Shown here piece by piece: positions 1-58,626 of a stretch of 58,626 nt of DNA. The position numbers were made by a program, and so were the translations under genes. The DNA comes from an uncultured Pelagibacteraceae bacterium (lineage in GTDB: Bacteria; Pseudomonadota; Alphaproteobacteria; Pelagibacterales; Pelagibacteraceae). Within the stretch, counting starts at the first letter, position 1, and each line of letters begins with the position of its first letter. The notes under the pieces were generated by a model. It was not told the DNA's origin, did no database searches, and saw only the letters and a list, made by a program, of their open reading frames with translations. The stretch spans positions 1-58,626 of the forward strand of contig CACGBI010000005.1 of assembly GCA_902571235.1 (NCBI GenBank), given 5' to 3'.

Positions 1-117
1 ATTTTTTTTTTAAATTCAACTCCAATTATTACTTTACATCCATTTATTATTGGCGTAACTCCACGTTTATTAAAGGTTTTAAATAAGTTTTAAAACTTTT
101 TTTTTGTTAAATTTTTT
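1..117. other. left-edge sequence with no supported gene
   Basis: This AT-rich stretch precedes the decarboxylase gene. A frame without stops runs from the window edge to a TAA near position 89 on the plus strand, and another is open on the minus strand for about 28 codons, but neither has a recognisable start or motif. The plus-strand frame could be the tail of an upstream gene; there is too little sequence to name it. A long T tract occurs just before the next gene. No promoter boxes could be assigned with confidence. Confidence 0.3.
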
Positions 118-132
118 TTGGAGGCATTAATA

Positions 133-1317
133 ATGCAAAAATTTAAATCAGTTGAAAACTTGATAAATCAGCTGAAACCCGAAAAACCAGTTTATTGTAT
201 CAGAAAACATTCTGTTACTAGAGCGTCAAAATTTTTTCAAAAAAACTTTCCTGGAGATGTTCTGTATGCAGTTAAGACAAACCCTCACCCAGTGATAATA
301 AAAACACTAGTAGATAGTGGTATTGACCAATTTGACGTGGCCTCAATTGAAGAAATTGAACAAGTAAGAAAATTCACAAAGACGGCGAAATGCTCTTATA
401 TGCATACGGTCAAAAGTCCAGAAAATATAAAAGAAGCTTATTTTAAATATGGCATTAAAACTTTTTCACTTGATACTAAGGATGAGTTGATAAAAATTAT
501 AAAAAATACGAATGATGCAAAAGATTTAGAATTATTTTTAAGAATTGCTGTTTCAAATGAACATGCTGAAATAGATTTATCAAAAAAATTTGGGGCTCTT
601 AATACTGAATCTTTAGGTTTGCTAAGACTGACAAAACAGTATGCTCAAAAAATTGGTTTAAGTTTTCATGTGGGGTCGCAATGTATGCATCCTATTTCAT
701 ATTCTAAAGGAATAGCAGAAATAGGGAATATCATAAAAAAAACAAAAATTGTTCCTGACTACATAAATGTTGGTGGTGGTTTTCCGACAATCTATCCAGA
801 TTTAGTTCCTCAAAATTTAATCGAATATTTTAATGAAATAAAAAAAGGTTTAGATAATTTAAAATTTGAAAAAATGCCAAAAATTATTTGTGAACCAGGA
901 AGAGCCTTAGTAGCAGAAAGTGGTTCTACAATTGTTAGAGTCAACTTAAGAAAAAAACAAAAATTGTATATAAATGATGGAACCTATGGAACCTTATTCG
1001 ATGCTGGTACACCAAATATTGTTTTCCCTTCTAAAATGATAAAGGATATATCTAATAAAATAATTTCAAAAAAATTAACTGCATTTGACTTCTTTGGTCC
1101 TACTTGCGATAGTATGGATTATATGAAGGGTCCTTTTTTACTTCCAAATAATATTAAAGAAAATGATTACATCGAACTTGGTCAACTTGGTGCCTATGGA
1201 TTAACTTTTAGAACTAAATTTAACGGATTTTATTCGGATGAGATATATGAAGTTGAAGATAATCCTATTTTAAGTTTATATAATAAAGACTTTAATAAAG
1301 CTTCTTTAGTTGCTTAA
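133..1317 (+). CDS. PLP-dependent ornithine/diaminoacid decarboxylase (fold type III)
   Basis: Decarboxylates ornithine (possibly lysine or a related basic amino acid) to the diamine, the entry step to polyamines in the cytoplasm. Counted from ATG 133 (394 aa), the N-terminal alanine-racemase-like barrel carries the PLP lysine K48 in AVKTNPHP, then HVGSQ, the phosphate-binding GGGFPTIYPD and CEPGRALVAESG; the C-terminal beta domain has GPTCDSMD with the active-site Cys C325 and D326, as in eukaryotic-type ornithine decarboxylases. A TTG at 118 is in frame, but the GGAG at 120-123 is a good Shine-Dalgarno site for ATG 133, so the later start is chosen. The stop overlaps the next ATG by one base (TAATG), so the three polyamine genes are likely cotranscribed. 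The exact substrate cannot be read from the sequence. Confidence 0.88.
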   Translation: MQKFKSVENLINQLKPEKPVYCIRKHSVTRASKFFQKNFPGDVLYAVKTNPHPVIIKTLVDSGIDQFDVASIEEIEQVRKFTKTAKCSYMHTVKSPENIKEAYFKYGIKTFSLDTKDELIKIIKNTNDAKDLELFLRIAVSNEHAEIDLSKKFGALNTESLGLLRLTKQYAQKIGLSFHVGSQCMHPISYSKGIAEIGNIIKKTKIVPDYINVGGGFPTIYPDLVPQNLIEYFNEIKKGLDNLKFEKMPKIICEPGRALVAESGSTIVRVNLRKKQKLYINDGTYGTLFDAGTPNIVFPSKMIKDISNKIISKKLTAFDFFGPTCDSMDYMKGPFLLPNNIKENDYIELGQLGAYGLTFRTKFNGFYSDEIYEVEDNPILSLYNKDFNKASLVA

Positions 1318-2366
1318 TGTCAGATAAGAAGAATCTTGGTCATAACAGTAAAAAAGATTTTCTAAAAAATCCTGTAGAGCATATCGACATTACATCTTTT
1401 GATTCCAGAAAAATAATTTCTTCAATGGAGAAAATGTCTTTTGTTTCAAGAGAAACAGCAAACGCAGCCAAAATTTTTAATGAAATGTTAAAAGATAAAG
1501 AGTGTACGATTTTTTTGACGTTGGCTGGATCTACATCAGCAGCTGGTTGTATGAATATATATAAGGATTTAGTTAAATATAATATGGTAGATGCAATTGT
1601 TGCAACTGGGGCTTCCATTGTTGATATGGATTTCTTTGAAGCTTTAGGTTTTAAGCATTATCAAGGATCTCAATTTCAAGATGACACGGAATTAAGAAAT
1701 AATTATATAGATAGAATATATGACACCTATATCGATGAAGAGGAACTTCAAATGTGTGATAAAATCATCTGTGAAATAGCCGATACACTAGAGCCAAAAA
1801 GTTATACCTCTAGAGAATTTATCCACGAGATGGGTAAGTATCTTAAAAAAAACTCAAAAAAAAAGGACTCTTTAATTGAAACTGCTTATGATAACAATGT
1901 TCCAATATTTTGTCCTGCCTTTACAGACTCAAGTGCAGGATTTGGTTTAGTAATTCATCAAGAAAAAAATCCAGAAAAAAAAATCACTATAGACTCTATT
2001 AGAGAATTCAGAGAGCTTACAGAAATCAAAATTCAATCTAGAGGCTCTGGTCTATTTATGATTGGTGGTGGAGTTCCAAAAAATTTTATTCAAGACACCG
2101 TTATATGCGCTGAACTTTTAGGTAAAGAAGTTGAAATGCATAAATATGCTGTTCAAATAACAGTTGCAGATAGTAGAGATGGAGCATGTAGTAGCTCAAC
2201 TTTAAAAGAAGCAAGTTCTTGGGGGAAAGTAGATATTTCCAAAGAGCAGATGGTATTTGCAGAAGCGACGAGTGTGCTTCCATTAATAGCTAGTGATGCT
2301 TATCACAATGGCGAATGGAAAAAAAGAGATAGAAAAAACTTTACAAAAATTTTTAAACAAAATTGA
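1317..2366 (+). CDS. speY: deoxyhypusine synthase-like homospermidine biosynthesis protein
   Basis: A 349-aa member of the deoxyhypusine synthase (DHS) family, which transfers an aminobutyl group from a polyamine with NAD as cofactor. Family signatures are LTLAGSTSAAG (about residue 66), ATGASIVDMDF, FCPAFTDSS and EASSWGK, whose lysine K304 aligns with catalytic K329 of human DHS. Two other human active-site positions differ: H288 aligns with N256 and D316 with C291, while D313 and E323 are kept (D288, E298). Bacteria have no eIF5A to modify; a cyanobacterial DHS homologue (SpeY) is required for homospermidine synthesis, and plant homospermidine synthases derive from DHS. With a diamine-forming decarboxylase before it and agmatinase after it, conversion of putrescine to homospermidine is the best inference. 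It overlaps both neighbours by 1 and 4 nt. Confidence 0.8.
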   Translation: MSDKKNLGHNSKKDFLKNPVEHIDITSFDSRKIISSMEKMSFVSRETANAAKIFNEMLKDKECTIFLTLAGSTSAAGCMNIYKDLVKYNMVDAIVATGASIVDMDFFEALGFKHYQGSQFQDDTELRNNYIDRIYDTYIDEEELQMCDKIICEIADTLEPKSYTSREFIHEMGKYLKKNSKKKDSLIETAYDNNVPIFCPAFTDSSAGFGLVIHQEKNPEKKITIDSIREFRELTEIKIQSRGSGLFMIGGGVPKNFIQDTVICAELLGKEVEMHKYAVQITVADSRDGACSSSTLKEASSWGKVDISKEQMVFAEATSVLPLIASDAYHNGEWKKRDRKNFTKIFKQN

Positions 2367-3238
2367 AATATCTCTCTAATAAAAACGGATTTTTAGGAAT
2401 TGATAATAAAGTTAATATCAAAGAGAAAGTAGTTATAGTTCCATTTGGTCTTGAAAAAACTGTTAGTTATGGAGGTGGAACAAGAAATGGACCTAAAGAA
2501 ATAATCAAAGCATCTCACCAAGTTGAACTTTTCGATGAGGAGCTTAATTGTGAACCATATAAAAAAATAGGAATTAAAACTCTAAAACCATTTAAAATAC
2601 ACAATAACATTAAAAAAGCTTTAGATAATATATCTAAAATAAACCAAGAGATCTTAGATAAAAAACTTTTTCCTATGACTTTTGGTGGAGAACATTCAAT
2701 AACTCCAGGATGTATTGCCCCGTTTACTAAAAGATATAAAAATCTTTGCCTTTTACATTTTGATGCTCATGCAGACTTACGCGATAGCTATAATGGAGAA
2801 AAGTTTTCACATGCTTCTGCAATAAGAAGATGTTTAGATTATCCAAATGTTTCTGTAATCTCATTTGGAATAAGAAATATATCTCAAAGCGAAATACCTT
2901 TTTTAAAAAAAAATTCCTCTAAAATAAATATTTTTTGGGCAAAAGATAAAAAAAAATGGAATTTAAATAATTTTAGAAAATTAATAAAAAATAAAATAGT
3001 ATATCTTACTTTTGATGTTGATGGTTTAGACTCCAGCATAATGCCAGCAACTGGAACTCCTGAACCTGGAGGATTATTTTGGGATGAAACTTTAGAAATA
3101 ATTAGAATTGCCTCAAAAAATTCTAAAATTGTTGGTGCTGACATTAATGAACTTTCACCAATAAAAGGCTTTAATTCATATAATTTTCTTGTTGCTAAAT
3201 TGGCTTATAAAATTTTATCTTATAAATTTTTATATTAA
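2363..3238 (+). CDS. speB: agmatinase (ureohydrolase family)
   Basis: Hydrolyses agmatine to putrescine and urea using two Mn ions. In 291 aa all metal ligands are visible: H111 in GGEHS, D134/H136/D138 in FDAHADLR, and D218/D220 in FDVDGLD, followed by GTPEPGG, which is the agmatinase rather than the arginase form of this loop. No ATG lies near the N-terminus; the TTG at 2363 overlaps the preceding stop by 4 nt (TTGA) and is the only reasonable start. Translational coupling with the decarboxylase and SpeY-like genes places it in the polyamine pathway. No arginine decarboxylase is in the window, so the source of agmatine is unclear and another guanidino substrate is possible. Its 3' end overlaps the convergent transporter gene by 4 nt. 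Confidence 0.82.
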   Translation: MKYLSNKNGFLGIDNKVNIKEKVVIVPFGLEKTVSYGGGTRNGPKEIIKASHQVELFDEELNCEPYKKIGIKTLKPFKIHNNIKKALDNISKINQEILDKKLFPMTFGGEHSITPGCIAPFTKRYKNLCLLHFDAHADLRDSYNGEKFSHASAIRRCLDYPNVSVISFGIRNISQSEIPFLKKNSSKINIFWAKDKKKWNLNNFRKLIKNKIVYLTFDVDGLDSSIMPATGTPEPGGLFWDETLEIIRIASKNSKIVGADINELSPIKGFNSYNFLVAKLAYKILSYKFLY

Positions 3239-3789
3239 ATTTTTGCAGCCTTAAAAGTACCAATTAATAATCTAAAAGGAATTAACATTATTAAAGCTAC
3301 AAACATTTTAACTGCTAAATCACCTAAAGATAACGTTAACCATGGTATTCCTGTTGCATAAAAAGATATTGAAAAGAACAAAAAAGTATCAACGGTGGAA
3401 CCAATGAAAGAAGAGGTTAAAGGTGCTATAAACCATTTCTTTTTTCTCAATTTATCAAAAACCTGAACATCTATTAATTGAGCAACAATAAAAGCTGTTC
3501 CTGAACCGATTGCAATTCTAACTGAAATAAAATCTGTAAAATTAGTAGAAAATAATAGCGTAAAACTAATGCCTAAAGCAAACCCGATATAAACAATTTT
3601 TCTTGCAACTATTTTTCCATAGGATCTATTAGCAAGATCTGTAATTAAAAATGCAATAGGATAAGTAAAAGCTCCATAAGTAAGTAATTCCTCAAAGCCA
3701 TAATATTTGATCGGAAACTGTACTAAGTAATTTGAAGAAAGAACAACAACTCCCATTAAAAGTGAGAGAAGTAAAAAAGATTTGTTCAT
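3235..3789 (-). CDS. yhhQ: queuosine precursor transporter, YhhQ/VUT family
   Basis: A 184-aa inner-membrane protein with about six hydrophobic segments, belonging to the vitamin uptake transporter family whose E. coli member YhhQ imports the 7-deazaguanine precursor of queuosine. Family signatures are TYPIAFLITDL (43-53), ANRSYGKIVARK, RIAIGSGTAFIVAQLIDV (91-108) and FIGSTVDTFLFFSI. The start ATG is one base from the stop of rpmB (the two overlap by 1 nt at 3789), so it is probably transcribed from the rpmB promoter. Substrate assignment is from the family; nothing in the neighbourhood concerns queuosine. Confidence 0.85.
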   Translation of the reverse strand: MNKSFLLLSLLMGVVVLSSNYLVQFPIKYYGFEELLTYGAFTYPIAFLITDLANRSYGKIVARKIVYIGFALGISFTLLFSTNFTDFISVRIAIGSGTAFIVAQLIDVQVFDKLRKKKWFIAPLTSSFIGSTVDTFLFFSISFYATGIPWLTLSLGDLAVKMFVALIMLIPFRLLIGTFKAAKI

Positions 3790-4100
3790 TATGCAGATTT
3801 TGCTACTGGGGCCTTCTTAAATGGGGATTTGATTAAAATGCCTTTTTTTAATTTTTTAAGTCTTGGTGATAAATTTTTATTTTTTACAGTTTTAAGAAAT
3901 TCATCAAAACTTCCCTTTTTGTCAACTGATCTTACACCAGCATTGCACACTGTTAATTTAAGACTTCTTTTTAATAATTCACTTGTAAACTTTACTTTTT
4001 TGAGATTTGGTAAGAATCTTCTTTTAGTCTTATTATTAGCATGACTAACATTATGACCTTTCATAGGAATTTTACCAGTGAGTTCACATTTTTTTGACAT
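3789..4100 (-). CDS. rpmB: 50S ribosomal protein L28
   Basis: Structural protein of the large ribosomal subunit, 103 aa. The N-terminal [10 protein letters not shown], the [15 protein letters not shown] motif and the basic character are typical of the longer alphaproteobacterial L28, and the C-terminal APVAKSA tail is likely disordered. The ATG at 4100 lies only 12 nt below a good sigma70-type -10 box, implying a very short mRNA leader. It is the first gene of a small unit with the downstream yhhQ. Confidence 0.93.
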
Positions 4101-4112
4101 AATAACTGTGCC

Positions 4113-4141
4113 TATATAAGGCGAGATATTGAAGGCGTCAA
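4113..4141 (-). promoter_or_regulatory. sigma70-like promoter for rpmB
   Basis: On the minus strand TTGACG (4136-4141) and TATATA (4113-4118) are separated by 17 nt. It occupies the 52-nt gap between pyrD and rpmB. Transcription would start near 4106, about 6 nt before the rpmB ATG, giving a near-leaderless message. Box identity and spacing are seen directly; activity is inferred. Confidence 0.55.
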
Positions 4142-4152
4142 GTTTAATACAT

Positions 4153-5205
4153 TTAAGAAATAGTTTTATTTCCCACTATTTCTGTGAAATTATTGACACC
4201 TTCTCTTATTAATAATTTTTTTAGGTCTTTTTTAATCGTACCAGCAATATTGGGTCCTTGAAATACCATCCCAGTATATAATTGAACGTAATCTGCTCCT
4301 AATAAAAACTTATCATAAGCTGCTTTACCAGAGTCAACACCCCCTACTCCAATTATTTTAATTTTACCTTTAACTAAATTATAGAATTTACTTATTAAAA
4401 AATTTGATTTCTTTTCTATTGGTTTTCCTGATAAACCACCTTTTTGATGCCTTTGAATGTTTTGAAGTGCTTCTCGAGAAGCTTCAGATGAATTTGAAAT
4501 TATTATTGCACCCACATCATTTTCTAAAAGTATTTCTGAAATTAAATTAATTTGATTTTCGTTAATATCTGGTGAAATCTTTACGGCTATAGGAATTTCA
4601 GTTTTTAATTCTTTTTTTTTTTCTGAAATAGATTTAAGTAATTCTTTTAATTTATTCTTATCATGAAAATTTCTAAGATTTTCAGTATTTGGTGAAGAAA
4701 TATTAATTGTAATATAGTCTGCAGATTCACGAAATTTTTCTAATCCAATCAAATAATCTTTTAACCTATCATTAGAATCTTTATTCGGACCAATATTTAC
4801 ACCCAGCACACCTAATTTTCTATTTGAATTTATTCTATTTAATATTGTATCTGATCCATGATTGTTAAAACCTAATCTATTTATTAAAGCTTTGTCTTCA
4901 ACTAGTCTAAATACCCTTGGTTTTTCATTTCCATATTGTTTAAGTGGAGTAACGGTGCCTACCTCAACAAATCCAAATCCTAATTTGAATAAAGGATTAT
5001 ACACCTCAGCATTCTTGTCAAAACCTGCAGCAATACCTATTGGATTATCAAGATCTTTATTAAATAGTTTTGTTTTAAATATAGGATCATTTTTGTTTTC
5101 ATCAAATATATTTGAAACTAAATTGAGCTTAAGAGATTGAATAGCCAAAAAATGCGCTCTTTCAGGATCTATTTTAAATATTAAAGATCTTAAATTTGAA
5201 TACAT
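4153..5205 (-). CDS. pyrD: dihydroorotate dehydrogenase, class 2 (quinone)
   Basis: Oxidises dihydroorotate to orotate in pyrimidine synthesis, passing electrons to quinone at the inner membrane. In 350 aa the short N-terminal helical region (about 1-45) typical of membrane-associated class 2 enzymes precedes the FMN barrel. Motifs are [12 protein letters not shown] (54-65), [19 protein letters not shown], and NISSPNT (168-174) with catalytic Ser S171 as expected for class 2, then [10 protein letters not shown] and the [11 protein letters not shown] phosphate loop near the C-terminus. ATG 5205 overlaps the lysK stop by 1 nt (TAATG), so the gene is translationally coupled to it. Confidence 0.95.
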
Positions 5206-6767
5206 TATTTCAGTTTACTGATTATCAACTCTTTCGTTTCATTAACACCAAAAAAACTTATAAAAAAACCCATTCTTGGACCATTTTCATCACCAAAGAC
5301 CACTTCATAAATTAGCTTAAACCAATCTCTAAGGTTTTCTGCATAACCATTATCTTTACCTGTTGAATAAATTAAAGTTTGTATATCTTCGGGTGACATC
5401 TGATCATTACATTTTTCTAAAGTTTTAACTAAAGCTTGTAGAGCTAATTTTTCATTATCTGAAGGATTTTTATATTTTTTTTGAGACTTTATAACATCAT
5501 TAAAATATTTAATTGCATAACCAACTAAGTCATCAAAAATTGGAAAATTTTTTTCATGAATGTTCGATTTATATTTTTTAACAAATTTCCATAATAAATC
5601 TTTATTTTCAGCATTACTTGTTTCAACTAAATTCAGCAACATGGAAAAGGTCATAATCATTTCTTCTTTTGGCACATTTCCATTGTGAACATGCCAGACA
5701 GGATTCATTACTAGTTGCTGCTCCGTTTGTTTTTTTGATTTTTCAATATTATCAAGGTATTCGTCCACAGCTTTCGGTACTATTTCTTTATAAAGTTTTT
5801 TTGCTCTTTTAGGATTTTGATACATATATAAAGATAGACTCTCCGGGGAAGCATATTTTAACCATTGATCTATACTAATGCCATTTCCTTTAGATTTAGA
5901 TATTTTTTCACCTTTTTCATCTAGAAATAATTCATAAGCAAAACCAGATGGATTTTTTTTTCCAATTAAATTTATAATTTTGGTTGATAAAATAGCACTT
6001 TCAATAAGGTCTTTTCCGTACATTTCAAAATCTATATCTAAAGCATACCATCTCATTGCCCAATCAACTTTCCATTGTAGTTTACAATTTCCATCTAAAA
6101 TACTCGATTCTAATTTTTTACCTTTATTATCGAAAATTATTTTAAAATTTTTTTTATCAATTTCTAAAACTGGTATTTCTAAAACATGGCCTGTGTCTGA
6201 ACAAATAGGTAAAAAAGGACAGTAAGTTTGTTGACGTTCTTTACCTAAAGTTGGAAGTATTATATTCATAATACCATCATAATTTTCCAAAATAATTTTT
6301 AAAGTTGGATTAAAAAAACCACTTTTATATAAAGATGTTGAGCTTTTAAAAATATATTTGAAGTTAAAACTATTTAAAAAATTTTTTAACATTTCATTAT
6401 TATGTTCACCAAAACTAGCAAATTTTTCAAATGGGTCTGGCACTTGCGTTAATGGTTTGTGAAGATTTTTATTTAGTAATTCTTGATTAGGAACATTATC
6501 AGGAACTTTTCTTAAACCATCCATATCATCAGAAAAAGTAATTATTTCTGTAGGAAGGTCTGTAAGGTGCTTTAAAGCATTGACAATCATTGAGGTTCTG
6601 GCGACTTCACCAAATGTTCCAATATGAGGAAGTCCACTTGGACCATATCCTGTTTGAAGAATTATTTTACCTTTTTTATCTATGTATGATTTTCTTTCAC
6701 GGAGCATTTTTTTTGCTTCAATAAAAGGCCAAGAACTTGTTTTATCTAAAATTTCTTTTTTTATCAT
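5205..6767 (-). CDS. lysK: lysyl-tRNA synthetase, class I
   Basis: Charges tRNA-Lys; this is the class I enzyme found in archaea and in many Alphaproteobacteria instead of the usual class II LysS. The 520-aa protein shows the HIGH-type signature PSGLPHIGT (43-51) and the KMSKS-type KISKS (288-292), both Rossmann-fold class I marks, followed by a helical anticodon-binding region. Start at ATG 6767. It begins a two-gene unit with pyrD. The 86-nt divergent gap to trkH must hold promoters for both directions, but no strong pair of boxes was found there. Confidence 0.94.
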   Translation of the reverse strand: MIKKEILDKTSSWPFIEAKKMLRERKSYIDKKGKIILQTGYGPSGLPHIGTFGEVARTSMIVNALKHLTDLPTEIITFSDDMDGLRKVPDNVPNQELLNKNLHKPLTQVPDPFEKFASFGEHNNEMLKNFLNSFNFKYIFKSSTSLYKSGFFNPTLKIILENYDGIMNIILPTLGKERQQTYCPFLPICSDTGHVLEIPVLEIDKKNFKIIFDNKGKKLESSILDGNCKLQWKVDWAMRWYALDIDFEMYGKDLIESAILSTKIINLIGKKNPSGFAYELFLDEKGEKISKSKGNGISIDQWLKYASPESLSLYMYQNPKRAKKLYKEIVPKAVDEYLDNIEKSKKQTEQQLVMNPVWHVHNGNVPKEEMIMTFSMLLNLVETSNAENKDLLWKFVKKYKSNIHEKNFPIFDDLVGYAIKYFNDVIKSQKKYKNPSDNEKLALQALVKTLEKCNDQMSPEDIQTLIYSTGKDNGYAENLRDWFKLIYEVVFGDENGPRMGFFISFFGVNETKELIISKLK

Positions 6768-6853
6768 GAATTACACTTAAAATCTTAAATTAGCGATTTT
6801 ATTAATTCTTATAGAGTTGAAATTTATTTACCATAAAATAATGTTCTTTCAAA

Positions 6854-8293
6854 ATGTCTAATTATAAAACAGTTTTTTTTACACTTGGAATTTTACAAAT
6901 AATCTTAGGTGTATTCATGTTTATCCCAATAGTTTTCCAATTAATTTACTCAGAAATTGATTCATCTTTTTTTGGGGCATCTATAGTCACAATTATTTTT
7001 GGTATATTATTTTTTCTATCTAATCTTGATCATGATAAAAAATTAACCTTACAACAAGCTTTTCTTCTAACAGCACTATCTTGGCTAAGTATTGCAATAT
7101 TTGGATCTTTGCCATTTATTTTTTCTGATTTAAATTTTTCATTTGTTAACGCATTTTTTGAAAGTATGTCAGGAATAACAACTACAGGTTCTACAATTAT
7201 ATCTAATTTAGATCAAATGCCAAAAAGTATATTACTTTGGCGAGCCATTCTACAATGGCTAGGAGGTATTGGAATAATCATTATGGCCATCACTTTAATG
7301 CCAATAATGAATGTTGGTGGAATGCAACTTTTTAAAATTTCAAATAATGATTCATCTGAAAAAATATTACCTAAGTCTAAAGAGATAGCATTAAGACTAA
7401 TTTATATTTACATATCCTTAACATTTTTTTGTGGTCTAACTTATAAAGTTTTTGGCATGAGTTTTTTTGACAGTTTAACTCATTCGATGACTACGATAGC
7501 TACAGGAGGATTTTCAAATTATAATGAATCAATTGGTTTTTTTAATAGTATCTCTATTGAAATTTCAGCGATGATTTTTATAATTTTGGGCAGTTTACCA
7601 TTTATTGTATATATAAAATTTTTAAGTGGAGATAAAAAAATAATCTTTAATGATGTACAAATTAAAACTTTTTTTAAAATAATAATTGCTAGTATAATAA
7701 TTCTATCAATCTATTTAATTATAAATCAATCTGCAGAATTTAATTTTAGGTCTGTATTATTTAATATAATTTCTATTTTAACAGGAACAGGATATGTGAA
7801 TGCTGATTTTGATACCTGGGGAAGTTTTACATTAATTTTATTCTTGGGCTTAATGTTTATTGGGGGTTGTGCCGGATCTACCACATGTGGAGTAAAAATA
7901 TTTAGAATTCAAATTTTATATTTATTTGTAATTAATCAGATAAAAAAAATTATTTATCCCAAGGGAGTTTTTGTATTAAAATATGATCAAAATCCAATCG
8001 ATAATAAATTCATTTCATCAATTATTTCTTTCATCTATATGTACTTTGTTATTTTTTTTCTATTAACTGCTTTGTTATCACTAACAGGCTTAGATTTTAT
8101 TACATCTATATCAGGAGCAGCGACATCTATATCTAATGTAGGTCCTGGACTTGGATCAATTATTGGTCCAAATGGAGATTTTTCTAATCTACCTGATATT
8201 TCTAAATGGATCTTAACGTTAGGAATGATTTTAGGTAGACTTGAGTTATTTGCTATATTAGTGTTATTTCTACCTTCATTTTGGAAAAACTAA
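6854..8293 (+). CDS. trkH: Trk-type potassium uptake membrane protein TrkH
   Basis: Translocating subunit of a K+ uptake system, 479 aa and strongly hydrophobic. The four M1-pore-M2 repeats typical of the SKT superfamily are recognisable by their filter segments: SGITTTGST (about residue 105), TIATGGFSNYN, SILTGTGYVNADF and SISNVGPGLGS, each with the expected glycine. The family normally needs the NAD-binding regulator TrkA, which is not in this window. The stop lies 2 nt before the ATG of the next gene, suggesting cotranscription although the functions seem unrelated. Confidence 0.92.
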   Translation: MSNYKTVFFTLGILQIILGVFMFIPIVFQLIYSEIDSSFFGASIVTIIFGILFFLSNLDHDKKLTLQQAFLLTALSWLSIAIFGSLPFIFSDLNFSFVNAFFESMSGITTTGSTIISNLDQMPKSILLWRAILQWLGGIGIIIMAITLMPIMNVGGMQLFKISNNDSSEKILPKSKEIALRLIYIYISLTFFCGLTYKVFGMSFFDSLTHSMTTIATGGFSNYNESIGFFNSISIEISAMIFIILGSLPFIVYIKFLSGDKKIIFNDVQIKTFFKIIIASIIILSIYLIINQSAEFNFRSVLFNIISILTGTGYVNADFDTWGSFTLILFLGLMFIGGCAGSTTCGVKIFRIQILYLFVINQIKKIIYPKGVFVLKYDQNPIDNKFISSIISFIYMYFVIFFLLTALLSLTGLDFITSISGAATSISNVGPGLGSIIGPNGDFSNLPDISKWILTLGMILGRLELFAILVLFLPSFWKN

Positions 8294-8295
8294 TT

Positions 8296-9672
8296 ATGAT
8301 TGAAATAAAAAAATCATCATGGTCTGACTCTTTATCAGTTTATAAAGATATCCGTATGGTTAGAATTTTATTACTAGGCGCTATAAGTGGTTTTCCTTGG
8401 GTATTGATTGCTAGTAGTTTAAGTCTTTGGCTTAAAGAAGAAGGATTAAGTAGATCCACTGTTGGATGGGCAGGTTTAATTTTTGCAGTATATGCTTTTA
8501 ATTATTTATGGGCTCCTATTATTGATAGAATTCAAATACCCATATTATCAAAGAGACTAGGCCACAGAAGAGGATGGATAGTTTTGATGCAAACAATCAT
8601 TTTATTAAGTTTAGTTGTTTGGAGCTTTATTAATCCTACACAAAATTTAGGTTTGTTGATAGCTGTGGGGTTAGTTATTGCTATTGCATCAGCAACACAA
8701 GATATAACTGTTGATGCTTTAAGAATTGAGCAAATTAATGAAAATGAGGGAAAATCAATGGCAGCTGGGGCTGCAATGGCTGTGGTTGGCTGGTGGACGG
8801 GTTATAAATTAGGAGGAGTTGTTGCTTTATTTACTGCTGAATTTTTTCAAAATTTAGGTGTTACAGACTATTGGCAAATGACTTTTTTAGTTTTAGGCGG
8901 CCTTATTATTTTAATGAATATTGGATTATTGTTCGTCCATGAGCCTCTAGAGACAGATAGACAAGTAAAACAAAAAGAAACTGACATATTAATAAGGGGG
9001 AAACTTGGTTCTAACAATATTATCACTAACTTTGTTGCATACATAACAGGAACTATTGGTGGTCCAATAATAAGTTTTTTCAAAAAAAATGGTTTTGCTA
9101 TAGCTGCTGGAATTTTAGGCTTTGTTTTTTTGTTTAAAATTGGAGAAGCATTTATGGGAAGAATGTCAATCATCTTTTATAAAGAAATTGGATTTTCAAA
9201 GGGTCAAATTGCAATTTATTCAAAAGGGCTCGGATGGATCACAACAGTAGTATTTACATTATTAGGTGGTGTTATGGCAATGAGAGCTGGAACAATAAAA
9301 ACAATGTTCTTTGCAGGAGGACTAATGGCTGTAACAAATCTTTTATTTGCAGTTCTAGCTTGGGTAGGTAAATCTGAAATTTTATTTGCAATTGCTGTAA
9401 TAGCAGATGACATAACAGCAGCATTTGCAACTGTAGCATTTGTTGCTTTTATATCATTGTTAGTCGACAGAACCTACACGGCAACACAATATGCTTTACT
9501 TGCTTCGATTGGTACTGCTGGTAGAACAACATTAGCATCTTCATCAGGTGCATTAGTTGACTGGTTAAATGGAGATTGGGGAACGTTCTTTGTTTTAACA
9601 ACTATAATGGTAATACCCTCATTAGTTTGTTTGTGGTTAATAAAAAATAAAATTAAAATTGGTGCAAAATAA
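8296..9672 (+). CDS. ampG: AmpG-like MFS permease (muropeptide importer family)
   Basis: Major facilitator protein of the PAT/AmpG branch with about 12 membrane segments in 458 aa; AmpG imports GlcNAc-anhydroMurNAc peptides for cell-wall recycling. Supporting features are the N-terminal YKDIRMVRILLLGAISGFP stretch, the WAPIIDRIQIP loop, the LGHRRGW motif and the DITVDALRIE segment typical of this family. A TTG at 8281 is in frame, but GGA at 8283-8285 followed by ATG 8296 fits a Shine-Dalgarno site and avoids overlap with trkH. The 3' end overlaps a NlpC/P60 peptidase gene, which supports a muropeptide role. Acetyl-CoA transporters are relatives, so the substrate is inferred. Confidence 0.8.
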   Translation: MIEIKKSSWSDSLSVYKDIRMVRILLLGAISGFPWVLIASSLSLWLKEEGLSRSTVGWAGLIFAVYAFNYLWAPIIDRIQIPILSKRLGHRRGWIVLMQTIILLSLVVWSFINPTQNLGLLIAVGLVIAIASATQDITVDALRIEQINENEGKSMAAGAAMAVVGWWTGYKLGGVVALFTAEFFQNLGVTDYWQMTFLVLGGLIILMNIGLLFVHEPLETDRQVKQKETDILIRGKLGSNNIITNFVAYITGTIGGPIISFFKKNGFAIAAGILGFVFLFKIGEAFMGRMSIIFYKEIGFSKGQIAIYSKGLGWITTVVFTLLGGVMAMRAGTIKTMFFAGGLMAVTNLLFAVLAWVGKSEILFAIAVIADDITAAFATVAFVAFISLLVDRTYTATQYALLASIGTAGRTTLASSSGALVDWLNGDWGTFFVLTTIMVIPSLVCLWLIKNKIKIGAK

Positions 9673-10408
9673 TTTTTATTTCATAGATAGTTTTTCCAAT
9701 ATCTATAAAAAACCCTCAAAAAAATCTGAAGTAACTTCACAAATTATATATGGTGAGAAATTTAAAATTTTGTCAAAAAATAAAGGATGGATTAAGATAA
9801 AAATATTATTTGATAACTATGTTGGTTTTATAAAAAATTCAAAATACTTAAAAAAATTTAGCCCTAAATATAAAATCAGTTCACTAAAAGCGAGAATCTT
9901 TAAAAGACCTGGAATTAAAACAGATAATTGGCTTCCACTTTCATCTAAGTTATCTGTTTTAGATCAGAATATTAATTATATAAAAATTGAAAAAAATAAA
10001 TGGATTAAAAAAAAAGATATTAGAAAATTAAATCAAAAAGATAAAAATTTTGTTAAATTATTTAAAAAATTTTTAAATGTAAAATATTTTTGGGGTGGAA
10101 AAACGTTTAAAGGTATTGACTGCTCAGCTTTATTGCAAATATTTTTTACCTATAATAACTTATTTTACCCAAGGGATACTAAAGATCAGATAAAATACGC
10201 AAAAAGAAATTTAAAAAAAAAAAAATTTAAAAAAGGAGATATTATATTTTGGAAGGGTCATGTTGCTATCTGTTTGAATTCTAAACAACTTATCCATGCT
10301 TATGGACCAGAAAAAAAAGTTATCATTATGCCAATTGCAAAAACAATTGATAGAATTGAAAGAACTGCCAAACTGAAAATAAAAAAAATATCTAAAATCA
10401 AATATTAA
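9659..10408 (+). CDS. SH3-NlpC/P60 family cell-wall peptidase
   Basis: A 249-aa protein with two SH3-like segments (about residues 5-65 and 70-125) followed by an NlpC/P60 papain-like domain with the full triad visible: C155 in GIDCSALL, H201 in KGHVAI and H213 in LIHAYG. The family cleaves gamma-D-Glu-diaminoacid bonds in murein peptides. There is no signal peptide, so it probably acts in the cytoplasm, like the YkfC group that degrades imported murein peptides. The start is ambiguous: TTG 9659 or GTG 9662, both inside the last codons of the AmpG-like gene, with no ATG available. It is very lysine-rich. The 3' end overlaps the convergent tyrA by 4 nt. Confidence 0.8.
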   Translation: MVQNNFYFIDSFSNIYKKPSKKSEVTSQIIYGEKFKILSKNKGWIKIKILFDNYVGFIKNSKYLKKFSPKYKISSLKARIFKRPGIKTDNWLPLSSKLSVLDQNINYIKIEKNKWIKKKDIRKLNQKDKNFVKLFKKFLNVKYFWGGKTFKGIDCSALLQIFFTYNNLFYPRDTKDQIKYAKRNLKKKKFKKGDIIFWKGHVAICLNSKQLIHAYGPEKKVIIMPIAKTIDRIERTAKLKIKKISKIKY

Positions 10409-11301
10409 TTTCTTCCAAAGTCAGGCTTATCAATATCTTGTTTCAATTTAATGATTTTTAATCTTACTTTTTTTGTTTGAATAAGTTTTTTTATAATGGA
10501 TTTATTATTTTTAGAATTAATATCTTTTTTAAATTGATTTAAATTATTTATAAATAAATCAATTGCTTTTGAAATATTTTTTTTATTATTAAAAAAAATA
10601 TCTCGCCACATAATTTCATTTGATGCTGCAATCCTAGAAAAATCTCTTAGACCACCAGCACTAAATTTTATTAAATCATAACTTTGTTTTTTTTCGAAAT
10701 CTTGTGCAGACTTAACTAAATTATATGCAACTAAGTGTGGTAAATGACTAGTAATAGAAAAAATTTTATCATGTTTTTCAGCACTCATTAAAACTACTTT
10801 TGATCCAATTCTTTTCCAAAATTTAGTTATAATATTTATATTTTTTTTAAGAGTATTTTTCTCTTTAATGATTATGCACCATCTATCATTAAACAAATTT
10901 TCTTTACCGTGCTCTGGTCCACTTACTTCTGAACCAGCTATTGGATGACTTTGAATCCATTGAATATCTTTTTTTAAAAATTTTTTTATAATTTGAGATG
11001 TCTGAATTTTTGAAGAACCAATATCAGTAACTAATGTTTTTGATGAAATAAAATTGTTAATTTTTAAAATAATTTTTTTATATTCACTCATTGGAGTACA
11101 AAAAATAATTAGATCTGAATTTATTACACCATCTTTCAATGACTTAACGATTTTTCCTGGCAATTTTAATTTTTTTATTTTAGCAATATTTGATTTTGAT
11201 TTTTCATATATGAATAATTTTTTAGCTATTTTTTTTTTACTAATGCTTTTTAATAAAGATGAACCTAATAATCCACAGCCTATAATTAAAATATTTTTCA
11301 T
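10405..11301 (-). CDS. tyrA: prephenate dehydrogenase
   Basis: NAD-dependent oxidative decarboxylation of prephenate (or arogenate) on the tyrosine route. The 298-aa protein opens with a Rossmann loop GCGLLGSS (8-15), then FCTPMSEY, the highly conserved SHPIAGSEVSGPEHG loop with the catalytic-region histidine, and SHLPHLVAYNL. There is no chorismate mutase or ACT domain, so it is the monofunctional type. ATG 11301 overlaps the hisC stop by 4 nt, making a hisC-tyrA pair, a common alphaproteobacterial arrangement in which the aminotransferase may serve both histidine and aromatic amino acids. Confidence 0.92.
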   Translation of the reverse strand: MKNILIIGCGLLGSSLLKSISKKKIAKKLFIYEKSKSNIAKIKKLKLPGKIVKSLKDGVINSDLIIFCTPMSEYKKIILKINNFISSKTLVTDIGSSKIQTSQIIKKFLKKDIQWIQSHPIAGSEVSGPEHGKENLFNDRWCIIIKEKNTLKKNINIITKFWKRIGSKVVLMSAEKHDKIFSITSHLPHLVAYNLVKSAQDFEKKQSYDLIKFSAGGLRDFSRIAASNEIMWRDIFFNNKKNISKAIDLFINNLNQFKKDINSKNNKSIIKKLIQTKKVRLKIIKLKQDIDKPDFGRN

Positions 11302-12383
11302 TTTTTCAACACTTGTTTAATCACATTCATAAATTTAAAGTTTTCTTTTTTTGATCCAATAGTTAATCTTAATTTATTCTTTATATGATAACCATCTTCA
11401 GTTGATCTTAAAATAATTCCTTTTTTTTTAAGTTTTTCATTCAAGTAATTTGCTGAGTATCTGCATTTTTCAAAATTAAGTAACAGAAAATTAGCAGAAA
11501 CTGAATTTGAAAAAATGTTATATGTTTCAAGAAATTTTTTAATCTTTTTTGCATAAAATAAATTATGTCTGACCGATTTATTGATAAATTTTTTATCTTT
11601 CAATGACTCTATGGCGGCTAATTGTGCAACACCATTTATATTAAATGGAGGTTTTATCATATTTAATGCATCCACTATTTTTTTTGATCCATATCCCCAA
11701 CCTACTCTTAAAGATGCCAACCCAAAAATTTTAGAAAAAGTTCTTAGAATGAAAACATTATTTTTATTTTTAAATAAATCCAAGCCTGAAGAATAATCTT
11801 TATTTTTCATATATTCTGCATAGGCGTCATCGATAACCAGTAGAATTTTTTTATTTAATATTTTTCTTAAATTCAATAATTCTTTTTTAGTCAAGTAAGT
11901 TCCTGTTGGATTATTTGGGTTAGCTATAAAAACGACTTTAGTTTTCTTTGTAATTTTTTTTAAAATTTCTTTTACAGAAACTCTAAAATTACTCTCCCTT
12001 GCAAGTACTACTTTTGCACCAACAATTTTTGAATAAATTCTATACATTAAAAAACTATACTCTGGAATTACAACTTCATCTTTAGGATTTAAAAATAATT
12101 GACAAATCATTTGAATAACTTCATCAGAGCCTGCACCACAAATAATTTTCTCTGAATTACATTTGTAAACTTTAGATATTGCTTTTCTTAAATTTCTAGA
12201 TTTTCCATCAGGATATTTATCTAAATTTTGATTTTTATTTGATATAATCCTCTTGGCTTTGGAACTCATACCTAAAGCAGACTCATTTGCAGATAGCTTG
12301 ATTACCTTCTTAAGATTTTTTACCTTTGATTTACCAGGTTTATAAGGTTCAATATTAAATTTTTTAAAATTTGGAGTAATCAT
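11298..12383 (-). CDS. hisC: histidinol-phosphate / aromatic aminotransferase
   Basis: Class I/II PLP aminotransferase of the HisC family, 361 aa. Visible are LSANESALG (30-38), YPDGKSRNLR, the SDEVIQ cofactor loop, NPNNPTGTY (155-163) and the Schiff-base lysine K218 in RTFSKIFGLASLRVGWG. HisC converts imidazole-acetol phosphate to histidinol phosphate; coupling to tyrA suggests it may also transaminate prephenate or hydroxyphenylpyruvate. Start ATG 12383 faces the metX promoter and riboswitch region across the largest gap of the window. Confidence 0.9.
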   Translation of the reverse strand: MITPNFKKFNIEPYKPGKSKVKNLKKVIKLSANESALGMSSKAKRIISNKNQNLDKYPDGKSRNLRKAISKVYKCNSEKIICGAGSDEVIQMICQLFLNPKDEVVIPEYSFLMYRIYSKIVGAKVVLARESNFRVSVKEILKKITKKTKVVFIANPNNPTGTYLTKKELLNLRKILNKKILLVIDDAYAEYMKNKDYSSGLDLFKNKNNVFILRTFSKIFGLASLRVGWGYGSKKIVDALNMIKPPFNINGVAQLAAIESLKDKKFINKSVRHNLFYAKKIKKFLETYNIFSNSVSANFLLLNFEKCRYSANYLNEKLKKKGIILRSTEDGYHIKNKLRLTIGSKKENFKFMNVIKQVLKK

Positions 12384-12456
12384 TTTTATAATTTATGAGC
12401 TCTTTATAGATAAAATTACAAATTTTTATAGAGAATAAGAGGTTTTTTTAAAAAAA

Positions 12457-12485
12457 TTGACATAATAAATAAGTTCTTGTAAAAA
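12457..12485 (+). promoter_or_regulatory. sigma70-like promoter for the SAM-II/metX transcript
   Basis: A perfect -35 box TTGACA (12457-12462) is followed after 17 nt by TAAAAA (12480-12485) as -10. The predicted start site falls at about 12490-12492, exactly where the first helix of the SAM-II element begins, so the riboswitch would form the extreme 5' end of the mRNA. The -10 matches the consensus at only four of six positions. Confidence 0.5.
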
Positions 12486-12489
12486 AATT

Positions 12490-12540
12490 ATGCGCTGATT
12501 TAACTGAATTGCGAGCGCATAAAAAAAACCGCTAAAATAG
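12490..12540 (+). promoter_or_regulatory. SAM-II riboswitch upstream of metX
   Basis: The stem strands ATGCGC (12490-12495) and GCGCAT (12515-12520) are perfectly complementary and enclose the conserved loop with TGATTTAACTG and ATTGC, followed by an A-rich connector and the 3' strand CCGCTAAAA. This agrees with the SAM-II consensus, an H-type pseudoknot that binds S-adenosylmethionine and lowers expression of methionine genes in Alphaproteobacteria and marine bacteria. metX starts 33 nt downstream at 12574. Unlike examples in which the 3' pseudoknot strand runs straight into the ribosome-binding site, here it is followed by a run of eight T (12541-12548), and the likely Shine-Dalgarno AAAGG is at 12563-12567. 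Confidence 0.9.
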
Positions 12541-12573
12541 TTTTTTTTCTCACAATTCAAATAAAGGCTAAAT

Positions 12574-13698
12574 ATGAATAATGAGAATAATATAAAAACT
12601 TTAATTATTAAAAAACCATTAAAACTAGATTGTGGAAAAGTTATAAAAGACTTTCCAATTGCATTCGAAACATATGGGTCACTTAACTCTAATAAAGACA
12701 ACGCAATATTAGTTTTTCATGCTTTAACAGGAGATCAGTTTGTAACTGGTATCAATCCTATAACTAAAAAAGATGGTTGGTGGAGTTACGCAGTAGGACC
12801 AGATAAAGCTATAGATACTAATAAATATTTCGTTATTTGTTCGAATGTACTTGGAGGATGTATGGGTTCATATGGACCAAGTCATAAGGATCCTGATAAT
12901 CAAAATATATTTGGAACAAATTTCCCAGTTATCACTATTAATGACATGGTAAATGCTCAATATAATTTACTTGAACATTTTGGTATTGATAAACTATTTT
13001 CTATTGCTGGTGGATCTATGGGTGGAATGCAAGTTCTTCAGTTCATTAGCAACTTTCCTGAAAAATCAAAAACAGTCATACCCATTGCAACTACCTCAAG
13101 CCACTCAGCACAAAATATTGCTTTTAATGAATTAGGTAGACAAGCAATAACTGCAGATAGTGAATGGAAAGATGGGAATTATAATAAGAATAATACAAGC
13201 CCTGGAAAGGGATTAGCAGTAGCTAGAATGGCTGCTCATATAACCTATTTATCAAAAAAAGGTTTACAAGAGAAATTTGGAAGAAAACTACAAGAAAGAG
13301 AAGATCTTAAATTCGGTTTTGATGCAGATTTTCAAATAGAAAGCTATTTAAGATATCAAGGGTCAGTTTTTGTAGATAGATTTGATGCGAATAGTTATCT
13401 TTATATAACCAGAGCAATGGATTATTTTGATTTAGCAAAACAATTTAAAGATAATCTTTCAGATGCATTTATAAATACAAAAGCTAAATTTTTTATAATC
13501 TCATTTACTTCAGATTGGCTATATCCTACACAAGAAAATAAAGATATTGTAATTGCTTTAAATTCAATTGGAGCTGATGTCGGATTTGTTGAAATAAAAT
13601 CAGATAAAGGACATGATTCTTTCCTACTAGATGTACCAGATTTTTTAAATGCTCTTAAAAACTTTTTAGATAAATCATATATAGAAAATAAAATATGA
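12574..13698 (+). CDS. metX: homoserine O-acyltransferase MetX
   Basis: Activates homoserine by acetylation or succinylation, the first committed step to methionine. The 374-aa alpha/beta hydrolase-fold protein has the triad S148 (AGGSMGGMQ), D314 (FTSDWLYP) and H347 (KGHDSFLLD), plus the family motif NVLGGCMGSYGPS (91-103). AAAGG at 12563-12567 is 6 nt before the ATG. The SAM-II riboswitch upstream indicates repression by S-adenosylmethionine. metW follows with a 4-nt overlap; MetX partnered by MetW is usual in Proteobacteria. Acetyl versus succinyl specificity cannot be decided by eye. Confidence 0.94.
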   Translation: MNNENNIKTLIIKKPLKLDCGKVIKDFPIAFETYGSLNSNKDNAILVFHALTGDQFVTGINPITKKDGWWSYAVGPDKAIDTNKYFVICSNVLGGCMGSYGPSHKDPDNQNIFGTNFPVITINDMVNAQYNLLEHFGIDKLFSIAGGSMGGMQVLQFISNFPEKSKTVIPIATTSSHSAQNIAFNELGRQAITADSEWKDGNYNKNNTSPGKGLAVARMAAHITYLSKKGLQEKFGRKLQEREDLKFGFDADFQIESYLRYQGSVFVDRFDANSYLYITRAMDYFDLAKQFKDNLSDAFINTKAKFFIISFTSDWLYPTQENKDIVIALNSIGADVGFVEIKSDKGHDSFLLDVPDFLNALKNFLDKSYIENKI

Positions 13699-14291
13699 AG
13701 AATGAGTTTAAAGTAATCGCAGATTTAATCGAAAAAGATAAAAAAGTATTAGATGTAGGATGTGCTGATGGAACCCTAATGAAATTTTTAAAAGAAAATA
13801 AAAATGCAAATATTAGAGGACTAGAAATATCAAAAGAAAAAGTGCAAGAATGTATTGCAAAAGGTTTAACGGTTATTGAAGGAAATGCTGAAAAAGACTT
13901 AAAACAATTCCCAGACAAATCATTTGATTATGTTGTTTTAAGCCAAACACTTCAGGCTTTTTTAAATCCTGAGTTAGTCTTAGATGAACTATTAAGAGTT
14001 GGAAAAAAAGCAATAGTTACCATTCCTAATTTTGGATACTGGAAAGTAAGATTTCACTTATTGTTTAAAGGTACAATGCCAATTACAAAAACTTTACCAG
14101 ATGAGTGGTATAATACGCCTAATTTACACATGTGTACTATCAAAGACTTTTTTAATTTTGTTAAAATTAAAGATATAAAAATTTTTAAATCATTAGCACT
14201 GAATAATTTTAATACTTCGTTGATAAATAATAGTAACTTGAGAATTAAAAATCTATTTGCAGATCTAGGTATATTTTTAATAGAAAAATAA
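13695..14291 (+). CDS. metW: methionine biosynthesis protein MetW
   Basis: A 198-aa class I methyltransferase-fold protein with the SAM-binding motif LDVGCADGTL (about 19-28), then SFDYVVLSQTLQA and RVGKKAIVTIPNFGYW, typical of MetW, which is needed together with MetX for homoserine acylation in several bacteria. The ATG overlaps the metX stop by 4 nt (ATGA), indicating translational coupling and shared control by the riboswitch. Its exact biochemical activity in the family is not well established. Confidence 0.92.
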   Translation: MKNEFKVIADLIEKDKKVLDVGCADGTLMKFLKENKNANIRGLEISKEKVQECIAKGLTVIEGNAEKDLKQFPDKSFDYVVLSQTLQAFLNPELVLDELLRVGKKAIVTIPNFGYWKVRFHLLFKGTMPITKTLPDEWYNTPNLHMCTIKDFFNFVKIKDIKIFKSLALNNFNTSLINNSNLRIKNLFADLGIFLIEK

Positions 14292-14292
14292 T

Positions 14293-15012
14293 ATGCGAAT
14301 TGAAATTATACCGTGTCTTCAAGACAATTATAGTTATTTAATCATTGATGAAAGTAACAATTCTGCATGTGTAATAGATCCTAGTGAAGCTTACCCAATA
14401 ATTACTTTTGTAGAAAATAATGATATTAAATTAAAGTATATCCTTAATACTCATCATCATTTTGATCATATTGGGGGAAATAAAGAGTTAAAAAGAAAGT
14501 TTGGATCCACTATTATAGGTTTTAAGGAAGATTCACATAGAATTCCTGAAATCGATATTTTATTAGAAGATAATCAAATATGGAAAGCTCAAAACTTTAT
14601 TGCTAAAATAATTCATGTACCTGGTCATACATCAGGACATATTTGTTTTCATTTTTTTAATGAAAAATTAGTTTTTACTGGTGATACACTTTTTTCTCTT
14701 GGTTGTGGAAAAATATTTGAGGGCACTTCTAAACAAATGTTTGATTCATTAAATAAAATTAAATCTCTACCAGAACAAACAAAAGTTTATTGTGGACATG
14801 AATATACACTAAATAATTCTAAATTCTGTGCAAAATATGATACTGAAAATTTAAATTTAAAAAAAAAAATAGAAAATATAAATAAAAAAATAACAAATGG
14901 TTTACCCACAGTTCCATCAACAATAAAAGAAGAATTAGATTGTAATATCTTTTTAAGAACAAAGGATTTAAAAAGTTTCTCAAAACTAAGAGATTTAAAG
15001 GATAATTTCTAG
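14293..15012 (+). CDS. gloB: hydroxyacylglutathione hydrolase (glyoxalase II)
   Basis: Hydrolyses S-D-lactoylglutathione in methylglyoxal detoxification. The 239-aa metallo-beta-lactamase-fold protein has the binuclear metal motif THHHFDH (H54, H56, D58, H59), the later ligand in HVPGHTSGHI, the D of FTGDTLFSLGCG, and CGHEYTLNN, followed by the short C-terminal helical substrate domain of glyoxalase II. It starts one base after the metW stop, so it may be read from the metX transcript. The gap after it holds a new promoter. Confidence 0.92.
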   Translation: MRIEIIPCLQDNYSYLIIDESNNSACVIDPSEAYPIITFVENNDIKLKYILNTHHHFDHIGGNKELKRKFGSTIIGFKEDSHRIPEIDILLEDNQIWKAQNFIAKIIHVPGHTSGHICFHFFNEKLVFTGDTLFSLGCGKIFEGTSKQMFDSLNKIKSLPEQTKVYCGHEYTLNNSKFCAKYDTENLNLKKKIENINKKITNGLPTVPSTIKEELDCNIFLRTKDLKSFSKLRDLKDNF

Positions 15013-15022
15013 CTTATTGAGC

Positions 15023-15050
15023 TTGACTATATGAACGCTCAGTCTATATT
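15023..15050 (+). promoter_or_regulatory. sigma70-like promoter for rplU-rpmA-obgE
   Basis: TTGACT (15023-15028) and TATATT (15045-15050) are separated by 16 nt in the 66-nt gap between gloB and rplU. The predicted start is near 15057, leaving a leader of roughly 22 nt without a clear Shine-Dalgarno site. It probably drives the run from rplU through rppH. Confidence 0.65.
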
Positions 15051-15078
15051 GCGCTAACAAAATTTTACAACAAATACA

Positions 15079-15480
15079 ATGTCATACGCAGTAATACAAA
15101 CCGGTGGAAAACAATACAAAGTTAAATCTGGTGAGATTTTAAAAATAGAAAAATTACCTGATTCAAAACAGAATACAAAAATAGAGTTTAAAGAAATCCT
15201 TGCTTATGGTGATGATAAAATAATTGAAATTGGAACTCCAACAGTTTCAGGGGCTAAAGTTGAAGCTGAAATTGTAAAAAATGGTAAAGAGAGAACAGTA
15301 TTAATATTTAAAAAAAGAAGAAGACATAATTCAAGAAGAAAGAATGGGCATAGACAAGAGTATTCTATGATAAAAATAAATAAACTTTTTTCTAAAGATG
15401 GAAAAATATTATCTGAAGCTGAAAAAAAAATTGTACCGGTAAAAAAAAAAGTGGAAACTACTAAGGAAGAAAAAAAATAA
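15079..15480 (+). CDS. rplU: 50S ribosomal protein L21
   Basis: Large-subunit protein, 133 aa. MSYAVIQTGGKQYKVKSGE at the N-terminus and the KKRRRHNSRRKNGHRQ basic motif are diagnostic. The C-terminus is extended by a lysine/glutamate-rich tail (about residues 103-133), as in other Alphaproteobacteria. It opens the conserved rplU-rpmA-obgE cluster. Confidence 0.95.
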   Translation: MSYAVIQTGGKQYKVKSGEILKIEKLPDSKQNTKIEFKEILAYGDDKIIEIGTPTVSGAKVEAEIVKNGKERTVLIFKKRRRHNSRRKNGHRQEYSMIKINKLFSKDGKILSEAEKKIVPVKKKVETTKEEKK

Positions 15481-15493
15481 TTAGGTAACTTAT

Positions 15494-15748
15494 ATGGCAA
15501 CAAAAAAAGCAGGTGGATCATCAAGAAACGGACGAGATAGTGCTGGCCGACGGCTCGGTGTTAAAAAATATGGTGGTGAAACTGTAATTCCTGGAAATAT
15601 AATTGTTCGTCAGAGGGGCACAAAAATTTTTCCTGGTGAAAACGTTGGGATGGGTAAAGATCATTCAATTTTTTCTGTTATCAAGGGAAAAGTAGTTTTT
15701 AAAAAAACTAAAGCCGATAGAACTTTCGTTTCAGTAAAACCCAATTAG
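15494..15748 (+). CDS. rpmA: 50S ribosomal protein L27
   Basis: Large-subunit protein near the peptidyl-transferase centre, 84 aa. The N-terminus [18 protein letters not shown] and the motifs [23 protein letters not shown] and GKDHSIFS are diagnostic. It starts directly with the mature sequence, without the cleavable extension seen in Firmicutes. It lies 13 nt after rplU. Confidence 0.96.
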
Positions 15749-15751
15749 TAG

Positions 15752-17854
<2,103 letters not shown>

Positions 17855-17855
<1 letters not shown>

Positions 17856-19105
17856 TGAAAAATTATTTATTTAATCTTGGCAGAAATGCAAAAAAAGCCT
17901 CTCAATATAAAGTAAGTTCAAATAAAAAAAATAAAGTATTAAAAGATTATATTCATTTAATATTAAATAATCAGGCTCAAATTATTTCAGAAAATCAAAA
18001 AGATTTGAAGAAAGCAAAAATCAATAAATCAAAAGAAAATCTTATTAAAAGACTTATGTTAGACAAAAAGAAAATTTTTCAAATTACGAATACAATAAAA
18101 ACAATTATTCGTTTAAAAGACCCAGTGAATTTAACACTTAAAAAATGGAAAAGACCTAGTGGACTAAAAATTGAAAAAAAAACAATTCCTATTGGTGTGA
18201 TTTCTGTAATTTATGAAAGCCGTCCAAATGTTACTTCAGATGTTGCTGCTTTATGCTTTAAATCTGGTAACTCAGTTATTTTAAAAGGTGGCTCAGAATC
18301 TTATTTCTCAAATAAAATTCTTACGAATTTATTCAAGAAAGCTCTAAAAAAAAACAAGGTTAATATCAATTATGTTCAATTTATTGAGTCCAAAGATCGA
18401 GGTGCTGTTAATTTTTTATTAACTAAGATGGTTGATTATATTGATGTAATTATTCCAAGAGGAGGTAAAGGATTAGTTAAGAAGGTTAAATACCTATCTA
18501 AGATACCTGTAATTGGTCATTTAGAAGGTATATGCCATACTTACATTGATAAAAGAGCTGACTTATCCATGTCTAAAAAAATAATTTTAAATGCAAAACT
18601 AAGAAATACAGCAATATGTGGAGCAACAGAGACCATTTTAATTCATCAAAAAATTTTAGATAAATTTTGTGATCCAATTTTATTCAATCTTGAGAAAAAA
18701 GGATGTCAAATAATTGGTGATAAACAAATCTGTAAATTTTATAAAGGTAAAATTAAAATAGCCAAAGAGAGTGATTGGTCTAAAGAATATTTGAGCCCTA
18801 TAGTTTCAGTAAAAGCTGTAAAAGATATAAATGAAGCAATTATGCATATAAATAAATATGGAACAATGCATACTGATGCAATTATCACTAAAAATATTAA
18901 GTCAGCTAAAAGATTTTTAAAAGAGGTAAAAAGTTCAATAGCGATGCATAATACTTCTACACAATTTGCAGATGGTGGCGAGTTTGGTTTTGGTGGTGAA
19001 ATTGGAATATCTACTAATACACTCCCACCTAGAGGACCTGTAGGATTAGATCAGCTTGTTTCATATAAATACCAAGTATCAAGTAACGGAAAAATTAGAA
19101 AATAA
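17855..19105 (+). CDS. proA: gamma-glutamyl phosphate reductase
   Basis: NADPH-dependent reduction of glutamyl-5-phosphate to the semialdehyde, the second step of proline synthesis. The 416-aa aldehyde-dehydrogenase-fold protein has GVISVIYESRPNVTSD (114-129), VILKGGSES, the catalytic Cys C255 in NTAICGATETIL, and the C-terminal NTSTQFADGGEFGFGGEIG segment diagnostic of ProA. ATG 17855 is coupled to proB. Confidence 0.95.
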
Positions 19106-19106
19106 A

Positions 19107-19628
19107 TTGAAGACAAAAAAAATTAAAATTGGAATTTTAGGTGGGTCCTTTGATCCTGCACATAAAGGTCATTTAGTTATTTCAAAAGAAGCTCACAAAA
19201 AATTCGATTTAAAGTCTATTGTCTGGGCAATTACTAATCAAAACCCTTTTAAGAAAAAAACCTCAAAAAATCTTAAAGAAAGAATTGGTTATTGCAAAAA
19301 AATTATTAAAAGTAATAAATTTATTAAAGTTAAATATTTTGAAGATTTAATTAATTCAAACAGAACAACTGATTTAATTGATCATTTGTATAAAACACAA
19401 AAATATGAATTATTTTTTTTAATTGGTGCTGATAATCTTATAGATTTTCATAAATGGCATAAATGGAGAAATATTCTTAAAAAATCAAAACTTATTGTTT
19501 TCGATCGACATGGTTTTAAAAAAAATTCCTTAAATTCAAAGACATTTAAAAATTCAACCAGTAAAACTGTTACATTTGTTAAATTTAATAAAGTCAACAT
19601 TTCATCTTCTCAATTAAGAAAAATTTGA
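19107..19628 (+). CDS. nadD: nicotinate-nucleotide adenylyltransferase, short form
   Basis: Adenylates nicotinate mononucleotide in NAD synthesis. The conserved nucleotidyltransferase start KIGILGGSFDPAHKGHL is placed correctly if translation begins at TTG 19107, one base after the proA stop; a TTG at 19056 would add 17 residues inside proA and is unlikely. SNRTTDLIDHL, FLIGADNLIDFHKW and the terminal ISSSQLR motif are present. At 173 aa the protein stops two residues after ISSSQLR, whereas E. coli and Bacillus homologues continue for some 20-30 residues. This could be a genuine lineage feature or a recent truncation. Confidence 0.85.
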   Translation: MKTKKIKIGILGGSFDPAHKGHLVISKEAHKKFDLKSIVWAITNQNPFKKKTSKNLKERIGYCKKIIKSNKFIKVKYFEDLINSNRTTDLIDHLYKTQKYELFFLIGADNLIDFHKWHKWRNILKKSKLIVFDRHGFKKNSLNSKTFKNSTSKTVTFVKFNKVNISSSQLRKI

Positions 19629-19645
19629 TAGTCTTTTAATAATTA

Positions 19646-19996
19646 ATGGATAAAAATTCAGATCTAAAAGACATCATTATCAAAACTCTTGATTTAAACA
19701 AAGCTCATGACATTGTAAGTATTGACCTTAAAGATAAAAGCTCAATGGCTGATTTTATGATTATAGCAAGTGGAACATCTTCTAGGCATATACAATCTCT
19801 ATCAGAACAAGTCTTACAAAAATTTAAAGATTATGGTCTTAATAATTCTAAAATTGAAGGTAAAGAAAGTAATGAATGGAAGCTAGTGGATGGTATTGAC
19901 CTTATAGTCCATATATTTCACCCAGAAAAAAGAAAATTTTATGAACTAGAAAAAATTTGGTCAGAATTAATACCAAAAGAAAAAGTGATGATATGA
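19646..19996 (+). CDS. rsfS: ribosomal silencing factor RsfS
   Basis: A 116-aa RsfS/Iojap protein that binds L14 and blocks subunit joining under starvation. Motifs are DIVSIDLKDKSSMADFMIIASGTS-like (split around residues 20-44), SRHIQSLSEQV, EGKESNEWKLVDG and HIFHPEKRKFYELEKIW. It lies 17 nt after nadD, the usual neighbour, and overlaps ctpA by 4 nt (ATGA). Confidence 0.93.
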   Translation: MDKNSDLKDIIIKTLDLNKAHDIVSIDLKDKSSMADFMIIASGTSSRHIQSLSEQVLQKFKDYGLNNSKIEGKESNEWKLVDGIDLIVHIFHPEKRKFYELEKIWSELIPKEKVMI

Positions 19997-21129
19997 AATA
20001 TCATCTAATTTTAATTTTTATCTTTAATATTTTATTTTTTTCAAACCACTCTATTTCAAATGAAAATGATATTTATAAAAAAATTGACTTATTTGGTGAA
20101 GTGTTAGAAAAAATTAATAAAGAATATGTTGATGAAATAAACCAATCAGAAAGTATGGACTCTGCAATAAATGGTCTTCTTCAATCACTTGATCCATATT
20201 CTGCCTATATGTCTCCAGAAATTTTTGATGAAATGCAAACTGAAACTAGTGGTGAATTTGGAGGCCTTGGGATTGAAGTAACAATGGAAGCAGGTGTTGT
20301 TAAGGTAATTTCTCCAATTGATGACACGCCTGCATCAAGAGCAGGTATTAAAGCCGGAGACTATATTGTAAAAATTGATGATATACAGGTTCAGGGTAAA
20401 ACTCTTAGTGAAGCAGTTGATTTGATGCGTGGTCCCATTGGTTCTTACATTGAATTGACTGTAAGAAGAAGAGGGGAAAAAAAAGCTATAACATTTAATG
20501 TAATCAGAGAGATAATAAAAATTCAATCTGTTAAGGCTGATTTGCTTGAGGATAATATTGGTTACATAAGACTTACTTCATTTAATGAAAATAGCAGCGA
20601 ACAAATAAAAAACAAAATAAAAGATTTAAATAAGAATCAAAACATTCGAGCCTATATTTTAGATCTAAGAAATAACCCTGGAGGATTGCTGTCTCAAGCA
20701 ATTAAGATATCTGATTTTTTTTTAGATAATGGTGAAATCGTATCTACAAAAAGTAGACAACCTTCAGAAAATAGAAAATGGTTTGCAAAAGAAGGTGATT
20801 TAATTGAAGGAAAGACGTTAATAGTTTTAATAAACTATGGTTCAGCATCTGCATCTGAAATAGTGGCCGGAGCACTTAAAGATCACAAAAGAGCAATTAT
20901 TTTAGGCGAAAATAGTTTCGGAAAAGGTTCTGTTCAATCAATAATTCCACTGAAAAATAAAGGAGCTATACGATTAACGATAGCAAAATATTATTTGCCC
21001 TCTGGTGAGTCAATTTCCGAGGTAGGTGTTAGTCCTGATATTGAAATTAATGAAGAAGATAAAAAATTTAAGATTAAATCTGAGACAGATAATCAGCTAA
21101 ATTATGCTATTAAACTTTTAAAGGGATAA
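19993..21129 (+). CDS. ctpA: C-terminal processing serine protease (S41 family)
   Basis: A 378-aa periplasmic protease. With ATG 19993 it starts with a signal-like segment (positive MKYH, then hydrophobic LILIFIFNILFF, to about residue 22). A PDZ domain follows (about residues 85-165; GGLGIEV, SPASRAG-like DTPASRAGIKAGDYI), then the S41 catalytic core with the Ser of NYGSASASEI and the Lys of GENSFGKGSVQ forming the Ser/Lys dyad. The longer frame from 19957 would put 12 polar residues before the signal and is rejected; ATG 19993 overlaps the rsfS stop as ATGA. Confidence 0.92.
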   Translation: MKYHLILIFIFNILFFSNHSISNENDIYKKIDLFGEVLEKINKEYVDEINQSESMDSAINGLLQSLDPYSAYMSPEIFDEMQTETSGEFGGLGIEVTMEAGVVKVISPIDDTPASRAGIKAGDYIVKIDDIQVQGKTLSEAVDLMRGPIGSYIELTVRRRGEKKAITFNVIREIIKIQSVKADLLEDNIGYIRLTSFNENSSEQIKNKIKDLNKNQNIRAYILDLRNNPGGLLSQAIKISDFFLDNGEIVSTKSRQPSENRKWFAKEGDLIEGKTLIVLINYGSASASEIVAGALKDHKRAIILGENSFGKGSVQSIIPLKNKGAIRLTIAKYYLPSGESISEVGVSPDIEINEEDKKFKIKSETDNQLNYAIKLLKG

Positions 21130-21130
21130 A

Positions 21131-21616
21131 ATGAAAGAAAAGTTTAAAAATTTACCACTAAGAAGTGGTGTTGGAATAGTTGTGCTTAATAAAGATAATA
21201 AAGTTTTTGTTGCAAAGAGAATTGATAATCCAAAAAACTTTTGGCAAATGCCTCAAGGCGGTGTTGATGAAGGAGAAGATTATTTGACCGCAGCTTTCCG
21301 TGAATTAAAAGAGGAAACCAGTATAACAAATGTGGAACTTGTGAGCGAACTAGATGGTTTTGTCACTTATAATCTTCCAGATCGTTTACTTGGCATCATT
21401 TGGAAAGGAAAATTTAAAGGTCAAATACAAAAATGGTTTTTAATGAGATACCTTGGTGATGATAGTGAGGTCAACATTCAAACAAGTAAACCAGAATTTT
21501 TAGATTGGAAATGGGTAGATCTAAAAGAAATAACTGATTTAGTAGTAGATTTTAAACTCCATGTGTATCAAGAAGTGCAGGAAAAGGTTCAAAAGATATT
21601 AATTAATAGATTTTAA
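21131..21616 (+). CDS. rppH: RNA pyrophosphohydrolase (Nudix)
   Basis: Removes pyrophosphate from mRNA 5' ends to start decay; relatives also hydrolyse dinucleoside polyphosphates. The 161-aa protein begins RSGVGIVVLNKDNKVFVAKR and has the Nudix box from G43 through E49, R57 E58 and E61 E62, preceded by the family motif WQMPQGGVD. It starts one base after ctpA. The last 18 nt overlap the convergent atpC gene. Confidence 0.93.
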   Translation: MKEKFKNLPLRSGVGIVVLNKDNKVFVAKRIDNPKNFWQMPQGGVDEGEDYLTAAFRELKEETSITNVELVSELDGFVTYNLPDRLLGIIWKGKFKGQIQKWFLMRYLGDDSEVNIQTSKPEFLDWKWVDLKEITDLVVDFKLHVYQEVQEKVQKILINRF

Positions 21617-21990
21617 CACATCAATCTTTTGATCTGATAAAAACCTTACCTGATCACTGATTTCAGATTTATTAACTTCTTCTTCTGTAGTCTTAATTAA
21701 ATCTTGTACTTTATTTTTATCGATATCTTTTAAATTAAAAATAGAGCTAGTTAATATTGAAAGATTATTATTCTTAAACTCAACAATTCCATCCTCGACA
21801 AAGAATTTTTCTTCACCAGATTTTGAATGAATTGTAATAATTCCAGGCTTTAAAAAAGATATAATTGAAATATGATCTCTTAATATACCCATTTCTCCCT
21901 CAAAAGCTGGAACAATAGCTTCTTTTACATCTTCCTGAGAAAAAAAAGATTTTTCAGGATTAACTATCTCTACTTTAAATTCTTCACTCA

Positions 21991-21991
<1 letters not shown>
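21599..21991 (-). CDS. atpC: F1 ATP synthase epsilon subunit
   Basis: Central-stalk subunit, 130 aa. The N-terminal beta sandwich (FKVEIVNPEKSFF, VPAFEGEMGILRDHISIIS, FVEDGIVEFKNNNLSIL) is clear, followed by a short helical hairpin. It is the last gene of the minus-strand atp operon; its ATG overlaps the atpD stop by 1 nt, and its 3' end overlaps rppH by 18 nt, leaving no intergenic terminator. Confidence 0.94.
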
Positions 21992-24287
<2,296 letters not shown>

Positions 24288-24295
24288 TTATTTTT

Positions 24296-25828
24296 TTATT
24301 TTAAGCTTTCTTTTAATTGATTAATTAATTCCACTAATTCTTTTTCGGTGTCTTCTTCAAGTTTACCAGAGCTTAATATAGAATTAATAATGTCAGGTTT
24401 ATCAGATTTACATTTCTCAATAATCTTAGTTTCAAAATCAGAAATATCTTTAAGTTCAACATTATCAAGATAACCCTTAACACCACAGAATACTGAAATT
24501 ACCTGCTCAGCAACAGTCATTGGTGAATATTGCTTCTGTTTTAAAAGTTCAGTCAATTTTGAACCTCTGTTTAAAAGCTGTTGAGTTGAGGCATCTAGAT
24601 CAGATCCAAACTGAGCAAAAGCTGCCATTTCTCTATATTGAGCTAACTCAAGTTTCATTGAGCCTGATACCTTTTTCATTGCTTTTGTTTGTGCCGAAGA
24701 ACCAACTCTTGATACTGACAAACCAACGTTAATTGCAGGCCTAATTCCTTGGTTAAATAATTCTGTTTCTAAGAAAATCTGACCATCTGTAATTGAAATT
24801 ACATTTGTTGGAATGAAAGCAGATACATCACCCCCTTGGGTTTCAATAATAGGTAAGGCAGTCAAAGATCCACCACCATGTTCATCACTTAATTTAGCTG
24901 CTCTTTCTAGTAACCTGCTATGAAGATAAAATACATCACCCGGATATGCTTCCCTTCCTGGAGGTCTTCTCAATAGTAATGACATTTGTCTATATGCTAC
25001 TGCCTGTTTTGATAAATCATCGTAGATTATTAAAGCATGCATACCGTTATCTCTAAAAAACTCTCCCATAGCACATCCTGTATATGGAGCTAAAAATTGC
25101 AGTGGTGCTGAGTCAGATGCAGTGGCAGCAACTATAGTTGTGTATTCCATTGCACCAGCTTCTTCTAAAGTTTTTTGTATTTGTCTAACTGTTGATCGTT
25201 TTTGACCTACAGCCACATAAATACAGTATAGTTTTTGTTTCTCATCTCCAGACTCATTTATTTTTTTCTGGTTAATTATTGCATCTATGGCAACTGCTGT
25301 TTTTCCTGTTTGTCTATCACCAATAATTAATTCCCTTTGGCCTCTTCCAATTGGTACTAGACTGTCAATTGACTTAAGACCAGTTTGCATCGGTTCACTA
25401 ACTGATTGTCTTGGAATAATTCCAGGAGCCTTAACTTCTACCCTGCTTTTTTTAATTCCTTTATCAAATGTACCTTTTCCATCAATAGGATTCCCTAGAC
25501 CATCAACAACTCTTCCTAATAATTCTTTTCCGACTGGTGTATCAACAATATTCTTTGTTCTTTTAACTACATCACCCTCTTTAATATTTTTATCATCACC
25601 AAAAATTACAACACCAACATTTTCACTTTCTAAGTTTAGTGCCATACCTTTAGAGCCATCAGCAAATTCAACCATTTCTCCTGCCTGAACGTTGTCTAAA
25701 CCATATATCCTAGCAATACCATCACCCACTGATAATACTTGACCAACCTCAGAGATTTCTGCTTTATCTCCAAAATTTTTAATTTGCTCTTTTAATATCT
25801 TTGTTACTTCTGAAGGGTTTATTTCCAT
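24296..25828 (-). CDS. atpA: F1 ATP synthase alpha subunit
   Basis: Regulatory nucleotide-binding subunit, 510 aa. Walker [25 protein letters not shown], the [12 protein letters not shown] segment and [20 protein letters not shown] are all present. ATG 25828 is one base after the atpH stop. Confidence 0.98.
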
Positions 25829-25829
25829 A

Positions 25830-26387
25830 TTATGCCTCTATCATTCTATTTTCGATTTGTTGTAATTTATTTTTGATGGAAGTATCAACCATAGTGCTAC
25901 CAATTTTAACGATTAATCCTCCGATTAAACTTTTATCATATTTATAGTTTAATTTCATTTTTGAACTGAAATTCTGTGCAAGGTCCTCTGTTATTTTATC
26001 AATTTCTTCATTTGTTAATTCTTTTGCTGATTGAATATCTACCTTCACTTCACCTCTTTTTTCAGAACATGTCTCAATAAAATTTTTTAAAATTTTTTCT
26101 ATATAAAAAAATCTTCTTTTCTTAATTAAAAAAGTCATAAAATTTTTTAATAAATCATCTAATTTAAAATTTTCTGAAATTTTATTAACTATAGAAATTA
26201 AGTTTTCCTGTTTTTCAGTTGGATCTTTAATTAAATCATTAAAATCTTCACTTGAATAAATAAGTTTCAAAATAGCTGTAGAATGTTGTTCAATTTTAAC
26301 TAAAGAATTAGCTTCAATAGATAGCTCATACAAAGCTAAGGAATATCTTTGTGCAGAAGTGTTTGAAAAACCTTTATTCTTGCTCAA
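25830..26387 (-). CDS. atpH: F1 ATP synthase delta subunit
   Basis: Peripheral-stalk subunit (OSCP homologue), 185 aa. [14 protein letters not shown] near the N-terminus, the helical middle and the C-terminal [24 protein letters not shown] motif identify it. No ATG is available; the TTG at 26387 gives the expected N-terminus. First gene of the atp operon. The 109-nt gap to the upstream priA shows no convincing promoter boxes, though it contains an A-run/T-run inverted repeat just after priA. Confidence 0.93.
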
Positions 26388-26496
26388 TTTTTTCTCTTGG
26401 TTAGTGTTGATTGTTCTTTAAAAACTGGTTTTAATTAACACATAGATTTTACCTCTTCAAGTAACTCAATGATGAAAAAAGGTCTTTTTTTCCTAT

Positions 26497-28452
26497 TTAA
26501 TTGAAGTTTATGGGGTCAACATCAACCGTTAGTTTTATTCCTTTAGAAAATTTATATTTTGTGATTAATTTACTGATTATATTCTGTAATTCTAATGATT
26601 TAGAGCCTCTAATTAATAATCTGATACGAAATTTTTTTTTAAGTTTAAATATTGGAGCGCTAACAGGACCAAGAACTTTTGCATTAATTCTTTCCTCTAA
26701 AAAATTTTTAAAATAAAAAGCATCCTTTTCTAACTTTTTTTCATTTTCACTAGTCAGTATTAAGGAAATAAATCTTTCATAGGGTGGAAGTTTATTCTTT
26801 TTTCTAATTATCAACTCTCTATCTAAAAATATATCTGGATTACTATTAGTGATCTCACTTATCATTTTTGTATTTTTATTATAAGTTTGAAAATATACAG
26901 TTGCAGGTTTTCCAGTTCTTCCAGCTCGTCCTAATAATTGATGATACAACTGTAAACTTTTTTCAGCTGCACGTAAATCATGTCCCTGTGTAGATAAATC
27001 AATATCTACTACAATTATGCAATTTAAGTTTGGAAAATGAAAACCTTTAGAAATAAGCTGTGTACCGATTAAAATTTTAATCTCATTATTAATAATTTTA
27101 TTTAGTGTGTCTGAAGAATTTTTTTTGTTCATCGTGTCACTAGAAAAAATTTCAGTTTTCTTATCTGGGAAATTTTTTTTTACTTCTTCAGAAATTCTTT
27201 CAACTCCTGGACCACTGAAAATAAAATCACACCTACCGTCTTTTGAACAAACTCTATCTAAAGATGACTTGAAACCACAGTAATGACAAAGAAGAGTATT
27301 TTTTTTTTTATGATAAACTAAATTTATAGAACAATTGGGGCAGGTATAATTATTAAAGCATTTATTACACAATACATGTGGTGAGAAACCTCTTCTATTT
27401 AAAAAAAATAAAACCTGGTCATTTTTTTTTAAATGAAAATTTGCTTTTTCTATGATCTCTTTTGATAACCAAGTTTGTTTTTCAAGTTTAATATTATTTA
27501 AATTTATTATCTCATAGTTTGGTAATGCAGCATCTTGATACCTCTTATTAAGTTTTGATACCAAATACTTACCTTTTTTTATATTTTCGTAAGTTTCAAT
27601 TGATGGAACTGCAGTAATTAAATTTATCGGAATATTTTCGAAAGAAGCTCTAGCAATTGCCATGTCTCTAGCATTGTATATAACTCCTTCGTTTTGTTTG
27701 TATGATTGATCATGTTCCTCATCAACAATAATTAAACCTAATTTTTTAAAAGGCAAAAAAAGTGATGATCTTGCTCCAATTACAACATTGATTTTGCCTT
27801 CACTGACACCACTCCATATGATTTCCTTTTTTTTTTTACTAATTCCAGAATGCCAAACTGCTGGTTTAAAACCAAAAAATTCGAAAAACTTTTGCTCGAA
27901 TTGACCTGTCAATCCAATCTCGGGTAATAAGATTAAGCCTTGTGAACCTTTGTTTATTACACTTTTTAAAGACTCAAAATATACAATAGTTTTTCCTGAT
28001 CCTGTGGTGCCCTGTAAAACATGAACTCTAAATTTACCAGAAAATTTATTCATTAATTTCAAAGATTTTTTCTGATCCTTTGACAGTACAAATGAATGCT
28101 CGTTTTTTTTAGTTTTATAATTTTGGTATTTTTCCTCTTCTAATTTTTCAATTGCATTACTACTTAACAATAACAATTTTAGGGCCATTCCTTTTGGTAT
28201 TAAATTGTATTTACAGAACCAATTAAGAAATTTTATTGTATCTTTTTTTAAAGCTGATATTTCTAACTTTTTTAAGACCTTTTTAATTTTAAATGTTTTT
28301 TTGCTATTTTTTTCAAACTCATCCCACACTATTCCTGTTACTTTAGATTTTCCAAATGGCACAACTACATAATCGCCAAGTTTTAATTTAAAATCACTCT
28401 CATAAGTAAATGGATGATTAAATATATTCGGTAGTAAAATAGGAAATTTCAT
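26497..28452 (-). CDS. priA: primosomal replication-restart helicase PriA
   Basis: 3'-5' helicase that reloads the replisome at stalled forks, 651 aa (shorter than the 732-aa E. coli protein). After the DNA-binding N-terminus, Walker A GTTGSGKT is at 148-155, the DEAH-type motif is DEEHD, and motif VI-like LGRAGRTGK is near residue 500. A cysteine-rich zinc module (CNKCFNNYTCPNC, LCHYCG, VCSKDGRC) lies in between; its last pair is spaced C-x5-C instead of the usual C-x2-C, and motif III reads TAVPS rather than the common SATPS. Starts at ATG 28452, divergent from the glycan island. Confidence 0.93.
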   Translation of the reverse strand: MKFPILLPNIFNHPFTYESDFKLKLGDYVVVPFGKSKVTGIVWDEFEKNSKKTFKIKKVLKKLEISALKKDTIKFLNWFCKYNLIPKGMALKLLLLSSNAIEKLEEEKYQNYKTKKNEHSFVLSKDQKKSLKLMNKFSGKFRVHVLQGTTGSGKTIVYFESLKSVINKGSQGLILLPEIGLTGQFEQKFFEFFGFKPAVWHSGISKKKKEIIWSGVSEGKINVVIGARSSLFLPFKKLGLIIVDEEHDQSYKQNEGVIYNARDMAIARASFENIPINLITAVPSIETYENIKKGKYLVSKLNKRYQDAALPNYEIINLNNIKLEKQTWLSKEIIEKANFHLKKNDQVLFFLNRRGFSPHVLCNKCFNNYTCPNCSINLVYHKKKNTLLCHYCGFKSSLDRVCSKDGRCDFIFSGPGVERISEEVKKNFPDKKTEIFSSDTMNKKNSSDTLNKIINNEIKILIGTQLISKGFHFPNLNCIIVVDIDLSTQGHDLRAAEKSLQLYHQLLGRAGRTGKPATVYFQTYNKNTKMISEITNSNPDIFLDRELIIRKKNKLPPYERFISLILTSENEKKLEKDAFYFKNFLEERINAKVLGPVSAPIFKLKKKFRIRLLIRGSKSLELQNIISKLITKYKFSKGIKLTVDVDPINFN

Positions 28453-28487
28453 TTAATAAAAAATATTTCTAATTTATCCATAGTTCT

Positions 28488-28511
28488 ATCTCTAGCAATA
28501 TCTCTAGCAAT
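28488..28511. repeat. 12-nt tandem duplication at the island edge
   Basis: ATCTCTAGCAAT occurs twice head to tail (28488-28499 and 28500-28511) and is followed by AT of a partial third copy. It lies in the 117-nt divergent gap between priA and the first glycan-island gene. Replication slippage is the simplest origin; operator half-sites are possible. Confidence 0.6.
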
Positions 28512-28569
28512 ATTAATTTTTTTAGTTATAAGCTAGTTTAAAATTAAAACTTGTAATATTGTTAAATAA

Positions 28570-29670
28570 ATGAAAATTCCTCTTTGTAGACCTTCAATTA
28601 GTAATAATGAGATTAAATTAGTTGCCAAATCATTGAAATCAAGTTGGCTAACACACGGTCCTTTTAATATAAAATTTGAACAACTTTTTAATAAAAAGTT
28701 TAAGACAAGATATTCTATAGCAATGAATTCTTGCACTAGTGCTTTAGAATGTGCTGTTAAATCTTTAGGTGTTAAAGGAGAAATTATAATTCCAAGCTTC
28801 ACTTGGGTATCTACTGCTAATGCAATTATAAATTGTGGTTCAAAACCAGTTTTTGCTGACGTAGATTATAAAACTAGAAATATTGACTTAAATAGTATCA
28901 AAAAATGTGTAACAAAAAAAACTGTAGCTATAATAGTTGTTCATTTTGCAGGACTACCATGTGATATGAATAAAATAATAAAATTTTGTAAAAAAAAGAA
29001 TATTAAAATTATAGAGGATAGTGCTGAAACTTTAGGTGCAAAAATTGGTAATAAATTTACTGGCTCATTTGGTATAGGTTGTTTCTCTTTTTTTCCTACA
29101 AAAAATATCACAACAACTGAGGGTGGTATGCTAACAACAAATAATAAAAATGTTTACAATTATGTAAAAAAATTAATTGCTCATGGTATTGATAAAAAAA
29201 TAAAAACAAATTTTTGGTATAGAGTAGCTGTATTACCTGGACATAATTTTAGAATGCCAAATCATTTAGCTGCGATTGGCTATTTACAATTAAAAAAAAT
29301 TGAAAAGTTTAATAAAAGAAGAAATCAAATTGCGGGTATATATAATTCTGAGCTATCTAAAATAAACCATAAAATATATACACCATTTATACCAAAGGGT
29401 TATACTCATTCATATCAAATGTATACCATTACAGTTTCAAAAAAAATTCGTAATAAATTACTTAATTACCTTAAGAAACATAATATTGAGGCATCTGCAC
29501 ATTTCGACCCACCTCTACATTCACAAAAATACTTAAAGAAATATAATAAAATAAATTTACCAGTAACTAATAAGTTGTCTAAAGAAATAATTACACTTCC
29601 AATATTTCCAGATATGACTAAAAAAGAAGTATTTTATGTCATCAAAACTTTTAAAAAATTTTTTAGATAA
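28570..29670 (+). CDS. DegT/DnrJ/EryC1-type sugar aminotransferase
   Basis: PLP-dependent aminotransferase acting on nucleotide-linked keto-sugars, 366 aa. Motifs are SSWLTHGPFNIKFE, NSCTSALECAV (53-63), IIPSFTWVSTANAI, EDSAETLGAKIG (149-160) and the PLP lysine K178 in FFPTKNITTTEGGM. First gene of a six-gene codirectional island with two SDR enzymes, a glycosyltransferase and WbqC, so a role in making an amino sugar for lipopolysaccharide or another surface glycan is inferred. The exact sugar cannot be told. Lys/Asn/Ile content is extreme. Confidence 0.85.
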   Translation: MKIPLCRPSISNNEIKLVAKSLKSSWLTHGPFNIKFEQLFNKKFKTRYSIAMNSCTSALECAVKSLGVKGEIIIPSFTWVSTANAIINCGSKPVFADVDYKTRNIDLNSIKKCVTKKTVAIIVVHFAGLPCDMNKIIKFCKKKNIKIIEDSAETLGAKIGNKFTGSFGIGCFSFFPTKNITTTEGGMLTTNNKNVYNYVKKLIAHGIDKKIKTNFWYRVAVLPGHNFRMPNHLAAIGYLQLKKIEKFNKRRNQIAGIYNSELSKINHKIYTPFIPKGYTHSYQMYTITVSKKIRNKLLNYLKKHNIEASAHFDPPLHSQKYLKKYNKINLPVTNKLSKEIITLPIFPDMTKKEVFYVIKTFKKFFR

Positions 29671-29676
29671 AAATTT

Positions 29677-30663
29677 ATGACAACAACTTTAATTACTGGT
29701 GGTTTAGGTTTTATAGGATCAAGTATTTGTGATGAATTATTAAAAAAAAATTATTCAACCAAATGTATTTTAGTAGATAATTTTGGTGGTTATATGAACC
29801 CGATTAAAGAAGGGTTTATAGATTTTAGAAAACAAAGGTTTAAATCATTAAAAAATATAGTTATTGAAAGATGTGATACTAGCAACTACAAGGCTTTATC
29901 ATCTATTGTAAGTAAATATAAACCAAAATACATTTATCATACGGCAGCTTTGCCATTAGCAAAAGTTTCAAATTTAAATAATGATGAGGCTAAAATCAGT
30001 TCAGTTGACTCCACTGTAAATATTATAGACGCAATAAATCTTTTAAAAAATTCAAATAAAAACTATAAATTTGAGAGATTTGTTTATTTTTCGTCTAGTA
30101 TGATTTATGGAGATTTTAAAAAATCAATAGTAACAGAAAATTCTGAAAAAAATCCAAAAGACTCATATGGAATAATGAAGTTGGCGGGTGAAGTTGTAAC
30201 AGAAGGACTTTGTAAGTTACACGATATTCCTTATACAATAATTAGACCATCTGCTGTTTATGGCCCTAAAGATATGAACAGACGAGTTTCACAAATATTT
30301 ATTGAGAATGCATTTAAAAAAAAAACAATTTTAATTCAAGGTAAAAATGAAAAACTCGATTTCACATATATAAAAGACTTAGCAAGTGGTTCCATACTTG
30401 CCGCGAGACACAAAAGAGGAGTTAATGAAATATTTAATATAACTTGTGGAAAAGGGCAGAGTCTATTTACTTATGTTTCTTATTTGAAGTCTGAATTTCC
30501 TAATTTAAAATATATCATAAAAAAAAAAGATAAAAGTAAACCATCCAGAGGAACACTTTCAATACAAAAAGCAAAAAAACTTTTGGGATATAAACCTAAA
30601 TACAGCCTTAGAAATGGTTTAAAAGAATATATAAAATTTTTAAAGGAAAACTATCAAAATTAG
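29677..30663 (+). CDS. NAD-dependent sugar epimerase/dehydratase (extended SDR)
   Basis: A 328-aa extended short-chain dehydrogenase with the NAD loop GGLGFIGSS (8-16), HTAALPLAKV, the Ser cluster at 139-141, and the catalytic pair Y164/K168 in SYGIMKLAGE, then RPSAVYGP. Such enzymes epimerise or dehydrate nucleotide sugars. It starts 6 nt after the aminotransferase and is followed by a glycosyltransferase 4 nt later, so the genes are probably one operon. Substrate unknown. Confidence 0.85.
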   Translation: MTTTLITGGLGFIGSSICDELLKKNYSTKCILVDNFGGYMNPIKEGFIDFRKQRFKSLKNIVIERCDTSNYKALSSIVSKYKPKYIYHTAALPLAKVSNLNNDEAKISSVDSTVNIIDAINLLKNSNKNYKFERFVYFSSSMIYGDFKKSIVTENSEKNPKDSYGIMKLAGEVVTEGLCKLHDIPYTIIRPSAVYGPKDMNRRVSQIFIENAFKKKTILIQGKNEKLDFTYIKDLASGSILAARHKRGVNEIFNITCGKGQSLFTYVSYLKSEFPNLKYIIKKKDKSKPSRGTLSIQKAKKLLGYKPKYSLRNGLKEYIKFLKENYQN

Positions 30664-30667
30664 TATT

Positions 30668-31759
30668 GTGGTAAAAAAAATATACTTATTTTGTCCGTCT
30701 ATTAATGATGGAGGTTTAGAAAAAACATTATCAATTTATGCTAATTTTTTAACAAATTCTTTTCAAGTAAACTTAATTACAAATACTTTCAATAACAAAA
30801 GACTAAAAGTTTTTAATAAAAAAGTTAAAATAATAAATTTTAAAAATAAATTTTTTTCAAAAAGTAGGATAATAAATAATTTATTTTGTGTAATCAAAAC
30901 ATTGTTATTAAAAGAAAAAAATTTAATTGTTTTTTCACTTCATGATCATTTTTTTTGGTGTTTGCTAAAATTTTTTAAATTAAAATTTAAACTAATAATA
31001 AGAACATCAACTGCTATTATTAATGGCAAAAATAAAAGTGAAGAAGAATATCTTAAAAAACAATTCTATTTGAAAAACTTTATAACATTTTTTTATAGAT
31101 TTGCAGATTTAGTAATTACAGCTGCAACAAATAATAAATTATTTCTAAAAAATAAAATAAAAGCCAAAAATGTTAAAATTATTTATAATTATTTCCCTAG
31201 ATTTAAAGCCACGAAAAAAATTAAGAAAACTTATAACATTTTTTTTATAGGAAGGCTGGTTCCAGATAAAGACCCTATTTTTTTTCTAAAAAATTGTATA
31301 TCACTCTCACAAAAAATTAATTTTAATATTGGAATTATAGGAAAAGGAATTTGCTACAGAGAATTAAAATCACTTTCAAAAAAAAATAAAATAAAAAATG
31401 TTAAGATTTATGGTTATATTGAAAATGGTCTAAAAAAGTTTAACAAAAGAATTGACGTTATATGTATCACATCCAAATACGATGGTACGCCTAATGTTCT
31501 TGGAGAAGCAGTATCTTATAAAATCCCCTGTCTAGCACCAAAAAATGTTGGTTTATCCAATGTAATTCTATTAAACGGAAAAGGTGGTTATTTATATGAA
31601 CCTGATTCAGACAATAACTTTAAAGATAAATTAAGTTCAATAATATTGAACTATAATCAAGCGATTAAAAAATCAAAATTGGCATATAATAATTTAGATC
31701 GATTTAATTATAAAAATACTCTTCTTAAATTAGAAAGAAGTATTAATGAAGTTATATAA
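30668..31759 (+). CDS. GT4-family glycosyltransferase
   Basis: A 363-aa GT-B fold enzyme that adds a sugar from a nucleotide donor to a glycan, probably at the inner face of the cytoplasmic membrane. The N-terminal half is poorly conserved but has the SINDGGLEKTL acceptor-side loop; the C-terminal half has IGRLVPDKDP, GIIGKGICYREL, the IDVICITSKYDGTPNVLGEA segment with the EX7E-like acidic pair, and GGYLYEPD. GTG 30668 is the start, since no ATG precedes the conserved KKIYLFCPS. Donor and acceptor cannot be predicted. Confidence 0.83.
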   Translation: MVKKIYLFCPSINDGGLEKTLSIYANFLTNSFQVNLITNTFNNKRLKVFNKKVKIINFKNKFFSKSRIINNLFCVIKTLLLKEKNLIVFSLHDHFFWCLLKFFKLKFKLIIRTSTAIINGKNKSEEEYLKKQFYLKNFITFFYRFADLVITAATNNKLFLKNKIKAKNVKIIYNYFPRFKATKKIKKTYNIFFIGRLVPDKDPIFFLKNCISLSQKINFNIGIIGKGICYRELKSLSKKNKIKNVKIYGYIENGLKKFNKRIDVICITSKYDGTPNVLGEAVSYKIPCLAPKNVGLSNVILLNGKGGYLYEPDSDNNFKDKLSSIILNYNQAIKKSKLAYNNLDRFNYKNTLLKLERSINEVI

Positions 31760-31803
31760 AGTATTATTTAAAATATATAAAAAAATAAAGTAATATAATT
31801 ATT

Positions 31804-32949
31804 ATGAAAGAAATTCTAGGAGCAAAACCATTTTTTTTCCGACAAGAAAAATATATTTCTAATGAAATAAAAAAAACATTAATTTCGGGAAACCTATCTC
31901 AAGGAAAAAATATTAAAAGTTTTGAAAAAAAAACTTCCAAAATATTCAATTCAAAATTTTCAATTGCTGTCAATTCAGGTGGAACTGCTTTAGAAATTTG
32001 TTTAGAGGCTTTTGATGTTAAAGATAAAGAGGTTTTGGTTCCCACCCAAACTTTTATAGCAACTGCAAATGCTGTAGTTAGAGCTGGGGGGAAACCAATT
32101 TTTTGTGATATAGATCCTAAAACAGGTTGTATTGATGTTAATGATGTAAAAAAAAAAATAAATAAGAACACTGCTGGTGTCATTTTTGTTTACATGTTTG
32201 GGATTATTCCTGAGTCTACAATAAAAATAAAAAAATTGTGTAAAAAGAAAAATATTTTTTTATTAGAAGATGCTTCGCATGCACATGGTGGTGCAATTGA
32301 TAAATATATTGTTGGTAGTATAGGCGATGCAGCTTGTTTTTCATTTTATGCAACAAAAATTTTAACTTGTGGTGAAGGTGGATTAATAACAACAAATAAT
32401 TATAATTTTAAAAAAAAATGCTCTACAATAATGAATCATGGAAAGGGATCTAATAGTTCTCTTTTTGTTTATAGTGGAAATAATTTTAGATTAACTGAAA
32501 TACAGGCAATCATAGCATTAAATCAATTAAAATATTTGAAAAAAATAAATACTCATAGAAATAAAATAGCAAAAATTTATCAAAGATATTTGAAGAATAA
32601 TTTTTTTTATACTCAAATTATTTGTGATAAAAAGTCAAAGAATACATTTTGGCGCTATCCCTTATATTTATCAGAAAAAATCGATAGATCAGCTTTGCAA
32701 AAAATCTGTGCAAAAAAACATAATTTTAGAGTTACATGGATGTATGAACCATTATGTCATCAACAGCCAGTTTTTAAAAAAAATATAAAACTACCCAAAG
32801 CAGAAAATTCAATTAAAAGATTAATTAATCTTCCAACACATCTTGGTGTTAATCCTTCTGATGCAATACGAATTTGTAAAAAATTAGATTTAGAATGTAA
32901 AAAACTTTATGAAAAATATAAAAATATCAAGAGTATTGGTGACAGGTAG
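31804..32949 (+). CDS. second DegT-type sugar aminotransferase
   Basis: A 381-aa PLP aminotransferase of the DegT/StrS family, clearly different in sequence from the first copy in the island. Motifs are NSGGTALEICLEAF (58-71), VPTQTFIATANAV, EDASHAHGG (155-163) and the PLP lysine K185 in FYATKILTCGEGG. It is preceded by a 44-nt AT-only-like gap, the widest inside the island, and overlaps the next SDR gene by 41 nt. Two such enzymes imply at least two amino sugars, or one aminotransferase working on a non-sugar intermediate. Confidence 0.84.
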   Translation: MKEILGAKPFFFRQEKYISNEIKKTLISGNLSQGKNIKSFEKKTSKIFNSKFSIAVNSGGTALEICLEAFDVKDKEVLVPTQTFIATANAVVRAGGKPIFCDIDPKTGCIDVNDVKKKINKNTAGVIFVYMFGIIPESTIKIKKLCKKKNIFLLEDASHAHGGAIDKYIVGSIGDAACFSFYATKILTCGEGGLITTNNYNFKKKCSTIMNHGKGSNSSLFVYSGNNFRLTEIQAIIALNQLKYLKKINTHRNKIAKIYQRYLKNNFFYTQIICDKKSKNTFWRYPLYLSEKIDRSALQKICAKKHNFRVTWMYEPLCHQQPVFKKNIKLPKAENSIKRLINLPTHLGVNPSDAIRICKKLDLECKKLYEKYKNIKSIGDR

Positions 32950-33844
32950 TTCTGGTGTAGTTGGTCATGGAGTGTCGACTGATTTAATTAAAAATAATTA
33001 TTTTGTTTTAGGAACATCAAATAAAAAAACTCTTTTTTCAAGCTCATCAAATTTTAAAAATGTTACAAATATTAATTTTAGTAGCAAAAATTTTTTAAAA
33101 AAAATTGAAAAATTAATTAAGGATTTCAAACCACAAGCATTAATTAATTGTGCAGCTTTGCTACCATATAAAGCATCAAAAAATTATAAATTAAGAATGA
33201 ATGAAGTTAATAATAAATCTGTAATAAATTTAATTAATTTATCAATTAAAAATAATTTGCTTTTTTTTATTAATATTGGTGGGCATTCAATTCAGGAGAA
33301 GCTTAAAGATAGAAATTTGTCAAAAATTCAAAAATTTTATTTTAAGTCTAAGAATATTGTGGAAAAGAAGATTTTAGATAAAAAAAATAAAATAAATATT
33401 ATTTCTTTAAATATCTTGGCTCCATATGGATATATTTTAGAGGAAACATCTTTAATTCCCAAATTCATTAACAAAATAAAAAAAGGCCAGAATATAGATA
33501 TCTTTAGCGATGGTAAAAGAAAACAAATTTTTACATTTTCTGAAGATGTAGGGGCTGCTTGTAGACACATTTTCAAAAATAATTTGAAAGGTGCTATATC
33601 ATTTGCGGGACCGGCCGTGATAACAACAAAATATTTAGCAAAATCCATCATTTCTATTTTTGCTAAAAAAAAAATTCATATTTCTTTTAAAAAAAATATT
33701 AAAGATAAAGATGGTATGGCAGTAAAAAATTATCTAAAAGAAAAAAATAAAAAAAAAATATTATCAGTTAAAAAACACAGCCTAAAAAAAAGTTTAGTCA
33801 AAATTTTCAAGTATGATTCTACAATTAAGATAAAAAATAAATGA
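32909..33844 (+). CDS. NAD-dependent epimerase/reductase (SDR)
   Basis: A 311-aa SDR protein with the NAD loop VTGSSGVVGHG (11-21), NCAALLPYKAS, a catalytic-type Y144xxxK148 in FYFKSK, and LNILAPYG. It resembles sugar-nucleotide reductases and epimerases of O-antigen clusters. ATG 32909 lies 41 nt inside the preceding gene and directly before the conserved ISRVLVTGSSG, so the long overlap is real unless the start is a downstream non-ATG codon. Substrate unknown. Confidence 0.8.
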   Translation: MKNIKISRVLVTGSSGVVGHGVSTDLIKNNYFVLGTSNKKTLFSSSSNFKNVTNINFSSKNFLKKIEKLIKDFKPQALINCAALLPYKASKNYKLRMNEVNNKSVINLINLSIKNNLLFFINIGGHSIQEKLKDRNLSKIQKFYFKSKNIVEKKILDKKNKINIISLNILAPYGYILEETSLIPKFINKIKKGQNIDIFSDGKRKQIFTFSEDVGAACRHIFKNNLKGAISFAGPAVITTKYLAKSIISIFAKKKIHISFKKNIKDKDGMAVKNYLKEKNKKKILSVKKHSLKKSLVKIFKYDSTIKIKNK

Positions 33845-34509
33845 AAACTACAGTAGGATGCTTACAACCCGCGTATATTCCCTGGATACCATTTTTTAAA
33901 AGATTTTTAACATGTGATTATTTTGTGTTATTAGATGATGTCGACTATTCAAAACATAAATTTCAAAATAGAACATATATTAAATTTAATAATTTGAAGA
34001 ATTTGCTCACTGTGCCCGTTCACTATAAAATGAAGGTTCCAATTAATCAAATACAAATAGATAATTCAAAAAATTGGAGAAAAAAGCATTACCAAACAAT
34101 TTTTCAAGCTTATTCTAAATCAGATTTTTTTTCAGATTTTCAATTAGATTTTGAAAAAATCTATCTAAAAGAGTGGGACTCTTTATTTCTACTTAATTTA
34201 GAAATATTAAATTTTTTTAAAAATTTCTTTAATATTAAAAAAGAACTTTATATATCCTCAAAACTTAATGTAATTGGTACTGGTAATGAAAAATTAGTAA
34301 ATATTTGTAAATATTTTGATGCAAAATATTTTGTAGTTAAAAAAAATACTGAAGATTACCACCCTAAAGAATATTTTAATAATAATGGTATAGATTTTAA
34401 ATATCATGAAAATTCTAGCATAGAATATAATCAAGCAGGAGATAATTTCATATCTGATTTAAGTATTTTAGATTATGCCGCTAACAATGGGAAAAAATTA
34501 ATTTTTTAA
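33841..34509 (+). CDS. WbqC family protein
   Basis: A 222-aa protein recognised by its N-terminal motif GCLQPAYIPWIPFFKR and the following DVDYSKHKFQNRTYIK and LTVPV segments, all characteristic of the WbqC-like family. Members sit in O-antigen and capsule clusters, but their reaction is not established. The ATG overlaps the preceding SDR stop by 4 nt (ATGA). It ends the island, 6 nt from the convergent lpd gene, so no room remains for a separate terminator. Confidence 0.85.
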   Translation: MKTTVGCLQPAYIPWIPFFKRFLTCDYFVLLDDVDYSKHKFQNRTYIKFNNLKNLLTVPVHYKMKVPINQIQIDNSKNWRKKHYQTIFQAYSKSDFFSDFQLDFEKIYLKEWDSLFLLNLEILNFFKNFFNIKKELYISSKLNVIGTGNEKLVNICKYFDAKYFVVKKNTEDYHPKEYFNNNGIDFKYHENSSIEYNQAGDNFISDLSILDYAANNGKKLIF

Positions 34510-34515
34510 AAATAT

Positions 34516-35916
34516 TTAAGAATGTATTGCTCTTTTATCAACTGATAAGGCTGCTTCTTTTACGGCCTCTGAAAAAGTTGGATGTGCATGACACGTTCTT
34601 GCAATATCTTCTGCACTTGCTCCGAACTCCATAGCAACACCAATTTCTGCTATCAATTCTCCTGCATGAGGTCCAATTAAGTGTGCTCCTAAAACCTTAT
34701 CAGTTTGAGCATCTGCCAAAATTTTGACAAATCCTTCAGCATCATCAATTGCTTTTGCTCTTGAATTGGCCATAAAAGAAAATTTTCCAATTTTATAATC
34801 TATGTTATTTTCTTTTAATTGTTCCTCCGTCTTTCCAATAGAAGCTACCTCTGGTTTTGTATATATAACTCCAGGAATTGTATTATAGTTTACATGACCT
34901 GACTGACCAACAATATTTTCAGCAACAGCTATTCCCTCATCCTCTGCTTTATGAGCTAACATTGGACCATTGATTACATCACCAATAGCATAAATATTAT
35001 TTTGATTAGTTTTAAAATTTTTATCTGTTTTTACTCTTTGTTTATCATCAATATTAATTCCAGCAGCTTCAATATTTAAATTCTCAATATTTGGTTTTCT
35101 ACCAACAGAAATTAAGACAACATCACAATCAAAATCTTTTTTATTTCCATCTTTATCTGTAGTTAGAACAACTGCACCTTTATTATTTTTTTTTATTTTT
35201 TCAACTTTGTGCTGCATATGAAATTTTATTCCTTGTTTTTTTAAAATTTTCATAAACTCTAGAGAAATTTCCCTGTCCATACCAGGGGTAATATGCTCTA
35301 AAAATTCTACTACATGCACCTCTGCTCCTAGTCTTGACCAAACTGATCCCATTTCTAAACCAATATATCCACCACCTACAACAACCATTTTTTTTGGAAC
35401 CTGTTCAATTTTTAAAGCTCCAGTTGAAGATAATATTATTTTTTCATCAAAATTGATTCCAGGAAGTGGTACAGGAACTGATCCTGTTGCAATTACTATC
35501 TTGTCTGCACTAATTGTTTTTTCTTTATTATCAGCATCTTTTATATTAATTTCATTTTTTGACTTAAAGCTTCCATGACCTTTAAAATACGTAACTTTAT
35601 TTTTCTTCAAAAGAAACTCTACACCTTTTGTTAAAACCGTTACGGCTTTATCTTTACTCTTCATCATTTTATTAAGATTTAACTTTACCTCGCCAACTTC
35701 TATTCCTTTATTAGATAAATTTTTAACCTTATGAAATTCTTCAGATAAATTTAGTAAGCTTTTTGAAGGTATACATCCAACATTAAGGCAAGTTCCTCCT
35801 AACGAACCTCTAGATTCAATACATGCAGTTTTTAATCCTAATTGAGCTAATCTGATAGCACAAACATATCCTCCTGGACCACCACCAATAACAACTGCTT
35901 GAAATTTCTCTGACAT
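34516..35916 (-). CDS. lpd: dihydrolipoamide dehydrogenase
   Basis: FAD-dependent E3 that reoxidises lipoamide of 2-oxoglutarate (and possibly pyruvate) dehydrogenase, 466 aa. The FAD loop GGGPGG is at 11-16, the redox disulfide is C43-C48 in GGTCLNVGC, the NAD loop is VGGGYIGLEMGS, and the catalytic His-Glu pair is in HAHPTFSE at the C-terminus. It lies directly after sucB (adjacent base), last in the TCA run. Confidence 0.96.
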   Translation of the reverse strand: MSEKFQAVVIGGGPGGYVCAIRLAQLGLKTACIESRGSLGGTCLNVGCIPSKSLLNLSEEFHKVKNLSNKGIEVGEVKLNLNKMMKSKDKAVTVLTKGVEFLLKKNKVTYFKGHGSFKSKNEINIKDADNKEKTISADKIVIATGSVPVPLPGINFDEKIILSSTGALKIEQVPKKMVVVGGGYIGLEMGSVWSRLGAEVHVVEFLEHITPGMDREISLEFMKILKKQGIKFHMQHKVEKIKKNNKGAVVLTTDKDGNKKDFDCDVVLISVGRKPNIENLNIEAAGINIDDKQRVKTDKNFKTNQNNIYAIGDVINGPMLAHKAEDEGIAVAENIVGQSGHVNYNTIPGVIYTKPEVASIGKTEEQLKENNIDYKIGKFSFMANSRAKAIDDAEGFVKILADAQTDKVLGAHLIGPHAGELIAEIGVAMEFGASAEDIARTCHAHPTFSEAVKEAALSVDKRAIHS

Positions 35917-37242
35917 CTAAATATCTAAAAATAATCTTCTTGGATCCTCTAAATTCTCCTTAATCATCTTTAAAAATGAAACAGATTCTTTTCCATCTAT
36001 AATTCTATGATCATAGGATAAAGCTAAATACATAATTGGCCTAATCTTAATCTCACCATCAACTACAACTGGTCTTTCTATTATATTGTGCATTCCAAGT
36101 ACAGCTGACTGTGGCAAATTTAATATTGGGGTTGATAGCATTGATCCATACACACCTCCATTGCTTATAGTAAACGTGCCTCCTTGGAGATCTTCAATCG
36201 TCAACTTTCCATCCCTTGCTTTTTCTGAAATTTCTTTAATATTTTTTTCAATATCCGAAAATGATAACTCATCAGCATTTTTTAAAACTGGAACAACTAA
36301 ACCTTTTTCAGTGCCAACTGCAAAACTAATATTATAATAATTTTTGTAAATTATATCTTCATTATCAATTTCTGCATTAACTGTTGGAAAAGATTTTAAC
36401 GCTACGATACACGCCTTAACAAAAAAAGACATAAAGCCTAATTTAATGCCATATCTGCTTTGAAAATCTTCTTGATTTTCTTTTCGCATCTCCATAATGC
36501 TCGACATATCAACTTCGTTAAAAGTTGTTAATAAAGCAGCATTTTCTTGTGCTTGCTTTAATCTTTTAGCAATTGTTTGTCTCAATCTGGTCATTTTAAT
36601 TTTTTCCTCAGGACCATATTGAGCTTTTCTTTCGGATGGATGAGGTTTTACACCCATTAGACTAATTAGATCGCCTTTTAAAATCCTTCCATCTTTACCA
36701 GAACCTTTCACAGATTGAATATCAATTTTCTTCTCAGCAATAATTTTTCTGACAGCAGGTGACAAGGTTTCATTTTCTTGCTTTACCTCTAAATTTTCAT
36801 CTTTTATAACTTCATTTGTCAAAATCAATGGTTCGTCATCTAAAGTTTTTTCTTCATTTGTCAAAATCAATGGTTCGTCAACTAAAGGTTTTTGATCAAA
36901 AACCTTTGGCTCTTTTTTCTTTGAAACCTCTAAATTAATAATTTCTTTTTTTGGTAAATTTTTTGCAATTTTTTTTATTTCCGTGCCTTCAGCTTGGCTA
37001 GATCCATTTTCTGATACTGAACCAAGTAATGCTCCTACTTCAACTACAGTTCCGTCTTTAGAATTAATTTTGGATAACACACCACTAATTGGTGATGGAA
37101 CCTCTAAATTAACTTTATCGGTTTCTAATTCAACAATAGGTTCATCAACTTCAACTCTTTCCCCTTCATTTTTTAACCATTTGGAAACTGTTGCTTCAGT
37201 AATACTTTCTCCTAAAACTGGAACTAAGATTTTTTCACTCAT
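35917..37242 (-). CDS. sucB: 2-oxoglutarate dehydrogenase E2 (dihydrolipoyl succinyltransferase)
   Basis: Transfers succinyl from E1 to CoA. The 441-aa protein has one lipoyl domain with K43 in [10 protein letters not shown], a long charged linker (about 78-158), a peripheral-subunit-binding domain (about 159-193) and the catalytic domain ending in [10 protein letters not shown] with the catalytic His and Asp. The linker contains a 14-residue tandem repeat around DEPLILTNE (122-130 and 136-144). It lies 5 nt after sucA. Confidence 0.96.
36811..36894 (-). repeat. 42-nt tandem repeat in the sucB linker
   Basis: Two consecutive 42-nt units (36811-36852 and 36853-36894) share a perfect 28-nt core and code for two copies of DEPLILTNE plus a less similar spacer. 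The near-identical DNA, not just protein, points to a recent duplication. It changes only the flexible linker length between lipoyl and binding domains. Confidence 0.8.
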
Positions 37243-37247
37243 TACTT

Positions 37248-40151
37248 TTATTCAAATACCTTTTTAATAATTTCTTGTTGTTGAGAAATATGCCTTTTAG
37301 CATAACCAGTTGCTGGTGTTGCATCTGGACTTCTACCTATATAAGAAATTTGATTATTATTAGCCTTAATATTATCTAATGTCCATTGGATATAATCTCT
37401 TACTGAAAACCAAGCACCCATATTTTTAGGTTCTTCCTGGCACCAAAAAAATTTGGCATTTCTTGCATATGGTTTAAGTTCTTTAACAAGAGTTTTTGCA
37501 GGAAATGGATAAAGTTGTTCTATTCTAAACAAAACTACATCATTTATTTTTAATTTTTCTCTAGCTTCTAATAAATCAAAATATACTTTCCCTGAACACA
37601 TAATCACTTTTCTAATTTCTGAACTATCTTTTAATTTAATAAATCCTTTTATTTTTGGATCAATCGCATGATCCCAAAGTACTCTATGAAATGAATTTAA
37701 CTTATTAAAATCATCTAAATTTGAGACACAATATTTATTTCTAAGAAGTGATTTTGGCGTCATCATAATTAATGGTTTTCTAAAGTCTCTGTGCATTTGT
37801 CTTCTAAGAGCATGAAAATAATTTGCAGGTGTTGTACAATTCATAACTTGCATATTGTCATTTGAACACAACTGTAAAAATCTTTCTAATCTGGCAGATG
37901 AATGCTCTGGCCCTTGACCTTCATATCCATGAGGTAATAACATTACCAATCCTGAGGCTCTTCTCCATTTTCTTTCACCTGATGCAACAAACTGATCAAT
38001 TACAACTTGAGCACCATTTGCGAAATCTCCAAATTGTGCTTCCCATAAAGTAAGAGTGTTAGGTTCAACTAGACTATAACCATATTCAAATCCTAGAACA
38101 GCTAATTCAGATAAAAAACTATCAACTATTTCAAATTGTTTTTGATTTTTTGAAATATTATTTAAAGGTACATACCGACTATTATCTATTTGATTTCTCA
38201 ATACAGAATGCCTTTGACTAAAAGTTCCTCTCCCAGAGTCTTGACCAACTAATCTTACAGGATATCCTTCTTCTAATAACGAACCAAATGCTAATGCTTC
38301 GGCTGTTGACCAATCTATATTAGATCCATTTTTTACAGCTTCTTTTCTATTATTTAATATTTTGATAATCGTTTTATGTAAGTGTAATTCATCAGATGGT
38401 GAGTTTATTTTATCTGAAATCTTTAACAATTTTTTAGTATCTGCTCCTGTCACACCTCTTTTATCTTTTCCTCTCTCTGGTTTATAGGCTGACCACGTGC
38501 CCTCAAACCATGCAATTTTAGGTTTATAATCTTTTGCATTTTTAAATTGATCATCGAGCAAATCTTTAAATTTGTTAATTGAATTACTTAAACTTTCTTG
38601 TGATATAACATTTTGATCTACAAGTTTTTTTCCATAAACTTCTGTTGTTGAAGGATGAGATCTAATTTTTTTATACATTAAAGGTTGAGTAAAAGATGGC
38701 TCATCTCCTTCATTATGACCAAATCTTCTATAACAAATCAAATCTACAACGACATCTCTGTTAAACTTCAGTCTGAAATCTGTTGCAATTCTAGCAGCAA
38801 AGACAACAGCCTCTGGATCATCGCCATTTGCATGAATTATTGGAGCATCAACCATTTTTGCTATGTCTGAAGGATAGGGAGAGGATCGAGCAAATCTAGG
38901 GCTTGTCGTAAACCCTATTTGATTATTTACTATTATATGAATTGTACCTCCAGTATTGTGTCCAGGAAGTCCAGACATTGCGAAACATTCAGCTACAACA
39001 CCCTGACCTGCGAAAGCAGCATCACCATGAATTAATATTGGTATTACTTTTTTTCTTTCTTTGTCCTTATGGAAATATTGTTTTGCCCTAGTTTGACCAA
39101 GCACAACTGGATTTACTGCCTCTAAATGTGAAGGGTTATCTGTCAAACTAACATGAACCGAATTTCCATCAAATTCTCTATTAGATGATGCACCAAGATG
39201 ATATTTTACATCTCCTGCTTCCTCATCTGATGATGTTTCAAATTCTCCAGCAAATTCATTAAATATTCTTTTATAAGATTTTTGCAAAACATTAGCTAAA
39301 ACATTCAGCCTGCCTCTGTGAGACATGCCGATCTTTACTTCTTTTGCTTTTGATTGCCCACTAATTTTAATTATTTGTTCTAGAGCTGGTATTAGACTTT
39401 CTGCTCCATCTAATCCAAATCTTTTAGTTCCAACATATTTTTTGTGAAGAAACTTCTCAAAACCCTCTGCTTGAATAAGTTTGTTTAAAATAGCTTCTTT
39501 GCCATTCTTAGTAAAATTTAAATTATCTTTAGACAACTCAATACGGTCTCTGAACCATTTCCTTTCTGTAGGATTTGAAATATGCATATATTCATAACCA
39601 ATCGGTCCACAATAAGTTTTTTTTAAAAAACTTAATATTTCAATAATATTTGAATATTGTTTATTTGTAACTCCCCCTAAATAAATTTTTTTCTTATAAT
39701 CTTCTTTTTTAAAACCAAATGATTCTGGATGTAATTCATCTAAATAATCTGATTTTAATAAACCTAGTGGATCTAATTTTGCAATAAGATGTCCTCTTTG
39801 CCTGTAAGATCTTATCATCGAAACAGCCTTAATCGAGTCTTCGTTAGATCTAGATGAGTTTACATTTTTATCATAAGCAATAGTTTCATTTAAATTATTA
39901 TCTCCCTCTTCAATTTTTTTTTGAAGTTCATCAATCTCCACTTTATTTTTTTTTGGACTCCATGAAGGTCCATTGATTTCTTTTGCAATAACATTAAATT
40001 CATCTCCAATTCCTTCAAAATAATCTCTCCAACTAACTGGTAAATTTGGATCCTTGTTAACAAACTTAAGATACATTTGTTCAATAAATGCACTATTAGA
40101 CTTGTTTAAAAATGAAGTTTTTTCATAATCAAGATTTTTTGATGAAGACAT
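37248..40151 (-). CDS. sucA: 2-oxoglutarate dehydrogenase E1
   Basis: Thiamine-diphosphate-dependent decarboxylase of the TCA cycle, 967 aa, full length. Motifs include the N-terminal [43 protein letters not shown], the ThDP segment with [21 protein letters not shown], and [14 protein letters not shown] near the C-terminus. A sigma70-like promoter sits in the 37-nt gap to sucD, so it can be expressed apart from sucCD. Confidence 0.97.
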
Positions 40152-40164
40152 CTTTATTTTATTT

Positions 40165-40192
40165 AATATATAACCCTAACATTATTTTTCAA
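40165..40192 (-). promoter_or_regulatory. sigma70-like promoter for sucA-sucB-lpd
   Basis: On the minus strand TTGAAA (40187-40192, overlapping the sucD stop) and TATATT (40165-40170) are 16 nt apart. The predicted start is about 6-7 nt before the sucA ATG at 40151, so the leader would be almost absent. Confidence 0.5.
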
Positions 40193-41064
40193 TTAGACAG
40201 TTTATTAAATAAAGTTTTACCAATTATTGATGGTGATTTAGCAACTGTAATGCCACATTCTTCCATTTTTTTAATTTTATCCTCTGCACCACCTTTCCCA
40301 CCTGAAATAATTGCTCCTGCATGTCCCATTCTTCTTCCTTTTGGGGCAGTGATTCCCGCAATGAATCCAACTATAGGTTTTTTGATTTTATGATTTTTCA
40401 CAAATTCCGCAGCTTCTTCCTCAGCTGTTCCTCCAATTTCTCCAATCATTAAAATTGACTGTGTTTCATCATCATTTAAAAATAAATCCAAACAATCTAT
40501 AAAATTTGTACCATTTATCGGATCTCCACCAATTCCAATACAAGTGGATTGACCAAGTCCATTTTCTGTTGTTTGGGCTACTGCTTCATAGGTTAGGGTA
40601 CCTGATCTTGATACTATGCCAACCGTTCCTTTTTTATGAATGACCGCTGGCATAATACCAATTTTACATTCATCTGGTGTGATAATTCCTGGGCAATTTG
40701 GTCCAATCAATCTACTCTTCGAGCCATTTAATTTTTGTCTTACCTTAAGCATATCCTGAACTGGAATACCTTCTGTAATACAAACAATTAATTCTACTGA
40801 TGCATCTATTGCTTCTATAATCGCGGCAGCAGCAAATTTTGCAGGAACATAAATCATTGTTGCATCTGCACCAACGTTATCTTTTGCTTCGATAACACTA
40901 TTAAAAACAGGTCTTTCTAAATGTCTTTGACCACCTTTTTTTGGAGTTACACCTCCAACTAAATTAGTTCCATATTTAATTGCTTGCTCAGAGTGAAAAG
41001 TACCATGTGCACCTGTAAAGCCTTGACAGATTACCTTTGTATTTTTGTTTACTAAAACAGACAT
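40189..41064 (-). CDS. sucD: succinyl-CoA synthetase alpha subunit
   Basis: With SucC, interconverts succinyl-CoA and succinate with NTP formation. The 291-aa protein has the CoA-binding [15 protein letters not shown] segment, [17 protein letters not shown] and the phosphohistidine H248 in [11 protein letters not shown]. It starts one base after the sucC stop. Confidence 0.97.
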
Positions 41065-41065
41065 C

Positions 41066-42226
41066 TTACTTGATTGCCTCTACAATTTTTTTCGCAGCAT
41101 CATCTAAATTTTCAGCAGATATTAATTTTAATCCTGAATTATCTAATATTTCTTTTCCTTCTTTAAAATTTGTCCCTGCAAGTCTGACAACTAATGGAAC
41201 ACTAATGTTTATTTCTTTAGCTGCATCTACCACTCCTTGAGCAAGAACATCACATCTCATTATTCCTCCAAAAATATTAATTAAAATTCCTTTAACATTT
41301 TTGTCTGATAGAATTATCTTCAAAGCTGCTGAAACTTTTTCTTTTGAAGCCCCACCACCAACATCTAAGAAATTAGCTGGCTCTTTTCCATATAATTTAA
41401 TTATATCCATGGTTGCCATAGCCAAACCTGCACCATTAACCATACAACCAATACTTCCATCTAATTTTACATAAGCTAAATCATGTTTACTTGCTTCTAT
41501 TTCTGTTGGATCCTCTTCATTTAAATCTCTTAACTCAACAATTTCTGGGTGTCTGAATAAAGCGTTAGAATCAAAGTTTACTTTTGCATCTAAACAAATT
41601 ATTTTCTCTTCCTTAGTTAAGATTAGTGGATTGATCTCAACCATATTTGCATCTGTGCTCACGAACATTTGATAAATTGATTTAATTAGTGAAATTGCTT
41701 GTGTTTTAACACTATCATTTAAATTAAAGATTTTAATTATCTTCTCACAATCTTTGTCTGAAATTTCATTATTCATATCAACTTTAGTTGTTATAATTTT
41801 TTCAGGTGAATTGCTCGCCACTTCTTCTATATCCATTCCACCTTGGTCGCTAGATATGAAAGCTATTTTAGAACTAGATCTATCAACTAAACATGATAAG
41901 TAAAATTCCTTATTTATATTTGATGATTCCTCTACATATAATCTTTTTACTTCTCTTCCTTCAGGACCTGTTTGGTGAGTAACTAAAGTTTTTCCCATCA
42001 TATCTTTAGCTGCCTCACTTAACTCTTCAATACTATCTAATATTTTTACTCCTCCCGCTTTACCTCTTCCACCTGCATGGATTTGAGCTTTTAGAACATA
42101 TTTTTTTGTATTTAATGTTTTAGCTTTTTCTACTAATTCATCAACAGTTAGAGCAAATACACCTTCGGGAACAATCGCTCCATACTTTTTTAGAATTTGT
42201 TTAGCTTGATGTTCGTGAATGTTCAT
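41066..42226 (-). CDS. sucC: succinyl-CoA synthetase beta subunit
   Basis: ATP-grasp subunit, 386 aa. [16 protein letters not shown] at the start, [23 protein letters not shown] and [15 protein letters not shown] with [10 protein letters not shown] are diagnostic. It lies 2 nt after mdh, in the order mdh-sucC-sucD-sucA-sucB-lpd that is common in Alphaproteobacteria. Confidence 0.97.
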
Positions 42227-42228
42227 TA

Positions 42229-43203
<975 letters not shown>

Positions 43204-44697
43204 TTATTTCATTGTTGGCATTACGAACTCAGCGTTTGATCTAATTCCAGAAGGCCATCTTGAAGTTATTGTTTTAAGTTTTGTATAAAATTTTATTCCT
43301 TCCATACCATGCATTGCACTGTCTCCAAATAGTGATCTTTTCCAACCACCAAAACTATGAAAAGCCATTGGAACTGGAATAGGAACGTTAATACCAACCA
43401 TTCCAACTTGTATCTTGCTCGAAAAGGTTCTTCCTGCATCACCATCTCTGGTATAAATACTAACCCCGTTTCCATATTCATGATCATTAATAAGTTTTGT
43501 AGCTTCTTCAAAATTTTTTACTCTTATTACAGATAAAACTGGTCCAAATATTTCTTCTTTGTATATTCTCATTTCTTTCTTTACATGATCAAACAAACAT
43601 CCTCCGATATAGAAACCCTTCTCATAACCCTGTAATTTTAAATTTCTACCATCCACAACTAACTTGGCACCTTCTTTTACGCCTAAATCAACATATCCTT
43701 TTACTTTTTCTAGATGCTCTTTAGTAACCAAAGGTCCCATCTCAGAACTTTTATCCATTCCAGGACCAACTTTTAAAACCTCTACTTTTTTTGATAATCT
43801 TGATACCAATTCATCTCCTATATCTCCAACAGCTACCGCAACTGATTGAGCCATACATCTTTCACCCGCAGAACCATAAGCGGCCCCCATTAAGCCATTT
43901 ACTGCTCCATCTAAGTCACAATCTGGCATGACAACTAAATGATTTTTTGCACCTCCTAAAGCCTGAACTCTTTTTTCATTTTTTGCAGAATTCTCATAAA
44001 TATATTTTGCTATTGGTGTTGATCCTACAAAACTTACTGCCTTGATATCTTTATTCGTTAAGATCCCATCTACAACTTCTTTATCTCCATTGACAACATT
44101 AAAAACTCCATCCGGAAGACCAGCTTCTTTTAATAATTCTGCCAATTTAATTGCACAAGATGGATCTTTTTCAGATGGTTTTAATATAAAAGTATTTCCA
44201 CACGCAATTGCTATAGGAAACATCCACATTGGCACCATCGCAGGAAAGTTGAAAGGTGTTATACCTGCCACAACTCCTAATGGTTGACGCATTGACCAGC
44301 TATCAACATTTGTTCCAACATTTTCTGAAAATTCACCTTTAAGTAAATTAGGTATTCCGCATGCAAATTCAACAACTTCCAAACCTCTTGTTAAAGATCC
44401 CTTAGCATCTTCATAAACTTTTCCATGTTCAGAGACTATTAATTTAGTAAGTTCATCTGAATTTTTCTCTATTAATTCTTTGAATTTAAACATAACTCTA
44501 GCTCTTACAAGTGATGGTTTTAATGACCATTCTTCAAAAGCTTTTTGTGCAACTTTGACTGCTTGATCTAGATCTAATTTAGAAGCTAACCTTACTTCTT
44601 TTTCTTGTTCACCTGTCGCTGGGTTAAAAACCTTACCTTTTTTATCTGAATTACCGGGGATTATTTTTCCGCCTACAAAATGTTCAATTAATTTCAT
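43204..44697 (-). CDS. mmsA: (methyl)malonate-semialdehyde dehydrogenase (CoA-acylating)
   Basis: A 497-aa aldehyde dehydrogenase of the MmsA family, which converts methylmalonate semialdehyde to propionyl-CoA or malonate semialdehyde to acetyl-CoA. Features are the N-terminal EHFVGGK, GVVAGITPFNFPAMVPMWM, FVGSTPIA, LGGAKNH (lacking the general-base Glu of ordinary aldehyde dehydrogenases, as expected for MmsA) and catalytic C281 in GERCMAQS. It sits between sdhB and mdh. Besides valine and inositol degradation it could finish the 3-hydroxypropionate branch of DMSP-derived acrylate use, in line with the dmd genes nearby. Confidence 0.9.
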   Translation of the reverse strand: MKLIEHFVGGKIIPGNSDKKGKVFNPATGEQEKEVRLASKLDLDQAVKVAQKAFEEWSLKPSLVRARVMFKFKELIEKNSDELTKLIVSEHGKVYEDAKGSLTRGLEVVEFACGIPNLLKGEFSENVGTNVDSWSMRQPLGVVAGITPFNFPAMVPMWMFPIAIACGNTFILKPSEKDPSCAIKLAELLKEAGLPDGVFNVVNGDKEVVDGILTNKDIKAVSFVGSTPIAKYIYENSAKNEKRVQALGGAKNHLVVMPDCDLDGAVNGLMGAAYGSAGERCMAQSVAVAVGDIGDELVSRLSKKVEVLKVGPGMDKSSEMGPLVTKEHLEKVKGYVDLGVKEGAKLVVDGRNLKLQGYEKGFYIGGCLFDHVKKEMRIYKEEIFGPVLSVIRVKNFEEATKLINDHEYGNGVSIYTRDGDAGRTFSSKIQVGMVGINVPIPVPMAFHSFGGWKRSLFGDSAMHGMEGIKFYTKLKTITSRWPSGIRSNAEFVMPTMK

Positions 44698-44739
44698 GAA
44701 TACGATCTTTTAGATTAAAAACTCTTATTAGTCTATTGT

Positions 44740-45519
44740 TTAAATGTTAGCGACTGCTAACATTTTTTTTATTTCCGCTATTGCTTTTGCAGGATTCAAT
44801 CCTTTAGGACATGCGCTTGTACAATTTAATATTGTATGGCATCTATAAAGTTTTAATTCGTCTGCTACTTTTTTTAATCTCGCTTCTCTCTCTTCATCTC
44901 TACTATCCACAATCCATCTGTATGCTTGTAAAAGAACAGCAGGACCTAAATATTTATCACCATTCCACCAATAACTTGGGCAAGAAGTTGAACAGCAAGC
45001 ACACATTATACATTCGTATGCTCCATCTAATTTCTCTCTATCCTCCTTTGACTGAATAATTTCAGTGGTCTCAGATTTAGAGTTTGATTTTAACCATGGT
45101 TCAATTGATTGATATTGTTTATACAAACCATCTAAATCACCTATTAAGTCTTTTTTTACTTTTAAATGAGGTAAGGGATAAATATCTATATCACCCTCAA
45201 TATCAGCATGAGGTGTAGTGCAAGCTAAACCATTTTTTCCACCCATATTCATTGCACAAGATCCACAAACTCCATGAGCACACGATCTTCTATAAGCTAC
45301 TGTTGGATCTATTTCATTTTTAATTTTATTTAGAATATCTAAAACTTTGGAGGGACAATTATCCATATCAACCTCATAGGTATCAATCCTAGGATTTTCT
45401 CCAGAAGTTGGATCCCACCTATATATGTTTACTTTTCTTAAATTTTTTGAGCCTGTTTTATCTTTAAAATATTTACCCTTATTTACTTTTGAATTTTCAG
45501 GTAAATTTATTTGTACCAT
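44740..45519 (-). CDS. sdhB: succinate dehydrogenase iron-sulfur subunit
   Basis: Electron-transfer subunit of complex II, 259 aa. The 2Fe-2S cysteines are in [14 protein letters not shown], the 4Fe-4S set in [12 protein letters not shown], and the last set in [20 protein letters not shown] 45519 overlaps the sdhA stop by 1 nt. Confidence 0.97.
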
Positions 45520-47297
45520 TAATAAACTCTTTCTTGGGGAGGAAAATACTGAACTTCATTAGTTAAAGTTGATTTATGAACTTCTCGGTAACTTATTTTT
45601 GTTTCTTTACCATTGCACCAAGCTAGAGTGTGTTGCATGAACTTTTCATCATCTCTCTTTGGAAAATCTTCTCTTGCATGGGCACCTCTACTTTCCTTTC
45701 GATGATAAGCTGAATCTACTGTAACCACTGCTTGTCTTATCAAATTATCAAATTCTAATGTTTCAACTAAATCTGTATTAAATATCAATGATTTATCCTT
45801 AACCGATAATGAATCCAATCCATCGTAGGTATCTCTTATTTCTTTAACTCCCTCTTTTAGTGTTTTTTCTGTTCTAAAAACTGCACATTTTGATTGCATT
45901 GTTTTTTGCATAGATAATCTTAGTTCGGCGGTTCCTGTATTTCCTTCAGAATTTCTAATTTTATCAAATCTATCTAGACATTTTTGTGTCTCTGACTCAC
46001 CAATTTCTTCATGAGGTTGTCCTGGTTTAATTAATTCTGCTGCTCTTTTTGCAGCAGCTCTTCCAAAAACTACAAGATCTATTAAAGAGTTAGATCCTAA
46101 TCTATTAGCTCCATGTACTGAAACACATGCAGCTTCACCAATAGCCATCAATCCAGGAACAGTTTTTTCAGATCCATTTACCGTTAATACTTCCCCTTTA
46201 TAATTTGTGGGAATACCACCCATATTATAATGAACTGTCGGCACAACTGGAATTGGCTCTTTAGTAACATCTACATTAGCAAATAATCTTGCTGCATCTG
46301 TTATGCCTGGCAGTCTACTTTCTATAATTTCTTTATCTAAATGACTTAAGTTTAAATGAACATGGTCTTGTTCTTTTCCAACACCTCTTCCTTCATTAAT
46401 TTCAATTGACATTGATCTACTTACAACATCTCGTGATGCTAGATCTTTTGCCTTAGGTGCATACCTTTCCATAAATCTCTCACCCTTAGAGTTTGTAAGA
46501 TAGCCTCCTTCTCCTCTCGCACCTTCTGTTATTAAAGTACCATGACCATATATTCCCGTAGGATGAAACTGTACAAATTCCATATCCTGTAAAGGTAAGC
46601 CTGCTCTTAAAACCATTGCATTACCATCTCCTGTACAAGTATGGGCAGAAGTTGCTGAGTAATAAACTTTACCATAACCACCTGTTGCAATAATAACTGC
46701 ATGAGCTCTAAATCTATGAATAGTTCCATCATTAAGATTCCATGCTATTAAACCTTTACACTCTCCATTCTTCATTAATAAATCTAGCGCAAAATACTCT
46801 ATAAAAAATTCTGTTTTATGTTTTAGAGCTTGTCCATATAAAGTATGTAAAATTGCATGACCTGTTCTATCAGCAGCAGCACAAGTTCTTTGAACAATTC
46901 CATTGCCATAATTTTTAGTCATACCACCAAATGGTCTTTGATATATTTTTCCATCTTCTGTTCTACTAAATGGAACACCATATTTTTCTAATTCAATCAC
47001 TGCTTTTGGTGCTTCCTTACAAAGATATTCAATGCTGTCTTGGTCTCCTAACCAATCCGCTCCTTTGACGGTATCATACATATGCCAACGCCAATCATCT
47101 TCACCCATATTACCAAGCGATGCCGAAATACCTCCTTGAGCTGCTGAAGTGTGACTTCTTGTTGGAAACACTTTTGAGATGCATGCAGTTTTTAAGCCCG
47201 CTTCACTTAAACCTACCGCTGCTCTTAACCCTGAGCCTCCAGCCCCTAAAACTACTACATCGTATTCGTGATCAATTATTTTATAAGAAGAGCTCAT
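45519..47297 (-). CDS. sdhA: succinate dehydrogenase flavoprotein subunit
   Basis: Catalytic subunit of complex II, 592 aa. The FAD loop [13 protein letters not shown] is at 15-27, the covalent-FAD histidine H49 in [11 protein letters not shown], and the active-site segments [18 protein letters not shown] and [10 protein letters not shown] are intact. A TTG two codons upstream is in frame, but ATG 47297 overlaps the sdhD stop as ATGA and is preferred. Confidence 0.97.
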
Positions 47298-47617
47298 AAC
47301 CAAGAAATTAATATAATAGTAATTACTGGAATTGCTACTGCAGAAACATATAAAAGCATATTTGCGACATTTTTGATTTTATCATTTGCTATATAATCTT
47401 CAAAAACTTCACTAATACTTAACGCTGAAAAAAAATAAGCATTAATAATAAAAATACTGAATAAAAATTTTGATTTTGTGTTTGTAAAAAAGATTACAAC
47501 ATTCGAGTATTCTTGATCATAAATAATGCTCAAATTAATTATAAACCATAACATTAATGGAATTAATATCGCTCCACTAATCTTTAAAAAAATCCATTTT
47601 TTAGTAGCATTTATCAT
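47294..47617 (-). CDS. sdhD: succinate dehydrogenase membrane anchor subunit
   Basis: About 107 aa with three hydrophobic segments. Sequence identity to known SdhD is weak by eye, but the position between sdhC and sdhA, the length, the [15 protein letters not shown] first helix and the later helix with [10 protein letters not shown] support it. A TTG start at 47638 would extend it into sdhC; ATG 47617, one base after the sdhC stop, is chosen. It helps bind haem b and ubiquinone. Confidence 0.85.
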
Positions 47618-47618
47618 T

Positions 47619-48002
47619 TTAAAAAAAATTTTTTCCAATTAAATAAAAAATAACTGTTAAAATTATAGAGCCAAATATTACAATTAAGCCTGTTATTTTT
47701 GTTGTTTTTAATTCAAATCCATAACCAAGATCCATAATCAAGTGTCTTATTTCACTTAAGACCTGAAAAGAAAAAGACCAAATAATTCCTAATATAATAA
47801 ATTTTCCTATATATGAATCTAATAATGAATTTATTGTTTCATATCTACTTTCACCCAATAAAAGCAGCGACGCCCATAAACAAATAAGTGTTATTACTAT
47901 AATATTAATAATACCTGTAATTCTATGGGAGATAGATACCAAGGAAGAAATATGCCATTTATAAATTTGGATATGAGGAGATAAAGGACTTTTATTTTGC
48001 AT
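47619..48002 (-). CDS. sdhC: succinate dehydrogenase cytochrome b556 subunit
   Basis: Membrane subunit of complex II, 127 aa with three hydrophobic helices. SPHIQIYKW and SISHRITG near the N-terminus and RHLIMDLGYG, carrying the haem-ligand histidine, are diagnostic. Its start lies 11 nt inside asd, the upstream gene on the same strand. Confidence 0.93.
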   Translation of the reverse strand: MQNKSPLSPHIQIYKWHISSLVSISHRITGIINIIVITLICLWASLLLLGESRYETINSLLDSYIGKFIILGIIWSFSFQVLSEIRHLIMDLGYGFELKTTKITGLIVIFGSIILTVIFYLIGKNFF

Positions 48003-48999
48003 AGAAATTATTTTTAATTAATGTTTCGGCTATTTCTACCGAATTCAAAGCTGCCCCTCTAAGTAAATTATCTGAAACAATCCATAAATTTAATCCATTT
48101 TTTATGGTCTTGTCCTCTCTTATTCTTGAAATAAAAGTTTCATCTCGACCTTCTGCTTCAAGAGGAGTTGAATATCCACCATCTGATCTGTCATCAATAA
48201 CTTTGCAACCCTCAAAATTATCTAAAGCTTCTCTAACTTTTTCAATTGAAAAAGGTTTTTCAAATTGAATATTTACCGATTCAGAGTGAGAAACAGATAT
48301 AGGTAATCTTACACAAGTGGCTGTTAAATCTATTTTATTGTCTAAAATTTTTTTTGTCTCATTAGTCATTTTAATTTCTTCCTTAGTATAACCATCTTCA
48401 GAAAACACATCTATATGTGGAATAGCATTAAAAGCTATTTGTTTTGTAAAGTTTTTTGAACTAATTTTTTTTCCATCTAGTGCTAATTTAGTTTGTTCAA
48501 TTAACTCATCCATAGGAGCTTTACCACCTCCTGAAACAGATTGATATGTTGATACAACTATTCTTTTAATTGAAAACAAATCGTGTAAAGGTTTAAGAGC
48601 GATTACTAATTGAGCAGTTGAACAGTTTGGATTTGCTATAATATTTTTCTTAATAGTCTTTAAATCCTCAGGATTAACTTGTGGCACTATTAAAGGAACC
48701 TCTGGATCCATTCTAAAATGACTTGAGTTGTCTATTACTAAACAATTTTTTGCAGCTTTTTCAGCAAATTTTTCTGAAATTTTTCCACCTGCAGCAAAAA
48801 AACATATTTTAACTTTAGAAAAATCAAAGCTTTCTAAATCATGAATTTTATAGTCCACACCTTTGAAATTAATTTTTTTTCCTACACTTTTAGATGATGC
48901 TAACAAATATAGATTATCAATAGAAAGATCTTTTTTCTCAAGAACTTCTAATGTTTTTCTACCAACATTTCCTGTTGCGCCGACTATTGCAATATCCAT
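47992..48999 (-). CDS. asd: aspartate-semialdehyde dehydrogenase
   Basis: Reduces aspartyl phosphate to the semialdehyde, feeding lysine/diaminopimelate, threonine and methionine synthesis. The 335-aa protein has the NADP loop VGATGNVGRK (6-15), FAAGGKISEKF, and catalytic C126 in NPNCSTAQL. In many Alphaproteobacteria asd follows leuB closely; here four dmd-region genes lie between them. Confidence 0.96.
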   Translation of the reverse strand: MDIAIVGATGNVGRKTLEVLEKKDLSIDNLYLLASSKSVGKKINFKGVDYKIHDLESFDFSKVKICFFAAGGKISEKFAEKAAKNCLVIDNSSHFRMDPEVPLIVPQVNPEDLKTIKKNIIANPNCSTAQLVIALKPLHDLFSIKRIVVSTYQSVSGGGKAPMDELIEQTKLALDGKKISSKNFTKQIAFNAIPHIDVFSEDGYTKEEIKMTNETKKILDNKIDLTATCVRLPISVSHSESVNIQFEKPFSIEKVREALDNFEGCKVIDDRSDGGYSTPLEAEGRDETFISRIREDKTIKNGLNLWIVSDNLLRGAALNSVEIAETLIKNNFYAK

Positions 49000-49014
49000 G
49001 ATGTAAGTTTTATA

Positions 49015-50124
49015 CTAGATGAAAGGTAATTCGCAAACTTTAAGAGCTATATTTTTTCCTTCAATTTCAATCTTACCAGTCTCTGACACTTTGCAAAAAG
49101 GCTCATTTATCATTGCAATTCCTATCACTTTTTTAAAATGAGGTGAATAGCATGCAGATCTAAGATCTCCTATTAAGTTTCCATCATTATTCATAATATT
49201 GACTGAACCTGTTAAACTAATTTTATTTGTTTCAACTTGAACTCCCATTAGTTTTCTTTTAATTCCATCAGATTTAATCTTTTTTAGCTTATCTTTACCC
49301 AAAAAAACTACCTCTGAATCTAAATTAACATATTTTTCAAAACCACATTCAAAAGGGTTGTCTTGATTGTCAAAATCATTTCCATAAGAAAGAAGACCAC
49401 TTTCAATTCTTTCAATAAGATTTGGGCAGCCAGGTTTTACATTAAATTCTGTACCTATTTCAAAAAGATGATCGTATAAATCTTGGCCTGACGATGTATT
49501 TTCAACATAAACTTCATAACCACCTTGTTTTGACCAACCCGATCTGGCAATCAAATGTTTTGTTCCTTTATAATCAAAGTAATCAAATCCAAAAAACTTT
49601 AATTCAGTAATTGCTTTACCAAAAACTTTTTCCATCAATCCAAAAGATTTAGGACCTTGTATTGCTATTATATCTACTTTTGGTTCTAAAATTTTTACTT
49701 CAAATTTATTTCCTGATGCAAGTCCTTTTGCAAAAAAGATAACATCAGAATCTGCAATAGAAATCCACCACTTATCTTCTGATAATTTAAGTATAACTGG
49801 ATCATTAATTAAATTTCCATTATCATCAATAATAGGACAATAGTAACATCTGCCAATTTTAGATTTTGACAAATCTCTACAAGTCATTAGCTGAACTAGT
49901 CTAGCAGAATCTTTTCCTGAAATTTCAACTTGTCTTTCTGCAGCAACATCCCAAACCTGAACATCTTTTTTTAAGTGATGATATGAGTCCTCAATTGATC
50001 CAAAAGCCGCTGGCAATAACATATGATTATAAACTGTGTAAGTTGTTACGCCTTGTTTTTCTATTCTTGAAGTGTAGGGAGTACTCCTTAATCTTCTAGA
50101 TTTTGCTATTGAATAGTTTTTCAT
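49015..50124 (-). CDS. dmdA: dimethylsulfoniopropionate demethylase DmdA
   Basis: Transfers a methyl group from DMSP to tetrahydrofolate, giving 3-methylmercaptopropionate. The 369-aa GcvT/T-protein-fold sequence agrees closely with what I recall of the SAR11 enzyme: [17 protein letters not shown] at the start, [67 protein letters not shown] and [19 protein letters not shown]. It is distinct from true GcvT and lies with dmdB- and dmdC-type genes, which supports the function strongly. The start overlaps the hydrolase stop as ATGA. Confidence 0.95.
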
Positions 50125-50897
50125 TTAATTAAAAATTCCAAAATCTTCTCTCGCATTTCAAAAGCTTTTTCAATCATAATCATATGTCCTGAACCACTAA
50201 TTACATGAGTGATTGAATTTTTGACTAAATTTGCAAATTTTTTTCCATTTTCTAAATTAGCCATCTTGTCGAGTTCTCCCAATATAAACATAGTTGGACA
50301 GTTTATAGCTTTTGCTGCTTCAGAACCGTTTTGATAATTATTGCATGCAATAAGATCAATAGCTAAAATTTCACTAATATCTCTTGGTGACTGGATAATT
50401 TTTTCTACTGGATTTCCACCGATAAATTTTTTTGAACCTTCATAGCCCCATTTCATCATTAATTTAACTGCATCAGAATCTCCATCTGACGCTAAGTCAA
50501 TAAGATCTTTATTAACAGGCATTCGATAAGAACCCCCAACAAAAACTATTTTTTTTAATCTACTTTTATATTTAAATGAATATTCAAGTGCCTCTAGGCA
50601 ACCTTGTGAATGACCAATAAGAATTATATTTTTTAAATTTAATTCTGCGAAAACTTTTTCTAACCAATCTGCAATTTTTTCAATACTATCCAAACAAGGA
50701 CCTTCAGAATTTCCATGTCCAGGTAGATCAATTGATAAAACATTGAAATTTTTATTTGAAAAAAATTGTTCTGTAAGAGACCAGACAATATGCGATAAGC
50801 CACTTCCATGCAAAAATACTATGGTATCTTTAGAATTTTCTATGCTTTGCCCAGCATCAGAAGCATGAACACTTTTATTTTGTATGGTTATTATCAA
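50121..50897 (-). CDS. alpha/beta hydrolase of the dmd cluster, function unknown
   Basis: A 258-aa alpha/beta-hydrolase-fold protein with an intact triad: nucleophile S97 in [11 protein letters not shown]210 in GELDKMAN and H238 in GSGHMIMIE; the oxyanion loop FLHGSGLSH is at 28-36. It lies between dmdB and dmdA, 8 nt after dmdB and overlapping dmdA by 4 nt, so it is translated with the DMSP pathway. No such enzyme belongs to the described DmdA-B-C-D route. It could hydrolyse a CoA thioester or an ester in that route; this is inference. No signal peptide, so cytoplasmic. Confidence 0.8.
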
Positions 50898-50905
50898 TCA
50901 ATTAC

Positions 50906-52522
50906 CTAAAATTTTTTTCTAAGTTCAAATTTTTGAATTTTACCTGTAGAAGTTTTTGGTAATTCACAGAAAACAACCTGTTTAGGAACCTTAAAACCAG
51001 CCAAAGTTTCTTTACAAAATGTTATTAATTCTTTCTCTGTGGTAGGTTTGTCTTTAACCATTTCTATAAATGCACAAGGAACTTCTCCCCACTTTTCATC
51101 AGGTTTAGCTACTACAGCAGCAATTGATACTGAGGGATGTTTGCTTAAAGTGTTTTCTATTTCAATTGATGAAATATTTTCTCCACCAGAAATAATTATA
51201 TCTTTTGATCTATCTTGTATTTTAACATATCCATCTGGATGCATTACCGCTAGGTCTCCAGAATGAAACCATCCACCAGCCATAGCCTTGTCAGTTGCAG
51301 CCTTATCTTTAAAATAACCTTTCATTACCACGTTTCCTCTCAACATAATTTCACCAATTGTTTTGCCATCTTTTGGAACTTCTTTCATGGTTTCGGGATC
51401 CATAATTGCTGCTCCTTCAAGGTTGGGATATCGAACGCCTTGTCTTGCTTTAATTTCATTTTGCTTCTCTTCGTCAAATTCATTCCAATCATCATTCCAA
51501 GCACACTGTGTGACATGACCATACGTTTCTGTTAGGCCATAAACATGCATCACTTCAAAACCAAGTTCTTTCATTTTTTTGAAAATTATACTTGGAGGTG
51601 GAGCGCCTGCAGTAAGCACATGAACTTTATTTTTTATTTTTTTTCGGTCACTTTCAGGAGCACCTGTTATCATATTTAATACTATTGGAGCACCTCCAAA
51701 ATGAGTAACATCATATTTATCAATTAACTCAAAAATTTTTTTAACATCTATGTTTCGTAAACAAATAGTCCTTCCATTTAACATTGGAACTGTCCATGGG
51801 TAACACCAACCATTACAGTGGAACATTGGAACAACTGTTAAAAAATTTAGTCTACTAGGCATATTCCAAGCAACTGCACTTCCAGTTGACATTAGATATG
51901 AGCCTCTATGATGATAAACAACGCCTTTAGGATTTCCAGTTGTGCCTGAAGTATAACTTAAGGATATAGCTTGCCACTCATCTTCTGGCATTTTCCAAAC
52001 ATAATTATCATCACCAGTATTAAGAAATTTTTCATATTCTAAATCACCAATTTTTTCTAATTTTGACTGATCTGCAAATTTATCATGAATATCAATTACA
52101 ATAATTTTTTTATCTAATTTACTTAAAGCCTTTTTTACTTCGATATGAAGTTGTCTATCTACTACTAATACTTTTGCATCACTATGATTTAAAATATATG
52201 AGATAGTATTAGCGTCTAATCTAATATTAATTGTATTTAAAACAGCACCAGTCATTGGAACTGAATAGTGAGCCTCAAAAATTTCTGGAGTGTTAAAAGC
52301 TAAAAATGAAACAGTGTCTCCTTTTTTGATGCCAATTTTTTCTAGTGCACTAGCAAATTTGATAGTTCTTTTGTAAACTTCACTCCAAGTATATTTTCTA
52401 TCCTCATAAACTATTGCCTCATAATTTGGGTAAACTTCTTTTACTCTTTCTAAAAAAGATAAAGGTGTTAAAGGAACATAATTTGCAGCATTTTTATCCA
52501 AATTTGTATCGTAATGACTCAT
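50906..52522 (-). CDS. dmdB: methylmercaptopropionate-CoA ligase-like acyl-CoA synthetase
   Basis: An adenylate-forming acyl-CoA synthetase of 538 aa that in the DMSP pathway activates 3-methylmercaptopropionate. Visible are the P-loop SYTSGTTGNPKG, the HVYGLTETYG motif, GWFHSGDLA, DRSKDIIISGGENIS and the C-terminal catalytic lysine in STGKIQKFELR. Medium-chain acyl-CoA ligases share these motifs, so the name rests on the position between dmdC and dmdA. Confidence 0.85.
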   Translation of the reverse strand: MSHYDTNLDKNAANYVPLTPLSFLERVKEVYPNYEAIVYEDRKYTWSEVYKRTIKFASALEKIGIKKGDTVSFLAFNTPEIFEAHYSVPMTGAVLNTINIRLDANTISYILNHSDAKVLVVDRQLHIEVKKALSKLDKKIIVIDIHDKFADQSKLEKIGDLEYEKFLNTGDDNYVWKMPEDEWQAISLSYTSGTTGNPKGVVYHHRGSYLMSTGSAVAWNMPSRLNFLTVVPMFHCNGWCYPWTVPMLNGRTICLRNIDVKKIFELIDKYDVTHFGGAPIVLNMITGAPESDRKKIKNKVHVLTAGAPPPSIIFKKMKELGFEVMHVYGLTETYGHVTQCAWNDDWNEFDEEKQNEIKARQGVRYPNLEGAAIMDPETMKEVPKDGKTIGEIMLRGNVVMKGYFKDKAATDKAMAGGWFHSGDLAVMHPDGYVKIQDRSKDIIISGGENISSIEIENTLSKHPSVSIAAVVAKPDEKWGEVPCAFIEMVKDKPTTEKELITFCKETLAGFKVPKQVVFCELPKTSTGKIQKFELRKKF

Positions 52523-52523
52523 T

Positions 52524-54287
52524 TTAGTTAAACTTAAAATTCATTATATTCGAGCTTCCAGAAATAGCTGATTTATAATGTTGCTCAGCTCTAGGTAGAA
52601 CTTTGTCAAAATAAAATTTTGCAGTGTTTATCTTATCATCATAAAAATTTTTGTTTTCATTGTAATCTTTAAAACTTACACCCAGAATCTTTATCCAAGC
52701 ATAAGCAACCGAAACAAAACCAAGCGTTTTTAGATAATCATTCGCAGCAGCACTAACATCATCTTTATCAGTTTTCGTTTTTTGATTTACCCATTCACTA
52801 AACTTAGTCAAAATATCCAAATAATACTTAAATTCTTTCGTGAATGGCCTTATATTATCGTTGTCTAAATCAGTTTCAGATTTAATTAAATTTATAAATT
52901 TATCAATTATATACCCATTTTTATTAGATAATTTTCTAAAAACCAAATCTGCTGCTTGTACTGAATTTGTGCCTTCGTATATTGGTGTTATTCTATTATC
53001 TCTATATAACTGTTCAATTCCTTGATCTTTTGTATAACCATAACCTCCATGGATTTGCATAGCATCATTTGTAATTTCCATACCTAAGTCTGTAAATAAT
53101 GCTTTTACGACCGGCGTCATTAACGAAACATAATCCGATGCCTCCTGGCGAACTTTATCATCTGGATGGTTAAGACTAACCTCAGTTTGTTGAGATAACC
53201 AAAAACATAATGCTCTCTCACCTTCTATTATTGATTTCATATTTAATAATGATCTTCTTATGTCTGCATGCTCAATAATAAAATCAGCACCATTAGTTGA
53301 TTTAGTTTTATTAGTTTTACCTTGTTTTCTCTCTTTTGCATAAGCAAGTGAGTTTTGATACGCAATTTCTGAAATTCCTAAACCCTGAATACCAACAACT
53401 ATTCTTTCAAGATTCATCATGGTAAACATTGCATTTAAACCCTTATCTTTTTTTCCAATCATATAACCAGTAGCTTCATCAAAATTTAATACACATGTAG
53501 CAGAGCCCTTAATGCCCATTTTGCTCTCAATAGATCCTGTTGAGATTCCATTTCTTGGACCAATACTTCCATCTTCATTAACTGAAAATTTAGGAACTAA
53601 AAATAAACTTATACCTTTTGTGCCTGATGGAGAGTCAGTTGCTCTAGCAATCACTAAATGAATAATATTTTCTGTTAAATCATGATCCCCTGAAGTAATA
53701 AATATTTTCTGACCAGTTATTTTATATGTTCCATTATCTTGTTTTGTCGCTTTTGTTTTTAAAAGTCCTAAATCTGTCCCACAAACTGGTTCAGTTAAAC
53801 ACATAGTGCCACTCCATTTACCTTCAACTATTTTCGGTAAATATTTATTTTTTATTTCTTCTGATGCGTGATGATTTATACAGTTATATGCACCAATACT
53901 AAGTTCACTATAAAGTTTAAATGACAAACTAGCAGCTGATAACATCTCATCAAAAAATGCACTAACTGTTTTGGGCATGCCTTGACCACCATACTTTGGA
54001 TCACATGATAAGGAAGTCCATCCATCTTCAATATATTTTCTATATGCTTCTTTGTATCCTGGAGGTGTTCTTACTACTCCATTTTCCAAAACTGCAGGAT
54101 TTTCATCACCAGCTTTTGCAAGTGGTAAAATTAAATTTTGATTAATTTTTGCAGCCTCATCTAAAATATTTTTAACTAGATCTGAAGTAACCTCTTTATA
54201 TTTTTCTAATTCATTATAATTTTTATTGTCTCTTAATTTATCAAAGAGAAACATCATATCTTCTACTGGCGCGGTGTAGCTTGGCAT
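52524..54287 (-). CDS. dmdC: methylmercaptopropionyl-CoA dehydrogenase-like acyl-CoA dehydrogenase
   Basis: FAD-dependent acyl-CoA dehydrogenase of 587 aa, the longer DmdC-type form with an N-terminal segment MPSYTAPVEDMMF and a C-terminal helical extension. CLTEPVCGTDLG (163-174), KIFITSGDHDL, and catalytic E438 in ITPIYEGTNSVQA are present. In the DMSP route it makes methylthioacryloyl-CoA. It lies one base before dmdB on the same strand and 26 nt after leuB. Confidence 0.88.
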   Translation of the reverse strand: MPSYTAPVEDMMFLFDKLRDNKNYNELEKYKEVTSDLVKNILDEAAKINQNLILPLAKAGDENPAVLENGVVRTPPGYKEAYRKYIEDGWTSLSCDPKYGGQGMPKTVSAFFDEMLSAASLSFKLYSELSIGAYNCINHHASEEIKNKYLPKIVEGKWSGTMCLTEPVCGTDLGLLKTKATKQDNGTYKITGQKIFITSGDHDLTENIIHLVIARATDSPSGTKGISLFLVPKFSVNEDGSIGPRNGISTGSIESKMGIKGSATCVLNFDEATGYMIGKKDKGLNAMFTMMNLERIVVGIQGLGISEIAYQNSLAYAKERKQGKTNKTKSTNGADFIIEHADIRRSLLNMKSIIEGERALCFWLSQQTEVSLNHPDDKVRQEASDYVSLMTPVVKALFTDLGMEITNDAMQIHGGYGYTKDQGIEQLYRDNRITPIYEGTNSVQAADLVFRKLSNKNGYIIDKFINLIKSETDLDNDNIRPFTKEFKYYLDILTKFSEWVNQKTKTDKDDVSAAANDYLKTLGFVSVAYAWIKILGVSFKDYNENKNFYDDKINTAKFYFDKVLPRAEQHYKSAISGSSNIMNFKFN

Positions 54288-54293
54288 AAAAAT

Positions 54294-54322
54294 AGTTTAG
54301 AATAATTGAAAGGTTATTGCAA
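54294..54322 (-). promoter_or_regulatory. possible promoter for the dmd cluster
   Basis: On the minus strand TTGCAA (54317-54322, inside the end of leuB) and TAAACT (54294-54299) are separated by 17 nt; each matches the consensus at four of six positions. The start would fall at the dmdC ATG itself (54287), implying a leaderless mRNA. In such AT-rich DNA this may be chance. Confidence 0.3.
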
Positions 54323-55420
54323 TTTTGAAATTATCGCATCACCCATTTGAGAAGTTGAAACTTCTTTCATACCCTTTGAGAATATATCTTTAGTTCTCAA
54401 ACCATCATTTAATACGTCCTGAACAGCTTTTTCCAGAACTTCTGCTTCTTTATCTAAGTCTAAGGAGTATCTTAAAGCCATGGCAAAACTTAAAATTGAA
54501 GCAATAGGATTTGCAATTCCTTTACCAGCTATGTCAGGTGCTGAACCATGAATAGGTTCATACATAGCTCTCATTTCTCCATCTTGATTTTTTGCACCTA
54601 AGGAAGCTGATGGCAAAAGACCTAATGACCCTGTTAACATGGATGCTTGATCTGACAGCATATCTCCAAACAAATTATCTGTTACTATGACATCAAATTG
54701 TTTTGGATTTCTCAATAACTGCATAGAACAATTATCGGCTAACATATGATTTAATTCCACTTCGCTATATTCTTTATCATGTAATGTTTGCACCTCTTCC
54801 CTCCAAAGTTGCCCGGCTTCCATAACATTTGATTTTTCGCAAGATGTAACTTTGTTTGATCTTTTTTTTGCAAGATCAAATGCAACTCTAGCTACTCTGG
54901 TAATTTCACTGGTTGTGTATGTATGAGTATTAATCCCTTTTCTTTCACCGTTTTCAATTGGTTTTATTCCTCTAGGTTCACCAAAATAAATTCCACCTGT
55001 CAACTCCCTTACTATCATTATATCTAATCCTGATACAACTTCTGGCTTGAGCGTTGAAGCATCAACTAATTGTTCAAAACAAATAGCTGGTCTAAGATTC
55101 GCAAAAAGCTTTAATTCTTTTCTCAATTTCAGTAAAGCTCTCTCAGGTTTTTTTGAAAATTCAATATTATCCCATTTTGGTCCTCCAACAGCACCTAACA
55201 TAACTGCAGCACTTTCTAATGCTTTATAAAAAACCTCATCAGTAATTGGAGTTCCATGTTTATCGTAAGAACATCCGCCAGCTAAATCCTCATCAATTTC
55301 GAAGTCTAAAGATTTTTTATCATTAAACCATTTTATAATTTTTTTAACTTCCCCAATAACTTCTGGGCCAATTCCATCACCTGGAAGTAGTAATATTTTT
55401 CTTTTTCGGACTTTAATCAT
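54314..55420 (-). CDS. leuB: 3-isopropylmalate dehydrogenase
   Basis: NAD-dependent oxidative decarboxylation in leucine synthesis, 368 aa. [16 protein letters not shown] near the start, [34 protein letters not shown] and [15 protein letters not shown] are diagnostic. It overlaps leuD by 8 nt. Confidence 0.97.
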
Positions 55421-56018
55421 TTAATATCCAAGGTTTTTTTTCTTTTAAATTTTTTTCAAAATTTTCAATTTTACTAGATTTTTTAAGTGATAAAGCAATA
55501 TCATCTAAACCTTCTAACAAACACTTTTTTTTAAATGGATCAATTTTGAAATAAACTTCATTGTTTCCATAAATTATTTTTTCATCTTTTAAATCTATCG
55601 AGATTTCTTCTTTTCTTTTTGCATATTCCGAAAGCTCTTTAATTTTTTCTTCTTCGAGAATTATTGGTAATATTCCATTTTTAAAGCAATTGTTGTAAAA
55701 AATATCTGCATAACTAGAACTTATCACGCAAGTAATACCAAAATCTAACAATGCCCATGGCGCATGTTCTCTCGAAGATCCACATCCAAAATTATTACCT
55801 GCAATTAATATTTTTGATGAATTATAGGGACTCTTATTCAAAACGAAATCATCAATCAATTTTCCATCATCATCATATCTCATTTCAAAAAATAGATTTT
55901 TTCCTAGACCGGTTCTTTTAATTGTTTTTAAAAATTGTTTTGGAATTATCATATCAGTATCAATATTTACTATTGGTAAGTATGCTGGTATACTTTTCAA
56001 TGTATTAAACTTTCTCAT
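55413..56018 (-). CDS. leuD: 3-isopropylmalate dehydratase small subunit
   Basis: Swivel-domain subunit of isopropylmalate isomerase, 201 aa. [16 protein letters not shown] near the N-terminus and the substrate-binding loop [16 protein letters not shown] are diagnostic. It directly abuts leuC. Confidence 0.97.
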
Positions 56019-57422
56019 TTAGTTTTGATACTTTCTAACATCATCTAAATTTCCAGAAATTGCAGCTGCAGCAGCCATTCCAGGACTAACTAAATGTGTT
56101 CTGCCACCCCTTCCTTGTCTACCCTCAAAATTTCTATTAGATGTTGATGCACATCTTTCTTCTGGTTTCAATTTATCAGCATTCATTGCTAAACACATTG
56201 AGCATCCAGGTTCTCTCCACTCAAAACCTGAGCTTAAGAAAATTTTATCTAATCCCTCTTGTTCTGCTTGCTCTTTTACTAACCCTGAACCTGGTACAAC
56301 CATGGCATGAACATGAGAAGCTATTTTCTTATCTTTTAAAATTTGCGCCGCCTCTCTCAAATCTTCAATTCTTCCATTTGTACAGCTTCCAATAAAAACC
56401 TTGTCGATCTTAATATCTTTTGCAGCCATATCTGGCTTCAATCCCATATATTCCAAAGCTCTTTCTAACGAATTTTTTTTATCTTCATCCTTCTCATTTT
56501 TTGGGTTTGGAATATTTCCGTCAATAGTGATTACATCTTGTGGAGAGGTTCCCCAAGTAATCATTGGCACAATCTCATCCGCTCTTAAACTCATCTCTTT
56601 ATCAAAGCTAGCATTAGTGTCAGTTTTTAATGTATGCCAATAATCAACGGCTTTATCCCATTTTTCTCCTTTAGGGGACATTGGTCTATCTTTTAGATAA
56701 TGAAATATTTTTTCATCAGGTGCTATTAACCCAGCTCTGGCTCCACCCTCAATTGTCATATTACAAATAGTCATACGCTGCTCAACACTTAATGATTTTA
56801 TTAAATCTCCTGAATATTCTAGAACACAGCCTGTTCCACCTGCAGTTCCTATTTTTCCAATTATCTGTAGGATTACATCTTTTGATGTTACGCCTAAAGG
56901 TAATTTGCCATTAACATTAATTCTAAAATTTTTTGCTTTTTTTTGAACCAATGTTTGAGTTGCTAATACATGTTCAACTTCTGAAGTCCCTATTCCAAAA
57001 GCCAAAGAACCAAATGCTCCATGAGTTGCTGTATGACTATCTCCACATACAATTACAGTTCCAGGTTGAGTGAAACCTTGCTCAGGTCCAGTGACATGGA
57101 CAATACCCTGTCTTTTATCATTCATACTGAAAAGTTGTACTCCAAACTCCTTACAATTAGCCTCTAATGTCTCTACCTGAATTTTTGAGTCTAAATCAGC
57201 TATTCCTTTTGTTCTATCAGTAGTAGGAACATTATGATCTGCTACAGCTAAAGTTAAATTTGGATGCCTTACTTTTCTGTTTGAATTTCTTAAGCCCTCA
57301 AAAGCTTGAGGGCTAGTAACCTCATGTACCAAATGTCTATCTACAAACAAAAGAGCTGTTCCATCCTCTTGTTGATCTACAAGATGATCATTCCAGATTT
57401 TATCGTAAAGAGTCGTAGACAT
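56019..57422 (-). CDS. leuC: 3-isopropylmalate dehydratase large subunit
   Basis: 4Fe-4S aconitase-family subunit, 467 aa. [30 protein letters not shown], and the cluster cysteines in [11 protein letters not shown] and [11 protein letters not shown] are present. It lies 11 nt after rplS in an alphaproteobacterial order; no leu attenuator fits in that gap. Confidence 0.97.
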
Positions 57423-57433
57423 TGAAAAAAAAA

Positions 57434-57940
57434 TTATTTTTTTTCTGGTGTACTTTCTAGATTTTGTTCTGTTTTAACCTTTTTTTCTGCCGGAGCTTCT
57501 GCTGCTGGTGCTTCTGCTGCTGGAGCAACATTATCTTCATTTACAGTTTCAGGTTTAACATTAACATCAAATCCAATTTTTTTTCTAATTTTTTCCGCAA
57601 TTCTTGCAGATTTACCAGTTCTGTCTCTTAAATAATAAAGTTTAGCTCTTCTTACTTTTCCTGATCTTATCACTTTGATTGTATCTATTACTGATCCATA
57701 CAAAGGAAATGTTCTTTCCACTCCTTCACCAAAGGAAATTTTTCTGACTGTGAACGATGAATTTATATCTCTACTTTTTTTTGCGATACAAACACCTTCA
57801 AAATATTGAATTCTTTCTTTTTTACCCTCTGTAATTCTGACACCAACTTTAACCACATCTCCAGGAAAAAATTCTGGTATCTTCTTTTCTGATAGAATTT
57901 TTTTAACGTTATGTTGGTTTATTTCTTCTATTGTTTTCAT
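57434..57940 (-). CDS. rplS: 50S ribosomal protein L19
   Basis: Large-subunit protein, 168 aa. The core (about 1-120) has [43 protein letters not shown] and [10 protein letters not shown]. The C-terminus carries an Ala/Pro/Glu repeat tail ([16 protein letters not shown]) of about 40 residues beyond the core, as in some Alphaproteobacteria. A TTG at 57955 is in frame, but ATG 57940 gives the family N-terminus MKTIEEIN. Confidence 0.94.
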
Positions 57941-57956
57941 TTTAATATTTAACAAA

Positions 57957-58625
57957 TTAATTTTTCTTATATTTTTGCCACAAATCTGGTCTTCGGTCGC
58001 GTGTTATAGCCTCAGATTGAGATAAACGCCAGTCTTTAATTTTATTATGATCTCCAGATAATAATACATCCGGTACCGATTTTTCCTCCCATATTTGGGG
58101 TTTTGTATATTGAGGGTACTCTAAAAGACCATTTTCAAAGGTTTCATCAACTGAAGATTTATCATTTCCTAAAACTCCTGGCAAAAGTCTTAATATACTA
58201 TCCAGCACTACTAATGCAGCAGTTTCGCCTCCAGACAAAATGTAATCTCCTATACTAATTTCCTCAATATTCCTTGTTGCTAAAACTCTTTCATCTACTC
58301 CTTCAAAGTGACCACAAATTAAAGATATAGATTTTTCTTTTGAAAGATCTTGAGCAAGTTTTTGATCAAATTTTTTACCTTTGGGTGAAAGATAAAAAAC
58401 TCTCTCTCCTTTTTTGACTTTTTGATCAAGCGAATTTGCTAAAACATCAGCTTTTAATAACATCCCTGTTCCTCCACCATATGGAGTATCATCAACTGTT
58501 TTATGTTTATCAATGGCAGAATCTCTTATGTTTATTACATCTAAGCTCCACAATTTATTAATTAAAGCTTTTCCATAAATACCTTTAGATAAAGGCCCAG
58601 GAAAAAATTCTGGATAAAGGGTAAA
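57957..58625 (-). CDS. trmD: tRNA (guanine-N1)-methyltransferase, 5' end cut by the window edge
   Basis: Methylates G37 of tRNAs. The reading frame is open to the right edge and reads [18 protein letters not shown], only a few residues short of the usual TrmD start, so roughly the first 5-8 residues lie outside. [24 protein letters not shown] and [15 protein letters not shown] are the SAM-binding trefoil-knot motifs. It precedes rplS by 16 nt, the common trmD-rplS pairing. Confidence 0.95.
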
Positions 58626-58626
58626 T

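Follow-up and report, generated by a model that had tools for sequence, protein, structure and literature searches.

The Pelagibacteraceae contig analysed here carries, inside its cluster of DMSP demethylation (dmd) genes, a gene for an alpha/beta hydrolase (hereafter HYD) that is a good candidate for a late step turning DMSP sulfur into methionine in SAR11, a very abundant DMSP user. Judging by its gene context, HYD very probably belongs to the branch that leads from 3-methylmercaptopropionate (MMPA) and methanethiol to methionine. A farther-reaching reading, to which we give a probability of about 0.4, is that HYD would be the unrecognised, non-crotonase half of a split DmdD, completing with a fadB-like hydratase the release of methanethiol from DMSP/MMPA in SAR11, and would form, with a dedicated metY, a widespread MMPA/methanethiol-to-methionine module that extends well beyond DMSP users, one gene being repeatedly shuttled between two sites of the same pathway. 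Directly visible are the HYD gene with its catalytic triad, its linkage to metY as well as to dmdB, dmdC and dmdA, and the fact that its two locations have been exchanged repeatedly. As to the reaction, we infer both the substrate and the division of labour: a fadB-like enzyme would hydrate, and HYD would cleave a CoA thioester in the last part of the branch, a proposal whose odds we put somewhat short of even.

HYD gene and protein

The window (the whole analysed stretch of 58,626 nucleotides) carries on its minus strand, in transcription order, a dmdC-type gene, a dmdB-type gene, HYD, dmdA, asd and the sdh genes (Table 1). The preliminary description had placed HYD in the dmd cluster, overlapping dmdA through ATGA and separated from dmdB by 8 nt; this was confirmed for an intact ORF of 258 amino acids, to which the missing strand (minus) can be added. 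The TTG start codon of HYD lies at 50897-50895 and its TGA stop codon at 50123-50121; the dmdA ATG occupies 50124-50122, and the dmdB stop codon TAG, at 50908-50906, lies 8 nt ahead of the HYD TTG.

Table 1. Features of the window that are discussed in the text
Feature	Coordinates	Strand	Basis
metX and metW (identities assumed by us)	12574..14291	+	
MmsA-type methylmalonate/malonate-semialdehyde dehydrogenase (identity assumed by us)	43204..44697	-	
dmdA, DMSP demethylase	49015..50124	-	NF009133, 573.8 bits (cut-off 410)
ATGA overlap of dmdA start codon and HYD stop codon	50121..50124	-	
HYD, alpha/beta hydrolase; TTG start; triad Ser97 (GHSQG)/Asp210/His238	50121..50897	-	258-aa ORF, Pfam, alignments, fold model
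dmdB-HYD gap, 8 nt; AGG ribosome-site-like bases over dmdB stop	50898..50905	-	
dmdB-type acyl-CoA (3-methylmercaptopropionate) ligase	50906..52522	-	model scores and synteny
dmdC-type acyl-CoA dehydrogenase	52524..54287	-	family models and synteny

The DmdB-type protein scored 863 bits with the PRK08162 acyl-CoA synthetase model (cut-off 677) and only 346 bits with the 3-(methylthio)propionyl-CoA ligase model (cut-off 822); for the acyl-CoA dehydrogenase in the dmdC position, no functional model scored above its cut-off. Rfam models gave nothing at gathering score on the window, and the promoter/terminator scan stayed at chance level. A tblastn search of the window with six queries (E<=0.01) gave no match for a crotonase, a 4HBT thioesterase, OsmC or metY, which bears out the earlier statement that a dmdD-type hydratase is missing there. 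Likewise, metY was not found among the matches listed (E<=1e-60) for this 72.55% complete genome, which weighs against the role proposed for HYD.

HYD is a member of the alpha/beta hydrolase superfamily (PF00561, 86.9 bits, cut-off 25.8; PF12697, 69.3 bits, cut-off 26.3). All nine of its Pfam matches are families of the alpha/beta-hydrolase type, and the crotonase family ECH_1 is absent from them; the possibility that HYD is a DmdD homologue was rejected on the grounds of its different fold. The complete S97-D210-H238 triad proposed from the sequence of the window was found to be invariant in 21 SAR11 copies and in 101/101 aligned members of the family. Among the curated functional models listed, none reached its cut-off. 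The best was MenH (TIGR03695, 75.5 bits, cut-off 208.55), and the models of PcaD (61 bits, cut-off 255.85) and RutD (TIGR03611, 42 bits, cut-off 238.5) also scored below theirs; none of the 25 best-scoring families out of 28 (E<=0.001) was a MetX model. In structure searches, the AlphaFold model of HYD (pLDDT 88.6, pTM 0.89) was about equally similar to many esterases, enol-lactonases and cofactor-free haloperoxidases, and esterases could not be told apart from enzymes of other activity in this way. Since so many types of enzyme match about equally, the structure is silent on the substrate.

The median dN/dS over eight pairs each was 0.08 for HYD and dmdA alike, with 0.05 for dmdB and 0.09 for asd. 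HYD thus evolves under purifying selection, as dmdA does, and a value of ca. 0.08 rules out a pseudogene. The HYD copy of one SAR11 genome (G168:C2:29729-30394) is broken by an in-frame TAA, which may reflect an assembly error or decay.

Distribution of HYD across SAR11

We drew 197 genomes of the family, many of them incomplete; dmdA scored above the cut-off (at least 410 bits) in 104 and HYD of at least 50% identity was present in 92. HYD abuts dmdA, lying directly before it on the same strand with a gap of -1 to 26 nt, in 76 of the 92 genomes. In eight others a 935-nt gap holds one gene between the two, and in another eight no dmdA was found on the HYD contig, although in one of these (G010) the contig stops inside a dmdA that directly follows HYD. 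Any form of HYD was detected in 99/104 dmdA-positive genomes versus 8/93 without such a dmdA, a comparison that ignores phylogeny. Five dmdA-positive genomes had no HYD. HYD is cut by the contig end in G141, and the contig of G025 ends 57 nt before the dmdA start; G178 has only the other type of dmdA, and G172 is an assembly in 70 contigs. The absence from G001, where dmdA is present, looks genuine. As to sensitivity, a profile search recovered HYD from all 80 loci examined, six of which had been missed when called ORFs were searched with blastp. Among named genomes, 525 confirmed HYD relatives were returned, the best 80 of which are all Pelagibacteraceae/Pelagibacterales records.

Mapping of 40 neighbourhoods revealed the dmdB-HYD-dmdA block in the same leuCDB...asd-sdh surroundings as in the window and also, in other genera, in different contexts, where the additions can be a fadB-like gene before dmdC, a 298-aa metF-like gene, or osmC with an enoyl-CoA hydratase gene between dmdB and HYD. 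The MmsA-type gene is present in most of the mapped SAR11 neighbourhoods that share the gene context of the window. With its order kept over several genera and its low dN/dS, HYD is in the dmd cluster by more than chance.

HYD also remains where dmdA is missing: it follows dmdB in L096 and L100, and L262 (genome G054) has a fadB-like-dmdC-dmdB-HYD run without dmdA. When three members of the genus of G054 were searched for dmdC, only G054 had it, and only G054 has HYD.

Two kinds of neighbouring genes were recorded in passing. Some SAR11 genera have the short metF-like gene located between dmdB and dmdC (L097:4708-5601, L100:5707-6600); it is of the methylenetetrahydrofolate reductase family, the L097 copy scoring below the curated cut-offs, and would fit with 5-methyl-THF, the product of DmdA. 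Near dmd genes, either after dmdA or in the space from dmdB to HYD, a pair recurs (L091:9325-10584, L088:5884-7145, L345:6730-8013) that consists of an osmC-like gene and, behind it, the gene for an enoyl-CoA hydratase of the PRK08139/ECHDC3 type, in which both crotonase glutamates are missing.

Exchange between the dmd site and the metY site

Nineteen dmdA-positive SAR11 genomes have no dmd-linked HYD, and 14 of them carry a metY+HYD pair instead. In all 14, HYD (39-41% identical) lies directly downstream of a distinct metY, which is 72-73% identical to an alphaproteobacterial metY and was not found in the other 183 SAR11 genomes among the matches listed. The dmd locus could be mapped in 13 of these 14 genomes, and its order is dmdC-dmdB-dmdA, with HYD missing. 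Exactly one HYD is present in each of the 107 SAR11 genomes that have it (E<=1e-30); none has both forms.

On the HYD tree, dmd-linked copies form one clade (98/100) that is nested, with moderate support (83/99; 82/94), among metY-linked copies. The HYD of the window thus falls, with less than full support, inside the metY-linked group, yet it is located in the dmd cluster. SAR11 metY-linked HYDs group with the copy of a non-SAR11 genome, G356 (99/100), which suggests that they were acquired by transfer. On a tree of seven flanking genes (of a quick kind, without bootstrap, 42 of 49 loci used), the state of the site changes five times, four of the changes being forced by supported branches. 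The dmd-linked and metY-linked forms thus substitute for one another, which is what would be expected of functional equivalents. In the alignment, dmd-linked HYDs carry Lys149, Lys156 and Lys166 around the region we take for the lid; at these sites the metY-linked copies of SAR11 show Asp, Ala and Met.

A broad-substrate esterase located beside these genes by chance would agree with the generic fold and with the weak matches to many esterases. This explanation is disfavoured, and we consider it highly improbable: it does not account for the exclusive swap between two linked locations, for the near-fixed pairing with metY described below or for the dN/dS of 0.08.

HYD next to metY outside SAR11

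A profile built from SAR11 HYDs detected homologues in 108 of 385 alphaproteobacterial genomes (E<=1e-25), three of which were SAR11. In 38 of 40 fetched non-SAR11 neighbourhoods one gene family adjoins HYD; its member in L217 is the O-acetylhomoserine sulfhydrylase MetY (NF006004, 659.5 bits, cut-off 636). Among the metY matches listed, this type of metY lies directly upstream of HYD in 103/106 non-SAR11 cases, with a median gap of 20 nt. Conversely, HYD is downstream of 103/106 of the listed metY genes that score at least 520 bits, the exceptions being one 427-nt gap and two contig edges; HYD was beside none of the 44 lower-scoring metY genes among the matches listed. A draw of 219 genomes from the phylum gave 15 HYD matches, five of them outside Alphaproteobacteria. 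In nine loci of this draw, including those five, metY is upstream on the same strand (9/9), one locus (L364, genome G554) being already among the 106 of the class draw; in L356 a 141-aa ORF separates the two genes. The usual home of HYD relatives in other Alphaproteobacteria is therefore downstream of metY, as its operon partner.

This linkage (103/106) rules out a DMSP-specific HYD and recasts two earlier proposals. A part in the DMSP pathway stands insofar as HYD is a conserved member of the SAR11 dmd cluster; specificity for that pathway does not. A DMSP-related ester, previously offered as a possible substrate, is no longer favoured: since HYD is found downstream of metY elsewhere, its natural substrate should be one common to methanethiol/methionine metabolism.

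Synteny with dmdA, which was expected of a pathway member, is a feature of SAR11, where HYD accompanies most dmdA loci. Outside SAR11 it is largely absent from them: of 22 genomes of the class draw with both genes, only two (G312, G416) have them adjacent, to which L361 of G757 can be added, and in the other 20 they lie at least 260 kb apart (seven genomes) or on different contigs (13). HYD is missing from 8 of 30 non-SAR11 dmdA-positive genomes, four of which have a dmdC homologue and four none (E<=1e-60). It thus follows that HYD is not universal among carriers of dmdA. The number 30 may be too high, since some NF009133 matches sit in another cluster.

In G407, G496, G573, G356 and the SAR11 copies of L079-L081, an NF009133 match above the cut-off follows a gene for a 580-aa protein, which we presume to be of the thiamine-diphosphate type. 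The curated model may over-call some DmdA-like genes. Further genes of this kind (G000:C7:1481-2560; L079-L081; L340-L342, L345) fall into two sets, one below the cut-off at ca. 351-405 bits and the other at 519-634 bits, located after the 580-aa protein and an ORF of 111-123 aa.

Within ca. 8 kb on each side of 65 non-SAR11 metY+HYD loci we found a dmdB-type gene in 11, a fadB-like gene in eight, a dmdC-type gene in three and dmdA in two. Most of these stretches have no dmd-type gene, and metY is thus the only constant partner there. A separate 4HBT thioesterase gene is present in 18/65; a second thioesterase would be redundant in these stretches, which counts against a thioesterase role of HYD. 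Nine non-SAR11 metY+HYD loci contained no SAM riboswitch by Rfam, and in nine SAR11 loci the only SAM-V was between the metY+HYD pair and the second metY gene of L261 (L261:8339-8404). An Rfam PYLIS_3 match (pyrrolysine insertion, mttB; 63 bits) was noted beside another metY+HYD locus (L216:11285-11384).

The scarcity of dmd-type genes at these loci is accommodated equally well by two other explanations, both of them unlikely in our view. In the first, HYD itself would act in the manner of RutD, adding water to free or CoA-bound 3-methylthioacrylate, with methanethiol and malonate semialdehyde as the products; RutD is said to treat 3-aminoacrylate in this way. Pairing with metY would be explained even without dmd genes, methanethiol being a metY substrate according to the accessible text of PMC5893883 and PMC4958253. 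RutD does appear in the structure search (Z 27.6) and matches weakly by profile; however, it is no closer to HYD than many esterases are, and the hydration can already be assigned to a fadB-like protein that has both crotonase glutamates. In the second, rather improbable, explanation, HYD would salvage or repair side products that arise around MetY and methanethiol, for example homocysteine thiolactone or an S-methyl thioester. The near-fixed metY pair (103/106) covers many genomes without a nearby dmd-type gene. However, four near-complete SAR11 genomes (G005, G009, G012, G022) have metY but no dmdA, dmdC or HYD, so that the type of metY present in them needs no HYD there, and in G046, G130 and G054 HYD remains beside dmdB. 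From the same four genomes it follows that HYD in SAR11 tracks the dmd branch and not metY as such.

It is very doubtful that HYD makes or protects the acyl-homoserine substrate of MetY as an acyltransferase or hydrolase like MetX. The operon with metY and the common fold of MetX would agree with such a role, but it leaves the place of HYD between dmdB and dmdA unexplained. Moreover, the window has its own metX-like and metW-like genes by our assignment; with a homoserine O-acetyltransferase already there, HYD need not be one, and it is 116 residues shorter than the metX-like product.

A possible fadB-like partner at the end of DMSP demethylation

Some loci bring both sets of genes together. 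In L361, dmdA (477 bits) is divergent to a metY-HYD-fadB-like-dmdB run, and in L217 (G416) and L218 (G312) dmdA (481 and 480 bits) is divergent to metY-HYD-fadB-like, without dmdB. The fadB-like gene was found in 8/8 dmd-bearing Pelagibacter genomes searched, including the present one (G000:C6), and in 0/4 near-complete SAR11 genomes without dmdA and dmdC. Its product combines a 3-hydroxyacyl-CoA dehydrogenase with a crotonase-like part that has Glu at both catalytic columns.

The 269-aa enoyl-CoA hydratase encoded beside HYD in some SAR11 genera was rejected as a stand-in for DmdD: it has Gln/Gly at both catalytic Glu columns, which we assigned by assumed crotonase numbering. This genome has a relative (G000:C7, 54% identity). 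DmdD was also sought beside dmdC in dmdA-positive, HYD-negative genomes, where L329 gave a glutathione S-transferase.

In the accessible parts of the respective papers, DmdD of Ruegeria is described as performing both hydration and thioester hydrolysis (PMC3660561), and Ca. P. ubique is reported to lack it, with alternate enzymes hypothesized (PMC5069961). This absence and the two glutamates of the fadB-like protein suggest that the latter hydrates and that HYD hydrolyses the thioester. DmdB would convert MMPA to MMPA-CoA, which DmdC would oxidize to methylthioacryloyl-CoA (MTA-CoA); the fadB-like enzyme would add water to MTA-CoA and methanethiol would leave. HYD may then cleave the hydrated product, malonate-semialdehyde-CoA, or MTA-CoA itself, through an acyl-enzyme at Ser97 assisted by His238/Asp210, giving CoA and a free C3 acid. 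MetY would join the methanethiol to O-acetylhomoserine to give methionine. The thioesterase role raised in the preliminary description remains our leading guess, and HYD and the fadB-like enzyme together would replace DmdD. The presumed MmsA-type dehydrogenase is a possible acceptor of the branch product. AcuH acts on MTA-CoA and is proposed as a stand-in where DmdD is missing, as stated in the accessible text of PMC5395565; it could close the gap with no need for HYD.

For the end of SAR11 demethylation without DmdD, there are now concrete candidates in HYD and the fadB-like enzyme. The two-gene metY+HYD operon occurs in more easily grown bacteria, and a route that keeps methanethiol for methionine is suggested.

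Comparison with known systems

A literature search for SAR11_0247, which we take to be the tag of the HTCC1062 copy of HYD, returned no mention, and dmdA was not found together with "alpha beta hydrolase", a query that spellings with a slash may escape. MetX, a homoserine O-acetyltransferase of the methionine pathway, shares the alpha/beta hydrolase fold with HYD. The metX-like protein of the window is distinct, having 374 aa versus 258 aa for HYD, and both are present. RutD, MenH, PcaD and BphD-type hydrolases have fold and catalytic triad in common with HYD and are among its nearest curated profiles and structures, although HYD falls far below the curated cut-offs of the first three. Titles and the beginnings of abstracts described no metY- or dmd-linked hydrolase, and the accessible portions of PMC4239095, PMC4958253 and PMC5893883 treat metY or methanethiol without a hydrolase partner.

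AcuH is a hydratase of the crotonase family and not a homologue of HYD, which could be the separate hydrolase working with such a hydratase. The closest functional parallel is DmdD of Ruegeria pomeroyi, which, like the role proposed for HYD, stands at the end of DMSP demethylation and releases CoA (and methanethiol). However, DmdD is a crotonase with Glu121/Glu141 (accessible text of PMC3660561), whereas HYD is a serine alpha/beta hydrolase of another fold.
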